The notes below the pieces were generated by a model. The model saw only the letters and a list, made by a program, of their open reading frames with translations. It searched no databases and was not told the DNA's origin. A stretch of DNA of 64,000 nt from Phragmitibacter flavus (GTDB lineage: Bacteria > Verrucomicrobiota > Verrucomicrobiia > Verrucomicrobiales > Verrucomicrobiaceae): contig NZ_VAUV01000002.1 in the NCBI RefSeq assembly GCF_005780165.1, forward strand, positions 62,001 through 126,000, in the 5' to 3' direction. Below, piece by piece: positions 1-64,000 of this stretch. Position numbers and translations under genes: made by a program. The first letter of the stretch is position 1. The number at the start of each line of letters is the position of its first letter.

Positions 1-258
1 CAGGCTGTCGCCGCTGGAGGCGAAAATGGCGCGCTGCGAGGCGTCGTTGGTGACAACGGTGAAGATGACATCGGCTCTGGCGGTGACGTCAGCAAGGGTG
101 GTGGCGTGCTGGCAGCCGAGTTCGGTGGCGAGGGTGCTGGCCCCTTCGGTGTGGGTGTCGAACACGGCGCTGATGGTGTAGCCGCGGTCTTTGAGGCGGC
201 GGGCCATGTTGGCTCCCATGCGGCCAACTCCGACAAATGCGATGGTTTTGCTGCTCAT
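1..258 (-). CDS. NAD-binding 3-hydroxyisobutyrate dehydrogenase-family protein (N-terminal part)
   Basis: Only the first 86 codons are in the window; the gene continues beyond its left edge. The start codon lies at 258-256. The protein begins MSSKTIAFVGVGRMGANMA, a Rossmann NAD(P)-binding motif (GxGxMGxxMA) typical of the beta-hydroxyacid dehydrogenase family (3-hydroxyisobutyrate dehydrogenase, tartronate semialdehyde reductase, glyoxylate reductase). The following segment ADVIFTVVTND matches the next beta strand of that fold. The substrate-specifying C-terminal half is missing, so the reaction cannot be named. It is on the same strand as the MBL hydrolase upstream, 58 bp away, so the two may be co-transcribed. 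Confidence 0.85.
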   Translation of the reverse strand, partial: MSSKTIAFVGVGRMGANMARRLKDRGYTISAVFDTHTEGASTLATELGCQHATTLADVTARADVIFTVVTNDASQRAIFASSGDSL

Positions 259-316
259 GATATTAGGTGAGGAAGGTAGGAAGGGGGTGGTGCGATGGTT
301 TGTCGGTTGAGTCGAG

Positions 317-1129
317 TTACTTGAACTCAGGGTAGAAAGGATTGTGGTTTTTCTCTTCTCCCACGGTGGTCAGCGGACCGTGTCCGGGGCAGAGGATGGT
401 GTGGTCGGGCAGGGTGAAGATTTCGCTGCGGTTGGTGGCGAGGGCTTCGGTGAAGGAGATGGCACCGCCGCCCATGGAGCTGGCGAAGAGGGCATCGCCG
501 ACGATGGCGACCGGATTGGCGAGGCCATGGATGACATAGGTGGTGGCACCGATGCTGTGGCCGGTGGTCTGGCGGGTTTCGATGCGCAATTTGCCGTGGG
601 TGAAGGTCTGGCCGCAGTCGAAAAGCGTGGCGCCCTGCCAGGGTTCTTTGGCGCTGGCGAAGAGAGGCTCGTCGTTTTCGCGCAGGGTGGCGAGGTCGGC
701 GATGTGATCGGGATGAGTATGGGTGAGGTAAACGGCTTTGAGGACGAGATCGCGGTCGGAGAGGAATTTGATCATTGGCTCAGCGGTGGCACCGGAGTCG
801 AAGGCGACGGCTTCGCGGGTGCTGCTGTCCCAAACGATGTAGGCATTGACGGTCATGTCGTCAAAAGGGGTGTTGAACTGGGCGAGGCCGGGAAGTTCGA
901 CGGGGCGCGGGTGCCAGTTCTGGTGTGCCATGGCAAGCAGGGAGGGCGCATGGAGATGGAGGACCGGGCTGACGAGCCTGATGACGGTTTCGTTGATCTC
1001 GCCATCCTTGGTGGCGAGCAGCTGCGGGAGGGCGACGTCGGCTTGCTGGGCGAGGGCTTCGTTGCTGAGACCAAGGCCGCGCTGGGCCTTGTTGATGATG
1101 TCGTTAAAAAGGTCTTCGAGCGGAAGCAT
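317..1129 (-). CDS. MBL-fold metallo-hydrolase (glyoxalase II-like)
   Basis: A 270-residue protein with the metallo-beta-lactamase fold signature THTHPDH at about residues 135-141, followed by metal ligands in TTGHSIG and GDALF and a late CPGHGP motif. This pattern is that of glyoxalase II-like thioesterases and related zinc/iron hydrolases. An N-terminal extension of about 75 residues (LSNEALAQQADVALPQL) resembles a small helical, HTH-like domain; the same fusion occurs in other MBL hydrolases, but its role here is unknown. The start at 1129 was chosen because the upstream extension of the frame (to 1237) is low-complexity and lacks family features. Substrate is not predictable. Confidence 0.85.
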   Translation of the reverse strand: MLPLEDLFNDIINKAQRGLGLSNEALAQQADVALPQLLATKDGEINETVIRLVSPVLHLHAPSLLAMAHQNWHPRPVELPGLAQFNTPFDDMTVNAYIVWDSSTREAVAFDSGATAEPMIKFLSDRDLVLKAVYLTHTHPDHIADLATLRENDEPLFASAKEPWQGATLFDCGQTFTHGKLRIETRQTTGHSIGATTYVIHGLANPVAIVGDALFASSMGGGAISFTEALATNRSEIFTLPDHTILCPGHGPLTTVGEEKNHNPFYPEFK

Positions 1130-1247
1130 GTATGGTGGGGAGAAATAAATGAATGAGTGGGGGAACTGATGAAACTGAAGAGTGTGACGGGGACGAATCT
1201 CCGCCACACTCATGAGTGGATCGGGGCCGGGTGGCACCGCGACCGGT

Positions 1248-1880
1248 CTACTCGACGATGCTCACCTTGGTGATGGTGATGGCTTCCGCAGGCACGTCGC
1301 TGTGAGGGCCCTTGGAGGTGGTCGGAGAGGCAACGATGGCGTCGGTCACTTCGATGCCTTTGGTCACTTTGCCGAAGACCGCGTAGCCCCAGCCGTCAAA
1401 GCTTGGGAAGTCGAGGCTGGCGTTGTCCTTCACGTTGATGAAGAACTGGGTGGTGGCGCTGTGGGGATCGTTGGTGCGGGCCATGGCGATGGTGCCTTTG
1501 GCGTTTTTCAGGCCGTTTTTGGACTCGCACTGAATCGGCTTGTCAGTCGGCTTCTGCTGCATGTCGGGGGTGAACCCGCCGCCTTGAATCATGAATCCTG
1601 GGATGACACGATGGAAGATGGTGCCGTTGTAGTGGCCTTTGTTGACGTAGTTGACGAAATTCTGCACGCTGAGCGGGGCTTTTTCCGCGTCGAGCTCGAG
1701 TTCGAGATTTCCTTTGGATGTTTCGATGATGGCTTTCACAATTCCTTTAACGGGTTGGGTGGTTGTATCGGTTTTTGGTTCTTCCGGTTTGGTTTCCGGC
1801 GTGGGTTCCTGAGCCATGACAGCGCAGGTCATGCTCATGAAGATGGCTGCCAGAGGTGTGAGGAGCGTTTTCTTGGTCAT
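1248..1880 (-). CDS. Exported cyclophilin-type peptidyl-prolyl cis-trans isomerase
   Basis: 210 residues. The N-terminus (MTKKTLLTPLAAIFMSMTCAVMAQ, split here at about residue 24) is a clear signal peptide, so the enzyme should act in the periplasm on proline bonds of folding proteins. The mature part has cyclophilin motifs: VQNFVNYV, FHRVIPGFMIQGG with the catalytic Arg, ARTNDPHSATTQFFIN, and FGKVTKG. A short Pro/Thr/Glu-rich linker separates the signal peptide from the domain. The frame is open to 2039, but the start at 1880 gives a proper signal peptide. The gene is divergent from the exported protein that starts at 1962, leaving about 80 bp for both promoters. Confidence 0.93.
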   Translation of the reverse strand: MTKKTLLTPLAAIFMSMTCAVMAQEPTPETKPEEPKTDTTTQPVKGIVKAIIETSKGNLELELDAEKAPLSVQNFVNYVNKGHYNGTIFHRVIPGFMIQGGGFTPDMQQKPTDKPIQCESKNGLKNAKGTIAMARTNDPHSATTQFFINVKDNASLDFPSFDGWGYAVFGKVTKGIEVTDAIVASPTTSKGPHSDVPAEAITITKVSIVE

Positions 1881-1961
1881 GGAAGAGATTGCAGCACGGA
1901 GTAGGAAGCGACGCAAAGGGAAAAAGACAATGAAACAAAAAACTGTCAGGGGGGTAGGTTG

Positions 1962-3362
1962 ATGGAGATGAAGTGTTTTGATGCAATAAGGTCGGGATTT
2001 TTTTATGTTGATCCGATGAACGATGGCATCATTCAGCATGAAGGGTTGCGGCGGCTGGCATGGCTGACGGTCTTGGTGATCTTTTCAGCTTTTGGTCGGT
2101 TGGTTGCGTCAGTTCCTCCGGCTGCGCAGGCATTGCTGGATGAGCGGAGTGCGGCGATCGGCCGGGTGCATGAGGAATTCGACAAGCAGAAGGCGGATCT
2201 TTTTGACAAGTATGCAGCGGCTTTGGAGCGTGAGGTGGCGAATTACCGGCAGGGTGGCGATTTGCAAAATCTGCTGGCCGTGACGAAAGAGCAGGAGTCG
2301 GCCAGAGAACAGAGGGAGACGACGGATGCCGACGCGCCAGTGCTGGCACCTTATCGAAAGACTTTGGGGGAGACGCTGTCGAAGTATGAGTTGACGGTTG
2401 AGTCGACGGTGAAAGGGATTGATGCCAATACGGTGACCTCTCTGAGCGCTTTGCGCACGCAACTGACGCAGGCGGGGAATGTGGAAGCGGCGGTGGCGGT
2501 GGATGAACAGATCAAGGCGATTGAAGGGGCGGTGGAAGGGGGGAAACCGGAGGCATCGAGTTTACTGGTGGTGGATGGCAAGGTGCCGGACGCTTCCCTG
2601 TTCAAGAGCGAGGATCCTTGGGTGGGAAATTTCACCCTGGAGCCGAAGCGGTATCTGTTGCGTGAGCGGATGGTGCTGGGCAGGCAGGGAAAGAAGGAGG
2701 AACCTCAGCGTTCGTATCCGGGAAAGGTGCTGAGCCCGAAGGGATGCCGTTTTGAGAAAGGGGAGATTTTTATCGACGAGGGATTCTTGAAGGCGGAGGG
2801 GACGCACTTCAAGGACATGGCATTGCGGGTGGATTTAGGAGGGGAGTTCGAGGCTCGGGATTCGCTTTTTGAGGAGACTTCCGTGGGCAAGGGCGGAGCA
2901 TGGTTTGTGGATTATTTTTCCAGCAAGTGGGTTTTCGATAACTGTGTGTTCACCGGATCCTTTGTGCGGGAGTGGAAGGTGGGAAACGTTGGGGTGAAGG
3001 TGAACAACTGCACATTTTACGGGGTGGAGTTTTCAGGCATTGGATACCGGGAGGACGCGGGCGATGAGGTGAAGCGTCCGTGGATGCAGATCACCAACTG
3101 CCTGTTTGTGAACTGCAAAATCCCCGAGAGCTTTTTGTTGGCGACACGGGATTGCATGTTTGTGGACTGCGAGTTTTTGGAAACGGATGGGGAAATGAAG
3201 ATCAAAACGCCGATCAAAACCCGCATTTTTGTGAACCATCGAAAGTCGCTGCCGACGACTGGACCGATGAGAACGGTGGAGGTGGTGGAGCTTCCGCAGG
3301 GCAGGGCCAATGTGGGTGCCTTTTTGAAACACACGCGCACGGGCAAAAGCTTGAGTTTCTGA
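1962..3362 (+). CDS. Secreted protein of unknown function with N-terminal coiled coil
   Basis: About 466 residues. A hydrophobic stretch near residues 34-50 (LAWLTVLVIFSAFGRLVAS) looks like a signal peptide preceded by an unusually long N-terminal region; a start at 2016 would shorten it. The ATG at 1962 has a good ribosome-binding site (AGGGGGG at 1948-1954). Residues about 55-190 are charged and helical and probably form a coiled coil. The C-terminal half is rich in alternating hydrophobic and polar residues with repeats of the type FDNCVFTGSF, VNNCTFYGVEF and TNCLFVNC, which suggests a right-handed beta-helix or pentapeptide-like fold. I do not recognise a named family. Confidence 0.75.
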   Translation: MEMKCFDAIRSGFFYVDPMNDGIIQHEGLRRLAWLTVLVIFSAFGRLVASVPPAAQALLDERSAAIGRVHEEFDKQKADLFDKYAAALEREVANYRQGGDLQNLLAVTKEQESAREQRETTDADAPVLAPYRKTLGETLSKYELTVESTVKGIDANTVTSLSALRTQLTQAGNVEAAVAVDEQIKAIEGAVEGGKPEASSLLVVDGKVPDASLFKSEDPWVGNFTLEPKRYLLRERMVLGRQGKKEEPQRSYPGKVLSPKGCRFEKGEIFIDEGFLKAEGTHFKDMALRVDLGGEFEARDSLFEETSVGKGGAWFVDYFSSKWVFDNCVFTGSFVREWKVGNVGVKVNNCTFYGVEFSGIGYREDAGDEVKRPWMQITNCLFVNCKIPESFLLATRDCMFVDCEFLETDGEMKIKTPIKTRIFVNHRKSLPTTGPMRTVEVVELPQGRANVGAFLKHTRTGKSLSF

Positions 3363-3440
3363 GCAGTCGGGTGGCCGGGGGCATTTTCCCGGTGTCTGGC
3401 ACTTGTGGGACGCGTATTCCTCGTTACGTTCCTTCTGTTC

Positions 3441-4343
3441 ATGGTCCCGAAAATTGATCCCAACCTTCACACCGACAAGAAACCTGACTGGATCCGTGTG
3501 AAGCTGCCACGCGACCCGGTGTTTTGGAGCACCAAAGCGCTGATTTCCGATTTGCGGCTGCACACGGTGTGCGAAGAGGCGCAGTGTCCGAACCGCTGGG
3601 AGTGCTGGAGCCAGGGCACAGCGACGTTCATGATTGCGGGGGACCGCTGCACGCGTGCCTGTGGATTTTGCGCGGTGAAGACGGCGAAACCATTCATGCT
3701 GGAGGCGGATGAACCGCAGCGCGTGGCGGCAGCGGTAAAGAGGATGAAGTTGAATCATATTGTCATCACTGCGGTTGCGCGGGATGACTTGAAGGATGGC
3801 GGGGCAAATCATTTTGCACGGACGATTGAGGCGGTTCGTGAGGTGGCACCGACGATCACGATTGAGATTTTGGTGCCGGACTTCAATGAGAAGGATGATG
3901 CGCTGATTGAGGTGATGAAGGCGCGTCCGCACATTTTTAATCACAACCTCGAAACGGTCGAGCGTCTCACCAAGCTGGTGCGCAGCCGGGCGATGTATCA
4001 TCGCAGTCTGCACGTGTTGAAGCGGGCAAAAGAGATGGCGGTTGAACTGGGCGGCAAGGTGGCGACGAAGAGCGGCCTGATGTTGGGATTGGGTGAGACG
4101 GAGCCGGAGTTGTTTCAAGCGATGGACGATTTGTTGGAGCACGGAGTGACGGTGTTGACCTTGGGGCAGTATTTGCGTCCTTCACCGCAACATTTGCCGG
4201 TGGTGAGCTATGTGACGCCGGAGATGTTTGAGAATTACAAGCAGATCGCGTTGAAAAAAGGTTTCAGGCATGTGGCGAGTGCGCCGCTGGTGCGCAGTTC
4301 GTATCATGCAGCGGATTTTAAGCCGGAGCTGGATCTGGATTGA
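3441..4343 (+). CDS. lipA: Lipoyl synthase
   Basis: 300 residues, the usual LipA length. It inserts two sulfur atoms into octanoyl groups on lipoyl domains. Both iron-sulfur binding sites are visible: the auxiliary-cluster motif C-x4-C-x5-C at residues 44, 49 and 55, and the radical-SAM motif CTRACGFC at 70-77. The C-terminal RSS serine motif that ligates the auxiliary cluster is present (VRSSYHA). The start at 3441 was preferred over an upstream GTG at 3405 because the protein then begins at the family's usual point. No lipB or lipoylated E2 gene is adjacent, so octanoyltransferase must be encoded elsewhere. It converges on cysE, with an inverted-repeat element between them. Confidence 0.97.
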   Translation: MVPKIDPNLHTDKKPDWIRVKLPRDPVFWSTKALISDLRLHTVCEEAQCPNRWECWSQGTATFMIAGDRCTRACGFCAVKTAKPFMLEADEPQRVAAAVKRMKLNHIVITAVARDDLKDGGANHFARTIEAVREVAPTITIEILVPDFNEKDDALIEVMKARPHIFNHNLETVERLTKLVRSRAMYHRSLHVLKRAKEMAVELGGKVATKSGLMLGLGETEPELFQAMDDLLEHGVTVLTLGQYLRPSPQHLPVVSYVTPEMFENYKQIALKKGFRHVASAPLVRSSYHAADFKPELDLD

Positions 4344-4348
4344 GGAGA

Positions 4349-4467
4349 TTTGGAGTGCGCCGCTTGGCGGCGCTTTGGATTCGGGCTGATGACACCGTCG
4401 ATTGGCTGCATACGTGGCGAATTTTTCGTCCGCGCAACCAAAGCGGTGCAGAGCCCCGCACTCCAAA
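4349..4467. repeat. Inverted-repeat element of about 119 bp (MITE/REP-like)
   Basis: The two ends, 4349-4378 and 4438-4467, are 30-bp imperfect inverted repeats; each begins TTTGGAGTGCG when read inward and ends CTTTGG. The 59-bp centre has no evident gene. It lies exactly between the convergent lipA and cysE stop codons, where it may also act as a two-way terminator. A related 30-bp arm lies at 46805-46834 (26 of 30 bases identical to the left arm). This is consistent with a dispersed repeat family; transposition is an inference. Confidence 0.8.
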
Positions 4468-4473
4468 CTTGCA

Positions 4474-5460
4474 CTAAATTTGAAAGGCCCATTCCTCGAA
4501 AGGATCAGCCTTTTGTTTCTTCTTGCCGACGCGCTTGTCTAGGGAGCGGTTGGGCTGTTCGCCGCGGATGACGAGGGTGTCAGGGTCGACGCTTTGCATG
4601 AGGAAAACGTTGGCTCCGATGGTGCTTCGGGCACCAAGGGTGGTGTCCCCGCCGAGGATGGTGCTGTTGGGATACACCGTGACGTCGTCTTCCACATTGG
4701 GGTGACGTTTGATGCCTTTCACGATGTGGCCGTCTTCATCTTTGGTGAAGCTGCGGGCTCCCAGGGTGACGCCGTGGTAGAGTTTGACACGGGTGCCGAT
4801 GACACAGGTTTCGCCGATGACCACGCCGGTGCCGTGGTCGATAAAGAAATGGCTGCCGATCTGAGCGCCGGGGTGGATGTCGATGCCGGTTTTGCTGTGC
4901 GCCCATTCGGTCATCATGCGTGGGATGAGCGGCACGCCCTCGCTGTAAAGAAGATGGGCGAGGCGTTGGATGGCGATGGCCTCGAGGCCGGGATAAGCGA
5001 GAATGATTTCGTCGTAGCTTTTGGCGGCCGGGTCGCCTTCGTAGGCGGCTTGCACGTCGGTTTGCAAGAGCTGACGGACCTCGGGGAAGGAGTTGAAGAA
5101 TTTGCAGCAGACGTCGTCGGCTTTGGCACCGTGATCGCCATTGCCGCCGTTTTGGGCGCGAAGAACGCTGCGCAGTTCGACGCTGAGCCGCTCGCGGATG
5201 CCGGCGACGAGTTCGTTGGTGCGCATGGAGATTTCGGTGGAGGCGACGGCTTCGTAGTCGAAGAATCCGGGAAACAGCAGGCAGAGAAGGTCTTCGCAGA
5301 GGGTGGCGATGCCGATTTTTGAAGGTAGATCCCCGCAGTCGAGGTGATTGATGCCGCCGATATCCCGGTAGGAATCGAGCAGCAGGTTGACGATTTCTTG
5401 CTGTGTTTTTTGCATGGCGGACGGGGCTCTGGCGGGCCCCGGGTTTTGGGTGGGTGGCAT
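4474..5460 (-). CDS. cysE: Serine O-acetyltransferase (EpsC-type)
   Basis: 328 residues. It acetylates L-serine with acetyl-CoA, giving the carbon skeleton for cysteine. The N-terminal helical region (about 30-190) is followed by left-handed beta-helix hexapeptide repeats: IDIHPGAQIG, HGTGVVIGET, LYHGVTLGARS, RHPNVEDDVTVYPNSTILGG. The EpsC-like form has a long N-terminal domain. Start at 5460 is the first ATG; an alternative ATG at 5415 would remove 15 mostly polar residues and is also plausible, since neither has a clear ribosome-binding site. It complements the sulfate-reduction operon at 23-26 kb. It diverges from the aldolase gene that starts at 5568. Confidence 0.93.
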   Translation of the reverse strand: MPPTQNPGPARAPSAMQKTQQEIVNLLLDSYRDIGGINHLDCGDLPSKIGIATLCEDLLCLLFPGFFDYEAVASTEISMRTNELVAGIRERLSVELRSVLRAQNGGNGDHGAKADDVCCKFFNSFPEVRQLLQTDVQAAYEGDPAAKSYDEIILAYPGLEAIAIQRLAHLLYSEGVPLIPRMMTEWAHSKTGIDIHPGAQIGSHFFIDHGTGVVIGETCVIGTRVKLYHGVTLGARSFTKDEDGHIVKGIKRHPNVEDDVTVYPNSTILGGDTTLGARSTIGANVFLMQSVDPDTLVIRGEQPNRSLDKRVGKKKQKADPFEEWAFQI

Positions 5461-5567
5461 TGTTACATCATTGCGGGGGGCTTGCACGAAAACTTTGATT
5501 GCTTGCACCTGCCGCAAAAGCGTCCATTTTGCCGCCCGTTTTATTCAAACCAAACCTACTTACGAAC

Positions 5568-6530
5568 ATGGCCGATATCGACGTCAGCAAATCCGACAAG
5601 AAAGAAAAGGAGTTTTTCTCCGATGTTCCCCAAGCCGCGCCTGGCTTCTTTTTGAAAGGCTCGCACCAGTATGACTGGGGTCTCAAAAACCGTCTCAGCC
5701 AGGTGTTCAATCCGAAGGACGGCCGCACGGTGATGCTGGCATTTGACCACGGTTATTTCCAGGGTCCAACCACCGGTCTTGAGCGTGTTGACCAGACGAT
5801 TCTCCCTCTTGAGCCTTATGCGGACTGCTTGATGCTGACCCGTGGCATCCAGCGCAGCGTGATTCCTGCCAGCACGCAGAAGGCGATCGCCCTTCGCGCC
5901 AGCGGCGGCACCTCGATGGTCAGCCCATTTGAAGAGTGGGAAGGTGAGATCGACGGCAAGAAAGCCAAGTTCGGTCGTCCTGGGTTTGAGCCGCTTTCCA
6001 ACGAGAGCACCGCTTTGAACATTGAAGAGGCGATCCGTCTCAACGCCAGCATTCTTGCGGTGCAGGTGTTCATCGGTGGGGCTTATGAGCGTCAGTCGTT
6101 GAAGAACCTCACCGACTTGGTGGATGCCGCCAGCCGTTATGGCATTGGGGTGATGGGCGTGACTGCGGTTGGTCGCGCGATGGCCCGCACGCCGCAGTAT
6201 TTCCGTCTTGCGACGCGCATCATGGCTGAGCTGGGTGCCAACGTGGTAAAATGCTACTACACCGACACCGAATTCGAAACCGTGACGAGCTGCTGTCCGG
6301 TGCCGATCGTGATCGCCGGTGGTAAAAAGCTCCCTGAGCTTGAAGCGCTGACGATGTGCTACAATGCCATCCAGCAAGGTGCCAATGGGGTGGACATGGG
6401 CCGTAACATCTTCCAATCGGACGCTCCGATTCCGATGATGCGCGCAGTGCGTGGCGTGGTTCACGAAGGTTTGACCCCTGAGCAGGGCTTCCAGATGTAT
6501 TCCGACTTGAAAGCCGAAGCTGCCAAGTAA
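5568..6530 (+). CDS. LsrF/DhnA-type class I aldolase family protein
   Basis: 320 residues, closely matching the LsrF pattern: LKGSHQYDWGLKNRLSQVF, VMLAFDHGYFQGPTTGLERV, IVIAGGKKLPELEAL, GANGVDMGRNIFQSD. The Schiff-base lysine is probably in VVKCYYTD (about residue 228). In enteric bacteria LsrF is the thiolase that degrades phospho-AI-2; the wider family includes class I fructose-bisphosphate aldolases of the DhnA type. No other lsr genes are present, and the codon use (GGT, CGT, CTT and AAC-rich) resembles a highly expressed gene. A role in central carbon metabolism is therefore at least as likely as AI-2 breakdown. A terminator follows. Confidence 0.88.
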   Translation: MADIDVSKSDKKEKEFFSDVPQAAPGFFLKGSHQYDWGLKNRLSQVFNPKDGRTVMLAFDHGYFQGPTTGLERVDQTILPLEPYADCLMLTRGIQRSVIPASTQKAIALRASGGTSMVSPFEEWEGEIDGKKAKFGRPGFEPLSNESTALNIEEAIRLNASILAVQVFIGGAYERQSLKNLTDLVDAASRYGIGVMGVTAVGRAMARTPQYFRLATRIMAELGANVVKCYYTDTEFETVTSCCPVPIVIAGGKKLPELEALTMCYNAIQQGANGVDMGRNIFQSDAPIPMMRAVRGVVHEGLTPEQGFQMYSDLKAEAAK

Positions 6531-6558
6531 CGGACAGGCATTTGAAGTTTCATTTTTG

Positions 6559-6595
6559 GCCCGTGGGGACGTTGTCCTCGCGGGCTTTAATTTTT
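6559..6595 (+). terminator. Rho-independent terminator after the LsrF-like gene
   Basis: A GC-rich stem (GCCCG..GGGAC / GTCCT..CGGGC) with a GTT loop at about 6559-6584 is followed by a T-rich tract to 6595. It separates the aldolase gene from the four-gene block downstream. Confidence 0.8.
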
Positions 6596-6630
6596 CCCAA
6601 CTAAATATTTTTAACGCCGTGTAAGAAAAA

Positions 6631-6650
6631 TTGAACGCTTTGCGTATTTT
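6631..6650 (+). promoter_or_regulatory. Promoter-like motif, copy 1 of 4
   Basis: TTGAACGCTTTGCGTATTTT stands 66 bp before the start at 6716. The core CTTTGCGTATTT recurs with small changes before the next three genes (8139, 10658, 13648). The copy at 13641 shares the TTG-N3-GCTTTGCG layout. It may be a core promoter or activator site; the role is inferred from recurrence only. Confidence 0.45.
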
Positions 6651-6715
6651 CCCCAAGAGAACCAATCGCCGTTCTCCAATTAATTCCAGCTGCTTAATCC
6701 ATCTCTTTTTTCACC

Positions 6716-8050
6716 ATGAAAATGCATCCGCTTTGCCAGGGAAACCACATCGATCTCAGTGTGGGCCACAGCCGCCGTGAATTCCTTTACACCGGTCTGA
6801 TTGGTGGGATGGGGCTTTCGCTGCCGATGCTGATGAAACTGCAGGCCGAGCAGAAAATTGCCGATGTGCCTTCCGTGGCGGCCAAGGCAGATTCGATCAT
6901 TCATATTTACCTCCCCGGCGGCATTGCGCATCAGGAGAGCTGGGACCCAAAACCCTTTGCATCGGCCGATTATCGCGGACCACTGGGTTCGATCAAAACA
7001 AAAATCCCGGGCGTTGCTTTCAGCGAGCATTTCAAGAAGACGGCGGAGATTGCCGACAAGTTGACGATCATTCGTTCCATGACCCACGGCGAAGCGGCGC
7101 ATGAGCGTGGCACGCACAACATGTTGACCGGATATCGTCCAAGTCCGGCGATCAAGTATCCAAGTTTCGGCAGCGTGGTCTCCCATGAGCTGGGCGTGAA
7201 GAACAGCTTGCCTCCCTATGTCGTGGTTCCCAATATGTTTGCTCCGGAGAATGGCACCGGCTATTTGAGCACGGCTTATGGTCCATTTGCCCTGGGTAGT
7301 GATCCGGCCGCCAGTAATTTCAGTGTTCGCGATCTCGCCTTGCCAAAGGATGTGAGCGAAGCGCGCTTCAATCGCCGTCGCACGCTGTTGGAGTCGGTGG
7401 ACGCCCATTTCAGCTCCGTGGAAAAGTCGGATGCTTTGACGGCCATGGATTCGTTTTATCAAAATGCTTATGGCTTGATCAGTTCGAAAGCGGCTCGTGA
7501 GGCTTTCAATCTTGAGGCCGAGGCAGGCAAACTTCGCGATGAGTATGGCCGCAACCAGGCTGGTCAGCGTTTCCTCATGGCTCGTCGTCTGGTCGAGGCT
7601 GGTGTGCGTTTGGTCACCGTGAATTACGGTGGATGGGATCACCACAGCAACATCAAGGCGGGATTTGCAAGCAATGCTCCTCAGTTCGACATCGCTTTTG
7701 CCCGTTTGATTCGCGATCTGGAAGAGCGTGGCATGCTGGATCGCACCCTGGTGTTGGTCAGTTCGGAATTTGGTCGCACGCCGAAGATCAACAGCACCAA
7801 TGGTCGTGACCACTATCCACGTGTGTTCAGCGTTGCCATGGCTGGTGGCGGGGTGAAGCGCGGTTTGGTTTACGGTTCTTCTGATGCCCTTGGTGGTGAG
7901 CCTGCCGAAAATCCTGTGGGTCCTGAGAGCCTCGCGAAAACCATGTATCATCTTGTTGGCATCAATGCCGAAAAACGTCTGATGGCTGATGGTGGACGTC
8001 CGATCGACATCGTGAATGGCGGTGAGTTGATCAAAGACATTCTTGCCTAA
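6716..8050 (+). CDS. DUF1501 domain-containing exported protein
   Basis: 444 residues. Near the N-terminus (residues 19-40) is a twin-arginine-like signal, SRREFLYTGLIGGMGLSLP, so the protein is probably exported folded. The rest matches DUF1501, a branch of the alkaline phosphatase/sulfatase superfamily: IHIYLPGGIAHQESWDPK, SMTHGEAAHERGTHNMLTG, NYGGWDHHSNI, LVSSEFGRTPKIN, GRDHYPRVFS. The conserved His, Asp and Glu residues of these motifs suggest metal binding. In Planctomycetes and Verrucomicrobia DUF1501 genes sit beside PSD1-type cytochrome genes, as here; their reaction is not established. Confidence 0.92.
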   Translation: MKMHPLCQGNHIDLSVGHSRREFLYTGLIGGMGLSLPMLMKLQAEQKIADVPSVAAKADSIIHIYLPGGIAHQESWDPKPFASADYRGPLGSIKTKIPGVAFSEHFKKTAEIADKLTIIRSMTHGEAAHERGTHNMLTGYRPSPAIKYPSFGSVVSHELGVKNSLPPYVVVPNMFAPENGTGYLSTAYGPFALGSDPAASNFSVRDLALPKDVSEARFNRRRTLLESVDAHFSSVEKSDALTAMDSFYQNAYGLISSKAAREAFNLEAEAGKLRDEYGRNQAGQRFLMARRLVEAGVRLVTVNYGGWDHHSNIKAGFASNAPQFDIAFARLIRDLEERGMLDRTLVLVSSEFGRTPKINSTNGRDHYPRVFSVAMAGGGVKRGLVYGSSDALGGEPAENPVGPESLAKTMYHLVGINAEKRLMADGGRPIDIVNGGELIKDILA

Positions 8051-8111
8051 GGAAGATCAGGGGCAGGCGGTCTGTTTGCTTCAACTGATGTATCTTAATA
8101 TCTCCAACGTC

Positions 8112-8150
8112 CGAGGGCGGTAAGGTTAATCCGCCGCCCTTTGACGTATC
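8112..8150 (+). promoter_or_regulatory. Hairpin plus promoter-like motif, copy 2 of 4
   Basis: A small hairpin (GGCGG at 8116-8120 with CCGCC at 8131-8135) runs directly into CTTTGACGTATC at 8139-8150. The latter matches the motif seen before the other genes of the block. The hairpin lacks a real T-tract, so it is a weak terminator candidate; the motif stands 52 bp before the start at 8203. Confidence 0.35.
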
Positions 8151-8202
8151 TCTAGCCTATTTTGCTCATAGCCCCGTTAGTCGGTCATTCTCTTTTCTCA
8201 TC

Positions 8203-10644
8203 ATGAAAGTCGCTGCATTTGTTTGTCTATCCCTGGTTGCGCTGTCAGTCAGTTTGAGCGCTGCTCTCCCCGCGTTGAATACCATGGAACCTCGGGGCAT
8301 TCAGCGCGGCACGGAGGCCGTGGTTACGATGAAAGGGGATCGGTTGGAGGATTTTGAAGGGCTCATTTTTTATTCGCCCGGCCTCACCGTGAAGAAAGTG
8401 GACAAGGTGGCGAAAAATCAGGTGGACATGGTCATTCACGTGGCTCCGGAAGTGCCGCTGGGGAATCACATGTTCCGGCTGCGCACCAAGTCGGGTATCT
8501 CCGTGATTCGCCAAATTTTCGTGGGTCCCTATCCCAATGTGGCCGAAGTGGAGCCCAATAACGATTTGGACACCACTCAATTGATCAATTTTAACCAAAC
8601 TATTGAAGGGGTCGTGAAGACCGAGGATGTGGATTATTTCAGGCTGCAAGCCAAGAAGGGGCAACGCATTAGCCTTGAGGTGGAAGGCGTCCGCCTCGGG
8701 TGGACGGGTAACAATGCTTTGTTTGATCCGGCCATCAGCGTGCTGAACAAGGATCGGTTTGAGATCGCTTCCAGCGATGACACCATTCTGCTGCGTCAGG
8801 ATGGTTATCTGTCGGTGATCGCGCCGGAAGATGGCGAATATTTTATCCAGATTCGGGAAGCTTCCTACCGGGGTTCTGATCTTGCCTTCTACCGGCTGCA
8901 TGTGGGGAACTTTCGTCGGCCGGATGTCGTTTATCCTTCTGGAGGCAAGGCGGGATCCAAGCTGAACGTGCGTTTCATTGAGGGCAATGGCGAGTCGACC
9001 GAACAGGAGGTGCAGTTGCCGGCCGAACCGACCAATGGTTTTGTGGCTTTTCTGAACGAAAACCCTGCGCCCTCCGGCAACACGGTTCGCGTCAGTGCCT
9101 TTGAAAACTATCTCGAAGTTGAACCCAATGACACCATGCCGCAGGCCAACAAAACGGCGATGACAGCCCCATGCGCGATGAATGGCATCATTGAAAAGCC
9201 AGGTGACGAAGACCGGTTCATGATCACGCTGAAAAAAGGGACCAAGGTGGAATTCTTTGCTTATGCGCAATCCATCGGTTCGCCGCTGGATCCGGTGTTG
9301 GTGGTGACCAACGTGAAGGGCGCGGGCATTGGTTCCAATGACGATGGTGGGACCGGGCGTCGCCTTGATTGCAAGCTTTCCATCACCGCCCCTGAAGACG
9401 GTGAATATTGTGTGATCATCAAAGACCATCTGTCGCGTGGCGGTCCGAACTATGTTTACCGGATTGAGGCCGTGAGTGCGGTGCCTGAGTTGACCTTTTC
9501 CTCGCCGCACTTTGGCGTGAATGACAGTCATACCCGCCAGTTCATCACGGTGCCTCGCGGAGGTTATTACGCGATTTTGGTTAATGCCGTTCGCAACAGC
9601 ATTGCGGGCGACATGAAGTTCGCTGCCAAAAATCTTCCTCCGGGTGTGACGCTGATCAGTGACACCCTGCCCGGCAATTTTGCCAGCTACCCGCTGCTTT
9701 TCAAAGCGGAAGCGGATGCCCCATTGGGTGGAGCGGCGGTGCCCATCACTTTGGAACCTACCAAACCCGAAGAACAGAAAGTGAGCGGCAGGCTTGCACA
9801 GGTGTTCGACATCGTTCGCAATGGCAACACCGTTTATCATACTGAGGAAGTCAATCAACTGCCGGTGGCGGTGGTCGAAGAGTTGCCATTCACACTCGAA
9901 ATCCAGAAGCCAACGGTTCCCATGGTGGCGAATGGCGTGCTTCCTTTGAAAGTCGTGGCCAAGCGCAAGGAAGGATTCAAGGCCCCCATTCGTGTGTTGA
10001 TGACCTGGAAGCCACCGGGGGTAAATTCCGAAGGTGAGATCGACATTGCCGAAGGACAAACCGAAGCGGTTTTTAATCTCGATTGCAATGCGAACGTCAC
10101 TCCTGGAACTTATAAATTTACGGTGCTCGGCGAAGCCAACGGGGGCAATGGAACCATTTATCAAGCGGCACCATATTGTGAGGTGGTGATCGCTCCAGCG
10201 CACCTTTCCGGGACGATGGATCTGGCGGTGGTTGAGCAGGGCAAGGAGACGACGTTTGTTTGCAAACTCGAACACGCGGTGCCTTTCGAAGGCGAGGCAG
10301 TGGCTGAGCTGGTGGGCATTCCCAACGGGGTGCTTGCGGAGCCGGCCAGGATCAAGAAGGACACCAATGAAATCACCTTCAAGTTGAAGACCGAGCCCGT
10401 CACTCCGGTGGGCAAACACACGACGGTTTTTTGTCAGGTCCAGGTGCCTGCTGCCGGTGGCGGCACCACATTGCATCGTATTGCCGTGGGTTCCACCCTG
10501 CGCGTGGATGCACCGCGCAAAGCCCCGCCGCCGAAACCCGCTGCGGTGGCGGATGCAGCCAAACCAGCACCTCCAAAGCCGGAGGCCCCCAAACAACTTT
10601 CACGTCTTGAGCAGCTGCGTCTCGAACAAGCCGGTGCCCAATGA
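8203..10644 (+). CDS. Large exported protein with pre-peptidase C-terminal (PPC)-type domains
   Basis: 813 residues with a signal peptide (MKVAAFVCLSLVALSVSLSA). After an Ig-like N-terminal region (about 25-110), two PPC-type beta-sandwich domains are recognisable by the opening EVEPNNDLDTTQ (about 120) and EVEPNDTMPQANK (about 305), each followed by a DVDYF or DEDRF strand and an EDGEY strand. Residues about 430-770 appear to be further beta-sandwich domains. The C-terminal tail is rich in Pro, Ala and Lys. No protease or other catalytic motif is visible, so it is likely a structural or binding protein of the periplasm or cell surface. It lies between the DUF1501 and cytochrome genes, 152 and 67 bp from them. 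Confidence 0.85.
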   Translation: MKVAAFVCLSLVALSVSLSAALPALNTMEPRGIQRGTEAVVTMKGDRLEDFEGLIFYSPGLTVKKVDKVAKNQVDMVIHVAPEVPLGNHMFRLRTKSGISVIRQIFVGPYPNVAEVEPNNDLDTTQLINFNQTIEGVVKTEDVDYFRLQAKKGQRISLEVEGVRLGWTGNNALFDPAISVLNKDRFEIASSDDTILLRQDGYLSVIAPEDGEYFIQIREASYRGSDLAFYRLHVGNFRRPDVVYPSGGKAGSKLNVRFIEGNGESTEQEVQLPAEPTNGFVAFLNENPAPSGNTVRVSAFENYLEVEPNDTMPQANKTAMTAPCAMNGIIEKPGDEDRFMITLKKGTKVEFFAYAQSIGSPLDPVLVVTNVKGAGIGSNDDGGTGRRLDCKLSITAPEDGEYCVIIKDHLSRGGPNYVYRIEAVSAVPELTFSSPHFGVNDSHTRQFITVPRGGYYAILVNAVRNSIAGDMKFAAKNLPPGVTLISDTLPGNFASYPLLFKAEADAPLGGAAVPITLEPTKPEEQKVSGRLAQVFDIVRNGNTVYHTEEVNQLPVAVVEELPFTLEIQKPTVPMVANGVLPLKVVAKRKEGFKAPIRVLMTWKPPGVNSEGEIDIAEGQTEAVFNLDCNANVTPGTYKFTVLGEANGGNGTIYQAAPYCEVVIAPAHLSGTMDLAVVEQGKETTFVCKLEHAVPFEGEAVAELVGIPNGVLAEPARIKKDTNEITFKLKTEPVTPVGKHTTVFCQVQVPAAGGGTTLHRIAVGSTLRVDAPRKAPPPKPAAVADAAKPAPPKPEAPKQLSRLEQLRLEQAGAQ

Positions 10645-10657
10645 AATGTCGCCAGCC

Positions 10658-10673
10658 ATTTCGACGTATTAAG
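10658..10673 (+). promoter_or_regulatory. Promoter-like motif, copy 3 of 4
   Basis: ATTTCGACGTATTAAG lies 38 bp before the start at 10712, in the 67-bp gap after the PPC-protein gene. It shares the GCG/ACGTATT core with the other three copies. Evidence is recurrence only. Confidence 0.35.
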
Positions 10674-10711
10674 ATGACCACCTTTGCAGCCCTGCACCAG
10701 CACCAGCCTTC

Positions 10712-13528
10712 ATGAATCGATCACTCACCCGGATTTCTCTCAGCCTCGCCACTGTGGGCGTTGCCACCGCGCTTTCCGCCAATCCCGTCACGGTGGATTT
10801 CAACCGGCAGATCAAGCCGATTCTTGAAGCGCAGTGCGTATCTTGCCATCATCCTGGTGAAGACAAGGGAGGTCTGCTTCTCGATACCTTGCAGGGCATG
10901 ATCAAGGGTGGCGACAGCGGAACTTCATTGGTTCCTGGTCAGCCTGACAAGAGCGAGATTCTCGCGCGGGTGATGCTGCCTCATGATGATGGTGACATCA
11001 TGCCGCCCAAGGGCGATCCACTCACTGCGGAGCAACAGGCATTGTTGAAAACCTGGATTGCAGAAGGTGCCAACTGGCCGCAGGGCGTGGCCTTGAAGGC
11101 CCGTTCGAAGGAAGAATTGAAGGCGATTGCGCGTCTCGAGCAGAAGGTGAACCGGATCCGCAGCATTGAGGTTTTGCCACCCAACTTCAATCTGGAAACC
11201 AAACGCGACAAACATCGCGTGATGGTGTTCGCGACTTTTGATGATGACACGACACGTGATGTCAGTGAGTTTGCTGAGATCAAGGTGGCCAATGGACAGT
11301 TCGCGAAACTGGATGCAGGCGTTTTGTATCCCGTTCAGGATGGAGCGACGGAAATCCAGGTGGCGTATCATGGCAAGACGGCTGTCGCGCCGGTGAAGGT
11401 GGTGGGTGCGGGGACTGACCGCCCGGTTTCATTCAATCTGGATGTGATGCCCATTTTCATGGCGGCTGGCTGCAATGGCGGGGGCTGTCATGGTTCTGCC
11501 CGCGGTAAGGACGGATTCATGCTTTCGCTGTTTGGGTATGATCCTGATGGCGATTACAAACGCATCACGCGTGAACTGGCTGGACGTCGGGTGAACGTAG
11601 CGCTTCCTGAGGAAAGCACGCTTGTGGAAAAATCGCTGGGAACGGTGCCGCACTCCGGCAATGAATGTTTTGCTCCGGGCAGTGAGTTTCACAAAACCAT
11701 GGTGGAATGGATCGCCAATGGAGTGCCGAAAGATGCGAAGGAGGTGGCGACGGTGACCGGCATCGAGATCTTCCCCAAGATGTGCGTGATGGAAGGGCAG
11801 GCGGAAACCCAGCAGGTTACGGTGCGTGCCAGTTATTCCGATGGAACGGATCGTGATGTAACAAACCAGGTGGTGTTTTCATCGAACAACGATCCTTGTG
11901 CCAGTGTGTCCAAGCTGGGCGTGGTGACTTCGCATGAGCGCGGTGAGGCGTTTGTGCTGGCGCGGTTCTCCACTTATTCGGTCGTGTCGCAGTTCATCGT
12001 CATTCCAGAGAATTTGAAGTATGAGCGGCCCAAGCTGGTCGAGAACAATTACATTGATACGCTGGTCAATGACAAGCTGCACAAGCTGCGCATTCTGCCA
12101 TCCGGCATCTGTTCCGATCAGGAGTTTGTGCGTCGTGTGTATATCGATGTGGTTGGACTTTTGCCAAGCCCTGACGAAGTGAAAAACTTTGTCGCGGATG
12201 CCAATCCGAAGAAGCGTGAAGCGTTGATCGACCAACTGCTGGGCCGCAAGGAGTTCACGGAGATGTGGGTGATGAAGTGGTCGGAGTTGTTGCAGATGCA
12301 CAGCGTCGACAACGCCAATGAGGGCACTTTCTACAAAAACGTGCTGCTCTATTATGGATGGCTTCAGGAGCGGCTCGCCAACAACGTGCCCTTGAATGAA
12401 GTGGTTGCCGAGTTGCTGTCGGCTGAGGGAAGCACCATTGCCAACCCGCCCACCAATTATTATCAGACGGAGCGTGACACGTTGTTGGTGACGGAGAACG
12501 TGGCTCAGGTGTTCATGGGCATGCGCATTCAGTGCGCCCAATGCCACAACCATCCATTCGACCAGTGGACGATGGATGACTACTACGGGTTCATGGCCTT
12601 TTTCACGCAAATCGGCCGCAAGACGACGGATGATCCGAGGGAACAAATCGTGTTCGACCGAGGCACTGGCAATGCGGTGCATCCGGTGACCAAGGCAGCG
12701 GTGATGCCGAAATTTCTGGGAGGCGACAAGCCTGAAATCGCGAAGGGTGAAGACCGTCGCGCTGTCATGGCCAAGTGGCTTGCCTCGGATCAAAATCCGT
12801 TCTTTGCCCGCAACCTTTCCAACATCACCTGGTCGCATTTCTTCGGCGTTGGCATCATCGACCCGGTGGATGATGTGCGGGTGAGCAATCCGGCCTCCAA
12901 TCCGGAATTGCTGGCGACGCTGGCCGGGAAACTCTCGGAATACAAATACGATTTCAAACGTCTGGTGCGCGACATCTGCAACTCGATGACCTATCAGCGC
13001 AGCACCAAGGCCAACGAGAGCAACGAGAACGACAAGTTCAACTTTGCCAAAGCCCAGGTGCGTCGTCTGCGCGCGGAAGTGCTGGCGGATGCCCTAAGTA
13101 ATGTGACCAACGTGCCGATGAAATATCAGGGCCTGCCGCTCGGTGCGCGTGCGGTGCAAATTGCCGATGGTTCGGTGTCGGACTATTTCCTCACCACCTT
13201 TGGCCGCGCTCAACGCACCACGGTCTGCTCCTGTGAAGTGAAGATGGACCCTGCGCTGGGCCAAGCGTTGCATTTCATCAATGGCAATGCGGTTCACGAC
13301 AACATCAAGAAGGGCAAGGTGGTTGCCGACATGGTCGCCAAGGACAAAAAATCGGATGAGGAAATCATTCAGGAACTGTTCCTGCGCAGCTTGGGCCGGG
13401 ATGTGCGTCCTGAAGAAAAAGCGGCGGTCATCAAACAAATCCAGGAGGTGCCTGAAGAACGTGTCGCTGTTTTGGAAGACGTTTTCTGGGCGTTGTTGAA
13501 CTCGAAGGAGTTTTATTTCAACCACTGA
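10712..13528 (+). CDS. PSD1/DUF1549-DUF1553 multidomain c-type cytochrome
   Basis: 938 residues with a signal peptide. A planctomycete-type cytochrome c domain opens the mature protein, with heme motif CVSCH at residues 42-46. An Ig-like region (about 155-240) leads to a second, unusual motif C-x4-CH (CNGGGCHG, about 254). DUF1549 starts near 447 (DTLVNDKLHKLRI) and contains a third CxxCH in CAQCHNHPFDQW (about 608). DUF1553 covers about 690-935 (ARNLSNITWSHFFGVGIIDP). This is the standard PSCyt1-PSCyt2-PSD1 architecture of Planctomycetes and Verrucomicrobia, probably periplasmic and heme-binding. The electron donor and substrate are unknown. Its frequent partner family, DUF1501, is two genes upstream. 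Confidence 0.93.
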   Translation: MNRSLTRISLSLATVGVATALSANPVTVDFNRQIKPILEAQCVSCHHPGEDKGGLLLDTLQGMIKGGDSGTSLVPGQPDKSEILARVMLPHDDGDIMPPKGDPLTAEQQALLKTWIAEGANWPQGVALKARSKEELKAIARLEQKVNRIRSIEVLPPNFNLETKRDKHRVMVFATFDDDTTRDVSEFAEIKVANGQFAKLDAGVLYPVQDGATEIQVAYHGKTAVAPVKVVGAGTDRPVSFNLDVMPIFMAAGCNGGGCHGSARGKDGFMLSLFGYDPDGDYKRITRELAGRRVNVALPEESTLVEKSLGTVPHSGNECFAPGSEFHKTMVEWIANGVPKDAKEVATVTGIEIFPKMCVMEGQAETQQVTVRASYSDGTDRDVTNQVVFSSNNDPCASVSKLGVVTSHERGEAFVLARFSTYSVVSQFIVIPENLKYERPKLVENNYIDTLVNDKLHKLRILPSGICSDQEFVRRVYIDVVGLLPSPDEVKNFVADANPKKREALIDQLLGRKEFTEMWVMKWSELLQMHSVDNANEGTFYKNVLLYYGWLQERLANNVPLNEVVAELLSAEGSTIANPPTNYYQTERDTLLVTENVAQVFMGMRIQCAQCHNHPFDQWTMDDYYGFMAFFTQIGRKTTDDPREQIVFDRGTGNAVHPVTKAAVMPKFLGGDKPEIAKGEDRRAVMAKWLASDQNPFFARNLSNITWSHFFGVGIIDPVDDVRVSNPASNPELLATLAGKLSEYKYDFKRLVRDICNSMTYQRSTKANESNENDKFNFAKAQVRRLRAEVLADALSNVTNVPMKYQGLPLGARAVQIADGSVSDYFLTTFGRAQRTTVCSCEVKMDPALGQALHFINGNAVHDNIKKGKVVADMVAKDKKSDEEIIQELFLRSLGRDVRPEEKAAVIKQIQEVPEERVAVLEDVFWALLNSKEFYFNH

Positions 13529-13640
13529 CCCTTTCGTTTCTTTAGTGGTCGACTCGGTCCTGATTTCAGATCGGGGCTAAGATCATCCACATTTGCCATC
13601 CGGCTGTCGTTGAGATGGCCAAATCAAGTTGTGTAAAATT

Positions 13641-13664
13641 TTGCCTGCTTTGCGCGTATTTAAG
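13641..13664 (+). promoter_or_regulatory. Promoter-like motif, copy 4 of 4
   Basis: TTGCCTG at 13641-13647 is followed by CTTTGCGCGTATTTAAG (13648-13664), ending 21 bp before the start at 13686. It is the copy most like that at 6631-6650: both have TTG, three bases, then GCTTTGCG. Confidence 0.45.
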
Positions 13665-13685
13665 TGACTCATTCACCCATCATTC

Positions 13686-16600
13686 ATGACCCATTCCGTG
13701 AGACCAAGCATTGCCCCTAAACCCGTGATCATCGCGCGACGCGTTGCCTTTGTGTCATTTGCTCTGCTGTCAGCGGAGGCGGTCACCTTGCATGCCCAGG
13801 AGAAGATCAACTTCAATGACCATGTGCGGGCGGTGTTGGAGAATAAATGTTTCTCCTGCCACAACCCTGACAAAAAGCGCGGGGACTTGGATCTGACCAG
13901 TTTTGCGGCGACGATGACCGGTGGTGGCACGGGTGCCATTGTCATTCCTGGGGATCATGAGGGGAGCAAGTTGATCACCACCACGACGAAAAAGGCGGAG
14001 CCGTTCATGCCGCCGGAAGGTTCTCCGCTGACGCCTCAGGAGGTTGAGATCTTGACCAAATGGATCAATGGCGGAGTTCTGGAAACCGCATCCAGCATTG
14101 CCCGCAAGGCGGCACCGAAAGCAAGCATTGCATTGACGGTAAGTGCTTCAGGTAAGCCGGAAGGTCCGGTGGCGATGCCGGAGCACGTGTTGCTCGAGCC
14201 GGTGGTGGTCGCTCCACGCACCAGCGCGATCACGGCGATTGCGGCCAGTTCATGGGCTCCTCTGGTGGCGATCAGCGGCCAGAAACAGGCGTTGATTTAC
14301 AATACCGACACGCGCAGTCTCGCGGGCATTTATCCGTATGAGGAAGGGCAGATTCGTTCGCTTAAGTTCAGTCAGAGCGGTGGTTTGCTGGTCGGAGCAG
14401 GCGGACAGGGTGGTCGCAAAGGCAACGTCGTGGTTTGGGATGTGAAGTCCGGCAAACGCGTGGCCGAGGTGGGCAATGAATTTGACCAGGTGATGACGGC
14501 GGACATCAGTCCAAACCAGACCATGGTGGCGTTGGGTGGTCCTTCCAAAGCGGCCAAGGTCTATGATCTTTCCACCAATGAGGAAGTTTACGCGATCAAG
14601 AAACACACCGAGTGGATCATGTCGCTGGCTTTCAGTCCCGATGGGGTCTTGCTGGCGAGTGCGGATCGCAACGGCGGAGTGGTGGTGAGCGAAGCCTCAA
14701 ACGGCGCGGAGTTTTATGTGTTGGACACGCATAAGACGGCTTGCACGAGTGTGGCCTGGCGGGCCGATTCCAACATCCTGGCGACGTCGGGGGAAGATGG
14801 GAAAATTGTCACTTATGAAATGACGAATGGCAAGGTGGTGAAGGTTTGGGATGCCCATGCGGGTGGCTGTCTTTCGGTAAGCTTCACTCCAGATGGCAAT
14901 GTGGTTTCTTCAGGACGCGACGGGGTGGTTCGCATCTGGGATGTGAACGGCAAAAAGCTGATGGAGTCGCCGAAACAGCCGGACCTGGTCACCAAGGTGG
15001 CAGCACTTCATGACAGCAAAACCTGTGTGACGGGTGACTGGCTTGGCAACACCAAGATGTGGTCGTTTGCGGGGGTGTTCGCGGAAGTGGGTGCCTTGTC
15101 GAGCAATCCACAGCCGATTGCTGCAAGGATCTCGGAAAGCGAGAAACTGGCGGCGGCATTGATGACTCAGGTCGGAACGGCGGAAGCTGGGGTCAAGAAA
15201 GCGACTGACGCTTTGAATGCCAAAAACGCGGCGGTCGAAGCGGCCAAGAAGCTGGCGGGGGATATGACGGCCGGGGTTAAAAAACTGGAGCAGGAAGTGG
15301 CTGCAGCGAATGGTCAACAGCAAGCACTTACAAAATCGTTGGCGGAGACGAACCAGCGTCGCGCCGAGTTGGGGGCTGAGTGGAAGAAGCATGAAGCCAT
15401 CGCTGCCAAGTTGAAAACAGATGAAGCGAGTTTGGCGGCACTGACGGCTGAACGCCAGACATTGACCACACCGGAGCAGCAGCCGAAAGCGGCAGAAGTC
15501 GACAAAAAATTGGCGGATTTGAAAGCACCGATTGAGGCGGCGAAAGCAGCGATGGCAAAACCACCGCAACAGATGATTGAGGTCGATGGCAAGATTCGCG
15601 AGATTCAGGAGCAGTTGACGGCGTTGAACAAAGCGCTGCCAGAGAAGAAAAAGCAGTTGGATGAATTGAAGCCAAAGGCGGCCAAACAGCCGGAGGTGGT
15701 GGCGGCTCTGGAAAAGGAAGTGGCCCCTTTGAGTGCCGGACTTGCCGCTGCGCAGAATCAATTGAAGAAGGTGCAGGGCGACCTGGCTTTCCAACAGCAG
15801 ATGCCGGTGAAGCTGCGTGCGGCACAGTTCAATTTGGGATTGCTGGCGGAGCGTGATGCCCTCGAAAAACTGGAGGCGGAAGTCAAAGGTTTGCAGGAAG
15901 CTCAAAAGGAGACCGATGCGACGCTCGTTGCGGCGAAGACGAAGATTGATGAGAGTCGCAAGGTGATGGCGGAGAGTGCTGCGGCTTTACCTGCGTTGGA
16001 TGAGGTGTTCGCCAAATTGACGGCGGATCAGCCAGCCATTGAGAAGATGGTTGAGCCGGGCAAGGCGCAGGAAGGGCAACTGCTGGGACAGGTGAATGCG
16101 GAGAAGAAGAAGGTCGTGGACCAGGAGGCGGCGATCAAGGCATTGGATGATGCGAAGAATGCACGCATTGCGGCGGCAGCCAAGGCAGCAGAAGAAATCA
16201 CCAAACAGATCCAAGTTTTGCAGAAGCAGCTTGGAGATGTGAATGGCAAACTCGATGGCCCGGCGAAAGCGGCGGAGGCCAAACAGGTGGCGATGAACAA
16301 GATGAACGAGGACTTGCAGGGGGCGAGGTCACTTGCCGGTCTGGCGAATCAAAGGGCGCAAGAGACTCAAGCAGTCGTGAAAAAATCGGAGGAAGCTTTG
16401 GCGGCGGCGAAAGGCAATGCGGAAGCGGAGAAGGCGGCAACGGAGGCATTGAATGCGGCTCGGAAATCGATGTCGGAGGCGCAGGGCGCATTGGGTCAAG
16501 GAAATGGACTGCTGGCACAGCGTGAGAAAGCGGCGGCGCAGTCGAAAGCGGAGCATGAAGCAGCAGTTAAGGCAGCGGCCCCATTGCGCGAGCAGCAGGC

Positions 16601-17036
16601 GAACTTGAACAAGCAGATTGGGATTCGCAATCAGGAGCTCGCGGCGAAAAAAGCGGAGCCGGAGAAGGCGAATGCCGAGTTTGCGGCAGCGTCCCAGCCT
16701 CATCGCGTTGAGATCGGCAAGGTGAAGGCGGTGGTCGGACCGATGGAAACCCAACTCGCCGAGGTGCGTGCCAAGCTGGCGGCGGATCAGAAAACGGTGG
16801 AGGGGGCACGTGCTGCGTTGGCCAAGGCTAAAGGTGATGCGGAGGCGGTCCGTCAGCGACAGGCAGATGCGCAGAAGTCAATTGACGGAGCAACGAAACA
16901 GATCGCGGATTCCGAGAAGATGCTGGTGGAGATCCAACAGGAGCTAGCCAAACAGGAGCCGGGTTTGCAGCCGCTGCGGGATAAAGTGAAGCAGCTCAGT
17001 GAGCAGTATTTTGCGATGTTGCCGCCGGCGAAGTAG
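13686..17036 (+). CDS. Exported cytochrome c-WD40-coiled-coil fusion protein
   Basis: 1116 residues. The N-terminus has a signal-like hydrophobic stretch (about 20-38) and a planctomycete-type cytochrome domain with CFSCH at residues 55-59. Residues about 180-465 form WD40-type repeats: MSLAFSPDGVLLASADRNG, VAWRADSNILATSGEDG, VSFTPDGNVVSSGRDG. From about 480 to the end the protein is an Ala/Lys/Glu/Gln-rich coiled coil of over 600 residues. It resembles c-type cytochrome domain proteins with WD40 repeats in planctomycetes; the coiled coil is strikingly long. It is probably a periplasmic scaffold able to bind heme. It ends the four-gene block. Confidence 0.88.
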   Translation: MTHSVRPSIAPKPVIIARRVAFVSFALLSAEAVTLHAQEKINFNDHVRAVLENKCFSCHNPDKKRGDLDLTSFAATMTGGGTGAIVIPGDHEGSKLITTTTKKAEPFMPPEGSPLTPQEVEILTKWINGGVLETASSIARKAAPKASIALTVSASGKPEGPVAMPEHVLLEPVVVAPRTSAITAIAASSWAPLVAISGQKQALIYNTDTRSLAGIYPYEEGQIRSLKFSQSGGLLVGAGGQGGRKGNVVVWDVKSGKRVAEVGNEFDQVMTADISPNQTMVALGGPSKAAKVYDLSTNEEVYAIKKHTEWIMSLAFSPDGVLLASADRNGGVVVSEASNGAEFYVLDTHKTACTSVAWRADSNILATSGEDGKIVTYEMTNGKVVKVWDAHAGGCLSVSFTPDGNVVSSGRDGVVRIWDVNGKKLMESPKQPDLVTKVAALHDSKTCVTGDWLGNTKMWSFAGVFAEVGALSSNPQPIAARISESEKLAAALMTQVGTAEAGVKKATDALNAKNAAVEAAKKLAGDMTAGVKKLEQEVAAANGQQQALTKSLAETNQRRAELGAEWKKHEAIAAKLKTDEASLAALTAERQTLTTPEQQPKAAEVDKKLADLKAPIEAAKAAMAKPPQQMIEVDGKIREIQEQLTALNKALPEKKKQLDELKPKAAKQPEVVAALEKEVAPLSAGLAAAQNQLKKVQGDLAFQQQMPVKLRAAQFNLGLLAERDALEKLEAEVKGLQEAQKETDATLVAAKTKIDESRKVMAESAAALPALDEVFAKLTADQPAIEKMVEPGKAQEGQLLGQVNAEKKKVVDQEAAIKALDDAKNARIAAAAKAAEEITKQIQVLQKQLGDVNGKLDGPAKAAEAKQVAMNKMNEDLQGARSLAGLANQRAQETQAVVKKSEEALAAAKGNAEAEKAATEALNAARKSMSEAQGALGQGNGLLAQREKAAAQSKAEHEAAVKAAAPLREQQANLNKQIGIRNQELAAKKAEPEKANAEFAAASQPHRVEIGKVKAVVGPMETQLAEVRAKLAADQKTVEGARAALAKAKGDAEAVRQRQADAQKSIDGATKQIADSEKMLVEIQQELAKQEPGLQPLRDKVKQLSEQYFAMLPPAK

Positions 17037-17259
17037 ACGATTTGGTCAGGCATATGATCGTTCTTTGGCGAGACAGGCACAGAGAGTGGCAATGTTAAGA
17101 ATCATCGGCGGCATTAGGGTGGTGAAAGGTGAGTTTGATAAATCGACGCCCTCAAAAGGGGATGGCTGTTTTTTGTCGAAACCTCTATTTCGAGAAGCCT
17201 TCGGTGCTGACTGGTCGTCCGAGTTGTGGAAGCACAGGTTCGCTGATGCGGCTCTCATT
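17037..17259. other. Non-coding stretch before the hairpin array
   Basis: No supported gene. A frame that is open through this stretch and into the first REP copy shows no recognisable domain and is probably not translated. Nothing that looks like a tRNA or terminator was seen. Confidence 0.5.
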
Positions 17260-17433
17260 GTCCCAACGGGACGATTCATCAAAGCCCGGCACAGGGTGCC
17301 GGTGGGGAGAAATTAGGGGGCGTTCTAAAGGAACGAATCATGCGCATTAAGTGGCGAGAGATGCACTCCGCATGAGGCGTCCCAGTAGGACGCAACCAAA
17401 CCCTCGACAAAACCCGGCACCTTGTGCCGGCTG
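17260..17433. repeat. REP-like hairpin array, left of the group II intron
   Basis: Five short hairpins follow each other: GTCCC-AAC-GGGAC (17260-17272); CCGGCAC-AGG-GTGCCGG (about 17286-17302); CGTTC..GAACG (about 17319-17333); GCGTCC-CAGTA-GGACGC (about 17377-17393); and CCGGCAC-CTT-GTGCCGG (17414-17430). The first two make one 43-bp repeat unit (17260-17302). The last hairpin, with the bases right of the intron (19377-19398), makes a second, inverted copy of that unit. A degenerate fragment of the same unit is at 55934-55949. The array is typical of REP/BIME elements; no RAYT transposase is in the window. Confidence 0.8.
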
Positions 17434-18034
17434 GTGTGCTTGGCATGAACATGAACTAATCAGATGAAAGGAACTGATCGGAGACGATGGGAGTCAACCG
17501 TAGCCGGAGACAAGGTAGCGGACCGCGAGGCCGTGGCTGAAAGGTCGACCGAAGGGAGACAGCCAGCCGCAGGCTGCCCCGAAGGGGTGGAGCGAAGCGA
17601 CAGCAACTCCGAGGCAAAATCTCGACCACAGGAACACGAAGAGTCAGCGAGGCAGGATGCGGGCGGCGAGCGTGCCAGCAAACGCGAAGCCCAAAACCCA
17701 TCAAGACGCATCAAGTAAAGGCTCGTGGCCCGAGAGGACAGTGCATGTTCTTACCCAAGGAGACCTGTTTGATGAAAATCAGACAGGAGTCAGCAGAGGT
17801 CGTAGTAGTGAAGAGAGCCAGCGAAAGCTGGAAGGAGCGAAGGGCCGAAGGAACAACTGCAAAGCGACCAACGCGACTGTGGACCGCGCAGAACCCGCCC
17901 AAACGTCAGCCGTCGGAAGTGGAAGCCCCACCGAGCACGGCACGAACCCGAACCGCCCAGAGGGTGAAGCCCTTGTAAACGGTGAGGGGAGTGGCACTGC
18001 GGCAACCACGCGTAGCGAAGGACAGAGGCCAGCA

Positions 18035-19282
18035 ATGCAGGAGGTAACGATGGAAGCTGCCGTAGAGGAAGCCAACTGGGATGCCGCACTCCACGCTGTG
18101 GAGCGCAACAATGGTGCCCCAGGCCCCGACGGCATGCGAGCTAAAGAACTGCGGGATCACCTCGCCAAGCATGGAGAAGGGATCAAAGCCAAGCTGCTGA
18201 GAGGCAGTTTTGAACCTTCTGCAGCAAGGCGTAAAGAGATCCCCAAACCCAATGGCGGCACCCGGCCATTGAGCATCCCCAACGTGCTGGATCGGTTCGT
18301 GCAACAACTGCTGCTGCAAATCATGCAGCCGAGCTTTGAACCAAGGTTTAGTGAAGCGAGCTACGGGTTTAGACCCGGACGTAGTGCGCACCAAGCCGTC
18401 AGAGCAGCACGGCATCACGCACAGGAAGGGAGGGATTGGGTGGTGGACATGGACATCACCAAGTTCTTTGACCATGTGAACCACGACATCCTCATGGCGC
18501 AGGTGAGTTGCGTCGTGAAGGACAAACGAGTGCTAAAACTCATTGGGCGGTTCCTCAGAGCAGGGATCGTCCTGCCAGATGGATGCAAAGTAAGCACCGA
18601 AGAGGGCACCCCACAAGGAGGCCCACTATCACCGCTGCTGGCCAACATCTATCTGGACCAGCTCGACAAAGAGTTGGAACGCCGAGGCCTCAAACACGTC
18701 CGCTACGCCGATGACTGCAACATCTACGTGAGCAGCCAGAAGGCTGCGCAACGAGCGATGGAAAGCATCAAGGAATGGATAGCCAAGAGGCTGAAGCTGC
18801 AAGTCAACGTGGAGAAGAGCGGCACAGGCCGGGTTTGGGAACGCAAGTTCCTGGGCTTCATTCTCACCATCGCGCTGCTCATCGCCATATCCCCGCAAGC
18901 TGTGGCGAAGTTTAAAGACCAAGTCCGGACGAAATGGGATGCGAGACAATCGATGACCAGCGAAGAGATGCGCGACCAATGGAGGAACTATCAGCGAGGC
19001 TGGTGGGCATACTATGGGAAGGCGGAGGATCGCAAAAGCGTCCTGAGACTCAGCGGATGGATACGCCGCCACATCAGGAAGTGTTTTTGGCTCCGATGGC
19101 ACAACGCCAAAGGACGCCGGGCAGCCTTTGTCCGACTGGGAATCCCCCCGAGTCGAGTCGATATAGCTCACAGCAGTCGAGGAGCCTGGCGCATGGGGCG
19201 GCACCCCGTGATGCAGGAAGCGCTCAACAACCGGAGACTGAAACGATATGGGTTTATCACACCATCTGACCTCGCGGGATAA
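18035..19282 (+). CDS. ltrA: Group II intron-encoded reverse transcriptase/maturase
   Basis: 415 residues from the ATG at 18035, which has an AGAGG ribosome-binding site six bases upstream. The frame is open back to 17657, but that part lies in intron domain I-IV RNA and lacks protein features. The RT domain has IPKPNGGTRPLSIPNVLDR, SYGFRPGRSAHQAV, the metal-binding DMDITKFFDHV, GTPQGGPLSPLLANIYLD and the active-site YADD box. The maturase X domain follows (WRNYQRGWWAYYG). The C-terminus has no H-N-H motif. It should help intron splicing and target-primed reverse transcription. No frameshift or stop is seen. Confidence 0.93.
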   Translation: MQEVTMEAAVEEANWDAALHAVERNNGAPGPDGMRAKELRDHLAKHGEGIKAKLLRGSFEPSAARRKEIPKPNGGTRPLSIPNVLDRFVQQLLLQIMQPSFEPRFSEASYGFRPGRSAHQAVRAARHHAQEGRDWVVDMDITKFFDHVNHDILMAQVSCVVKDKRVLKLIGRFLRAGIVLPDGCKVSTEEGTPQGGPLSPLLANIYLDQLDKELERRGLKHVRYADDCNIYVSSQKAAQRAMESIKEWIAKRLKLQVNVEKSGTGRVWERKFLGFILTIALLIAISPQAVAKFKDQVRTKWDARQSMTSEEMRDQWRNYQRGWWAYYGKAEDRKSVLRLSGWIRRHIRKCFWLRWHNAKGRRAAFVRLGIPPSRVDIAHSSRGAWRMGRHPVMQEALNNRRLKRYGFITPSDLAG

Positions 19283-19299
19283 GCCCCGCGTTGTGTCCA

Positions 19300-19376
19300 A
19301 CCGCCGGATGCGGAAAACCGCACGTCCGGTGGTGTGGGAGCCCTGACGGGTGCAAATCCCGTCAGGGCCACCCGAT
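19300..19376 (+). ncRNA. Group II intron domains V and VI
   Basis: Domain V is the 34-nt hairpin at 19300-19333; it has the CGC catalytic triad, the stem CCGGATGCGG / CCGCACGTCCGG and an AAAA loop. Domain VI is the stem GCCCTGACGGG / CCCGTCAGGGC at about 19340-19368. An unpaired A at 19370, seven bases from the 3' border, is a candidate branch point. Confidence 0.85.
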
Positions 19377-19398
19377 TGATGAATCGTCCCGTTGGGAC
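19377..19398. repeat. Right half of the REP copy split by the intron
   Basis: With base 19376, this segment is the exact reverse complement of 17260-17282 (23 bp). It contains the CGTCCC-GTT-GGGACG hairpin. It belongs with the hairpin at 17414-17430 on the other side of the intron. Confidence 0.85.
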
Positions 19399-19446
19399 GA
19401 GGTTTTCAGTGCCACTGGATGCAGTGCGACAGTTTGTATAGCTGAT

Positions 19447-21312
19447 CTACTTATCTGGAGCGAGAAATCTCTGCATGAGGCGACCAAGGATTTGTTTGCC
19501 GCGGTCGTTGGCGTGGATGGGGTCGCGTTTGAAGGAATCGAGGGCGTAACCGCTGGTCTTGACGTATTCCCACCAGGGACCGGTCATGTCGAAGAATCCA
19601 CATTTCTCTTCTTGGGCGAGGGTTTGTAAATTGGCCCGGTAAGGATAGGCTTTGGCGTCGGGTTGCGGGGTCCAGTTTTTGTTGTGGGCGTTTTGCGGGG
19701 CACCAAAGGTGGGGCTGAGGAGGAGGATTTCGAGGTTGGGAAGTTTGGCGCGGCATTGATGAATAACGCTGCGGATGGCGGCGATGTCATCGCGCTGGCT
19801 GATGCCGCCGATGACGAGAAGGTCGGGGTTGTGGCGGATGACGTATTCCTCGACACGGTTTTCTTCCTGATACCACCAGCAGCCGGTGGAGCCGCGCACG
19901 CTGAGGGTCTTTTTGATTTTGGTTTGGGGGTAGTCGCGGGCGAGGAGGTGTTCGAATTCGGAGCCGGAGGTGTCGCCAATGATGCTGTCGCCGAGCATGA
20001 CCATGCGGAAGCTGGGGCCATTGGCGAGTTTGGTTTTGGTTTGGGAGAGGTTTTGCCAGCGATTGGTGGGGGCGGTCCAGGTGACCGGCTTCATGCCTTG
20101 GTAGATGTTGTCGATGCGGACGAGGGGATCGAGTCCGGCATTGGGATCTTTGGCTTCGCCATCGATGAGAAACCAGCCGAGTCGGGAGTAGCGGCCTTTG
20201 CTGCCTTCCGGAGTGATCTCTGAGATGCGCAGTTCGAGGATGGACTCCTTGGTGGGATCAAGGTTTTGTTCGAGGGCGGTGGCGTGGGGGCGCGTGGAGT
20301 TGAGGCAGTATTTGTCGAAGCGGGCTTTGGGTTTCCATTCGCCGTCGTTGATGCGGTATTCGAGATTGCCGGTGTCGGGTCCAATGAGGTCAAAGATGCC
20401 GACCTGGCTGCCTTTGAATTTAAGGGTGATGGTAGCGCCGGGTTGGTTGCTGACCGCAAGATGAGGAAGTCGATTGGTGCTGCTGAGCTGCCAGCCGAGC
20501 CAGCCGGAGTCGAGGGTGGCCCAGTCGTAGGGAACGAGCCGGGCGTTTTCCATGGGGCGGGGGCTGAGGGGTTGGGGAAGTGAGACGGTGGTGCTTCCTG
20601 TGAAGGTGGCGCTGGCTTGGAAGAAGGGCTTGAGGGATTCGAGGTAAAGGGCGTAACCGGCGTCGGTGGGGTGAACGTTGTCTTTGGCGAAAGCTTCGAT
20701 GGTCATTTTGCCGCTGAGAATGTGTTCGGCGGCGGGTTTGGCCATGATGACGCTGGGAATACCGTAGTGCTCGGCGACCTTTTCGTGGTATTGCATGGTT
20801 GGGGGGAGCTTGCCGTTTTTGAAGTCTTCGAGGTGACCGGCAACAAGGGTATAGACGAAGAGGATGTCGGGTTTGGAAGGGGTTTTGGAGCGCAGTTGTC
20901 GAACGATGCCTTCCATGCTGGCGACGACCTGATCTTCGGGGAGGCCTCCGTCGTTGACGGCGAACTCGACGATGACGAGGTCAGGACGGTAGTAGCCGAC
21001 GTCGTTCCAGCAGCGGAACGCGCCAAGCCAGGAACCGGTGCCACCAATGGCGGCGTTGTAGGGCTGGATACGGGCTTTGGGATTTTCCTGGCGCAACCAA
21101 GGGGTGAGCAGTTCGCGGTAGCAGAACTTGGGATTGCTGGCACCGGCTCCAGCGGTGATGGAGCCGCCGAAGTAGATGATGCGGGTGTCATCGCCCGGGG
21201 TGGTGAGTTTTTTCTGGAAGTTGGGAAGGCCGTTGCGGAGGTTGAAGTGGGGTTTGTCCTCGGCGTGAAGCGTGAGGGCGGTGAGAAAGAGGAGCGTGAT
21301 GAGGGAGCGCAT
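19447..21312 (-). CDS. Exported protein with two SGNH/GDSL hydrolase domains
   Basis: 621 residues with a signal peptide (MRSLITLLFLTALTLHAED). The first SGNH domain has IIYFGGSITAGAG (block I; Ser in GGSI), AIGGTGSW (block II), FAVNDGG (block III) and a late HPTDAGY (Asp-x-x-His-type block V). After a beta-rich middle region (about 250-400) a second SGNH domain starts with VMLGDSIIGDTSG and closes with RDPIHANDRG. Such proteins are usually esterases acting on acetylated carbohydrates; substrate unknown. The start at 21312 gives a clean signal peptide; the frame extends to 21384. It is the last of three same-strand genes. Confidence 0.88.
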   Translation of the reverse strand: MRSLITLLFLTALTLHAEDKPHFNLRNGLPNFQKKLTTPGDDTRIIYFGGSITAGAGASNPKFCYRELLTPWLRQENPKARIQPYNAAIGGTGSWLGAFRCWNDVGYYRPDLVIVEFAVNDGGLPEDQVVASMEGIVRQLRSKTPSKPDILFVYTLVAGHLEDFKNGKLPPTMQYHEKVAEHYGIPSVIMAKPAAEHILSGKMTIEAFAKDNVHPTDAGYALYLESLKPFFQASATFTGSTTVSLPQPLSPRPMENARLVPYDWATLDSGWLGWQLSSTNRLPHLAVSNQPGATITLKFKGSQVGIFDLIGPDTGNLEYRINDGEWKPKARFDKYCLNSTRPHATALEQNLDPTKESILELRISEITPEGSKGRYSRLGWFLIDGEAKDPNAGLDPLVRIDNIYQGMKPVTWTAPTNRWQNLSQTKTKLANGPSFRMVMLGDSIIGDTSGSEFEHLLARDYPQTKIKKTLSVRGSTGCWWYQEENRVEEYVIRHNPDLLVIGGISQRDDIAAIRSVIHQCRAKLPNLEILLLSPTFGAPQNAHNKNWTPQPDAKAYPYRANLQTLAQEEKCGFFDMTGPWWEYVKTSGYALDSFKRDPIHANDRGKQILGRLMQRFLAPDK

Positions 21313-21440
21313 GATGGTTATGGCCGGTTTCCGGCGGTAGTGGGAGATGAGTCTATCTTCAAAGAATTGGCGCGGATGGAGCACTGGTCGCCTTGAATGG
21401 GCATGTTTAGGGTTAAAGGGTAGTTGTTTAAAGGCCCAGA

Positions 21441-21998
21441 TTAGTCATCGATTGTAGAAGACTGTAGCGCCTTTAAGAAGTTGGCAAACGAGTCGGTGAT
21501 GTGATAGCAGTTATCATAACCGCATGGACGGGGAGGGAGTTGGTCTTCATCTCGCAGTCGATAAAATTCGATCGCATTTGGACTGTTGGAGTAGAATTGT
21601 TGAGGGTCGGCAATGTCCTTGTAGTAGTTCATTTCCCCGTCGAGGCTGTAAATAGCACCTCGATCCAAACCACATACAGACAAGCAAGTGAAGGCTCCAA
21701 AATCGCCGGAACCTATGCAAATCATGTTTCTGGGCACAATAAGCGAATCCAACAGCTCTTCCACTTCAATAATAGAGTGAAGCGAGGTTAGTCCGTGACT
21801 GCCGAAAGGAGTTGGATAACTACATGGCACCCAACCATCCAAAAAGCCTGGACCAATAAAGGCAATAAAATCCCGATATTCAGGTGGCAGGCTTACGCCA
21901 ATCTTGGACTCCAGGCGGGCTACCTCATCGTTGTTGGCAGGCTTGTCTTTGGGAGACCAACCACAATCAACCAGGTTTGGAAAATCACTTGGTTTCAC
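21441..21998 (-). CDS. SMI1/KNR4 family protein
   Basis: 185 residues with the SMI1/KNR4 (SUKH) pattern: an early helical segment ending LPPEYRDFIAFIGPGFLDG, then SIIEVEELL, ICIGSGDFGAFTCLSV and GAIYSLDGE. Bacterial members often neutralise polymorphic toxins, but many have no known partner. The start is a GTG at 21998, without a clear ribosome-binding site; the gene begins 16 bp after the metallophosphoesterase stop, on the same strand. It is visibly richer in A and T than its neighbours, which may signal recent gain. No toxin gene is adjacent. Confidence 0.85.
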   Translation of the reverse strand: MKPSDFPNLVDCGWSPKDKPANNDEVARLESKIGVSLPPEYRDFIAFIGPGFLDGWVPCSYPTPFGSHGLTSLHSIIEVEELLDSLIVPRNMICIGSGDFGAFTCLSVCGLDRGAIYSLDGEMNYYKDIADPQQFYSNSPNAIEFYRLRDEDQLPPRPCGYDNCYHITDSFANFLKALQSSTIDD

Positions 21999-22014
21999 AG
22001 GGTTGGGCGAACAA

Positions 22015-23055
22015 TTAAAGGGTGACTTCGAACTGTTGGTTGGGTTCGGTGAGAAATTGGTCCATCCAAGGCGAATAGGTTTTGATGCGGACGGTTTTTT
22101 TGTCGGGGAGGAACTGCATCAGACGGAAGTAACCCCCGCCTTGGTAGGGACGTTTGGGGTCGACGCCGGCCTGGTAGTTGGAGAGGATTTGATGGATGTT
22201 TTGTCCAGCTTTGCCGGGGCTGATGAGGTGAGCGGTGCCGTCGCCAAGGACATGGCCGCTGAGCATGAAATGGATGTTGGGGTGACGGGAGAGGAGTTTT
22301 TGCCAGAGGTCTTCGCCTTCGTTGACGTCGGTGGCTTTGGCGAGGGGATAGGTCTTTGGGTTCCACTTTTGCTCCTTGCCGTATTTTTCGAGGTGATAGC
22401 GGGTGTCGTCGTGGAAGAGGTAGGCGTGGGTGGAGGCGATGATGAAGTGGTTGGGATGCCCGGCAGCGATTTTGTCGGCCCATTGGATGACGGCATCGCG
22501 CGGACCGAACTCGAGGGCGATGATGAGGAGTTCGCCGGTGGGGGTGGAAATGGTGTGGGCGGTGTTTTCGAGTTTACCGGGTTCGAAGTAGTGGACGGTG
22601 CTGCTGTTGGAGTAGTCGGTGGGCTTGAAGTAGTCGTTGAGGAGGGTGCTGCGGTCGGCGGCTTTGCCGTCTGGGCCGAGGTCGTGGTTGCCGGGGAGAA
22701 GCGAGTAAGGAATTTTTGCCTGATGGAGAATGTCGTAGGCTTTGCGGGCATTTTGCCACTGGTCGGGGCGGTTGTGGTCGGTGATGTCACCGAGGTGCAT
22801 GACGAAGCGGATGTCATGGCTTGCCTTGTGGGCGGCGACCCATTCGGTCTGGCGGATGAAAACTTCGGGGGCTTTGTCGGTGAGGTTTTGGGTGTCGGGA
22901 AAAACGGCGAGGGTCCAGGTGCCGGGTGGAGCGTCGAAGGGGGTGGTGGGGACGGTTTGGGCGTGGGGCGGGAGCGAGGGGGTTTGAGAGAAAGCGCTCG
23001 CGGGGATGACGCTGAGGGCGAGTGGTTTGAGAAAGGCGCGGCGATTGATGTTCAT
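22015..23055 (-). CDS. Exported calcineurin-like metallophosphoesterase
   Basis: 346 residues. The N-terminus (NRRAFLKPLALSVIPASAF) is a twin-arginine-like signal. The dimetal phosphoesterase motifs follow in order: FPDTQN (block I Asp), MHLGDITDHN (block II), LLPGNHDLG (block III), STHAYL (block IV) and LSGHVLGDG (block V His). It is therefore a secreted phosphoesterase of the calcineurin-like superfamily, possibly a phosphodiesterase or nucleotidase. It heads a three-gene run with the SMI1/KNR4 and SGNH genes. Confidence 0.9.
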   Translation of the reverse strand: MNINRRAFLKPLALSVIPASAFSQTPSLPPHAQTVPTTPFDAPPGTWTLAVFPDTQNLTDKAPEVFIRQTEWVAAHKASHDIRFVMHLGDITDHNRPDQWQNARKAYDILHQAKIPYSLLPGNHDLGPDGKAADRSTLLNDYFKPTDYSNSSTVHYFEPGKLENTAHTISTPTGELLIIALEFGPRDAVIQWADKIAAGHPNHFIIASTHAYLFHDDTRYHLEKYGKEQKWNPKTYPLAKATDVNEGEDLWQKLLSRHPNIHFMLSGHVLGDGTAHLISPGKAGQNIHQILSNYQAGVDPKRPYQGGGYFRLMQFLPDKKTVRIKTYSPWMDQFLTEPNQQFEVTL

Positions 23056-23095
23056 GGCGGCGAGGGTTACGCGGCCATGAATGGTTTTGTTGCAA

Positions 23096-23182
23096 GTAGC
23101 AGCCGACGTGTGGAGGCTCTTGCGGTGAAGCGAGTGGGATCGCTGACTAGATGAGTTAGAGCCGACTCACGTCGGCTGCTAC
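23096..23182. repeat. Inverted-repeat (REP-like) element of 87 bp
   Basis: The ends, GTAGCAGCCGACGTG (23096-23110) and CACGTCGGCTGCTAC (23168-23182), are a perfect 15-bp inverted repeat. The right arm also folds with the bases before it (AGCCGAC-TCAC-GTCGGCT). It lies between the cysN stop and the metallophosphoesterase start, where it could end cysHDN transcription. Confidence 0.75.
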
Positions 23183-23192
23183 GGGGAATTTC

Positions 23193-24512
23193 TTAGATGG
23201 CGAACTCGTCGGTGCTGGTGGTGGTGTCGTCGCCGACGGCGCGCAGGATCATGCCGGCGGCGACGGTGTTGTTGGTCATTTCATCGACGAGGACGAAGCT
23301 GCCGGTGGTGCGGTTTTGGGCGTAGGGATCGAAGTAGAGGGGGCTGGCGCAGCGGATGCGTATGCAGCCAATGTCGTTGAGGCCGAAGCCTTCGTCGCCT
23401 TGCTCGTGATCGAGGGTGGTGATGTTAACGCGATAGACGAGGTCGGTGACGGTGACGCGCACGTCGCGGGTGGTGTGACGCAGGTGGAAGCGGGCGCGCG
23501 GACGAAGTTTTTTGTCGGTGAACCAGCAGATCATGGCGTCGATGTAGGCGCTGTGCTGGGGCGGGGCGCTGGCTTGGGCGATCATGTCGCCGCGGGAGAT
23601 GTCGATCTCGTCGGCCAAAGTGAGGGCGTAGCTGAGGGCGGGTTCGGCTTCGGTCACGTCGCCGTCGCCGGTGTGGATGCTGGTGATGCGGCTGGTCATG
23701 CCGGCGGGGTAGGCGATGACTTCGTCGCCGACTTTGAATTTGCCGCTGGCAAGGCGTCCGGCGAAGCCACGGAAGTCGTGGTAATCGTCGGACTGGGGAC
23801 GGATGACCCATTGAACAGGAAAGCGGGCTTCGTCCTGGGTTTCGCCGGTGAGCACTTCGACGGTTTCGAGATGATGGAGCAGCGTGGGGCCGGTATACCA
23901 AGGGGAGTTGGTGGAGGCGTCGACGACGTTGTCGCCGTGGAGGGCGCTAATGGGAATGAAGGTGACTTTGGGGTTGTGTTCGAGGCCTTTGGCGAAGGAG
24001 GTGAAGGTGGAGACGATGGTGTTGTAGGTATCTTCGCTCCAATGGACGAGGTCCATTTTATTGATGGCGACGAGGATGTGCTGGATGCGCAGCAGGGAGG
24101 CGAGGTAGGCGTGGCGGCGGGTCTGTTCAGCGACGCCGTGACGGGCGTCGACGAGGATGATGGCGAGGTCGGCGGTGGAGGCACCGGTGACCATGTTGCG
24201 GGTGTATTGGGTGTGGCCGGGGGTGTCGGCGATGATGAACTTGCGTTTGGGGGTGGCGAAGTAGCGGTAGGCGACGTCGATGGTGATGCCTTGTTCGCGC
24301 TCGGCGCGGAGGCCGTCGGTGAGAAGGGCGAGATTGACGTGTTCGTCGCCGCGACGTTTGCTCGATTCTTCGACGGCGAGGAGCTGGTCTTCAAAGATGG
24401 ATTTGGAGTCGTAGAGGAGGCGGCCGATGAGGGTGGATTTGCCGTCGTCAACGGAGCCGGCGGTGGTGAAGCGGAGGAGGCTGGACTCGGTGGGATTGAG
24501 CGGGAGGGACAT
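23193..24512 (-). CDS. cysN: Sulfate adenylyltransferase, GTPase subunit
   Basis: 439 residues. It hydrolyses GTP to drive APS synthesis by CysD. The GTPase motifs are clear: GSVDDGKST (P-loop, residues 20-28), DTPGHTQY (G3) and NKMD (G4), in the translation-factor-like fold with two following beta-barrel domains. The protein ends after these domains, so it is not a CysN-CysC fusion and no APS kinase domain is attached. It is the third gene of the cysH-cysD-cysN operon; 54 bp separate it from cysD. Confidence 0.96.
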   Translation of the reverse strand: MSLPLNPTESSLLRFTTAGSVDDGKSTLIGRLLYDSKSIFEDQLLAVEESSKRRGDEHVNLALLTDGLRAEREQGITIDVAYRYFATPKRKFIIADTPGHTQYTRNMVTGASTADLAIILVDARHGVAEQTRRHAYLASLLRIQHILVAINKMDLVHWSEDTYNTIVSTFTSFAKGLEHNPKVTFIPISALHGDNVVDASTNSPWYTGPTLLHHLETVEVLTGETQDEARFPVQWVIRPQSDDYHDFRGFAGRLASGKFKVGDEVIAYPAGMTSRITSIHTGDGDVTEAEPALSYALTLADEIDISRGDMIAQASAPPQHSAYIDAMICWFTDKKLRPRARFHLRHTTRDVRVTVTDLVYRVNITTLDHEQGDEGFGLNDIGCIRIRCASPLYFDPYAQNRTTGSFVLVDEMTNNTVAAGMILRAVGDDTTTSTDEFAI

Positions 24513-24516
24513 TTAT

Positions 24517-24550
24517 GGAAAGGATAAAGGCTAAAGGATAAGGGCTAAAA
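24517..24550. repeat. Purine-rich short tandem repeat, copy A
   Basis: The plus strand reads as near-repeats of AAGGATAAAGGCTA in the cysD-cysN gap. Similar tracts stand at 25472-25504 and 31011-31045. Confidence 0.55.
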
Positions 24551-24566
24551 ACTGAGGGGCTGGGAG

Positions 24567-25466
24567 TTAGAAGTAGCCTTCTTTTTTGCGGTCTTCCATG
24601 GCGGTCTCGGAGCGTTTGTCGTCGGCGCGGGTGCCGCGTTCGGTCTGGCGGGCGGCGGCGACTTCGGCGACGATGTCGTCGAGGTTGCTGGCGGTGGAGA
24701 GGACGGCGCCGGTGCAGGTGGCGTCGCCGACGGTGCGGAAGCGGACGGTCATTTCCTGGATCTTGGGCTTCTCTTCGTCGAGGAGGGGGATGAAGCCGGT
24801 TTCGGTATCGAGCAGCTGGCCGTGGCGCTCGATGATTTTGCGCTGGTGACTAAAGTAGAGGCTGGGGAGGGGGATGTTTTCCTGGCGGATGTATTGCCAG
24901 ACGTCCATTTCGGTCCAGTTGGAAAGGGGGAAGACGCGGAAGTGTTCGCCGAAGTGTTTGCGTCCGTTAAAAATGTTCCAGAGTTCGGGGCGCTGGTTTT
25001 TGGGGTCCCATTGGCCAAATTCGTCTCGGTGGGAAAAGAAACGTTCTTTGGCGCGGGCTTTTTCTTCGTCGCGTCGACCACCGCCGAGGGCGGCGTCGAA
25101 CTGGTGTTCTTCGATGGTGTCGAGAAGGGTGACGGTTTGCAGTTTGTTGCGGCTGGCGTTGATGCCTTTTTCTTCCTTGACGCGGCCGTCGTCGATGGAT
25201 TTTTGGACGTAGCCGACGACGAGGTTGGCTTTGACTTCTTTGACGAACCAGTCGCGGTATTCGATGGCTTCGGGGAAGTTATGGCCGGTGTCGACGTGGA
25301 GGAGCGGGAAGGGAAGGTGGGCGGGATGGAAGGCTTTTTTGGCAAGCCAGGCCATGACGATGGAGTCTTTGCCGCCGGAAAAGAGCATGGCGGGTTTGCT
25401 GAACTGGGCAGCGGTTTCGCGAAGGATGTAGATGGCTTCGCTTTCGAGGAACTGAAGGTGGGTCAT
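24567..25466 (-). CDS. cysD: Sulfate adenylyltransferase, small catalytic subunit
   Basis: 299 residues. With CysN it makes adenosine 5'-phosphosulfate from sulfate and ATP. The PP-loop ATP-pyrophosphatase motif FSGGKDSIVM is at residues 39-48, followed by LLHVDTGHNFPE, the CysD-typical GGGRRDEEKARAKER and NWTEMDVWQYI. The C-terminus FRTVGDATCTGAV and EGYF is characteristic of the family. The start at 25466 begins at MTHLQFLESEAIYILRE, the family's usual first residues; the longer frame to 25556 only adds translated spacer. It lies between cysH and cysN. Confidence 0.96.
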   Translation of the reverse strand: MTHLQFLESEAIYILRETAAQFSKPAMLFSGGKDSIVMAWLAKKAFHPAHLPFPLLHVDTGHNFPEAIEYRDWFVKEVKANLVVGYVQKSIDDGRVKEEKGINASRNKLQTVTLLDTIEEHQFDAALGGGRRDEEKARAKERFFSHRDEFGQWDPKNQRPELWNIFNGRKHFGEHFRVFPLSNWTEMDVWQYIRQENIPLPSLYFSHQRKIIERHGQLLDTETGFIPLLDEEKPKIQEMTVRFRTVGDATCTGAVLSTASNLDDIVAEVAAARQTERGTRADDKRSETAMEDRKKEGYF

Positions 25467-25471
25467 ATCTT

Positions 25472-25504
25472 GAAAGGCTAAAGGATGAAGGATAAAGGAT
25501 AAAG
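25472..25504. repeat. Purine-rich short tandem repeat, copy B
   Basis: GAAAGGCTAAAGGATGAAGG and similar bases lie in the cysH-cysD gap just upstream of cysD. It is a variant of the tracts at 24517 and 31011. The next 60 bp have another short repeat (ACTTCCG, three times). Confidence 0.5.
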
Positions 25505-25569
25505 ACGGAGGGCGATGGGGCTGGGAGGGCAATACTTCCGACTTCCGGTTTCCCACTTCCGACTTTGAA

Positions 25570-26220
25570 TTATTTGGTGGTGAGGGGGGCGTGGAGGCCG
25601 CACTCGTGTTTTTCGTCGCCTTTGGCGGGATCGTAATAGGTGCGCTCGTTGGGGAGTTGGTGCTCGGTGAGGTAGGCTTCGAGGTCGGAGGGGACCCAAT
25701 CGAGGATGGGGTTGACCTTGAGGGTGTTGAAGCCGCTGTCCCACTGCACGGGGCGGAGGGTGGCGGCGCGTTGGGGATTTTGTTCGCGGCGCAGGGCGGT
25801 GATCCAGACGGTGGGGGCGAGTTCGCGCATGCCGCGCTGGAAGGGCTCGAGCTTCATGACCTGACTGAAGGATTCGACGCGTTCGACTTCATCCGGCATG
25901 GGGATGCTGCCGCCGTTGAGGGCGAGCCAGTGGGCGGCGGTTTGTTGGGGGAGGAAGGGTTTGATGTTGAGGTTGAGCTGGGTGCGGGTTTGCTCGGCGA
26001 AACGGTAGGTTTCAGGGAGATTGGTGCCGTGGTCGGCCCAGAGGACGGGGATGTCTGGTTTGGCTTGGGTGGCGAGGTGGAGGATGACGGCCTCGTAGGG
26101 ACGGAAGTTGGTGGTGACGATGGCGCGACCTTCAGACCGGGCGATGGCCCACTCGATGAGTTGGGTGGCGTTGAAGCCGGAAACTTCTTGATTGAGGGCG
26201 TCGATTTGCTCGGGTGACAT
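25570..26220 (-). CDS. cysH: Phosphoadenylyl-sulfate reductase (CysH)
   Basis: 216 residues. It reduces activated sulfate to sulfite with thioredoxin. PAPS-reductase features: ILHLATQAKPDIPVLWADHG, YRFAEQ, ITALRREQNPQRA and the catalytic C-terminal motif KHECGLH. The two CC pairs that bind the 4Fe-4S cluster of APS-type reductases are absent (the position reads ITALRREQ), so the enzyme should use PAPS. It is first in the operon with cysD and cysN. PAPS use needs an APS kinase, and none is in the window. Confidence 0.93.
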   Translation of the reverse strand: MSPEQIDALNQEVSGFNATQLIEWAIARSEGRAIVTTNFRPYEAVILHLATQAKPDIPVLWADHGTNLPETYRFAEQTRTQLNLNIKPFLPQQTAAHWLALNGGSIPMPDEVERVESFSQVMKLEPFQRGMRELAPTVWITALRREQNPQRAATLRPVQWDSGFNTLKVNPILDWVPSDLEAYLTEHQLPNERTYYDPAKGDEKHECGLHAPLTTK

Positions 26221-26359
26221 GGGACGAAGAGGCTAATACCCTTTTTCCGATATGGCAAGTAGGTTTTATCGGTGGGGAGAGAAATGGGAGGCCTAAGTTG
26301 CAGGGATTGACAGAGTCGGTTTGCCCTATCGACGCGTTTGTATTAAATAGTCCGACCCC

Positions 26360-26650
26360 ATGCCTTCGACCACTGCGACGCCTGAACTTGAGACCGACAC
26401 CGAGGTGACGTTTGATGAGCCGTGGAATGTGCTCATCCATAATGATCCGGTGAATTTGATGAGTTATGTGGCGCATGTGATCCGCAAAATATTTGGTTAC
26501 AATGCGAAGCAGGCGGAGAAGTTGATGCTGGAAGTGCATCAGGAAGGGAAGAGCATGGTTTGGAGTGGTTCGCGGGAGCGTGCGGAACTTTATGTGAAGG
26601 AATTGCACGGTCACCAGCTCCTGGCCACGATGGAAAAGGCGGGCGGTTAG
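26360..26650 (+). CDS. clpS: ATP-dependent Clp protease adaptor ClpS
   Basis: 96 residues, normal for ClpS. It delivers N-degron substrates to ClpA/ClpC. The core is visible: PWNVLIHNDPVNLMSYV contains the substrate-pocket Asn-Asp motif, followed by EVHQEGKSMVWSGSRERAELYV and LHGHQLLATME. The N-terminal 20 residues are an acidic Thr/Glu tail as usual. It diverges from cysH, with 139 bp between starts. The next gene, 31 bp downstream, is DUF2017-like, an arrangement known from Actinobacteria. No clpA or clpC is nearby. Confidence 0.95.
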   Translation: MPSTTATPELETDTEVTFDEPWNVLIHNDPVNLMSYVAHVIRKIFGYNAKQAEKLMLEVHQEGKSMVWSGSRERAELYVKELHGHQLLATMEKAGG

Positions 26651-26681
26651 TCAGTTAGCCAGTTAGTTGATCATCATCATC

Positions 26682-27239
26682 ATGCGTTTGACTTTGTTAA
26701 AGGAACAGGAATTGTGGCAGCTTAGTGACATGGAGGAGGTTCATGTGGAGTTGCTGCGTCAGGCTGCGGACGATGCGAGCATGACGGATTGTCCGGAGGG
26801 CAGGCAGCGGCTTTTTCCTTCACCGGTGCCGCAGGATCAGCGTTTGCGGGAGGGGGAGTTTTTGGAGGACTGGAACGAGTATGTGACGGGGGAGCTGGAC
26901 ACGCAGTTTGCAGAAGATGTGGGGACCCTGCTGGCGGATTTGGACGGGGTGGAGATTCATCACACGGCTGATGAGGAGCCGATCGATCCGCGTTATCTGG
27001 TGAAGGTGCCGCTGGATCATGCGGGGGCCTGGTTCAGCAGTTTAAATCAGGCGCGTTTGATGTTGGACTTGAAGTATGCGCTGCATCCCGATGGGGAGCA
27101 TTTGCAGTTGCAACTGGATGCCGGTCTGGATGAGGGGGAAACGCTGCACGAACGTCTGGCGGCTTACATGAGGTATGAGTTTTTTGCGCTGATTCAGGAG
27201 TGGCTGGTGCGGCAGGTGATGGCGGCGGACCAGGAGTAG
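26682..27239 (+). CDS. DUF2017-like protein, partner of clpS
   Basis: 185 residues from the ATG at 26682; a TTG at 26667 in frame is less likely. The protein is acidic and mostly helical. The C-terminal half (AWFSSLNQARLMLDLKYAL, then LQLQLDAGLDEGETLHERLAAYMRYEFFALIQEWL, quoted in parts) resembles DUF2017, a family that in Actinobacteria follows clpS. It has no signal peptide or membrane segment. A role linked to ClpS or protein turnover is inferred from the gene order only. Confidence 0.7.
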   Translation: MRLTLLKEQELWQLSDMEEVHVELLRQAADDASMTDCPEGRQRLFPSPVPQDQRLREGEFLEDWNEYVTGELDTQFAEDVGTLLADLDGVEIHHTADEEPIDPRYLVKVPLDHAGAWFSSLNQARLMLDLKYALHPDGEHLQLQLDAGLDEGETLHERLAAYMRYEFFALIQEWLVRQVMAADQE

Positions 27240-27276
27240 GCGGTGTCGCGCTTTCAGTTTGCCACTGCCGTCCGAA

Positions 27277-28326
27277 TCAGGGTTCGGTTTGGAAGGGAGC
27301 GAGGGGCGTTACGACATTTGCAGGAAGGGGGCGGACGCGTTCGTGAATGCCGTGGCCGAGTTCGTTGCCGGTTTCGTAGGCGCGGCGGAACATCTCCATT
27401 TTGGCGTCGATGTTGTCAACGTGATGAAGGACGATGGCTTCGGGAGTTTTGGGCAGAACGGGGGAACCGAACTGGTATTCGCCGTGATGAGAGCCGATGA
27501 GATGAAGGAGGTGCAGGCGGACGAGTTCGTTGGCGGGTTCGAGGGTGGTCCAGGCGGCGGCTTCGGGTTGTTCGAGAAGCTGACGCCAGAGTTTGTTCAC
27601 CAGTTCAAGACCGAGGGGGATGTGGCCGAGCATTTCTCCATGGATGGAGAAGGGCATGTTGAAACCTTGTTCGGGGTAGTTGTTTTCCCAGAGTTTGCCA
27701 CAGTCGTGAAAGAGAACGCCGGCGATGAGCAGGTCTCGATTGAGTTGGGGATAAGCTTCGATGATCTTGACGGCGCAGCGCATCATTTGGGCGACGTGTT
27801 CAACGAGGCCGCCGCGTCGGGCGTGATGGTATTCCCGGGCGGCGGCAGCGCGTTTGAAGCGGTCACTGTGTTGCTGGAAGAAGATCTGGCAGAGGGCGTG
27901 GAGACGGGGGTCAACGATGGAATCGGTGAGACGCAGGATGTCGTCGAAATCGCTGCGTTGCCGGGCGCTGGTGGTGGGGTCGCCGTGCAGAAGGGTGGCG
28001 ATTTCGTCATCGGTAAGGGCACTAAGCTCGGCGGAGCGGGGATCGAGACCATATTTGCCGGTGTCGACCCACTGGGCGCTGAGTTCGATCCAATCGCTGC
28101 GTTTGAGATCGGCCACCTGGGCGAAGAGTGGATTGCTGTCGAAGACGCGCCAAGTGAGGGACTCGCTGCCATCGCTGAGTCGCAGTTCGTGGTAGGGTTT
28201 GCCGTTGGAGGTTTCCTTGATGTGGCAGGCCTCGACTTGTGCGTGGATGCGGGCGGGTTCGGGCGTAGGGCTGGCGACCTGTTTAAGGTCCCGGATTGAG
28301 AGCAGGTCGTGGGGGTGTTCGGCCAT
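27277..28326 (-). CDS. YhaM-like HD-domain 3'-5' exonuclease
   Basis: 349 residues. The N-terminal OB-fold (about 10-110: ACHIKETSNGKPYHELRLSD, FDSN) precedes an HD metal-dependent phosphohydrolase domain: HHARRGGLVEHVAQMM, LLIAGVLFHDCGKLWE (the HD pair), LHLIGSHHGEYQFGSP and LHHVDNIDAKM. This OB-HD order is that of YhaM/CBF1 exoribonucleases. It should act in the cytoplasm on RNA or single-stranded DNA 3' ends. Start at 28326 (MAEHPHD) chosen over a TTG at 28335. It follows the secreted protein gene by 25 bp and is probably co-transcribed. Confidence 0.88.
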   Translation of the reverse strand: MAEHPHDLLSIRDLKQVASPTPEPARIHAQVEACHIKETSNGKPYHELRLSDGSESLTWRVFDSNPLFAQVADLKRSDWIELSAQWVDTGKYGLDPRSAELSALTDDEIATLLHGDPTTSARQRSDFDDILRLTDSIVDPRLHALCQIFFQQHSDRFKRAAAAREYHHARRGGLVEHVAQMMRCAVKIIEAYPQLNRDLLIAGVLFHDCGKLWENNYPEQGFNMPFSIHGEMLGHIPLGLELVNKLWRQLLEQPEAAAWTTLEPANELVRLHLLHLIGSHHGEYQFGSPVLPKTPEAIVLHHVDNIDAKMEMFRRAYETGNELGHGIHERVRPLPANVVTPLAPFQTEP

Positions 28327-28351
28327 GGCGGGCAATTGCTGAGGTGATGAG

Positions 28352-29242
28352 TCAGGGGGTGTCAGTGGCGGTGTCAGTGACGGAGATCAGTTCGGTTTTT
28401 TCGGTCTGACGAAGATGGAAGGTCTGGCCTTGCTGCTGAACGGTGAGAGAGGTGACGGTTTCGAGCTTTTTCACCTGGCCGAGTTCTTGATCAAACAACA
28501 GGGTTCCGGTGGAGGAGGCGTTGTTGAGTGTGATCGGGGTGGAGTCGGCAGCAATCAAGGGCGGGAACTCAATTTGCCCAGTGATTTTGATGGAGGCAAT
28601 GCCTTGAGGGGTCGGTGAGGCGGGCGGCTCAAGGGTGGAAATGCCTTTGATTAAGATTTTTCCAATTGGCGGCAGTTCGAGCTGATTTTCCCAAGTCCAC
28701 GACTTCCCTGGAGCCATCGGTTGCACCGGGAGAGGCAGGTCACGCAAGCGATGAAAGGCTTCGGCGAGCTGTTTACTGGTCATTCCGGTTTGGGTGCCGA
28801 GTGGGGTGGTGTCGTCATTGGCGGCGTCGCGGGTTTCGACGAGGCGATGGCTGGAATCGTAGACGAGGGTGAACGATTTGTCCTTCATCGCTCCAAAGGT
28901 TTGCTGGAGCGCGGGCGGGGAAAGGGCGGGATTGGCCGAATCGTATTTGAGGAGCTGTTCTGGCGAAGTGATGGTGGCTTCAATGGAGGCGATGTGGACT
29001 TTGACGAGGGTTTGCCCGGTCGCTTCCTTGCTGGCCTGCATTTCGTAAGTTTGTTTGATCTTGGCGGTGCTATGCGCAACTTCGTCGGTTGCCAAGTGAC
29101 GGGTTTCGATGGTGCTTTCGACCGCCAGTTGGTAGGTTTTGCCCGGCTGGTAGCGCTGGGTTAGAGAGGTTTTTTCATCGGCAGAGGCGGCGGATGCGAA
29201 GATAAACAGACTGAAAAATAAAAGTTTACGCGCTGGAATCAT
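28352..29242 (-). CDS. Secreted protein of unknown function (DUF6263-like)
   Basis: 296 residues with a signal peptide (MIPARKLLFFSLFIFASAASA). The mature part is beta-strand rich: RYQPGKTYQLAVESTIETRH, VKVHIASIEATI, ALQQTFGAMKDKSFTLVYDS, PVQPMAPGKSWTWENQ, and GTLLFDQELGQVKKLETVTS. The pattern recalls lipid- or outer-membrane-associated planctomycete proteins of the DUF6263 type, but I am not certain of the family. It is likely periplasmic. It lies upstream of the HD-domain gene on the same strand and diverges from the P-II gene. Confidence 0.75.
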   Translation of the reverse strand: MIPARKLLFFSLFIFASAASADEKTSLTQRYQPGKTYQLAVESTIETRHLATDEVAHSTAKIKQTYEMQASKEATGQTLVKVHIASIEATITSPEQLLKYDSANPALSPPALQQTFGAMKDKSFTLVYDSSHRLVETRDAANDDTTPLGTQTGMTSKQLAEAFHRLRDLPLPVQPMAPGKSWTWENQLELPPIGKILIKGISTLEPPASPTPQGIASIKITGQIEFPPLIAADSTPITLNNASSTGTLLFDQELGQVKKLETVTSLTVQQQGQTFHLRQTEKTELISVTDTATDTP

Positions 29243-29389
29243 GTGGGAAACGATGGTGGAGGGACAAAACCACGAGGCGGGGCTTATGCCAAGTTTTGCT
29301 AAGTGGTGATTTCGGGTTTAGGTTTGAGGAATTGAAGGGTGCAGGGTGCAATTAGGCGCGATGCAAATTTTTAATTTTCGGCCTGAACT

Positions 29390-29405
29390 TGGCACGCTGC
29401 CCGCT
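29390..29405 (+). promoter_or_regulatory. Sigma-54-type promoter candidate for the P-II gene
   Basis: TGGCACGCTGCCCGCT has the -24 GG and -12 GC exactly ten bases apart and a perfect TGGCACG left half; the right half (CCGCT) is weaker than the consensus TTGCW. It stands 76 bp before the start codon of a nitrogen regulator, which is where such promoters are expected. Confidence 0.6.
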
Positions 29406-29442
29406 TAGAATAGATTGTCAGTCGATCGAATTTACTGATTGA

Positions 29443-29829
<387 letters not shown>

Positions 29830-29883
29830 AGCCAGGCTGACAAGAATTTCCGACTAACCATCGGAGTGAGGAAGCGTGCGAAA

Positions 29884-29922
29884 AAGGCAGGTCGGACCGG
29901 GTGGTCCGGCCTGTCTTTTTTT
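29884..29922 (+). terminator. Rho-independent terminator after the P-II gene
   Basis: The stem GGCAGG-TCGGACC / GGTCCGG-CCTGTC is followed by seven T bases. Confidence 0.9.
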
Positions 29923-29929
29923 ATTGAGC

Positions 29930-30235
29930 TCACGGCGCGAGATGGGAGTTGAGGGTTGGTGACTTTTTGGTTTGCGAAACGACGGCACGCCACACGCAGG
30001 GTGCTCCAAGCGGGCGAATCGGCCAATGATGGCTGCCAATCGTTGGGCAGGAATCGAAGCGATTCAAAGCAGCCGGATCTCCGCTGGTGTGAGGACATCG
30101 CAAATGGAGGAACCCTATCATCAGGAGGTGGAGATGGGACTGAGGGCCGATGACGGCAAGAGTTTTTTGAAGGCGGAACGTTTGCAGGGTTGCGTGTGTC
30201 TGAGCTAGGTTGATACTGGCGTTTCGATTGGAAAA
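29930..30235. other. Gap of about 300 bp with no supported gene
   Basis: Open frames on both strands are present (for example 29972-30208 on the plus strand), but none has a recognisable family feature. The promoter of the CcsA-like gene should be here. No repeat or RNA was recognised. Confidence 0.4.
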
Positions 30236-31009
30236 ATGATGGAATCTTCTAGGCTGCTGCTGTTGCTGGCGATGTTCGTTTTTGCGGGCGGGTTCGCGCA
30301 TGCGCTGTGGTCCATTCGCGCAGGGTCGTGGAAGGAGAGTCGCTGGCATTTGTTGCCGATGGTGGTGGGGTTTGGCTTGCAATGTGCGTTTCTGGCTCAG
30401 CGAGGGGAGGTGCATGGTCGCTGTCCGCTGACGAATTTACCGGAGGTGTTTGTGTTCATCGGCTGGTGCATTGTGTTGTTGTATTTTTTGGTGGGGGCGG
30501 CGTATCGGCTGTCGTTGCTCGGGGTCTTTACGGCACCACTGGTGGCGTTGCTGATGTTGCCGGGGTTTTTTACGCCGATGGTGGCGAGGCCGCTGCCGCG
30601 TGAGTTGAGTTTCTGGGAGCATCTGCATGCACCGCTGGCGATGATCGGGTATGCGGCGTTTGCGCTGGCGTGCATCTCGGGGGTGATGTTTTTGATCCAG
30701 GATTTCCTGCTGAAAAAACACAAGATCCATGCGCTGTTTTATCAGCTGCCGCCAATCCACCATTTGTCGAAGGCAATTGTGCGGATGGTGGGATTTGGGG
30801 TGCTGGTGTTGGCGGCGATGATGGGGACGACGTTTCTGATTGAGGAGCCGATCAGTGGAGCGAAGATGGTGCTGACGTGGGGAGTATTGGGGATATATGC
30901 GGCGATCTGGTTGTTGATGCTGCGACATACGCTGAGCGGCAGGTTGACGGCTTGGCTGGCGGTGTTGGGGTTTTTGTTGCCGCTGGGATCGTTGTGGATA
31001 GTGGCATGA
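30236..31009 (+). CDS. CcsA/HemX-type cytochrome c assembly membrane protein
   Basis: 257 residues with about eight hydrophobic segments, starting LLLLLAMFVFAGGFAHALW. The family marker for the CcsA/HemX group is visible in the second half: WEHLHAPLAMIGYAAFALACISGVMFLIQD, quoted here only to its start WEHLHAPLAMIGY, then QLPPIHHLSKAI and ITWG-like MVLTWGVLGIY. Conserved His residues (HLHAP, PPIHHL) may handle heme. The protein is the right size for HemX, which in many genomes precedes hemA; here gluconokinase follows instead. Cytochrome maturation would serve the c-type cytochromes at 10.7-17 kb. Confidence 0.82.
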   Translation: MMESSRLLLLLAMFVFAGGFAHALWSIRAGSWKESRWHLLPMVVGFGLQCAFLAQRGEVHGRCPLTNLPEVFVFIGWCIVLLYFLVGAAYRLSLLGVFTAPLVALLMLPGFFTPMVARPLPRELSFWEHLHAPLAMIGYAAFALACISGVMFLIQDFLLKKHKIHALFYQLPPIHHLSKAIVRMVGFGVLVLAAMMGTTFLIEEPISGAKMVLTWGVLGIYAAIWLLMLRHTLSGRLTAWLAVLGFLLPLGSLWIVA

Positions 31010-31010
31010 G

Positions 31011-31045
31011 AAAGGATAAGGGATAAAGGCTAAGGGATAAGGGCT
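31011..31045. repeat. Purine-rich short tandem repeat, copy C
   Basis: AAAGGATAAGGGATAAAGGC and similar bases stand just before the gluconokinase start. It matches the tracts at 24517 and 25472, in the opposite orientation relative to the neighbouring gene. Confidence 0.5.
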
Positions 31046-31051
31046 GAAATT

Positions 31052-31570
31052 ATGAACGTGATGGCTTTGAAAACTTTGATTGTGATGGGGGTGGCGGGAT
31101 CGGGGAAGTCGCTGATTGGGGAGATGCTGGCGGAGAGGTTGGGCGGGTTGTTTGAGGATGGGGATGATTTTCATCCGGCGGCGAACAAGTCGAAGATGAC
31201 GGCAAAGATTGCGCTGACGGATGAGGATCGCTGGCCCTGGTTGGAGGCGATGCGGGCGAGGATTGAGGAGGTGCGTGGTGCTAGCAGCGGGGTTTATGTG
31301 TTGGCGTGTTCGGCGTTGAAGGAGGGGTATCGCGAGGTGCTGCGGGGGAAGGATGAAGATGCGGTTTTGAAGGTGGTTTATTTGAAGGGGTCGAAGGAGT
31401 TGATCGGTTCGCGGATGGCGGCGAGGAAGGGGCATTTTATGCCGACGACGTTGTTGGATTCGCAGTTTGCGACGTTGGAAGAGCCGGTGAATGCTTTGGT
31501 GGTAGAGGTGTCGGGGACGCCGGAAGAAATTGTCGATGTGATCATGGAAAATTTAAAATTTGAGATTTGA
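31052..31570 (+). CDS. gntK: Gluconokinase
   Basis: 172 residues, the usual length. It phosphorylates D-gluconate to 6-phosphogluconate. Motifs: Walker A GVAGSGKS (residues 13-20), FEDGDDFHPAANKSKM, LTDEDRWPWLEAM, LACSALKEGYREVLRG and the family ending GHFMPTTLLDSQFATLEEP. The start at 31052 gives MNVMALKTLIVMG; the Met at 31061-31063 is an alternative. No gluconate transporter is adjacent. The addB gene begins 15 bp downstream, so these may share a transcript although their roles differ. Confidence 0.95.
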   Translation: MNVMALKTLIVMGVAGSGKSLIGEMLAERLGGLFEDGDDFHPAANKSKMTAKIALTDEDRWPWLEAMRARIEEVRGASSGVYVLACSALKEGYREVLRGKDEDAVLKVVYLKGSKELIGSRMAARKGHFMPTTLLDSQFATLEEPVNALVVEVSGTPEEIVDVIMENLKFEI

Positions 31571-31585
31571 GATTTTTTGACTGGG

Positions 31586-34414
31586 ATGAGTGGACTGAAA
31601 TTGAGTTTTTGGGGGTGGGATGAGCCGGTGCTGACGCGGGCGGTGAGGGAATTGCTGAAGGGTTGGATGGGTGGGCTTTTGGATTTGAGTGACCGGGTGA
31701 TTTTGGTGCCGACGGCGGAGACGGGCCGGAGATTGCGCGAGGCACTGGCACGGGCCGTAGCGGAGCAGGAGGGGGCGGCGATGGTGCCGTTTGTGTGGCA
31801 TCCAGAGGCGGCGCTGACCTTTGGAACGGCCACGGGACGGGCGGCGAGTTCGGTGCAGGAGCAGCTGGCCTGGATGATGGTGTTGCAGGGAGTGCGGGCG
31901 GAGGAAGTGAAGGTGTTGTTTCCGGGAATGGCTGAAGGGATGGATGAGGGGTGGGTGAGCGGGATGGCGGAGACATTGGCGGCGTTGAAAAGGACGCTGG
32001 GCGCGGGGGGGCAGACGATGGCTTCGGTGGCGGAGCAGATGGGCGAGGAGATGGATGGGGAACGCTGGCGGGAGCTGGCGGGATTGGAGGAAACATATTT
32101 GCGGGTGTTGAAGGGGTTGGGGGTGGAGGATGGGCAGGCATTGAAGCGGTCGAGGTCGATGGAGCCGGTGTTGCCGGAGGGGGTGAAGAAGGTTTCGGTT
32201 TTTGCGATGGCAGATCCTCCGAGGTTGTTGCGGGAGTGGATGCTGAAGGTGGGGTCGTTGCTGGACGTGGAGATGGAGATTTTTGTTTATGCGAATGCGC
32301 AGATGGCGGGGATGTTTGATGGGTTGGGCGTGCCGAGGCTTGAGACGTGGGGTCAGGGGGCGGGATTGGTGCTGCCGATGCGCGATGAGGATCTCTTAAT
32401 GGTGGCGACGCCGAGGGATCAGGCGACGGCGGTGATGGGGGTGATGCGGGGGATGGCGCAGGAGGGATTGGAGATGGCGTTGGGGAGTGGTGATCCGGCT
32501 TTGACCTCGCATCTGGAGGCGGCGCTGGCGGCGGAAGAGGTGAGAGCGTTTGATCCGGCGGGGCGGCAGGCGGAGATGCACGCGCTAACGTTGGTGTTGA
32601 AGGCGTGGCAGAGGGTGTTGGTGTCGGGATTGTGGCAGGATGTGGCGGCGTTTTTGAGGTTGGACGATGTTTTGAGGGTGGCGGGTGAGGGTGTGGGATT
32701 GGGGCCGACGCGGGTGTTGGGTTTGTTGGATGAGCTGCAGCAGGCGCATTTGCCGCCGACCTTGGAGGAGGCGGTGGGATTGTGCGGGGAAGCAGGGGAG
32801 TTGCGTGCGGTGTTGCTGGGTTTGCAAGGGCGGGTGAGGGAGTGGGAGGGGGCAGGAATGGAGGTGGCGCTGCGGGGGCTTTTGGGTTGGGTTTATGGAG
32901 GACGGACTTTTGACACGTCGCATGAGGTGGATGTGGATTATGCGAAGCTGGTCGGGGAGGCGATCCGGCTGGCGGGTGAGCTGGATGCGGGTCGGGTGGC
33001 GTTGGGGTTGAAGGTGGGAGCGGGGGCGTTGTTGGGGGTGTTGCTTGATGAGTTGTCGGCGGTGAGGCTGGCGGATGTGCGGGGTGAGGTGGATTTCGTT
33101 TTGCACGGCTGGCTGGAGTTGCCGTGGGAGCCTGCGCCTGGGTTGGTGGTGGCGGGATTTAATGAGGAGTATGTGCCGGGGATTGTGACGGGGGATGCGT
33201 TTTTGCCGGATGGTTTGCGCAAGAGGTTGGGGTTGGCGTGTCAGGATTCGAGACGGGCGAGGGATGCATATTTGTTGCGGTCGATGGTAGAGCAGCGTCG
33301 GGATGGTGGGGCGTTCAGGGTGGTGTTGGGTCGGGTGAATGAACAGGGGGAGGGATTGAGGCCGTCGAGGTTGTTGTTTGATTGTGAGGATGAGGCGCTG
33401 GTGGGTCGGGTGCGACGGTTGTTTCCGGATCACGCGGAGGAAGGCAAGGAGAGCGATCCGCCGCGGTCGGTGGGGTTTTTGTTGAGGCCGAAGTTGGTGG
33501 AGAAGGAGTTGGGGAGCATTTCGCCGACGGGGATTCGGGCCTATTTAAGCTGTCCGTTTCGGTATTATTTGCAGCAGGTGCTGAGGATGGAGCAGGTTGA
33601 GTCGGGGTTGCGTGAGGCTTCGGCGATGGATTTTGGGAATCTGGTGCATGCGGTGTTGCAGGAGTATGCAAAGGCGGAGGGGATGAAGGAGTGTGTGGAT
33701 GCCAAGGCGATTGCGGGATGGCTGGACGGGGCGGTGTCGAGACTTTGGGAGAAGCAGTTTGGGAAACGTCCGTTGCTGTCGGTGGTGATGCAGTTGGAGT
33801 CGGCGCGGCAGCGGTTGCTGGCGGCGGCTGAGGGGTTGGCGGAGCTGCGATCGGCAGGGTGGCGCACGGTGATGGTGGAGGAGAATGCGAAGGTGTGGGG
33901 GCTGCGGATTGGTGGGGTGTTGTTTAGTGGTCAGGTGGACCGGGTGGATCGTCGGTCGGTGGACGGCGTGGAGGAATTTTTGGTGCTGGATTACAAAACC
34001 GGGAAGCGGAAGAAGCCGGTGGAGGCGCATTGGGGGAAGGTGAAGGCGGGGGAGTTGATGGAGGGTTTTGAGTGGCAGATGGCGGAAGGTGGGGAGAAGC
34101 GTTGGGTGGAGGTGCAGTTGCCGTTGTATGCGTGGGCGGTGGGGCAGAAAAATCCGGGTCGGAGGGTGCAGGTGGGGTATTTTCATTTGCCGGCGACGGT
34201 GACGGAGTCGGGGGTGACCTTGTGGGAGGATCTCGACGCCGGGACGGTGGCGGATGCGGTGCGCTGTGCGGAGGAGGCGGTGAGTCGGATTAAGGCGCGG
34301 ATTTTTTGGCCACCGGCGGACGAGGTGCGGAATGGGGATTTTGAGTTTTTGTTGGGTGATCCGCTGCTGACGGTGGATCCTTCGGCGTTGATGGAAGGGA
34401 TGTTGAAGCGATGA
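31586..34414 (+). CDS. addB: AddB-like subunit of a helicase-nuclease for double-strand break repair
   Basis: 942 residues. It partners AddA in processing double-strand DNA ends. The N-terminal half is a degenerate helicase-like region (ILVPTAETGRRLREAL at about residue 35) without an intact Walker A. The C-terminal PD-(D/E)XK nuclease is recognisable: ISPTGIRAYLSCPFRYYLQ (about 655), AMDFGNLVHAVLQEY, and LVLDYKTGKRK (about 800). The C-terminal cysteine cluster that binds an iron-sulfur centre in Bacillus AddB is not present. ATG at 31586 was chosen over a TTG at 31577. The end overlaps the addA start by four bases, which implies translational coupling. Confidence 0.88.
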   Translation: MSGLKLSFWGWDEPVLTRAVRELLKGWMGGLLDLSDRVILVPTAETGRRLREALARAVAEQEGAAMVPFVWHPEAALTFGTATGRAASSVQEQLAWMMVLQGVRAEEVKVLFPGMAEGMDEGWVSGMAETLAALKRTLGAGGQTMASVAEQMGEEMDGERWRELAGLEETYLRVLKGLGVEDGQALKRSRSMEPVLPEGVKKVSVFAMADPPRLLREWMLKVGSLLDVEMEIFVYANAQMAGMFDGLGVPRLETWGQGAGLVLPMRDEDLLMVATPRDQATAVMGVMRGMAQEGLEMALGSGDPALTSHLEAALAAEEVRAFDPAGRQAEMHALTLVLKAWQRVLVSGLWQDVAAFLRLDDVLRVAGEGVGLGPTRVLGLLDELQQAHLPPTLEEAVGLCGEAGELRAVLLGLQGRVREWEGAGMEVALRGLLGWVYGGRTFDTSHEVDVDYAKLVGEAIRLAGELDAGRVALGLKVGAGALLGVLLDELSAVRLADVRGEVDFVLHGWLELPWEPAPGLVVAGFNEEYVPGIVTGDAFLPDGLRKRLGLACQDSRRARDAYLLRSMVEQRRDGGAFRVVLGRVNEQGEGLRPSRLLFDCEDEALVGRVRRLFPDHAEEGKESDPPRSVGFLLRPKLVEKELGSISPTGIRAYLSCPFRYYLQQVLRMEQVESGLREASAMDFGNLVHAVLQEYAKAEGMKECVDAKAIAGWLDGAVSRLWEKQFGKRPLLSVVMQLESARQRLLAAAEGLAELRSAGWRTVMVEENAKVWGLRIGGVLFSGQVDRVDRRSVDGVEEFLVLDYKTGKRKKPVEAHWGKVKAGELMEGFEWQMAEGGEKRWVEVQLPLYAWAVGQKNPGRRVQVGYFHLPATVTESGVTLWEDLDAGTVADAVRCAEEAVSRIKARIFWPPADEVRNGDFEFLLGDPLLTVDPSALMEGMLKR

Positions 34415-37400
34415 AGCAGAAGGAGATTCACAATGCAATCATTCGAGCCTCGGCGGGGTCGGGGAAAACTTATGAGTTGGTGAAGCGGTATTTGCGGTTG
34501 CTGGCGTTGGACGAGGCACCGGAGGGAATTGCGGCGATGACGTTTACGCGGAAGGCGGCGCGGGAGTTTTTCGAGCGGATTTTGCAGAAGCTGGCTGAGC
34601 TGGCGGAGTCGCCGGAAAAGGCGCGGGGCTATGTGGATGAGCTGGCGGAGAATGGTCGGGCGCTGGAGTTGTTGCGGAGGGTGATTGGGTCGATGGACCG
34701 CTTGAGGTTGGGGACGATTGACAGCTTTTTTGCATCGGTGGCGCGGTGTTTTCCGTTTGAGTTGGGGTTGTCGGGGGCGGCTTCGATCATGGCAGAGGAT
34801 GAGACGGCGCGGGCGCGGGATGAGGTGATGAACGGGTTGTTGGTGGAGTTGACGCGGGATGGGGATGAGGCGGCGTTGAGGGAGATGCTGGAGGCGTGGA
34901 AGCGGGCGACGGCGGGGGATGAGTTGAACTTGCCATCGAAGCATCTGGCGGGATGGTTTCGGGCGCTGCATCCGTTGTTTTTGGAGAGTCGGGACGAGGC
35001 GGTGTGGGGTGGGGCGGAGAGGATCTGGCCGGGGAAGGATGCGCCGGTGTGGATGGCGGATCGGGACGTGGTGGAGGTAATCGAGAGGTTGCGCGAGGTG
35101 TTGGATGTGACGGCTTTTGTGAAAAAGGCGGAGGAGCGCTGGGGAGTGTTTTTTGAGGCGGCGGCGAAGCGGCGGGCGGGGGAGCCGGTGAAGCCGAGTT
35201 CGCCGTTTGAGTATATGCTGAAGGCGGAGCGGGGGGAGTTTGAGCTGCTTCGGGAAGGGCGTGCGGAGTGGAAGATGGACAGTCGGAAGGGCGTGCCGCT
35301 GGATCGGGTGACAGGAACGGCGCTGGCGGATTTGCTGGATGTGCTGGTCGGACGGGAGATGAACTGTCGGGCGGAGCGGACGCAGGGTCGGAGGGCGTTG
35401 GTGGCGCGGTTTGATGCGCAGTATGCGAAGCGGGTGCGAGGTCGGGGAAGGCTGGCGTTTGATGATTTGACGTGGTTGTTGTCGGGTCAGGTCAAGGCGG
35501 CGGGATTGGCGAAAGATGAGGATGAGGTGGAGCGGCTGGAGATGATGCGTCGTGAGTGGGAATACCGGTTGGACAGCCGGTTTCAACACTGGCTGTTTGA
35601 TGAGTTTCAGGACACGAGTCGGAGGCAGTGGGAGGTGGTGGCGAACTTGGTGGACGAGGCGGCGACGGACCCGGAAGGGCGGCGGAGCTTTTTTGCGGTG
35701 GGGGATCTGAAGCAGAGTTTGTATTTGTTCAGGCAGGCGGAGCCGGAGTTGTTTTTGGATGTGGAGTCGCGGTATGCCAATGCGCGGATGGAGAAGCGGG
35801 CACCGCTGTCGACGTCGTATCGGTCGAGTCCGGTGGTGTTGGGGATGGTGAATGAGGTGTTTGGAAAAGGGGAATTGTTGAGGGAGTTGTATCCGGAGGC
35901 GATGCGTTGGTGGCGTTATGAAAAGCATGAGGCGTCGGGGAAGACGAAGGGGTTGAGTGGTTATGCGGCGTTGTTGTCGGTGCCGGAGGATGCGGAATTG
36001 GAGGGGGATGCTGCGCGTGATGAGATGACGGCGGCGATCATTCGCGAGGTGGAGCCGTTGGAGCGGGGGCTGTCTTGTGTGGTGTTGACGCGGACCAACA
36101 AGGAGGCGGAGCGGGTGAGTGAGGAGTTGCGGAGGATTTTGCAGGTGGAGGTGGTGTGTGAGTCGCAGGTGTTTGCAGCGGTGGATAATCCGGTGACGCT
36201 GGCATTGTTGAGTGTGTTTCAACTGGCGGTTCATCCGGCGGATAGCTATGCGCGGGAGCATCTGCGCATGTCGCCGTTGGGAGCTTGGTTTGATGAGCAG
36301 GGAGAGTTGGCGATGGCGGTGGGGACCTTGGGTGGAATGGTGCGGCGCGGGGTGAGTCGCGATGGATTTTTGGCGGTGGCGCAGGAGTGGGCGGAGAGGT
36401 TGAAGGGGGATGGCGAGTGGGATGCGTTTAGTTCGATGCGGCTGGGGCAGTTTTTTGATCTGGCGGCGGAGTTTGATGAGGGAGGGCGAAGGGATGTGGA
36501 TGAGTTTGTGGAGGCCGCGCGGGGATTTGCGATCAGTGCGGTGGATCAGGGTCAGGCCTTGCAGGTGATGACGTTTCACAAGGCGAAGGGTTTGGAGTTT
36601 GATGTGGTGATCATGCCGCAGTTGCAGAGCACGGCGTTGGATCAGCCCATGCGGCAGAATGACACCGAGCGGTTGCTGGTGGAGCGCGATGAACGGGGGG
36701 AACTGGTGTGGCTGCTGGATGAGCCGCCGGGGATTTTGCGGGATCGGGACAAACGTTTGCGGGCGGCGTATGAGAAAGACAAGGCGCGGCTGGCTTATCA
36801 GGGGTTGTGCCGCTTGTATGTCGGGATGACGCGGGCGAAGCGGGGGCTGTATTTGATTTTGCCGGGGAAAGGCAAAGGAAATGCGCGTTCGGAAGCGGAT
36901 TTGCTGAAGCAGGCTTTGGGAAATGCGGAGCCGGTGAAGATGGGCTTTGAAACTTGCGAGGCTGATTGCTGGTATGAGGCGGGGACCCGTGCGTGGTTTG
37001 AAGAGGTGGAGAAGGCCGGGGAGCGCGTCGAGGTGGCGGTGGTTGAGGAGGGGCCGAAGTTGGGGGCGTTGTTGAATGCGGCAAATCGGCCGGCGGCGCG
37101 CAAGACGCCTTCGGGCGAGGAGTCGTTCAGGATGTTGGGCGAGGATTTGCTTTCGCCGCAGCGGGAGTCAGCGCGTCGGATGGGGACGCTGGTGCACGAT
37201 TTGTTTTCGACGGTGGACTGGTTGGATGGTTTGGAACCTAAGGATATTGAGGACCGTTGGGCGGCATTGGGCTGGCAGGATCGGCCTGGTTATGAGGAGG
37301 CGAGAGGACGGGTGTTGACAGTGCTATCGGAGCCGGAGGTAAGGGTTTGGTTTGGAAATGCGAATGGATTGCGCGAAGTGTGGCGGGAGCGGTCGTTTGA

Positions 37401-37668
37401 TTTGTTCAGTGCGGAGGGCTGGGTGAGCGGGGTGTTTGATCGGGTGGTGCTTGAGCGTGATGGAGCGGGGAGGGTGACGTCGGCGTGGGTATTGGATTTC
37501 AAGACGGACATGGTGGTCGATGAGGCATCGGCGAGGGCGAAGGCGGAGGGATATAAGCCGCAATTGAAGTTGTATGCGCTGGCAGTGTCGAGATTGACGG
37601 GGTTGCCGGTAGAGAAGGTGCGGACGGGGCTGGTCTTCGTGGCGTTGGCACGGTTATATTGGGTTTGA
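34411..37668 (+). CDS. addA: AddA-like UvrD-family helicase-nuclease subunit
   Basis: 1085 residues. It supplies helicase activity to the AddAB complex. UvrD-type motifs are in order: Walker A RASAGSGKTYELV (about 12), AMTFTRKAAREF (motif Ia), Walker B WLFDEFQDTSRRQWEVV (about 395), DLKQSLYLFRQAEPE, STSYRSSP, VMTFHKAKGLEFDVVIMP (about 716) and LYVGMTRAKRGLYL (motif VI). The C-terminal nuclease motif is WVLDFKTDMV (about 1027), with downstream KAEGYKPQLKLYA. Like addB, it uses mostly TTG for leucine and GCG/GTG codons, quite unlike the ribosomal and pnp genes. A terminator follows. Confidence 0.93.
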   Translation: MKQKEIHNAIIRASAGSGKTYELVKRYLRLLALDEAPEGIAAMTFTRKAAREFFERILQKLAELAESPEKARGYVDELAENGRALELLRRVIGSMDRLRLGTIDSFFASVARCFPFELGLSGAASIMAEDETARARDEVMNGLLVELTRDGDEAALREMLEAWKRATAGDELNLPSKHLAGWFRALHPLFLESRDEAVWGGAERIWPGKDAPVWMADRDVVEVIERLREVLDVTAFVKKAEERWGVFFEAAAKRRAGEPVKPSSPFEYMLKAERGEFELLREGRAEWKMDSRKGVPLDRVTGTALADLLDVLVGREMNCRAERTQGRRALVARFDAQYAKRVRGRGRLAFDDLTWLLSGQVKAAGLAKDEDEVERLEMMRREWEYRLDSRFQHWLFDEFQDTSRRQWEVVANLVDEAATDPEGRRSFFAVGDLKQSLYLFRQAEPELFLDVESRYANARMEKRAPLSTSYRSSPVVLGMVNEVFGKGELLRELYPEAMRWWRYEKHEASGKTKGLSGYAALLSVPEDAELEGDAARDEMTAAIIREVEPLERGLSCVVLTRTNKEAERVSEELRRILQVEVVCESQVFAAVDNPVTLALLSVFQLAVHPADSYAREHLRMSPLGAWFDEQGELAMAVGTLGGMVRRGVSRDGFLAVAQEWAERLKGDGEWDAFSSMRLGQFFDLAAEFDEGGRRDVDEFVEAARGFAISAVDQGQALQVMTFHKAKGLEFDVVIMPQLQSTALDQPMRQNDTERLLVERDERGELVWLLDEPPGILRDRDKRLRAAYEKDKARLAYQGLCRLYVGMTRAKRGLYLILPGKGKGNARSEADLLKQALGNAEPVKMGFETCEADCWYEAGTRAWFEEVEKAGERVEVAVVEEGPKLGALLNAANRPAARKTPSGEESFRMLGEDLLSPQRESARRMGTLVHDLFSTVDWLDGLEPKDIEDRWAALGWQDRPGYEEARGRVLTVLSEPEVRVWFGNANGLREVWRERSFDLFSAEGWVSGVFDRVVLERDGAGRVTSAWVLDFKTDMVVDEASARAKAEGYKPQLKLYALAVSRLTGLPVEKVRTGLVFVALARLYWV

Positions 37669-37683
37669 CGCGAGGGCACAAAA

Positions 37684-37709
37684 AAGCCCGGTGGTTGAAA
37701 CCGGGCTTC
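37684..37709. terminator. Bidirectional terminator between addA and the TIGR04073-type gene
   Basis: AAGCCCGG / CCGGGCTT form a perfect 8-bp stem with the loop TGGTTGAAA. An A-tract precedes it and a T-rich stretch follows, so it can end transcripts from both convergent genes. Confidence 0.85.
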
Positions 37710-37735
37710 TCTGAAAAATTAAGTAGATGGCTGAA

Positions 37736-38155
37736 TTACCAGCTTTGGCCGCGGCTGTAGCGGGTCTGGGACATAAAGCCGACCTGTGGTGGAAACTCTT
37801 GGTAGCCATACCAGGTATCAAAGCGGTCGTTCACGTAGTAAGGGGGACGGTAACCACCTTTATAAACGGGAGCCGGGAAGGTGACGAATTCGAACACGCC
37901 GTAGCCAAGACGGACGGCGGTGCGGACGGTGCCTTCGATCACCATGGAAGAAGCGGCGGCGTTGGCGCCATCAACTCTCTCAACTTTTTGCCAATGAAGC
38001 GGGATTTCGGAGACTCCATAAGCGAGGTTGGCCACGCTGCGGGAAAGTTTACGACTCCAGTTCCACTGCGCTTTTGGCGGGGCCTGGATGTCAGCATAGG
38101 CGAAGCTGCCCAGAGCGAGCACACCGATCAGTGAGAGGATGATCTTATTTTTCAT
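37736..38155 (-). CDS. Exosortase system-associated protein, TIGR04073-type
   Basis: 139 residues with a signal peptide (MKNKIILSLIGVLALGSFAYA). The mature part matches the TIGR04073 pattern: RKLSRSVANLAYGVSEIPLH, then a Gly-rich TAVRLGYGVFEFVTFPAPV and a Tyr/Pro-rich tail. The family is found in genomes that use exosortase sorting of PEP-CTERM-type proteins, but its own role is unknown. No exosortase gene or PEP-CTERM signal was seen in the window. It is divergent from the SH3-domain gene. Confidence 0.85.
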   Translation of the reverse strand: MKNKIILSLIGVLALGSFAYADIQAPPKAQWNWSRKLSRSVANLAYGVSEIPLHWQKVERVDGANAAASSMVIEGTVRTAVRLGYGVFEFVTFPAPVYKGGYRPPYYVNDRFDTWYGYQEFPPQVGFMSQTRYSRGQSW

Positions 38156-38281
38156 GAGAGTGAGTTAAGAAAACCAAAGGGACGCTCTTTTGGCAAGAGA
38201 GAAAAGTGGGTTTGTGAAGAATGTTTGATGTTGAGGGCGGGGGGATGTCACAGAATCGCGCGTCGTGAACATGAAGGTGGC

Positions 38282-39460
38282 ATGAAGATTCAAAATTGGT
38301 TGAAGGCAGTGGTGCTTGGCCTTGGCATGGGCCTCGTGGGTTCGAACGCACTGGCGCAGTTTGAGGGGGTGGCGGTGGACCCGGATGGATTTGTGAATTT
38401 GCGGTCGGAACAGGACGGCAAATCGAAGGTGGTGGCCAAGGTAAAGACGGGTGAGGTGTTTGAGTTTACGGATTCCGAGGGGTCGCCGTGGTGGAGGGTG
38501 GAATTGGGGTCGGGAAAATCCGGCTGGATGTATTACGACCGCATCAAGTTTCATGCGACGATGGACGATTTGAAGGATGGTGATGTGGCGTCCGAGATGG
38601 AGCTGTATGGGAAGTCGAAGGGGGTGAACTACTTTGCCCTGGCGAGAAAGGCGGCACAGGGGGATGCGGCGGGCATGAAGCGGTATTTTGGGTTGAATGA
38701 CACGGACGGGGCGGCGGGTGAGATTCATGCGGCGATGATCAACAGCGTGGTGCATTTGTTGGGGGATGAGAAATTGTCGGCGTTCCTGGCGAAGCAGTCG
38801 ATTGAGTATCAACTGGACGTGCGGTCGCAGTGGATGAGCGAGGTGGCGTTGTGGCCCTTTGAGCCGTTTGGTTATGCGCAGCGTCATTTCCCAAAGACGG
38901 CAAAATTGTTGCTGGGCAAGGAACGGGTGGCGTGGGCGTCGCCGGATGGAAAGTATGCGATCCGCAAGGTGTTCAGTGATTGGGATGCGCGTGAGAATGT
39001 GAAGGTGGACACGGCGCAGATTGTGGACAAGACCACGGGCGGGGTGGTGGCGGATTTCAGCGACCTGGATATTGGCATGGGCGTGTCGAGAGAGGGCAGG
39101 GCGTTGTGGGCGGAAGACTCACAAAAGGTGGCTTTGTTTGTGCATGACGGATTGCAGCACGGGAACCTGCTGGTGTTTCAGCGTGCTCGTGGGGTGATGT
39201 TCGAAAACGTGGAACTGGACCTGGATGAGCTTCCGGGGCGTGCCGGGGACAAGCAATTAAAAGGGGCGAAGTTAATTTTTTCGAGGATCGAGCCGCTGCG
39301 GTGGGACGGGGATGTGCTGATGGTGCAGCGTCATGACTATTTTGAGAAGCCGAATGCGGATGGTCCTGGCAACACGGGCTTGGGGAGAACCTATGAGTTG
39401 AAGGTGAAGGTGGATGGAGAGGGCGCGAGCGTGGTGGGAGTGGAAGTTTTGGCGGAATGA
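38282..39460 (+). CDS. Exported SH3-domain protein
   Basis: 392 residues with a signal peptide (MKIQNWLKAVVLGLGMGLVGSNALA). A bacterial SH3 domain covers about residues 28-88: VNLRSEQDGKSKVVAKVKTG, PWWRVELGSGKSGWMYYDRI. The remainder has no clear family; it contains a helical region (about 100-200) and a beta-rich C-terminus. SH3 domains of this kind often bind peptidoglycan, so a cell-wall role is possible. The ATG at 38282 has GGTGG upstream and gives a proper signal peptide; the frame to 38225 is not needed. Confidence 0.8.
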   Translation: MKIQNWLKAVVLGLGMGLVGSNALAQFEGVAVDPDGFVNLRSEQDGKSKVVAKVKTGEVFEFTDSEGSPWWRVELGSGKSGWMYYDRIKFHATMDDLKDGDVASEMELYGKSKGVNYFALARKAAQGDAAGMKRYFGLNDTDGAAGEIHAAMINSVVHLLGDEKLSAFLAKQSIEYQLDVRSQWMSEVALWPFEPFGYAQRHFPKTAKLLLGKERVAWASPDGKYAIRKVFSDWDARENVKVDTAQIVDKTTGGVVADFSDLDIGMGVSREGRALWAEDSQKVALFVHDGLQHGNLLVFQRARGVMFENVELDLDELPGRAGDKQLKGAKLIFSRIEPLRWDGDVLMVQRHDYFEKPNADGPGNTGLGRTYELKVKVDGEGASVVGVEVLAE

Positions 39461-39516
39461 GGTCGAGCAGTCTTGCAGGAATGGCTTGATGGCTGGATGA
39501 TGGAGGCACTTCTCTT

Positions 39517-40413
39517 ATGAAACGACTTTTGCTTCTCCCCGCGGTTTGTCTATTGTCCCAGTGCGCCACGGTGGGCGTGGTTTCTTCGGTGGAAGCGCCG
39601 ACGGCGGGGAGGGCTCCGATGGTTCCACGTGGGATGCCGCAGATCATCAATGTGTCGGCTTATGATCCCAAGGAAAAGCAGCGTGAGGGGCGGGGGTATA
39701 CGGAGAATGATGTGTCGGCGCTGAGGGCAAATGGAGCAACGGCGTTGATTGCCCGTGCCGGGAAGGGCGGAAATCTGGATACGAAATGTGCGAACTTTCT
39801 GGCGGCGGCGGACCGGGTGGGATTGATGCCGGGGATTTATTACCGGCTTCAGAACCATGTTGATGCGGTGGCGCAGGCGGATCAGTTTGTGAACCGGGCG
39901 CAGTCGCTGGCAAGGAGCCGGTCGTGGAATGCGTCGTCGTTGCTGCTTTGTGGTGACTTTGATGCGAACTCGCGGATGTCGGACATCTTGCGATTCATGG
40001 ACCGGGTGGAGCAGCGCACTGGGGTGGTGCCGGTGGCGTATTTGGAGAACAGCAGCCATTTGAAAAATTTGCTGGGCAATGCGGATCCAGGCACGAAGGC
40101 GAGGTTGCGTCGGATGCCGTATTGGCTGGCGCTGTATTCGCATGAAAGCGGTGCGGGACCGCAGTATCCGGCACCGGGGAATCCACAGGGTTTGGTGGCG
40201 CAGTATCGGGTCTGGCCCACGTGGACCATCTGGCAGTATGGCGGGGTGGAGTGGCAGGGCGGACGTTCGCGGGCGAAGGTTTACAACGCAGGTCCGTATC
40301 GGTTCAGCCCGTATTTCGGAAACATGGACCGGCCATTGGAACGCAATGTTTTCAATGGATCGTATGCGGCGATGCAGAGTTTTTGGCTGCGGCATGGGCT
40401 GCCATTGCGGTGA
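39517..40413 (+). CDS. GH25-like lipoprotein with altered catalytic residues
   Basis: 298 residues. A lipoprotein signal ends in LLSQC (Cys16), so it is probably membrane-anchored. The domain (about 40-295) fits the glycoside hydrolase family 25 lysozyme fold: INVSAYDP (strand 1), ALIARAGKGGNLDTK, GIYYRLQNHVDAVAQADQF, LLLCGDFDAN, VPVAYLENSSHL, YWLALYSHE and WTIWQYGG. In typical GH25 enzymes the first strand has Asp (IDVS) and the active site reads DxE; here they read Asn45 and D147-x-D149. The enzyme may be inactive or have changed specificity, acting on peptidoglycan. Confidence 0.8.
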   Translation: MKRLLLLPAVCLLSQCATVGVVSSVEAPTAGRAPMVPRGMPQIINVSAYDPKEKQREGRGYTENDVSALRANGATALIARAGKGGNLDTKCANFLAAADRVGLMPGIYYRLQNHVDAVAQADQFVNRAQSLARSRSWNASSLLLCGDFDANSRMSDILRFMDRVEQRTGVVPVAYLENSSHLKNLLGNADPGTKARLRRMPYWLALYSHESGAGPQYPAPGNPQGLVAQYRVWPTWTIWQYGGVEWQGGRSRAKVYNAGPYRFSPYFGNMDRPLERNVFNGSYAAMQSFWLRHGLPLR

Positions 40414-40428
40414 ATTGAACCCCAGGAC

Positions 40429-41676
40429 TCACGAAGGCCAGGCGAACAAAATCAGCAGGCCGCCAGCAATGGCGAGTCCAAAGGCGATGGCGGTGCGCCA
40501 GATAAGGGCGGAAGAGCCAAGGACGCAGACAGTGCCAAACTTGAAGACGAAGTTGGACATGGTGGCGACGAGGATGGCGCGCCAGGCCAGTGGGGCGTCA
40601 ATTTGGTTGTTGGCGGCCATCTGGGCGGTGGACAAGGTGATGGCGTCCATGTCGGTGAGACCGGAAATGATACTGACCACATAGAGTCCGGCGGAGCCGA
40701 AATAGTCATTGGCGGCGGCGACGCCAAGAAGCACGAGGGCGTAGAGAAGGCCAAAGAAAAAAGCGGACTTGAATTCGGCGGGGTTTTTTTGTTCGGGCAT
40801 CTCGCCCTGACTTTTGCGACTTTGAAAATACAGGAAGGTGGCAATAACTGTGCTCCATCCGAGCATGACGCCGAGCGGGATGGCGGTGGCGGGGAAAATG
40901 GTTGGAGCGACCACGGCAATTTCGATCAACACCCGCACCATGGAGATGCATGAGGCAATCATGATGACCAGCACACCGAGCGGAGCGAGGGCGGCGCTGC
41001 TGGCACAGCGGCGGGCGAAACTGACGGTGGTGGCGGTGCTGGAAATGACCCCGCCGATGATGCCACCGAGGAGGACACCGGCACGGGTGCCGAAGAGTTT
41101 GTAGGCGACATAACCGCAGAGGCTGATGGCGACGATGAATACGACCATCAGCCAGATCTTGAAGGGGTTCCACACTTCATAGGGGCCGTAGTCTTGATTC
41201 GGCAGAACTGGGAGGATGACCATGCTGATCAAGACGAACTGCATGATGGCGCGCATGTCAGGTTCGCCCACGGCAGCGACCGTGCGGTGGAGGGCGGCTT
41301 TGAAGTGCAACAGGACCACGGCGAGACCAGCGACCACGAGAGCGGCGAGCATGTTGCCGACCACGATGAGCGCGCCCAAAGCATAGAGCAGCAAGGCGGC
41401 GAATTCGGTGGTGGTGCCAACATCATCGGCTCCGTTCTTGAGTTTGGCGTAGTTGGCGAAGACGATGATGCCGGTGACGGCAAGAAGTCCGGCGCTGATG
41501 ATCCAACCTTCGCTGGAAGTAGCGACGCCAATTTGGGCGCATACGGTGCCGAACAGCGAAATGAAGGGGAAGGTGCGGATGCCGGCGATGGAGCTTTCGG
41601 AGCGTTCGCGTTCAAGTCCGAGAAGCAGACCGAGACCGATGGAGACGGCAAGTTGTTGGAGGGCGAGAAGGTCCAT
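40429..41676 (-). CDS. MgtC/SapB family membrane protein with DUF4010
   Basis: 415 residues with about twelve hydrophobic segments. The N-terminal part is MgtC/SapB-like: QQLAVSIGLGLLLGLERERS, AGIRTFPFISLFGTV. The C-terminal part matches DUF4010: GVLLGGIIGGVISSTATTVSF, VSIISGLTDMDAITLS. Members are inner-membrane proteins of uncertain transport role, some linked to magnesium or acid stress. It converges on the GH25-like gene, and a 279-bp gap leads to the divergent REC-kinase gene. Confidence 0.88.
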   Translation of the reverse strand: MDLLALQQLAVSIGLGLLLGLERERSESSIAGIRTFPFISLFGTVCAQIGVATSSEGWIISAGLLAVTGIIVFANYAKLKNGADDVGTTTEFAALLLYALGALIVVGNMLAALVVAGLAVVLLHFKAALHRTVAAVGEPDMRAIMQFVLISMVILPVLPNQDYGPYEVWNPFKIWLMVVFIVAISLCGYVAYKLFGTRAGVLLGGIIGGVISSTATTVSFARRCASSAALAPLGVLVIMIASCISMVRVLIEIAVVAPTIFPATAIPLGVMLGWSTVIATFLYFQSRKSQGEMPEQKNPAEFKSAFFFGLLYALVLLGVAAANDYFGSAGLYVVSIISGLTDMDAITLSTAQMAANNQIDAPLAWRAILVATMSNFVFKFGTVCVLGSSALIWRTAIAFGLAIAGGLLILFAWPS

Positions 41677-41776
41677 GTTGTGTATGGTGCGGGTGCTTGG
41701 AATGGATTCGGAATTGAGGGCAATGGCACGCTTGGATTTTGTAGTCGGGGTTGTGGTGATGGTTTAGGGTAATTTT

Positions 41777-41846
41777 TTGATCAATTTGATCAGGAATGCA
41801 CAACCGCCGGTGACGGTTTGTGCGATCCAGACTCTGTGTTGATCAA
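41777..41846. promoter_or_regulatory. Three TTGATCA repeats before the REC-kinase gene
   Basis: TTGATCAATTTGATCA (41777-41792) and TTGATCAA (41839-41846) surround a small hairpin (CACAACCG..CGGTTTGTG at 41799-41822). The repeats look like operator half-sites, but no regulator is identified. Confidence 0.35.
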
Positions 41847-41955
41847 TGGGTTTGGTGGTTCCCCATTCACGATTGATGACATGCTTCCAATCTTTGCTTG
41901 GTGCGGTGGAGATTGAAAGAAATCGAATTGAATTGTCCTATATTTCTTCCTGCTT

Positions 41956-43080
41956 ATGTCTTCCAATGAATCTGACGGTCTGGTGCTTGTGGTGGATGAT
42001 CAGGCCAGCAATCTGGGTTTGGTGAAAACGGCCCTAAGTCGCGATGGGTTTGAGGTGGAGACGGCCACGGACGCCGCCACGGCGCTGCGCTGGCTGTCGG
42101 AGAGGACGCCGGATTTGATTTTGCTGGATGTGATGATGCCGGAAATGAATGGTTTTGAGTTATGCGGTCGGATCAAGAAAAACGCGGCGACGCATGACAT
42201 CCCGGTGATTTTTTTATCGGGAGATGATCATCAGGGCTCGATTCGCAACGGTTTTAAGGTTGGTGGCGTGGACTATGTGACGAAGCCTTTCAACAAGGAG
42301 GAATTGCTCGCCCGGGTGCGGACTCACGTGGAGTTGCGTCGGGCGCATCAGCGTCATGCGGCGCAGTTGATGGAGCGCAACCAGGTGTTGAAACTGATCG
42401 CAAATGAGTGGCACAAGCCATTGCAGCGGATCGTGCTGACAACCTCCAAGATGAAGATGCTTTGTGGGAAGTTGGATGATGTGACAGCATCGGTGCTTGC
42501 GACGGAGGCGACGTCTGCGGAACGCATGCTGGCTTCGATTGAGGCGTTTTTGCAATTGCGGGCGGTAGACGGAGACGAGAATGGCGACGGTGAAGCCCGT
42601 GAAGAAGCGTTCACCAGTGATGACTTGAGCCGGATGATGGGGCGCTGGTATGCGACCGCAAAACGGAAGCCTTTGGAAATTGTCTTGAAGGATACAGCGC
42701 GCGGAGTTCCTCTGGAAGGCAGTTCTTTTATGGCCAGGCAGATCGTCGATGCGGCGCTGCAGAACGCGATCAATTACACACCGATGAATGGTCGGGTGAA
42801 GGTGTCGATTTCACGCGACGGCGGACGTGCGGTGATGACGGTGACCGACACTGGTCCGGGATTCCCGGAATCTTATCTGGAGCAAACGTTTCATCCCTAC
42901 TTGAACCGGGGAATTGCCACGGCAAACGAGAAGAAGGCGAAACCTACGCTGGGAATTGGCCTTGCGGCGGCGAAACGTGCGGCGGATCGTTTGGGTGCGA
43001 CCTTGAGCTTGGATAACGGCGCTGAAGAAGGTGCCGTCGTGAAGATTGGCTTCGCGATTGCGAAGAAGGGGAGAGGCTGA
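41956..43080 (+). CDS. Response regulator-histidine kinase fusion with degenerate H-box
   Basis: 374 residues, cytoplasmic. REC domain at 8-125 with DD (14-15), phosphoacceptor Asp58 in LILLDVMMPEMNG and Lys110. A short linker leads to a DHp-like helix pair: ANEWHKPLQRIV around His153, in place of the usual SHELRTPL. The ATP-binding domain is intact: N box ALQNAINYTP (267-276), DTGPGFP (298-304) and LGIGLAAAKR (about 336). Such REC-HK proteins relay a phosphoryl signal to a partner kinase output. The nearby REC-only gene at 43089 (convergent, 8 bp apart) and the mini-DHp gene are likely partners. Confidence 0.88.
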   Translation: MSSNESDGLVLVVDDQASNLGLVKTALSRDGFEVETATDAATALRWLSERTPDLILLDVMMPEMNGFELCGRIKKNAATHDIPVIFLSGDDHQGSIRNGFKVGGVDYVTKPFNKEELLARVRTHVELRRAHQRHAAQLMERNQVLKLIANEWHKPLQRIVLTTSKMKMLCGKLDDVTASVLATEATSAERMLASIEAFLQLRAVDGDENGDGEAREEAFTSDDLSRMMGRWYATAKRKPLEIVLKDTARGVPLEGSSFMARQIVDAALQNAINYTPMNGRVKVSISRDGGRAVMTVTDTGPGFPESYLEQTFHPYLNRGIATANEKKAKPTLGIGLAAAKRAADRLGATLSLDNGAEEGAVVKIGFAIAKKGRG

Positions 43081-43088
43081 ATCCCGGC

Positions 43089-43526
43089 TCAATGAAGGGC
43101 GAGAGCGGGGTCGAACACCATCTCGCCTCTGAGGACGCGTTGAATGAGATGGACAAGGTCGTGGGGAGAAATGTTTTTCATGACATATCCACGGGCACCG
43201 GCGGCATGGGCGCGCCGGGCATAACGCTCCTCATGGTGCATGGAAATGACCAGCATGGGCACGTGGGGATGTTGTTTTAACGCTTCCTCGATGAACTCAT
43301 AACCTTCTCCGTCGGGAAGGGTGACATCGACGAGGACCAGATCGGGAACATCTGATGCTAGTTTTTCACGGGCATCGGCAATGCTGTGGGCTGACCAGGC
43401 GAGCTCCATGTCAGGCGCATCCTCAGCAATGGTGCGGATGATGGCGCGGATGATGGAGTGGTCGTCAAGGGCGGCAATTCGAATGGGTTTGGAAACGGCG
43501 GCGGTTGGTTTTGAAGAGGAAGGCAT
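43089..43526 (-). CDS. REC-only response regulator
   Basis: 145 residues. The NarL-like receiver domain is complete: LDDHS (20-24), phosphoacceptor Asp67 in LVLVDVTLPDGEG, Ser94 in VISMHH and Lys117 in GYVMKNIS. It stops right after the fifth helix (GEMVFDPALALH), just where NarL proteins continue into the DNA-binding HTH, which is missing. It is therefore a relay or protein-binding regulator. It lies 69 bp downstream of the 87-residue DHp-like gene on the same strand; the two probably form an operon. Confidence 0.9.
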   Translation of the reverse strand: MPSSSKPTAAVSKPIRIAALDDHSIIRAIIRTIAEDAPDMELAWSAHSIADAREKLASDVPDLVLVDVTLPDGEGYEFIEEALKQHPHVPMLVISMHHEERYARRAHAAGARGYVMKNISPHDLVHLIQRVLRGEMVFDPALALH

Positions 43527-43595
43527 GGTGCGTGCGGGGTGCTAGTCCGTTGATAGGAAAGGGGGGCGTGTCCATCAGCCAGCATGGGGAAGATT

Positions 43596-43859
43596 TCAAT
43601 CCGTTGGATCTTCGGGATCTGGATAATGGGCAAAGTTTTTGGCGAAGCTGCTGGCGAGTTTGTCCATGTCCATCATTTGCTGACGGATGCTGGCCAGGGA
43701 TTCCAGCATGTCGGGATCAGTGACGGAATCGCCGAGAAGGGAAGCCTCCATGTTCGCGCAGTTGATGCAGTTGCGAAGATCATGAACATGGTGGCGGACG
43801 AGATCCTTGATCTGAACGCGTTCGGCGTGTTCCAGTGATGTCTCAGTGGCAGGGTTCAT
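43596..43859 (-). CDS. Small DHp-only (histidine-kinase H-box) protein
   Basis: 87 residues. The central part reads VRHHVHDLRNCINCANMEA (residues 21-39), matching the H-box of histidine kinases (HDLRN, with His26 as candidate phosphoacceptor), followed by a second helix LESLASIRQQMMDMDKLAS. There is no ATP-binding domain. By analogy with Spo0B-type or isolated DHp proteins it could be a dimeric phosphotransfer protein, or a partner that pairs with full kinases. The C-terminal tail is acidic and Pro-rich. It precedes the REC-only regulator. Recognition rests on the H-box and length. Confidence 0.7.
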   Translation of the reverse strand: MNPATETSLEHAERVQIKDLVRHHVHDLRNCINCANMEASLLGDSVTDPDMLESLASIRQQMMDMDKLASSFAKNFAHYPDPEDPTD

Positions 43860-44051
43860 GGAAGGAGATGGAAGGTCGGAGGCTCGTTACGGGGACTGCA
43901 TACTAAATGCGGGAAAAATGGCGCTGCACAACTACAACTCCACTTTAGGATCGCCCCGAGATGCGGAATCGGATGTGTTTCGAATCGGCGGGGTTGGAAG
44001 ATACCCCCAACAACACAAGGGGATGCGATTTCATTGAAAAGGAATCAGCTC

Positions 44052-44225
44052 ATGAACGAAGACACAACCCCAAGTGAAAACAAGACGGACCCTGTGGATG
44101 TTCGTGCCGCGGAAGTGGCAAAAAGGGATGGTCGCACCGAGATTACGGATACCGACAGGGAAAAGGCCTTCACCGAAATGCAGACGACCGCGCCGGAGGT
44201 GAAGGAGGTTCCTGCGGACGACTGA
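44052..44225 (+). CDS. Small hydrophilic protein of unknown function
   Basis: 57 residues from the ATG at 44052, with an AAGGA ribosome-binding site nine bases before it. The sequence is charged and probably disordered (MNEDTTPSENKTDPVDV, TDTDREKAFTEM, PEVKEVPADD). It has no signal peptide or membrane segment. It ends 9 bp from the stop of the convergent ECF sigma gene. Small acidic proteins of this kind occur near stress genes, but no family is recognised. Confidence 0.55.
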   Translation: MNEDTTPSENKTDPVDVRAAEVAKRDGRTEITDTDREKAFTEMQTTAPEVKEVPADD

Positions 44226-44234
44226 CTGGAGCAA

Positions 44235-44843
44235 TCAGGCGATCTTGAATCGAAGCGGGCGGAGGCTGTTGGCCAGTTTGCGCATGCCAAGTTCAATCCG
44301 GGTCTTGACGGTTCCAAGCGGCAATTCAAGAGCTGCGGCGATTTGACGCTGGCTCATGCCTTTGAAGTAGGTCATTTGAACGACCTGTTCCTGGTGCGGG
44401 GGAAGTCGTTGAAGCAGGTTGCCGAGCAGATTGCGGAGATCATCTTCGCAAAGTTGCTGGTCGACTCCACAGTTGGGGGATTGTTCAACCACAGGGATGC
44501 GGTATTCGAATTCGAATCGATCACGTGCGCGGTTGTAGGCGCACTTCTGACGGAGGCGGTCGAGGGCGCGTCGCCGGGCGACGACGATCAGCCAGCCGAG
44601 CAGGCGACCCTTTTCCGGCGTGTAGCTCTCAGCGCGATTCCAAACCTGGAGAAAAACGTCTTGCAAGACGTCATCGGCATCGGCCTCGTCGCGCATGACC
44701 CGAATGATGACACTGCGGAGCACGTGTCGATAGCGCCGGTAGAGACTGGTGAGGGCGGCTTCGGATTGATCTTCAACCACGGCTTCGATGAGGGATTCGT
44801 CGAGTGGAAAGAGGGTGTCGTTGGGGAGGTAGGCGGAATTCAT
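44235..44843 (-). CDS. ECF-type RNA polymerase sigma factor
   Basis: 202 residues. Sigma region 2 covers about 30-99 (TSLYRRYRHVLRSVI, DADDVLQDVFLQVWNRA, WLIVVARRRALDRLR) and region 4 about 141-190 (RLPPHQEQVVQMTYFKGMSQ, IAAALELPLGTVKTRIELGM). It has the lengths and linker of a SigK-like ECF factor. An anti-sigma gene usually follows; none is adjacent here. Its target genes are unknown; the neighbouring csbD and small acidic genes suggest a stress role. Confidence 0.93.
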   Translation of the reverse strand: MNSAYLPNDTLFPLDESLIEAVVEDQSEAALTSLYRRYRHVLRSVIIRVMRDEADADDVLQDVFLQVWNRAESYTPEKGRLLGWLIVVARRRALDRLRQKCAYNRARDRFEFEYRIPVVEQSPNCGVDQQLCEDDLRNLLGNLLQRLPPHQEQVVQMTYFKGMSQRQIAAALELPLGTVKTRIELGMRKLANSLRPLRFKIA

Positions 44844-45021
44844 CAGCTAGGCGGATGCGGGAGCCTAGCGGTTGGGAGACGCTGGCCAATCAGGAATGAT
44901 TCCCGGCGACGCATCCGGCATATCCCTGATGTTCATCCACGCGGTGGCTGCGATGTGCTCACAAACATTCGCCGTTGATGACACAAGCGGTTGTATCCAA
45001 GGGAAATTTAAGCGGGGCAGA

Positions 45022-45699
45022 CTAACTTTGCTGGGTGTTCCATTCGATGGCGAAGCGGGAAAGCTCACGGGCATCATAGAAGCCCAGCTTTTCCTTGATA
45101 TGCACACGGTGGGTTTCGATGGTCTTGGCGCTCAAATTGAGGGCTTTGGCGATTTCCTTGGTGCCATACCCGCGGCCCATCCATTGAAAAACTTCCATTT
45201 CGCGATCCGACAGTTTGTCGATCGGGTTTGCATTCAATCCGTCTTTGTCCAGCACCGCCTTGTAGATGAGGCTTTCACTCAGTCGCGAGCTCACGTAGAT
45301 GCCTTTGTTGATGACTTTACGAAGGGCGGTGACGACGTGCGTCAGTGCTTCGGCCTTCATCACATAACCGCTGGCTCCGGCACGCAGAGCGCGCATGGCG
45401 TAGACGGATTCGTCATGCATGGAAAGGATGAGAATGATGATTCTTGGATTCTCGGCGAGAAACATCTTGGTCAGCTCAATGCCATTGGTGCCGGGCAGGG
45501 AAATGTCGAGCAGAGCGATGTCGGGTTGAAGATTGCGCATCGCCTCCAGTGCGGTTTGGGAACTCTCCGCTTCGCCGCAAACCCGCAGGTCGGGTTGCTC
45601 CTGAATCACCGCAGCGAGTCCTTTGCGAAACACAGGATGATCGTCTACAATTAGGATCCTCTTAGAAACAGAATCATGTGCGCCAGATGCCGAGATCAT
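45022..45699 (-). CDS. NarL/FixJ-family response regulator
   Basis: 225 residues. Receiver domain at about 14-130 with DD (19-20), Asp65 in IALLDISLPGTNG and Lys in GYVMKAEAL. The LuxR-type HTH follows at about 158-203 (LSDREMEVFQWMGRGYGTKE, IAKALNLSAKTIETHRVHI). It should bind DNA when phosphorylated. Its probable sensor is one of the kinases in this region; no kinase is directly adjacent. The start at 45699 (MISASGAHD) excludes 25 residues of likely spacer. Confidence 0.94.
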   Translation of the reverse strand: MISASGAHDSVSKRILIVDDHPVFRKGLAAVIQEQPDLRVCGEAESSQTALEAMRNLQPDIALLDISLPGTNGIELTKMFLAENPRIIILILSMHDESVYAMRALRAGASGYVMKAEALTHVVTALRKVINKGIYVSSRLSESLIYKAVLDKDGLNANPIDKLSDREMEVFQWMGRGYGTKEIAKALNLSAKTIETHRVHIKEKLGFYDARELSRFAIEWNTQQS

Positions 45700-45887
45700 A
45701 AAAAGAGATGAAATGAGTTCTCGTTGAAAAGTCGAGCGACGCGTGAATGCCAAAGATGGCTCTGGCGGAAGCAATTTGCCAGTTTAAATTCAATCGCTGA
45801 GCAGTGGAGATCAGCATTTTTGTCAAGCGAAAACGCCCGCGGGTTTGGACCGGGGACGCTGGGTTTTAGCTTAACGGAGTCGCGAAA

Positions 45888-46073
45888 TCAAATGCGTTCG
45901 ATGAATTCGCGGAGCTCTTCTTTGCTTTTGCCAAGACGCTTTTGCATGCGTCCAAGAAGTTCGTCCTCCTTGCCTTCTTCGAAGGTGAGATCGTCATCGG
46001 TTAGCTGGCCATACTGTTGTTTCAGTTTGCCCTTCACTTCGTTCCAGTTGCCTTTCAAGGATAGTTTAGTCAT
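45888..46073 (-). CDS. CsbD family stress protein
   Basis: 61 residues. It matches the CsbD family: LKGNWNEVKGKLKQQYGQLT, DDDLTFEEGKEDELLGRMQ, RLGKSKEELREFI. CsbD is induced by general stress in Bacillus and other bacteria; its molecular role is unknown. It is cytoplasmic and strongly charged. A short upstream frame ends inside its start (ATGACTAA), which may be accidental. Confidence 0.93.
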   Translation of the reverse strand: MTKLSLKGNWNEVKGKLKQQYGQLTDDDLTFEEGKEDELLGRMQKRLGKSKEELREFIERI

Positions 46074-46284
46074 GTTTTTTATTGGTTAGTGTTGGTAGGG
46101 TTTGTTCAAGAGGGGGTTTGAAAGTTTGGGATTGCTCCTGGGCAGAGACCCGGACTCGCAAATGATTGCTGACCGGCAGCGGTGCCAGTTGCGGGGAGGG
46201 TAAAATTTTTTCCATCAGGCGCAGGAGCAGTCTGACTGATGCGGAGGGGCGATCAGTGGGAAGCAGGCGGAATACGGTGGGCAT
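46066..46284 (-). CDS. Possible small protein overlapping the csbD start
   Basis: 72 residues from the ATG at 46284, ending in the ATGACTAA overlap with csbD. The sequence is Pro/Leu-rich with no signal peptide or known domain (MPTVFRLLPTDRPSASV, PLPVSNHLRVRV). It could be a leader peptide coupled to csbD or noise; low confidence. Confidence 0.25.
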   Translation of the reverse strand: MPTVFRLLPTDRPSASVRLLLRLMEKILPSPQLAPLPVSNHLRVRVSAQEQSQTFKPPLEQTLPTLTNKKHD

Positions 46285-46323
46285 GGCAGTGGTCTCGATC
46301 ACTTGGTTGATGTTGAAGACGAC

Positions 46324-46680
46324 TCAGGAGACGTTTGCCCCGTCACTTTCTTCCGCTTCATCGTCCTCATCCAGGTCGCGAAGTTCTTCATCTGCTTCAT
46401 CCAGACCGTCATTCACGAGCAGTTCGGCATAATTGGTTTCGTCATCCAGCGGGTTGCGATGGGCGCGATGGCCGCGTTCGCCAATGGGTTCGTCCCAGCG
46501 CCCCGTTTCATCAATGCCGCCGACGATGGGCTCTTCCGGCTCGTCAAGACTGCCCGATACACTCGGCAGCACGTCCTGCTGCGTGAGGTCTTCGACGATT
46601 TCATCGACAGGATCGGCGGAGGTGGAATCTGCGCTGACGGGATCGATGTCGGGAGTGTTTTTGGGAGGCGCGTTTTTCAT
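46324..46680 (-). CDS. Very acidic small protein of unknown function
   Basis: 118 residues from the ATG at 46680, which has an AAAGGA ribosome-binding site. It is dominated by Asp and Glu, with few hydrophobic residues (VDEIVEDLTQQDV, LDEADEELRDLDEDDEAEES), and is probably disordered. No signal peptide. The location between csbD and the large kinase suggests a stress-related role, but no family is recognised. The frame continues to 46863, but that part looks untranslated. Confidence 0.6.
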   Translation of the reverse strand: MKNAPPKNTPDIDPVSADSTSADPVDEIVEDLTQQDVLPSVSGSLDEPEEPIVGGIDETGRWDEPIGERGHRAHRNPLDDETNYAELLVNDGLDEADEELRDLDEDDEAEESDGANVS

Positions 46681-46804
46681 GGGTTGTCCTTTCCCATGAA
46701 TCGGGGCAGCGGGGCACTGTGCGTGTGTATGCACGAATTTTGCTGAGGAGTTCGGCGGGTTTTCGGCATTTTCACCTGAGGTTGTCAATGTCAGAACCGC
46801 AACT

Positions 46805-46834
46805 TTTGGAGTGCGCGGCTCTACGGCGCTTTGG
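46805..46834. repeat. Single arm of the 4349-4467 inverted-repeat element
   Basis: A 30-bp sequence starting TTTGGAGTGCG matches the left arm at 4349-4378 (26 of 30 bases) and, inverted, the right arm at 4438-4467 (26 of 30). No second arm is found close by, so it is a half-copy. It lies just past the 3' end of the large kinase gene. Confidence 0.75.
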
Positions 46835-46877
46835 ATGATTTGGTTGTGCAGTTCGTGCCACAACGAAACAAAGCGGC

Positions 46878-49800
46878 TTACTTGGGTGTTTCGCCGGGCT
46901 GCATTCTGCCGGCCAGACTGGCCACCATGGCGAGAAGCTCGGCGGCTTCGGCGGGTTTGGCGATGTGCATCTGGAAACCGGCGACGATGGCGCGCATGCG
47001 ATCTTCGGATCGTGCGTAGGCGGTGAGGGCAATGGCGGGGACGGCTCCTCCCTTTTCAACGGGAAGGACGCGCACGCGGCGGATGAGCGAGTAGCCGTCC
47101 TCGCCTGGCATGCCGATGTCACTGATGAGGACGTCGGGAACGATGGTCTCCAAGATGGCCATGGCCTCGTTGACTGAGCCTGCCATCGACACCAAGGCTT
47201 TCTGGTCCTTGAGAAAACGACAGATCAAGGCGCGGGCATCGGTTTCGTCATCAACCACCAGCACCTTGACGTTTTCGAGATTCAACACGCTGGCGGGGAT
47301 CGCTGGAGCGGCCCCGGTTCCGCTACCGGTCTGCGGATGTCGCCGGGTTTCATTGGGAGGAGGATCGGTATGCACCGCCGTGAGTGGAAGAGAGACGGTG
47401 AAGGTGGAACCGAAGCCGAGTCCAACGCTTTTCACCCGCACGGATCCGCCGTGCAGTTCGACCAGTTGTTTGACGATCGCGAGTCCGAGGCCGAGACCAC
47501 CGTGGCGTCGCGTGATGGAGGCATCGGCCTGACGGAATCGATCAAAGACGAGGGGCAGAAAGTCGGGGGCGATGCCTTCGCCGGTATCACTGATGCTCAC
47601 TTCAAGGTGCGAGTTGACGCGCTCAAGCAGCACTTGCACCCGCCCACCCTTTGGAGTGAATTTGATGGCATTGGAGAGCAGGTTCCAGAAGATTTGTTGA
47701 AGGCGGTTGGGGTCGCCGCTGACGGGTCGGGCGAGGGGATCGAGGACACTCTGCAGGCGCACGCCTTTGGCATCGGCGGTTGGACGCAGGGTTTCCACGG
47801 CGGTGCGCACCACGGGGGCGAGATCGGTGCTTTGGACGTTGAGCCGCACCTTGCCGGAGATGATGGCGCTCATGTCGAGCAGGTCGTCGATGATCTGTGC
47901 CTGGGCGCGGGCGTTGCGTTCGATGATTTCCAGTCCGTTGGCGTAGTCTTCCGGATCGGGTTCGTTGCTGAGAATGGTGCACCAGCCAAGAATGGCACTC
48001 AGCGGCGTGCGCAGCTCGTGGGAAAGGGTGGCGAGGAATTCGTCCTTGATGCGGTTGGCTCGCTCAGCTTCTTCGCGGGCGGAGCGTTCGGAGAGAAGCA
48101 GATGTTCGTTTTCCTGCTGGAGTTGTTTGTAGTCGTGGATGTCGGTGTTGGTGCCGAACCAGCGGATGACCTCGCCCTTTTCATTGCGGATCGGCAGTGC
48201 GCGACCCAGGTGCCAGCGGAACTCCCCGTCTTGACGGCGCAGTTGGTATTCGATCTCGTAGGGGTTGCCAGTGCGAATGGATTCTGGCCACGCGATGGAG
48301 GCGCGATTGAAGCCGTCCTCATTGTGGGCATGCCGCCAGTGTTCAATGCCGGTGTCGGTGTAGGCGTCGAAGCCGGTGTAGTCATACCACTTGGCGTTGA
48401 AGTAATCGACATGGCCGTCGGGCTGCGCCATGAATACAATTTGCGGCATGGCATCGGCCATTTGACGAAAGCGCGCTTCGCTTTCACGCAGCGTGTCCTG
48501 GGCCAGTTTGATCTCGGTAATGTCCACGGCGGTGCCGACCAGAGTGGTGGCATGACGGGTGGGTTCGGAGGCAAAATAGGCGCGTCCTCTAGATTGCACC
48601 CAATGCACACTGCCGTCGGAGTGGCGGACGCGGTATTCGACCGAGTAAGGTTGTGGATCATCCACGTTCAAGGACGCCCTGATCGACTCGCGGATGGTTT
48701 CGCGGTCCACCGGCTCGATCACTTCAAGAACGGCATCGAGTTCAATGGTGTTGGCGTCGAGTCCGAGGATGCGTTTGACCTGGTCATCCCAATGCACCTC
48801 GCCGGTGATGACGTTGAGATTCCACCAGCCCATGCCGGCGGCATCCAGCGCGACCCGACGTTGTTCGGCAACCACCGTCAGTGCCTGCTCGGCGGTGCGA
48901 CGATGGGTTTGGTCAACCCCATGCACAAAAACGCCGGTAATTTGATCTTCGGCATCGCGGGTGGCGAGATAGACAAAATCCACGAAGCGTTTTTCTGGCG
49001 GGGCATCTGAAGTGCGCTGCAGGACAATCGGAACATCGGTGGCGTGAAAGGTTTCGCCGCTGCTGAAAACGTGGTCGAGCAATTCGAAAAAGCCCTGGCC
49101 CTCGATCTCGGGCATGGCTTCGCGGATCGGCTTGCCGATGAGTTCCCGATGGCCCACCACCTGGTAATACTCATCATTGGCCATGTCGAAGACATGATTG
49201 GGGCCGAGCAGCACCGCCATGAATGATGGGGATCGTTTGAAGATGTCAGCCAGGCGTTGACGTTCGGATTCCAAGGTTTCGGCGATTTTGGCCCGTGCTT
49301 TGGCAAGCTCGACCACCGATTCATGCTGCTGGGTGATGTCTTGACATACTTTGGAAAAACCGATCAGATGGCCCTGTTCATCTCTCATCGGGCGTAATCG
49401 GCCGCTGGCGAAGAAGCGTGAACCATCCTTGCGCTGCAACCAGCGTTCGCCCTCCCAGCCGTCGTGATTGAGGGCATGCTGTCTTTCCCGCGCGGGGGCA
49501 CCGGCGGCCTGGTCTTCGGGGGTCCACAGCACGGTGGAGTCTTTGCCGAGAATTTCTGCCGCCGAGTAACCAAACACACGCTGGGATCCCGAGTTCCATT
49601 CGGTCACCCGGCCTTCGACATCCACCGTCATGATGGCGTAGTCGCGCACACTTTCGAGGATCAGTCGCAGGTGCTGCTCGCTTTCCTGGAGGGCCTTGCG
49701 AGCCTGCACTTGGGCGGTGATGTCCTCAATGGTCACTACCAAAGCCCCTTCCTCCCCTTCAACGCGGGGGAGGGAGGAGACATTGATCTGGGTCCAAACG

Positions 49801-50138
49801 ATGCGGCCGTCCTTGAGCACGTAGCGCTTTTGAAACGTGGTGCTGGATTGCTGTCCCGCCTTGATTCGTGTCAGCTGTTCCACGTTTTGAAGCTGGTCAT
49901 CGGGATGCGTCATGTGCTCCGAATTCCGTCCGACCACCTCCGCCTCCGTGCGGCCGACGATCCGGCAGAAGGCCGCGTTAGCACTCAGGACCACCCCATT
50001 TTCATCGGAGAGCACCATGCCCATGATCGACTGGTCGAAGGCGGTGCGGAACTTCTCCTCGCTTGCCTTGAGGTGTTTGAGAAGCATGGAAGCGTCCTCG
50101 TGCTCATGTCCTTCTGGTGGCTTTTCTTCAAGGCTCAT
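46878..50138 (-). CDS. Multi-PAS hybrid histidine kinase
   Basis: 1086 residues, no signal peptide or membrane segments, so a cytoplasmic sensor. Five PAS-type domains follow each other (starts near 30, 150, 275, 415, 560: SEEKFRTAFDQSIMGMV, SEQHLRLILESVRDYAIM, LADIFKRSPSFMAVLLG, RRVALDAAGMGWWNL, SEARFRQMADAMPQIVFM). HisKA holds the phosphoacceptor His in LATLSHELRTPLSAI (about 706), then HATPase with LLSNAIKFTP, DTGEGIAPDF and GLGLGLAIVKQL. A C-terminal REC starts near 954 with VLVVDDETDA and has SDIGMPGEDG. Start at 50138 chosen at MSLEEK; the open frame extends to 50312. Confidence 0.93.
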   Translation of the reverse strand: MSLEEKPPEGHEHEDASMLLKHLKASEEKFRTAFDQSIMGMVLSDENGVVLSANAAFCRIVGRTEAEVVGRNSEHMTHPDDQLQNVEQLTRIKAGQQSSTTFQKRYVLKDGRIVWTQINVSSLPRVEGEEGALVVTIEDITAQVQARKALQESEQHLRLILESVRDYAIMTVDVEGRVTEWNSGSQRVFGYSAAEILGKDSTVLWTPEDQAAGAPARERQHALNHDGWEGERWLQRKDGSRFFASGRLRPMRDEQGHLIGFSKVCQDITQQHESVVELAKARAKIAETLESERQRLADIFKRSPSFMAVLLGPNHVFDMANDEYYQVVGHRELIGKPIREAMPEIEGQGFFELLDHVFSSGETFHATDVPIVLQRTSDAPPEKRFVDFVYLATRDAEDQITGVFVHGVDQTHRRTAEQALTVVAEQRRVALDAAGMGWWNLNVITGEVHWDDQVKRILGLDANTIELDAVLEVIEPVDRETIRESIRASLNVDDPQPYSVEYRVRHSDGSVHWVQSRGRAYFASEPTRHATTLVGTAVDITEIKLAQDTLRESEARFRQMADAMPQIVFMAQPDGHVDYFNAKWYDYTGFDAYTDTGIEHWRHAHNEDGFNRASIAWPESIRTGNPYEIEYQLRRQDGEFRWHLGRALPIRNEKGEVIRWFGTNTDIHDYKQLQQENEHLLLSERSAREEAERANRIKDEFLATLSHELRTPLSAILGWCTILSNEPDPEDYANGLEIIERNARAQAQIIDDLLDMSAIISGKVRLNVQSTDLAPVVRTAVETLRPTADAKGVRLQSVLDPLARPVSGDPNRLQQIFWNLLSNAIKFTPKGGRVQVLLERVNSHLEVSISDTGEGIAPDFLPLVFDRFRQADASITRRHGGLGLGLAIVKQLVELHGGSVRVKSVGLGFGSTFTVSLPLTAVHTDPPPNETRRHPQTGSGTGAAPAIPASVLNLENVKVLVVDDETDARALICRFLKDQKALVSMAGSVNEAMAILETIVPDVLISDIGMPGEDGYSLIRRVRVLPVEKGGAVPAIALTAYARSEDRMRAIVAGFQMHIAKPAEAAELLAMVASLAGRMQPGETPK

Positions 50139-50292
50139 GTGGAATTTCAAAATGACTGTAGGGAATCCGAAACCGAATGACAATACGGATGGGAACAGAT
50201 GCCAACGTGCCCGTGTTGGGAAAATTTCGTCATCGCAACGATTCGGGGGAGGCTTAACCACGAATTCCAGGTCCAACCAAGGCAATTTTCGC

Positions 50293-50321
50293 TTGCAACT
50301 GACGGTCGGCATGCTTGATTA
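50293..50321 (+). promoter_or_regulatory. Sigma-70-type promoter candidate for rpsO
   Basis: TTGCAA (-35) and TGATTA (-10) are separated by 17 bp, about 55 bp before the rpsO start. Confidence 0.5.
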
Positions 50322-50374
50322 CCGGCCCCTTAATATGGAACCTCGCCGTCAGGTAGGCGGCAAAAATCAATACT

Positions 50375-50635
50375 ATGAGCGAAAACGCAACCACTGAACC
50401 CCAGTCCTTCCAACTTCATGAGAAGGACACCGGCAGTGCGGACGTGCAAGTCGCACGCCTCACCGCCCGCATCACGCACCTGACCAAGCACCTCAGCACC
50501 AACGACAAGGACAACTCCTCCCGTCGTGGTCTGTTGCGCATGGTCGCACGTCGTCGCAAGCTGCTCGACTACCTCAAAAACACTGAGGAAAGCCGCTATC
50601 AGAGCCTGCTTAAAGGGCTCAAACTGCGCCGCTAG
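50375..50635 (+). CDS. rpsO: 30S ribosomal protein S15
   Basis: 86 residues. It binds 16S rRNA and helps assemble the small-subunit platform. The family signature is complete: [64 protein letters not shown]. The ten-residue N-terminal extension ([10 protein letters not shown]) is slightly long. It precedes pnp in the standard rpsO-pnp order with a terminator between. Confidence 0.97.
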
Positions 50636-50645
50636 AGAATTTTGA

Positions 50646-50679
50646 AAAGGCGAGACTCGCGAAGTCTCGCCTTTCGTTT
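50646..50679 (+). terminator. Terminator after rpsO
   Basis: AAAGGCGAGACT-CGCGA-AGTCTCGCCTTT gives a long perfect stem, followed by CGTTTTT. Confidence 0.92.
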
Positions 50680-50682
50680 TTC

Positions 50683-50925
50683 ACTTCGGATGTGGTAGTC
50701 ACGGGTCGCCGGTCTTGATGATCTGCGCCACCTTTGGCTTGCCCGGATTTGAAGACGAATTTCTCACGGTTCCATGCAGGAACATGATTTCCTGCCTTCA
50801 AAACACCGGACCCGGATCATTCTAAATCCCGGCCCAGTCTATCCAAAGCCAAAGCGGTTGCCCTAACGCGACCCAATCAAAAGCCAAAGCAAACGCCAAC
50901 TCATTTCATTTCATTTCTTTAACTT
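50683..50925 (+). promoter_or_regulatory. pnp leader with hairpin
   Basis: This 243-bp gap carries a hairpin (GCAGGAA at 50776-50782 with TTCCTGC at 50789-50795) and two CCAAAGC repeats (about 50839-50895). In many bacteria PNPase represses its own mRNA through a leader hairpin; that such control exists here is inference. Confidence 0.35.
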
Positions 50926-53073
50926 ATGTCCATTCATACCATTACTGCATCGCTTCCTGGCGGTGACATCACGATCGAAACTGGCAAGCTCGCCAAACTC
51001 GCAGACGGCGCTGTGACCGTCCGCATGGGTGACACCATCGTTATCGTGACCGCCGTTTCCGCGACCAAAATCAAAGAAGGTCTCGATTTCTTCCCGCTCT
51101 CCGTTGAATACAAAGAAAAAGCCGCCGCCGCCGGTCGCTTCCCTGGTGGTTTCTTCAAGCGTGAAGGCCGCCCTACCGAGAAAGAAATTCTCACCTGCCG
51201 CATGACGGACCGCCCATTGCGTCCGTTGTTCCCTAAAGGTTATTTTTACGAAACCCAAATCGTTGCGATCCTCATGAGCGCCGACGGCGAAAATGACTCC
51301 GACATCCTTGCGATGAACGGTGCTTCCGCCGCCCTTTGCGTGTCCGACATTCCCTTCGCAGGCCCGATCGGTGCCGTTCGCGTTGGCCGTGTCAACGGTC
51401 AATTCGTCGTCAACCCGACCCACGTTCAACGTGAAGTGAGTGACCTCGACCTCGTTTATGTCGGCAACAAAACCGACGTCATCATGATCGAAGGTGCTGC
51501 TGAAGAACTTCCTGAAGAAGATTTCATCAAGGCCCTCGAATTCGCCCAGGAGCAGGTTCAGGTGCTCGTCGCCGTTCAAGAACAACTCGCCGCATTGGTC
51601 AACAAACCAAAACGCGAAGTCGCTCTGATGGTCGTCAATGACGAACTCCTCGAAGTGGCTTACGAAGTGGCCGGCAGCCGTATTGAAGACGCTCTTTATC
51701 GTCCCAGCAAAGTCGAACGCAACAAAGCCGTTGGCGCATTGCGTGACGAAGTGGAAGCCGCCATCAAAGCGCGTTTCCCTGAAGCCGGCGGTTTTGAAAT
51801 CGGCCAGGCGTTTGATTACATGCAGAAAAAAGCCTTCCGCATCAGCATCCTCGACAAACAAAACCGTTGCGACGGTCGTGGCATCGACCAGTTGCGTGTA
51901 TTGACCGGCGAAGTCGGCCTCATCCCACGTTCCCACGGTTCCGCTTTGTTCTCCCGTGGCGAAACTCAGGCCGTGGCGCTTGCCACCCTGGCTCCGCTCG
52001 ACGAGGCCCAGGACATGGACACCTACGCAGGTGGTGTTGATTCCAAACGTTTCATCCTTCATTACAACTTCCCTCCGTTTTCGGTCGGTGAGTGCGGTCG
52101 TTTTGGCGGTCAGAACCGTCGCGAAATCGGTCATGGTGCGCTTGCTGAGCGTTCCGTTGCTCCAGTCATTCCTTCCGCTGAAGACTTCCCTTACGCCATG
52201 CGCGTCAGCAGCGAAGTGATGGAATCCAACGGTTCCACCTCGATGGCCTCGGTTTGTTCCGGTGTCATGGCATTGCTCGATGCTGGTGTGCCTCTCAAGC
52301 GCCCGGTTGCTGGCATCAGCGTTGGTCTTGTCTCCGAGTTCGATTCGAACGATCAGATGAGCCGTTACCTGACCATGCTGGATATCCTCGGCAGCGAAGA
52401 TCACTTCGGCGACATGGACTTCAAACTTTGCGGCACCGAACTCGGCGTCACTGGTTACCAGCTTGACCTCAAGCTTCCCGGCCTGCCATTCAACATCCTC
52501 GTTGAAGCCATTCACAAGGCCAAGGTTGGTCGCACCGACATCCTCAAAGTGATGAACGAAGCCATCAATGCTCCAGCGGCTCTCAGCGAGTTTGCTCCCC
52601 GCATCGAGAAGACCAAGATCAACCCTGACAAGATCGGTGAACTCATCGGACCTGGCGGCAAAAACATCAAAGCCATCCAGGCGGAATCTGGCGCTGACAT
52701 CACCATCAACGACGACGGCACCATCCTCATCTACGCTTCCTCGAAAGAAGCTCTTGAGCGTGCACTTGAACTCGTCAACAACACCGTCGGTGAAATCGAA
52801 GTTGGCAAGAACTACACGGGTCGTGTGGTCAGCACCACCAACTTTGGTGCCTTCATGTCCCTCGGTGGCAAGAAGGACGGCCTCATCCACATCAGCGAGC
52901 TTGCCGAATACCGAGTGCAGGCCGTTGAAGACGTCGTCAAGGTCGGCGACATCGTTACCGCCAAGTGCGTTGGTGTTGACGACAAAGGCCGCGTGAAAAT
53001 GAGCCGCAGAGCCGTTTTGAAAGAAAAAGACGCCGCCGCCGCTCCTGATCTTGAGCCAGTGGCTGCTGAATAA
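50926..53073 (+). CDS. pnp: Polyribonucleotide nucleotidyltransferase (PNPase)
   Basis: 715 residues, the usual size. It degrades RNA from the 3' end with phosphate. Two RNase PH-like core domains (about 5-230 and 300-545) are joined by a helical domain; core motifs include FFKREGRPTEKEILTCRMTD, RPLRPLFPKGY and FNFPPFSVGECGRFGG-like HYNFPPFSVGECGRFGGQNR, the latter holding active-site residues. The KH domain begins at about 566 (KIGELIGPGGKNIKAIQ) and the S1 domain at about 626 (YTGRVVSTTNFGAFMSLGG). Codon use is like that of highly expressed genes. A terminator follows at 53113. Confidence 0.98.
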   Translation: MSIHTITASLPGGDITIETGKLAKLADGAVTVRMGDTIVIVTAVSATKIKEGLDFFPLSVEYKEKAAAAGRFPGGFFKREGRPTEKEILTCRMTDRPLRPLFPKGYFYETQIVAILMSADGENDSDILAMNGASAALCVSDIPFAGPIGAVRVGRVNGQFVVNPTHVQREVSDLDLVYVGNKTDVIMIEGAAEELPEEDFIKALEFAQEQVQVLVAVQEQLAALVNKPKREVALMVVNDELLEVAYEVAGSRIEDALYRPSKVERNKAVGALRDEVEAAIKARFPEAGGFEIGQAFDYMQKKAFRISILDKQNRCDGRGIDQLRVLTGEVGLIPRSHGSALFSRGETQAVALATLAPLDEAQDMDTYAGGVDSKRFILHYNFPPFSVGECGRFGGQNRREIGHGALAERSVAPVIPSAEDFPYAMRVSSEVMESNGSTSMASVCSGVMALLDAGVPLKRPVAGISVGLVSEFDSNDQMSRYLTMLDILGSEDHFGDMDFKLCGTELGVTGYQLDLKLPGLPFNILVEAIHKAKVGRTDILKVMNEAINAPAALSEFAPRIEKTKINPDKIGELIGPGGKNIKAIQAESGADITINDDGTILIYASSKEALERALELVNNTVGEIEVGKNYTGRVVSTTNFGAFMSLGGKKDGLIHISELAEYRVQAVEDVVKVGDIVTAKCVGVDDKGRVKMSRRAVLKEKDAAAAPDLEPVAAE

Positions 53074-53112
53074 ACCATCGCACGCAAGAGGTTCGCACCT
53101 CTTCACTGAGAG

Positions 53113-53141
53113 ACGCGTCCAGTAACCTGGGCGCGTTTTTT
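53113..53141 (+). terminator. Terminator after pnp
   Basis: ACGCGTCCAG-TAA-CCTGGGCGCGT forms a ten-pair stem (one G-T pair) followed by TTTTT. Confidence 0.9.
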
Positions 53142-53261
53142 ATTAGTCCGTAATTCAGCGACTGGCTTTGGGCACGTCAGGTCATTCTTTGTGGATTCAA
53201 GAAAGACATTTACTAGGATTATGGATCTGTGTATTTTTTCTTCAGGACATTGAATCAAACG

Positions 53262-54560
53262 ATGCTTAACGTTCTCGCAGCAAAATTTCGATGTATCGGA
53301 GTGGCTCTTGTGAGCGCCACTTCGATATGGCTAACGTGTCTGACTTTCGCTGAAACCCCATCAATCCGGCTCCGGGAGATTCTCGCGGGATTTGATGAAC
53401 GTGAAGTCCTTGATAATGGAGATAATGCTTCGACTTTAGCGCACATGCGCTGGTTGGAGACGGAGCGGGGTAAACACGACTTGGCATTTCTAATCGAAAA
53501 TTCCGACCAAATCAGTCCATTCGTGAGGGCTGAACTAGCGATGGAATTGGGCAGGACTGGATCAACATTAGTGATTCCGCTGGTAAAGCAGGTGTTGGAA
53601 GACAAGGAAAACGGCAAGTTAGCGCTCGCGGGCGTTTTTTATGCCTGTAACTTGAATCAAGCGAATCAAGAATTCCGCAAAGCTCTGGCTCCATCTGTCA
53701 TCCCTTGGATTGGAAATGATCAACTTCCAGATCTAGATTCGGCAATTGGCTTGCTGGTTTGCATGGATGAAAAACTTGCTAGAGAGACTTTGGTGAATGA
53801 CAAATACCTTTTTCCTGATGCGCGTCATGTTCGTGCTGTTTTACACTTTTTTAACAAGGAGTGCCTTTCGATCCCGTTAAATTTTGTGGAGAGTTTGATC
53901 ACTCACTGGATTGAGAAGGGCAACAAGTATGATTCATATTACCGTGATCGAAATGGGCTAAAAGAAGCCATTCATGCGCTGGCTTTTCATCAACCGCAGC
54001 GGGCATTGGAAATGACTGAGCAACTGGTTCAACAATCGCCCGGCCTTAGCGAGGCTTACAGTGAAGTGGTGCTTGCTGCATGCGGTTTCACGAAGCTTTA
54101 TCAAGTATTGTGTGAATACGAAGATGATGCGAAGAGGTTCGATGAGTTACCCGAGTCTGCGAAAGTGTTTTTCTCCGTAACCTTCTTTGAAGCGGCTCAT
54201 TTTTATGGTGGTATAGCGCAAGCTTTCGGCGGTCCATCGGGAAACTATTTGCTTTGGGTCAGAAAAGGGTATGCGGAAATCGGCGAACCATGGAACGTGG
54301 AATGGCTCGACTTCATGTGCCGGCCATTTGGAATCGGCGGCCCTTCAAAAGATCGAGAACGCCGCAACCAGCAAATGATGTCGATGACTCCAAGTTTTTG
54401 GGATCAAGAAGACGAGTTAAAAGCGGCATATGAAGAAAAAACTAAAGACCGAGAAATCGAAATTAAATTCTGCACGAAATGGGCACTATCGAAATTTGCG
54501 TTGAAACATGTGGAGGTTCTTAAGCATGTGATTGCAAGCAACCCAGTCCAATCGCCGTAA
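53262..54560 (+). CDS. Exported helical-repeat protein of unknown function
   Basis: 432 residues from the ATG at 53262; a GTG at 53229 is an alternative start. A hydrophobic N-terminal stretch (IGVALVSATSIWLTCLTFA) looks like a signal peptide. The rest is largely helical and resembles HEAT/TPR-like repeats (SPFVRAELAMELGRTGSTL, GKLALAGVFYACNLNQANQE, RALEMTEQLVQQSPG). It is visibly A+T-rich and uses codons unlike pnp next to it, which could mean recent transfer. No family is recognised and it stands alone. Confidence 0.7.
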   Translation: MLNVLAAKFRCIGVALVSATSIWLTCLTFAETPSIRLREILAGFDEREVLDNGDNASTLAHMRWLETERGKHDLAFLIENSDQISPFVRAELAMELGRTGSTLVIPLVKQVLEDKENGKLALAGVFYACNLNQANQEFRKALAPSVIPWIGNDQLPDLDSAIGLLVCMDEKLARETLVNDKYLFPDARHVRAVLHFFNKECLSIPLNFVESLITHWIEKGNKYDSYYRDRNGLKEAIHALAFHQPQRALEMTEQLVQQSPGLSEAYSEVVLAACGFTKLYQVLCEYEDDAKRFDELPESAKVFFSVTFFEAAHFYGGIAQAFGGPSGNYLLWVRKGYAEIGEPWNVEWLDFMCRPFGIGGPSKDRERRNQQMMSMTPSFWDQEDELKAAYEEKTKDREIEIKFCTKWALSKFALKHVEVLKHVIASNPVQSP

Positions 54561-54803
54561 CATCCATTGATCTCCTGCACTCCGAGTCTTTTTCAGGAGA
54601 GACGCTGAATGAAATAGACGATCGCGGATTGGATCAAACGACCCGCGCGAGATCTGCCTTTTATTGTGAAAATGCGCTCGCTTGCCCCGGTCTCTTCTGT
54701 CGTTCCGTTACCATTCATCTTCCAATCCATAACTTCTCCAATTGAACGCAGTTGACGTTGGGAGTTCCAATCGTCATGCCTTCTGTTTCCAACTGATCTT
54801 GTC

Positions 54804-55880
54804 ATGAAAAAATGCCTCTACGTTCTTCTCCCCACCTTTCTGCTGGTCGGAGGGTGGTCGCTGTTTGGAGAAGTCAATCCCCGGCAGGCTGCGATCGAAA
54901 AGCGTCTCGCTCAAGCTTTAAAATTATACCCTGACTCCGACACCAACAAAGATGGAGTGCTCTCGATTAACGAGGGGATGGCCTATCTTGAAAAACATCC
55001 TGAAGTCAGGGCGAAACTCCAGGCTGCGATGGGTGGCGGCGGCAGTCGGTCGCAACCACCGTCGTTTATTCCGGGCGCAAAAGGCATCCGGGTGTTTGTT
55101 TGCGGACACAGTTACATGATCTTCACGGCGGGCATGTTGCCGGCCATATCAAAATCAGCTGGCATCCCGTATCTTGATGCGGGCAGTCAAATGATCGGCG
55201 GTTCCCAGGTGGTTCAGCATTGGAATCTTCCCGACGACAAGAACCAGGCAAAAATGTCTCTGCGCGAGGGGTTGGTGGATGTGTTGATGCTGTCTCCCAA
55301 CTTGTTGATGCCCGATGAAGGCATCAACAACTACACCAAGCTGGGTCTCGAGAAAAATCCCGAATTGCGGGTGCTGGTTCAGGCCTCCTGGGTGCCGCGT
55401 GACGGCAATAATGCCGATTTTGTGAACAGTCAACGGGATCGGGTGACGCAGGAGCAGCTGCAGCAGATGCGCGATTCGCAGAATCAAAACTGGATGGTGG
55501 CGTTGGAGGAACAGGTGGCTTCGCTCAATGAGTCGATTGGCAAACCCACCGTCTTTGTCGTGCCCGTTGGCGAGGCGGTGTTGCGTTTGAGAGAACGGAT
55601 CGCGCGTGGAGAGGCGCCGGGACTAAAATTGCAGAGCGAATTGTTCAGGGATGATCATGGTCATCCAGCACCGACGCTGGCGTTGCTGGTTTCGTATTGT
55701 CATTTCGCCGCGATTCATCAACTCAGTCCTGTTGGACTGCCAGTGCCGGCATCGATCCGGCAAATGCCAGAGGCGAAGGAGCTCAATGGGTTGCTCCAGC
55801 AGATCGCCTGGGATACGGTGAGCACGTATTCTTTCAGCGGGGTAAAGCTGGGAGGCGATAGCGATGTGTCATTGAGGTAA
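54804..55880 (+). CDS. Exported EF-hand protein with an SGNH-like domain
   Basis: 358 residues. N-terminal signal peptide (MKKCLYVLLPTFLLVGGWSLFG). An EF-hand-type calcium-binding loop reads DTNKDGVLSINE at about residues 46-57, then helix GMAYLEKHPEVR. From about 90 the protein has GIRVFVCGHSYMIF (a Ser-containing strand-1 position), LDAGSQMIGG, VDVLMLSPNLLMPDEG, LRVLVQASWVPRDGN and a late DDHGHPAPTLALLVSYC. The arrangement recalls an SGNH hydrolase with a DxxH-like late motif (DDHGH), but the match is weak. Probably secreted; calcium may regulate it. Confidence 0.68.
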   Translation: MKKCLYVLLPTFLLVGGWSLFGEVNPRQAAIEKRLAQALKLYPDSDTNKDGVLSINEGMAYLEKHPEVRAKLQAAMGGGGSRSQPPSFIPGAKGIRVFVCGHSYMIFTAGMLPAISKSAGIPYLDAGSQMIGGSQVVQHWNLPDDKNQAKMSLREGLVDVLMLSPNLLMPDEGINNYTKLGLEKNPELRVLVQASWVPRDGNNADFVNSQRDRVTQEQLQQMRDSQNQNWMVALEEQVASLNESIGKPTVFVVPVGEAVLRLRERIARGEAPGLKLQSELFRDDHGHPAPTLALLVSYCHFAAIHQLSPVGLPVPASIRQMPEAKELNGLLQQIAWDTVSTYSFSGVKLGGDSDVSLR

Positions 55881-55933
55881 AGCTCCATTGCGGAGAACGT
55901 GAGTGACCGCGTTCCCGCAGGATGCCAAATTAC

Positions 55934-55949
55934 AGCCCGGCACAGGGTG
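55934..55949. repeat. Degenerate fragment of the REP unit
   Basis: AGCCCGGCACAGGGTG is identical to 17283-17298 of the REP array; the following bases (TCTAGTCCGG) look like a damaged hairpin arm. It stands in the 217-bp gap before the exchanger gene. Confidence 0.65.
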
Positions 55950-56097
55950 TCTAGTCCGGTAGCCGCGAGGCGACCTGCCGTTTTCATGCCCAAACACTGT
56001 GCCCCATGATCCATCATTGAACGTGCCGTTTTTTCGTTGATTTGCACCGCGTTTCATCGGATGGAGGAGCTGCCTGAATGGGCTGCTTTTTCTTCTT

Positions 56098-57060
56098 ATG
56101 CTGCTTAGCGTTACCCTCATCGTTGCCGGTTTGGTGGCCCTTTACTACGGGGCGGAATGGCTCGTCCGGGGAGCAACCTCGCTGGCGCTGAAACTCGGCA
56201 TGACACCGTTGATAGCTGGTCTGACCGTGGTGGCGTTTGGCACCAGCAGTCCTGAGCTGGTGGTCAGTCTCACCGCCACTTTGCAGGGACAGGGCGACAT
56301 TGCGTTGGGTAATGTGGTGGGGTCCAACATTTTCAACATTGCCGTGATTCTTGCGATCACGGCAATCATCGTGCCTCTACGGGTGGAGTTTCAGCTTCTC
56401 AAGTTCGACACCCCGTTCATGATTGCATCCGCCGGATTGTTTCTATGGTTTTTTCAGGACCGCTCCATCGACAGCATTGAGGCGGCGATTTTGTTCGGTT
56501 TGTTGGTGGTTTATGTGGCGGTCAATGTGTGGTTGGCGAAGCGGCAAACGACGGCTGCGGTGAACAGCGAATATGCCTCAGGCATGGAGGCGGTGGATGC
56601 CACTGCGACGACTCCTGGATGGAAGATTGCCCTGTTGTTGGTGATTGGTCTCGGTGTCCTGGTGGCGGGTTCGAAAGCTTTCGTGAGCGGCGCGGTGGAG
56701 ATCGCGAGAACTTTTCAGATCAGCGAAGCGATCATTGGGCTGACGATTGTAGCAGCGGGGACGAGCCTGCCTGAACTGGCTTCGTCATTGGTGGCGGCCA
56801 TGCGCAAGCAGGCTGACATCGCAATCGGCAACGTGATCGGCTCCAGTATTTTCAACATCCTTTGTATCCTTGGCATTTCGGGAATGGCTGCGGGTCCGTT
56901 GCAGGGACCGGGGATCAGTCAGGTGGATCTGTATGTGATGTTCGGCTTTTCGTTGGTATTGATGCCGATTCTCTGGACGAGTTCGATGGTGCGACGTTGG
57001 GAGGGAGTCGTGTTGCTGGCGGGTTACGGTGCCTATCTGGCGTTCATCTGGCCCAAGTAA
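56098..57060 (+). CDS. Calcium/sodium antiporter (YrbG-like CaCA family)
   Basis: 320 residues with about ten membrane segments. The two inverted alpha-repeats that form the ion-binding site are visible: VVAFGTSSPELVVSLTATL followed by DIALGNVVGSNIFNI, and IVAAGTSLPELASSLVAAM followed by DIAIGNVIGSSIFNIL. The conserved Glu in PEL is in each. It exchanges calcium or other cations for sodium or protons at the inner membrane. It is transcribed alone and converges on the PLD-type gene with 16 bp between stops. Confidence 0.95.
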   Translation: MLLSVTLIVAGLVALYYGAEWLVRGATSLALKLGMTPLIAGLTVVAFGTSSPELVVSLTATLQGQGDIALGNVVGSNIFNIAVILAITAIIVPLRVEFQLLKFDTPFMIASAGLFLWFFQDRSIDSIEAAILFGLLVVYVAVNVWLAKRQTTAAVNSEYASGMEAVDATATTPGWKIALLLVIGLGVLVAGSKAFVSGAVEIARTFQISEAIIGLTIVAAGTSLPELASSLVAAMRKQADIAIGNVIGSSIFNILCILGISGMAAGPLQGPGISQVDLYVMFGFSLVLMPILWTSSMVRRWEGVVLLAGYGAYLAFIWPK

Positions 57061-57076
57061 AGATCATCGGTCAGCG

Positions 57077-58531
57077 TTAAAGTTGATCGCCGATACGGTC
57101 TATGATGGGGCCGCCCCAATGGGTGAGCGATTCTTCGGTGACTGGCTTGGAAATTCGAAAGTCCTTCAGGAACAGTCGTTGTTCCAAAGTTTTCACGGTG
57201 CGTGGATCGGAGGTGGCCAGGCTGAGTTCGCGATTGATGCGCATGCTCAGGGTGTCCTTATTGGCGGAGCCAAACATTGCCCAGTCATCGCAAACCATCG
57301 CTTTGAGATGGGTCATGCCAGGATATTCATACACTCTGGCACCACTTTTGATGAGGTCTTTGAGGGCTTCAAGATTGCTCAAAGTCATGAGATCAGAATC
57401 ATTTTCGCCGGGAATGATGATGCGCACATCGACGCCGCGCTCGGAGGCGTCTTCGAGTTCTTCGGCGATTTCGTCGCTGGAGAAATAAGGGGTTTGAACC
57501 CAGATGCGCGTGGAGGCACTGCGGATGGCCAATAGTGCGGCCTTCATGATGTCGCGTTTGCCAGCAGGGGTGTCGGTGCGCAAAACACGGAGGTCTTGCA
57601 GGTGGTTGGCCGGGATGGGGGTTGAAGCGCTCTTGGCATCCTTCTTATCACCCCACCATCCGGTCAGACCCCAGTTGCGCCGCCAGTCCTCGCCGTTCCA
57701 GCGGTAGTTGTAGAGATCGATGAGTTCGTCCACCACGGGGCCTTCGACGGCCACCATCAGGTCATGCCATTCGTGCCGGTATTCCGTGCCAATGTTCATG
57801 CCGCCGAGAAAGGCGGTGCGGCCATCAATGAGGTGCAGTTTGGTGTGGTCTGCCACCAGGTAAGGGTTCATGGTGCGGCGCACCTTGACATTGGAGTCTT
57901 TGGTGAGATAACGGCGCATATTGTAAGGGGGCTTGAAATCCTCCGGTTGGTTCTCGGGTAATTTTGCCATGGCAAGGGCGGTGCCGAGTCCGTCAAAGTA
58001 AACGCGCACGGGGATCTCGCGGGATTTCTGCTTGAGCAAGTCGGCGACTTCCACGCCGAAGGGATCGTTGTCGAAGATGTAGGTTTGCACATCGATACTG
58101 GTTCGGGCCCGGCGAATCGCGTTCAGGTAAAACGGAAAAAATTCTTCTCCATCCACGAAGACCTGAACGAATCCCTTGACGCGCGGCGGCAGGTTTTCCG
58201 AATCAAGCAGACCTTCGAATGCTTCGCCACCGGCTTTTGGTGGGAGCGGGTCGCCACGATCAAGCCGCAGCCGGGGCAACGGGGCGGTGCCTCGGATCAA
58301 GGTATACATCCGGTCGTTCCACATCACCACCCCTGTTTTGGTGGAAGCAACGGGTGCACGTGCGGTGGCAACGGCGGTTGACCTCAATATCATTTTGGCA
58401 CTGAGAGTGCCGGGGATTTTCGATAATGATAAATGCTCGTTTCCGACCCCATGAAATCGACCGATGGATCCGCAGCCACAGAGGCAAATGGTCGCGAGAA
58501 GGCACAGAAGGCGGTGAAAATTTTTGGACAT
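57077..58531 (-). CDS. Phospholipase D-family lipoprotein (cardiolipin synthase-like)
   Basis: 484 residues. The signal peptide ends in a lipobox (LLATICLCGCGS), so the protein should be lipid-anchored. The two PLD active-site motifs (HxKx4D) are clear: DHTKLHLIDGRTAFLGGMNI and THLKAMVCDDWAMFGSANKD. The protein resembles YmdC/ClsC-type cardiolipin synthases, which join phosphatidyl groups. The start at 58531 is chosen because of the lipobox; a longer frame to 58576 is not needed. It is divergent from no gene; its upstream gap is 90 bp to the methyltransferase 3' end. Confidence 0.9.
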   Translation of the reverse strand: MSKNFHRLLCLLATICLCGCGSIGRFHGVGNEHLSLSKIPGTLSAKMILRSTAVATARAPVASTKTGVVMWNDRMYTLIRGTAPLPRLRLDRGDPLPPKAGGEAFEGLLDSENLPPRVKGFVQVFVDGEEFFPFYLNAIRRARTSIDVQTYIFDNDPFGVEVADLLKQKSREIPVRVYFDGLGTALAMAKLPENQPEDFKPPYNMRRYLTKDSNVKVRRTMNPYLVADHTKLHLIDGRTAFLGGMNIGTEYRHEWHDLMVAVEGPVVDELIDLYNYRWNGEDWRRNWGLTGWWGDKKDAKSASTPIPANHLQDLRVLRTDTPAGKRDIMKAALLAIRSASTRIWVQTPYFSSDEIAEELEDASERGVDVRIIIPGENDSDLMTLSNLEALKDLIKSGARVYEYPGMTHLKAMVCDDWAMFGSANKDTLSMRINRELSLATSDPRTVKTLEQRLFLKDFRISKPVTEESLTHWGGPIIDRIGDQL

Positions 58532-58621
58532 GGCCAATGCAAATTGGAAGGTTCGTGTGGGGATTCGCAACTCCACGCAACTTTGACCGGGTGTTTTGTG
58601 TGAACAATCGTGGGGCGAACC

Positions 58622-59254
58622 TCAACCCTGCTGCCACCAGTCGCTATGCAGCAGCCCGCAGGCGAAGTGGCGACGTTGGCGAAGGTGGAATCGATGTTGG
58701 CCCAACCACGGGTCTGGTGGAGAGATGGACTGGTTGGTGACGTCGGCGGTTCGTTTGAAGAAGGCATACAACAGCGCAAGCAGGGAACGCGAGGCAATGG
58801 CGCTTGGCGAGGGCGCGCAGAAGTCGGCGATCAACCAAGCGGCATTCCTGGTGACCATCGGTGCCAGATGATCGACGGTGGAGGCTACCTCATCCGGCTT
58901 GAAACAGTCGAAGAAAAAATGCGTGACGATCAGGTCAAACGACGCGGGATCGGCCTGCCAGTGCTGCACGTTGGCATGCACCCACTGGACGCGTGAGGCG
59001 TTTTTGCCGATCCTCGATTGGGCGAGTTCGATCATGCGAAGGCTGGAGTCCACGCAGGTGATGTGCGCGTGGGGACAATGTTTGATCAAGACTTGAAGGA
59101 AGCGGCCGTTGCCTTCGCCGATGATCAAGATGTTGGCTGGGCGGTGACTCGACTGCACCTCACGAATCCAAAAAGTTCGCGCCCGCTGCAGTTGTCCAAA
59201 TGCCAGAAGACCTTCGAGCCATCGGTAGTGTGGCGCGATGCGGTCGAAGTTCAT
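58622..59254 (-). CDS. Class I SAM-dependent methyltransferase
   Basis: 210 residues. The Rossmann-like SAM-binding motifs are in order: ANILIIGEGNGRFLQVL (motif I), ITCVDSSLRMIELA (motif II, acidic Asp), RVQWVHANVQHW and FDLIVTHFFFDCF (motif IV). The N-terminus MNFDRIAPHYRWLE is typical of small-molecule methyltransferases in this class. Substrate unknown. It starts 10 bp after the RlmM-like stop on the same strand, so the two are probably one operon. Confidence 0.9.
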   Translation of the reverse strand: MNFDRIAPHYRWLEGLLAFGQLQRARTFWIREVQSSHRPANILIIGEGNGRFLQVLIKHCPHAHITCVDSSLRMIELAQSRIGKNASRVQWVHANVQHWQADPASFDLIVTHFFFDCFKPDEVASTVDHLAPMVTRNAAWLIADFCAPSPSAIASRSLLALLYAFFKRTADVTNQSISPPDPWLGQHRFHLRQRRHFACGLLHSDWWQQG

Positions 59255-59264
59255 GACTCAATCC

Positions 59265-60347
59265 TCACGCCTCAAGCAGGGTTTGAAAGAACAACGTGAA
59301 CTCCTGCCGGTTGTAATTCAAATGCGTGGAGGCGAGCAAGGTGAGTCCTGCTTTTGAGGCAGTGGTGACCACGGAATCGTGCAGCGTGATCAGATCTTCG
59401 AGGGTGTCGGCTCCAGGGGTTTTTAAGGTGAAGATGATCAGACCAAAGGAGCAGAGGCTGTCGGACAATCGAATGACGTGCTTGATGGATTGATGCGGAT
59501 CGCCATTCAGATCGCAGAGGAGAGCGTCATAAACAAAGCCGGGAGTGGTCTTGAAGGTGGCGACGTCGGCCTTGACGAAGCTGAGTCCTGGCGAGCCATT
59601 CAATCTCGGTTCGAGCGGGGCGCGATCGATGGCGGTGACGCGTTGTTTGCGGGCGAGCAGTTCGGAGGTCATGCCTCCCGGACTGGCACCGAGTTCCAGC
59701 CAGCGGCTGCCTTCGGCTGGCTCAGGTCGGTAGAGTCGCAGGTAATGCAAAGCTTCCGCCACCTTGGCTCCGGCTCGGCTGATGGATTGTTCGGCTTCCT
59801 GCCGGATGTAGCGGGTTCCTCCAGCGTAGAATCCGTTGCTTTGTTTGGGGCTCTGAATGCCGGCAAACAAACCTTCCTTGCCGACAAAACAGAACAGGGT
59901 TGGGCGGGTGCTGTCCTGTTCTTCGGCTTCGTGCGGCGGAAGGGGTTCGAACAATTGCAGCGCTCTTCCGCGCAGATTGGAGGCGAGGCTTTTGTAATAA
60001 GAATTGGGCAGTCCTGGCAGCAATGGCGAGATCAGCAACGACTGGGGATTCATGGCCTGGAATTTCCCCGCGAGGGTGAGGGCTGCTTTTTCGACAAACC
60101 CTTCCATTTTTTGCGGATTGCACGGCCAGCTGTGATGAATGGGCACATTCCAAGTGATAAAAAGCGCCACGGGCGAGTGGCGGATCAGCGAAGGATCAGG
60201 CAGCTTGATCACAAAATACTCGTTGCCCAGTTTGGTCACGCTGGTGGTGGCGAGACGTTGCAGAATCTCTGGGATGAAAGGCGAGAAAAGTTCGGGGATA
60301 CGAATCAGCCAGGAAGCTGCGGCTGGTGTGGGAAGGCTGGAATCCAA
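59265..60347 (-). CDS. rlmM: RlmM-like 23S rRNA ribose methyltransferase
   Basis: 360 residues, close to E. coli RlmM (366), which methylates the 2'-OH of C2498 of 23S rRNA. The C-terminal FtsJ-type domain has SRWLELGASPGGMTSELLAR (SAM site), VTAIDRAPLEP, DALLCDLNGDP and IIFTLKTPG, the last holding the catalytic Lys of the K-D-K-E set. The N-terminal part (about 1-180) fits the RlmM THUMP-like region. The best start is a TTG at 60347 because the next Met is far inside the domain. Substrate specificity is inferred. Confidence 0.82.
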   Translation of the reverse strand: MDSSLPTPAAASWLIRIPELFSPFIPEILQRLATTSVTKLGNEYFVIKLPDPSLIRHSPVALFITWNVPIHHSWPCNPQKMEGFVEKAALTLAGKFQAMNPQSLLISPLLPGLPNSYYKSLASNLRGRALQLFEPLPPHEAEEQDSTRPTLFCFVGKEGLFAGIQSPKQSNGFYAGGTRYIRQEAEQSISRAGAKVAEALHYLRLYRPEPAEGSRWLELGASPGGMTSELLARKQRVTAIDRAPLEPRLNGSPGLSFVKADVATFKTTPGFVYDALLCDLNGDPHQSIKHVIRLSDSLCSFGLIIFTLKTPGADTLEDLITLHDSVVTTASKAGLTLLASTHLNYNRQEFTLFFQTLLEA

Positions 60348-60496
60348 AATGCGATGCGATCAGGGTTGGTTCGGCGAACGATAGGCCGAACCCTCACCAT
60401 GCCACGACAAGGGGCGCTTGCCAGCAAAACTTGCATGGCCCCGACATTCGACGCAATCGTGCTCGCAAGAAAGGAGGGATGGGTTTATGTAGGGGC

Positions 60497-60697
60497 ATGA
60501 AGTTATTGGAAGGGCAGCTTTGGAAAGTGGGCGACATCTACTGGCGCATTTTGCACCGGGACAACTACCGGGTGGTTTACAAGGCCATGAAAGATCCAGA
60601 GACCAAAGAAGGCGAAGAACATGAGCTGACCAAGAAGGAATTTTGCCGGCTGATCAAGAAGGCGGAGTTGCTGACACCGGCAAATCCCCGGGGCTGA
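60497..60697 (+). CDS. Small conserved-looking protein of unknown function
   Basis: 66 residues from the ATG at 60497. The sequence begins MKLLEGQLWKVGDIYWRILH and continues VYKAMKDPETKEGEEHELTK and EFCRLIKKAELLTP; it is charged and lacks a signal peptide. An AGGGG lies too close to this ATG (1 base), while a stronger AAGGAGGG (60471-60478) is 18 bases away and better placed for the ATGTAG at 60487. A start at 60479 (MGLCRG) in the same frame is possible. No family is recognised. Confidence 0.65.
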   Translation: MKLLEGQLWKVGDIYWRILHRDNYRVVYKAMKDPETKEGEEHELTKKEFCRLIKKAELLTPANPRG

Positions 60698-60801
60698 GAT
60701 CCTTCCTGAGAATTCCATACAACCAGATGGAAACCCCGTCGCGAAGCTGTCTTGTTGTTGTTCGGTGCGGCGGTGCGCCGCTTAGAATCCCTTTCTTTTT
60801 T

Positions 60802-61827
60802 ATGTCGGCGCATCGCACATCAACCTATTCCTTGGCGGATTGCATGATCGGATTCAGCGGACTGGTGTTCAATTTTCTTTTGGTTGCCCTGGCATCCATG
60901 GTAGTCAGCGGAGAAGGGCACGCGGCTCGTCCGATATCGGAGATCGAACCTCTCACGCGCCTTCAAGTTTTTCTCGACCGACAAGGATTTAGCCCCGGCA
61001 AGATCGACGGTCGCGATGGGGGATTTACCCGGAAGGCCATTGCCCTCTATCGACAATCGCGTGGAGAAGTGCTCCCTGTGGACGCTCCTGCGGGGAATTC
61101 CGCGAACGTGGATGGTCTCGATCTTCAATCGATCGACCCCGTGTTTGTAGAGTATGAGGTGACTGAAGATGACATCGAGTTGTTGGGCAAAATGGCGTCC
61201 ACGGTGGAAGAGCAGGCCAAACAGGAATCCATGCCCTATGTCACGGCGGCGGAACTCATTGCAGAGAAGTTTCACTGCGATGTCGACTTCCTTGCCGAGC
61301 TCAATCCAGGGAAGACGGACAGCATTAAAGCGGGCGATCAATTAAAGGTGCCGAATGTGGAGCCGTTTGATTTGGTGGCTCTCCAAAAACCGTTTCCTGA
61401 ACTCCCGGCGGAGCAGGCGGCAAATATCGCGTTGAAAATTGATGTGGTAAAAAACATGCTCAGCGTGTTTGATCAGGGGCAGTTGGTGGCGGCTTATCCA
61501 GTGACCATCGGCGGATTGGAGACGCTTTCTCCGGTAGGCGAATGGAAGGTGAAGGGTGTCGCACGGATGCCCGATTTCCGTTATGACAAACGGGTGTTGA
61601 AGGAGGGGATCCGGAGCGAAGATTTCCACATTCTCAAACCCGGACCCAATAATCCGGTGGGGGTCATTTGGATCGCCCTGGACAAAAGCGGGTTGGGGAT
61701 CCATGGCACCAATGAGCCGGATACCATCGGTCGGTCCGCCAGTCATGGTTGTGTCAGGCTGGCGAACTGGGATGTGGCGAGACTTGCCAAGATTGTCAAA
61801 ACGGGTGTGGCCGTCAGCATCAAATGA
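60802..61827 (+). CDS. L,D-transpeptidase (YkuD) with PG-binding and LysM-like domains
   Basis: 341 residues, probably exported: a hydrophobic segment spans about 15-38. A peptidoglycan-binding domain-1-like stretch (LTRLQVFLDRQGFSPGKIDG, about 50-85) is followed by a LysM-like region (about 145-190: AELIAEKFHCDVDFLAELNP). The YkuD catalytic domain ends with GIHGTNEPDTIGRSASHGC, in which Cys317 is the nucleophile, followed by VRLANWDVARL. It forms 3-3 cross-links or attaches proteins to peptidoglycan. It has its own promoter region of about 100 bp after the small gene. Confidence 0.94.
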   Translation: MSAHRTSTYSLADCMIGFSGLVFNFLLVALASMVVSGEGHAARPISEIEPLTRLQVFLDRQGFSPGKIDGRDGGFTRKAIALYRQSRGEVLPVDAPAGNSANVDGLDLQSIDPVFVEYEVTEDDIELLGKMASTVEEQAKQESMPYVTAAELIAEKFHCDVDFLAELNPGKTDSIKAGDQLKVPNVEPFDLVALQKPFPELPAEQAANIALKIDVVKNMLSVFDQGQLVAAYPVTIGGLETLSPVGEWKVKGVARMPDFRYDKRVLKEGIRSEDFHILKPGPNNPVGVIWIALDKSGLGIHGTNEPDTIGRSASHGCVRLANWDVARLAKIVKTGVAVSIK

Positions 61828-61836
61828 AGCGGCGAG

Positions 61837-62265
61837 CTACGGTTTTTCGTAGCCGAGAGCGCGCAGGCGCAGCTCAAAAGATTTGGGATCACGAGTGAAA
61901 AACATTCCGGCTTCACGCTGGGATTTTGCCGGTAGAAACTCAATCTCAGTGCTGGCGCTTTCCACCACCCCCTGCTGGCTGGGTTCGACCAAATCGCCCG
62001 AGATGGCCACTCTGGACGCGGGTTCGCCACCTTGATTATAGACGTTGATCAAGGCCACGTGTCCGTTGCGTTGCGTTGACACGGTATGTGCAGACACGTG
62101 AATGTCTGGAGGTGATGGAGCCGCTGAAAGGCCTTCGTAAATCAGCAGGCCAATGGCACCAGAAACCAGCGCAAGGCCCAGTGCGCCCACCACCCATTCG
62201 ATCATGGGGATCTTGGGGGCGTCCTCTTTATTCTTGGAACGATCGGATGATGATTTAGCGGTCAT
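61837..62265 (-). CDS. TIGR02588 family protein
   Basis: 142 residues. One membrane segment near the N-terminus (MIEWVVGALGLALVSGAIGL, about 21-42) is followed by a periplasmic beta-sandwich domain (HVSAHTVSTQRNGHVALINV, NQGGEPASRVAISGDL, GMFFTRDPKSFELRL). The pattern fits TIGR02588, a family that accompanies TIGR02587 genes; the partner is directly upstream with four bases between genes. Role unknown. Confidence 0.82.
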   Translation of the reverse strand: MTAKSSSDRSKNKEDAPKIPMIEWVVGALGLALVSGAIGLLIYEGLSAAPSPPDIHVSAHTVSTQRNGHVALINVYNQGGEPASRVAISGDLVEPSQQGVVESASTEIEFLPAKSQREAGMFFTRDPKSFELRLRALGYEKP

Positions 62266-62269
62266 GAGA

Positions 62270-63115
62270 TTAGATGATTAGACGGGCGGCGGCGGCTCCG
62301 ATGGAGGCGGGAAAGCCAAGGACCACCATTGACGTCACCAAGGGCTGGATCGCCAGTCCATCAGTTCGACAAAAGGTCCACAACAGAAAAAGACTGGTCA
62401 GCAAAGCCAGGGCATAACCGGGGATGGTGTAGCGCAGGAATAAACTCCTGGAAGTCGTGCCTTCTTCAATGGGCTCACTGCCGCGGAACTCCACGGCATA
62501 CACAAAGGCATGCATGATCATCAGTGACACCGTGATCAGCGCCAACACATGGACCGTCGACATCTGTTGAGCAATAATGATGATCTCCTCGGTCGGTGCC
62601 ACGCTTAGGGCAAGAAACAGAGCGCCAATCAGCATCAGCAAAAATTCTCCGCGATGTCCGCTTCGATCCACCCGCTGGGCATTCCCTTGTCCAAACTCGC
62701 TTTGCGCCAGCAGCGCTCCAATGCTGCCGGGGACGGCTTGCAAGGCAACCTTGCCGACCACGTCATCCCAGCGCATGCCGGCATGGAGTTCACCGAACAG
62801 CAGCAGCACCACAGATGCCGTGATGAAGCCGACAGCGCAGGCGGCAAAGGCGTCAATCACATCATCCAGCCAGCCAAAAGTTTTTTCGAAACCGCACAAG
62901 TGCGACAGGCCGACCAGCAACGGCACCAGCAGGATCATCAGCAGTCCCAGCCGAAGGCGTGCGGCGGTGACTCCCAGCTCCCACATCTCAGCGGTCATGA
63001 AGATCGGGATGGAAAAAATGACCGCGCCTCCGAACGCCCTCGCCAAGGCGACGAGATACTCGTGTGTATCGCTCCTGTCGCGAGTTTGAGGCCGTCCGGT
63101 TGATGATTTTGGCAT
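62270..63115 (-). CDS. TIGR02587 family membrane protein
   Basis: 281 residues with about six to seven membrane segments (AFGGAVIFSIPIFMTAEMWE, GLLMILLVPLLVGLSHLCG, FAACAVGFITASVVLLLFGE). The motif VALQAVPGSIGALLAQSEFG and the following TEEIIIIAQQMS fit TIGR02587, an uncharacterised integral membrane family. It is co-transcribed with TIGR02588 (stop and start four bases apart). A role in metal or envelope homeostasis has been suggested for neither; function is unknown. The start at 63115 (MPKSS) avoids a long extension to 63178. Confidence 0.82.
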   Translation of the reverse strand: MPKSSTGRPQTRDRSDTHEYLVALARAFGGAVIFSIPIFMTAEMWELGVTAARLRLGLLMILLVPLLVGLSHLCGFEKTFGWLDDVIDAFAACAVGFITASVVLLLFGELHAGMRWDDVVGKVALQAVPGSIGALLAQSEFGQGNAQRVDRSGHRGEFLLMLIGALFLALSVAPTEEIIIIAQQMSTVHVLALITVSLMIMHAFVYAVEFRGSEPIEEGTTSRSLFLRYTIPGYALALLTSLFLLWTFCRTDGLAIQPLVTSMVVLGFPASIGAAAARLII

Positions 63116-63261
63116 GCGTGCAATGGATCGGTTCAAGCTCAAACAACGGCTGTGCCAAAACCGCATTTCAGAAGGCAATTGTGCGATGCGAGCATGGGAA
63201 AAATAAAGGATTTCATTTTGGCTTTTGCAAAGCGCGATTCCCTCCCTACGCTCTGCCCCCC

Positions 63262-64000
63262 ATGCCTGCCAAAATTCGCTTCAGCTCCTCCATCGCCACC
63301 GGTCTCGTGCTCGCCAAAATCGGCAATCCGCAGCGAGACGAGCCATTGCTGACCTCGCGCGATGTATTCAAGGTGGATGAGGCGGACCAGGCCACCCTGA
63401 CCACCATCTTCGTCAAGCCGTTCCGCAATCTGGTGGGCCACCGGTTCAGCCATCATTCTTCGCTGGAGCAGCATGAAATGAACACGCTGGCCAAGGCGAT
63501 CTTCACTTCGGAAGACGGACTCGGACTGCTGGAAAAGGGTTGCGACATCGCCAAACGGCTTTATTCAAAGTCCAATCATCCCAACATCAAGGCGGGCGAC
63601 CTGTGCATCTCGCTCATCAAGGACATCGAGTTTGACGGCAAAATGACCAAAGGATTGTGCATTCTCAAGTCGGAGAGCGTGACGCCGTTTTTGAGCATCT
63701 CCACGCGCAATGGCGACCTTCAATTGCACACCGAGCAGGGCATCAACCCGGAAAAAATTGACAAGGGCTGCCTGATCATTGATGTGCATTCCGATCAGGG
63801 ATATTATGTGCTGACGTTTGACCGCACCAGCGGTGAGTCGCGTTTCTGGGTGCGTGATTTTCTTGGGGTCAAGGTGGTGACCGATGCGTCCTACCTGACC
63901 AAATCCTATGCCGACATGGCGGTGTCGTTTCTTGAGCAAGAAACGCCGAAGGAAGACGACAATTCACCGCCTTGGGAGACTTGTGTGGCCGCCCGTGAGG
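63262..64000 (+). CDS. NdpA/YejK-like nucleoid-associated protein (N-terminal part)
   Basis: The gene runs off the right edge; 246 residues are in view. It opens MPAKIRFSSSIATGLVLAKI and has the family's patterns ISLIKDIEFDGKMTKGLCIL, KSESVTPFLSIS and GCLIIDVHSDQGYYVLTFD, quoted here in parts. These match the 37-kDa nucleoid-associated protein family (NdpA, YejK) and related anti-phage or DNA-binding proteins. The start ATG at 63262 fits; no clear ribosome-binding site is visible before it. The frame has no stop in the window. Confidence 0.8.
   Translation, partial: MPAKIRFSSSIATGLVLAKIGNPQRDEPLLTSRDVFKVDEADQATLTTIFVKPFRNLVGHRFSHHSSLEQHEMNTLAKAIFTSEDGLGLLEKGCDIAKRLYSKSNHPNIKAGDLCISLIKDIEFDGKMTKGLCILKSESVTPFLSISTRNGDLQLHTEQGINPEKIDKGCLIIDVHSDQGYYVLTFDRTSGESRFWVRDFLGVKVVTDASYLTKSYADMAVSFLEQETPKEDDNSPPWETCVAARE

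Follow-up and report, generated by a model that had tools for sequence, protein, structure and literature searches.

Do the short palindromic repeats scattered through a bacterial genome serve a group II intron as homing sites? The question is raised by a locus of Phragmitibacter flavus where such an intron splits one unit of an inverted repeat pair. The window, that is, the whole stretch of DNA analysed, comprises 64,000 nucleotides of contig NZ_VAUV01000002.1; positions given below are those of the window, and all features described lie on its forward strand. The explanation that we consider probable is that a mobile group IIC intron occupies one arm of a REPIN-like element, that the subclade to which it belongs targets hairpins other than terminators, and that REPs are its homing sites throughout the genome.

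The interrupted repeat

The left arm of the element (17260-17302) is a 43-bp unit of two hairpins, GTCCC-AAC-GGGAC (hairpin A, 17260-17272) and CCGGCAC-AGG-GTGCCGG (hairpin B, 17286-17302), joined by a linker. A strict pattern search found at least 26 copies of this unit across the 5.9-Mb genome and none of a reversed-pattern control. The inverted right unit is split. Its hairpin B, CCGGCACCTTGTGCCGG at 17414-17430, ends 3 nt upstream of the intron and forms the stem-loop of the 5' exon, while the rest of the unit, TGATGAATCGTCCCGTTGGGAC from 19377 on, forms the 3' exon (19377-19398) with a first base T19377, the linker and hairpin A (19386-19398). Two smaller hairpins lie between the end units: GCGTTCTAAAGGAACG at 17320-17335, replaced by GCGTCCTnnnGGGACGC in other copies, and, in the right half, CGTCCCAGTAGGACG at 17378-17392, both read from the sequence and the alignment of copies. 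From 17260 to 19398, leaving out the intron, the palindromic element measures about 180-200 bp, and with the flanks joined its single strand is predicted to fold as one long hairpin. Inverted pairs elsewhere in the genome have unit starts 154-158 bp apart, compared with 154 bp in the window element. Like REPs and REPINs, the repeat is a short palindrome present in many copies and frequently in inverted pairs. One pair encloses a gene for a RAYT-like transposase (Y1_Tnp; contig C3 of the P. flavus assembly, 348022-348687) that is split by a frameshift. We call the element REPIN-like because of the repeated units, the inverted pairs and the long-hairpin fold.

The intron, its borders and its exon pairings

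The insertion at 17434-19376 is an intact group II intron of 1943 nt that begins with GTGTG and ends with CCCGAT. Rfam matches to RF02001, RF01998 and RF00029 mark intron domains at 17592-17749, 17751-17845 and 19299-19376; the RF00029 match ends exactly at 19376, and the last interval contains domains V and VI with A19370 as the candidate branch point. The intron encodes an RT/maturase of about 410 amino acids (18050-19282) that matches TIGR04416 at 376 bits. RVT_1 and GIIM were the sole domains found in it, and an endonuclease domain is absent. Its frame is open from 17657, and the ATG at 18050, preceded by a GGAGG at 18040, is the likely start. Against maturases of solved structure it scores 408 bits with GsI-IIC, 305 bits with the Eubacterium rectale maturase and 124 bits with LtrA. 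In a tree of 58 RT sequences it falls in a clade of 44 rows (SH-aLRT 95) together with GsI-IIC, the E. rectale maturase, an integron-borne IIC intron and a locus that is presumably the class C intron of Sinorhizobium meliloti GR4, a single such intron having been reported from a replicon of that strain (PMC5894124). Inside class C, the window RT belongs to a subclade of 25 rows with a support of 100, which spans Verrucomicrobiota, Acidobacteriota, Lentisphaerota, Pseudomonadota and other phyla. The ribozyme shows the same pair of Rfam matches, RF02001 and RF01998, as introns of the class C clade; in the same comparison an intron from outside the clade matched RF01999 and a long-ORF Enterococcus intron RF02004. 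A stem-loop lies directly upstream of the insertion site, as in class C introns. On the Rfam matches, shared ends, exon pairings and RT tree, we assign the window intron to group IIC (class C).

Nested in domain I is a further short palindromic repeat of about 60 nt (17546-17606), which is absent from the aligned relatives of the intron and occurs at four other places in the genome, making a repeat within an intron within a repeat. The matches elsewhere were considered as additional intron copies and rejected, given that there is no Rfam match at these places and one intron RT genome-wide; they are a separate short repeat. No further copy of the intron was found in the P. flavus genome.

When 17433 is joined to 19377, the result is a restored unit of 42 bp with two substitutions and one gap relative to the neighboring copy; against other REP copies of the genome it mostly shows 2-8 substitutions, again with one gap. 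Border shifts of up to 3 nt on either side restore about equally good units, so alignment to the REP copies leaves the borders undecided within this range, and a border taken from it alone was discarded. The exact borders are instead set by the ribozyme: in relatives the first bases are GTGTGC, or almost so, and the last are CCCGAT or similar, and these shared ends fix the borders together with the pairings between intron and exons. A preliminary description, made from the letters of the window, had reported the inverted recurrence of the 43-bp unit, its interruption by a class C-like group II intron, and the recovery of the unit with about two differences upon removal of 17434-19376. All of its coordinates proved correct, and copies, Rfam and TIGR04416 matches and RT phylogeny bear these points out. 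It had further presented the locus as its own model of the empty site, from which the borders could be read; this holds for the restored unit, while the exact borders need the ribozyme ends and the pairings.

These pairings are visible as covariation. EBS1, CAGC at 17676-17679 in a loop of domain I, is complementary to IBS1, GCTG at 17430-17433, the final four nucleotides of the 5' exon. Among relatives, where IBS1 spans the final 4-5 nt of the 5' exon, the corresponding EBS1/IBS1 pairs are TAGG/CCTA, TGGG/CCCA, GAGT/ACTC and TAGCG/CGCTA, with weaker pairing in a few members (L066, L054 and L068). EBS3, a single base within a GTA[A/G]A motif, is A17718 in the window intron and pairs with T19377 (IBS3). 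The same A/T combination occurs in four other class C introns, while G/C is found in subclade relatives and one other class C intron; EBS3 is a G in all 21 aligned subclade rows, and wherever the 3' exon of these can be read, its first base is C. The window site thus reads GCTG|T and lies in the linker that separates the hairpins; this full match to IBS1 and IBS3 is available in four of the 26 REP units.

Targets of related introns

To what extent the position of the window intron reflects a rule can be judged from its subclade. Flanks could be read at 20 subclade sites. At 14 of these a perfect stem of 7 bp or longer ends 1-4 nt before the intron (counted by hand from the stem-search output), compared with 5.3% of 5400 random positions in the same loci. 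No T-run follows the hairpin at the window site or at any subclade site displayed, and stems and loops are wholly different between hosts. In our explanation, introns of the subclade insert a few nucleotides past GC-rich hairpins that are not terminators.

Eighteen host genomes, most of them metagenome bins, were searched with their own joined exons, and in ten of these the hairpin beside the intron recurs as a dispersed repeat, the weakest cases being those with 2-3 copies. Non-self copies at E<=3.3e-8 number at least 15 in P. flavus, 26 in a Fluviicoccus bin, 20 in a Lentisphaerae bin, 19 in one Bryobacterales bin and 3 in another, 5 in a Bryobacteraceae bin, 3 in Thiocystis minor and 2 in a Rhodocyclaceae bin. 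These numbers, counted by hand, are lower bounds from about 21 candidates scored per genome. Control segments 250-330 bp upstream gave 0-2 non-self copies, mainly in genomes with larger duplications. Pattern searches found the target of Methylobacter marinus in 62 places against none for the control, and gave 52 hits against 2 for that of another host (L057). Dispersal was not found in six hosts by BLAST, which misses short hairpins, and the repeats of two further genomes (G077 and G083) turned out to be larger duplicated segments and were excluded from the count. One locus (L083) yields no 3' exon and the flanks of two others (L054 and L055) are masked. The repeat targeted in Thiocystis is also present in many copies in another genome (G079), but the intron of that genome (L101) is located at a different hairpin.

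In most genomes with dispersed targets, uninterrupted copies of the repeat span the insertion point. Since they align unbroken across it, they represent natural empty sites; the intact copies show the target as it was before insertion, so that target rules can be read without comparing strains. The genus of P. flavus consists of a single genome, which leaves no close strain with an empty site at the orthologous locus.

Taken together, these observations are probably explained by the following series of events. An RT/maturase-encoding group IIC intron without an endonuclease domain would have reverse-spliced into one arm of the REPIN-like repeat after recognising the extruded hairpin, with EBS1 pairing to the four nucleotides at the foot of the hairpin and EBS3 to the base that follows. 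Insertion would take place into single-stranded DNA, for example at a replication fork, and dispersed REPs would act as homing sites across the genome. A preference for REPs over other hairpins and a present-day activity of the intron are likewise inferred. Counterpoints are the presence of one intron copy against at least 26 REP units in P. flavus, only four of which match both IBS1 and IBS3, and the hosts in which dispersal was not found or the repeats are larger duplications. The suggestion of the preliminary description that REP hairpins are homing sites could not be carried by that one copy; it gains its support from the related introns, some of which (for example in M. marinus) also lie beside REP hairpins, and from the ten of 18 hosts in which the targets are dispersed and the control segments are not. 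Such use of dispersed repeats as landing sites, in place of the gene-end signals of better-known relatives, would add a third kind of hairpin target for class C introns and make landing sites of retroelements out of REPs.

A more specific proposal concerns the sequence of the site. Of 18 sites for which both flanks are available, nine read CTA|C (3' ends were assigned by pattern, and those of L059 and L075 are uncertain by a few bases). The insertion point splits the complement of GTAG. A large superfamily of REPs carries this tetranucleotide as an unpaired tag, and a RAYT recognises and cleaves it (PMC3733652, citing earlier work). Repeats of M. marinus show the tag, the clearest copies reading GTAG-GGTACGCnnnGCGTACC-TTTT, and the two introns at GGTACGC hairpins in this organism occupy the tagged foot and not the opposite one. 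There may exist a class C lineage specialised on REPs, in which both EBS1 and EBS3 can pair with the foot of the REP hairpin and insertion hence falls inside the GTAG tag (on the intron strand, CTA|C), the tetranucleotide that RAYTs cleave; we see the case for and against this as evenly balanced. If true, REPs would join terminators and attC sites as the third standard class C target, and retro-introns and RAYTs would compete for one motif. M. marinus A45 carries three near-identical intron copies (L058, L079 and L080): two are at the GTAG-tagged foot of the REP found in 62 places and the third is at a different hairpin near such REPs.

Another possibility is that these introns recognise any hairpin with a matching IBS1 of 4-5 nt, and that REPs are often occupied merely as the commonest hairpins. 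Dispersal found for only part of the targets, the complete difference of stems and loops among hosts and the lack of a GTAG tag at the window target would fit this, as would the ability of class C introns to read the stem-loops of both terminators and attC sites (PMC4424553, PMC7923331). We nevertheless think it rather unlikely, as the exact complement of GTAG is present at half of the readable sites, the two M. marinus introns share the tagged foot, and none of the displayed sites has a hairpin with a T-run, even though terminators are common too. Since dispersal was found for only part of the subclade's hairpins, the rule may be a hairpin plus short pairing, often a REP, rather than a REP alone.

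Ordinary class C insertion behind an intrinsic terminator, with the REP hairpin serving as the terminator, would be expected of an intron of this class, for which terminators are the usual target. Five ordinary class C introns that we read for comparison all follow a hairpin with a T-run; the missing T-run at the window and displayed subclade sites led us to reject a terminator as target and makes this reading very improbable. That the intron landed in the REP by chance, as in any intergenic insertion, agrees with its single copy in P. flavus and is scarcely credible in view of its position at the stem, its EBS/IBS pairings and the recurrence of the association, relative to controls, in unrelated hosts.

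Relation to known systems

Reviews name terminators and attC sites as the targets of class C introns (PMC4424553, PMC7923331). We found no published description of a class C lineage that targets REPs, in a search mostly outside subscription journals, so that novelty is provisional. A table of Tobes and Pareja, 2006, lists two of nine group II introns of Pseudomonas putida KT2440 as REP-associated, which is not discussed further in the passages of that paper that we found (PMC1525189). The same paper describes insertion sequences that likewise insert at REPs, namely ISPpu9, ISPpu10, ISPa11 and ISPsy8; unlike the window intron, these are DNA transposons and not retroelements, and lack ribozyme pairing.

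GTAG-tagged REPs and REPINs with their RAYTs (PMC3733652, PMC3116915) resemble the targets described here in being dispersed palindromes, in inverted pairs in the window genome and tagged with GTAG at one foot in M. marinus. The window repeat differs in being a larger two-hairpin unit; many of its copies begin with CGTC, yet within the stem, it has no unpaired GTAG, and the RAYT-like gene that REP units flank is frameshifted.

Terminator-type class C introns such as B.h.I1 and GsI-IIC share with the window intron the RT phylogeny, the maturase without endonuclease domain, the RF02001 and RF01998 matches, the stem-loop in the 5' exon and the short EBS1/IBS1 and EBS3/IBS3 pairings. The targets of the window intron and its subclade are instead GC-rich palindromes lacking a T-run, often dispersed repeats of REP type. 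IIC-attC introns of integrons are also class C introns with a non-terminator hairpin as target. In contrast to these, no attC site or cassette was recognised near the window intron, which lies in a dispersed REP-like element; its RT is outside the branch of the integron-borne intron, and IBS1 is GCTG, CCTA or CCCA in the window and its relatives, and not TTGT. Four other introns from the same family as the window genome (L123, L124, L125 and L126) belong to class C and group with the integron-borne IIC intron, and in two of them the 5' exon ends in TTGT or TGGT. One of the four, L124, is located directly 3' of the apparent 3' end of another group II intron.
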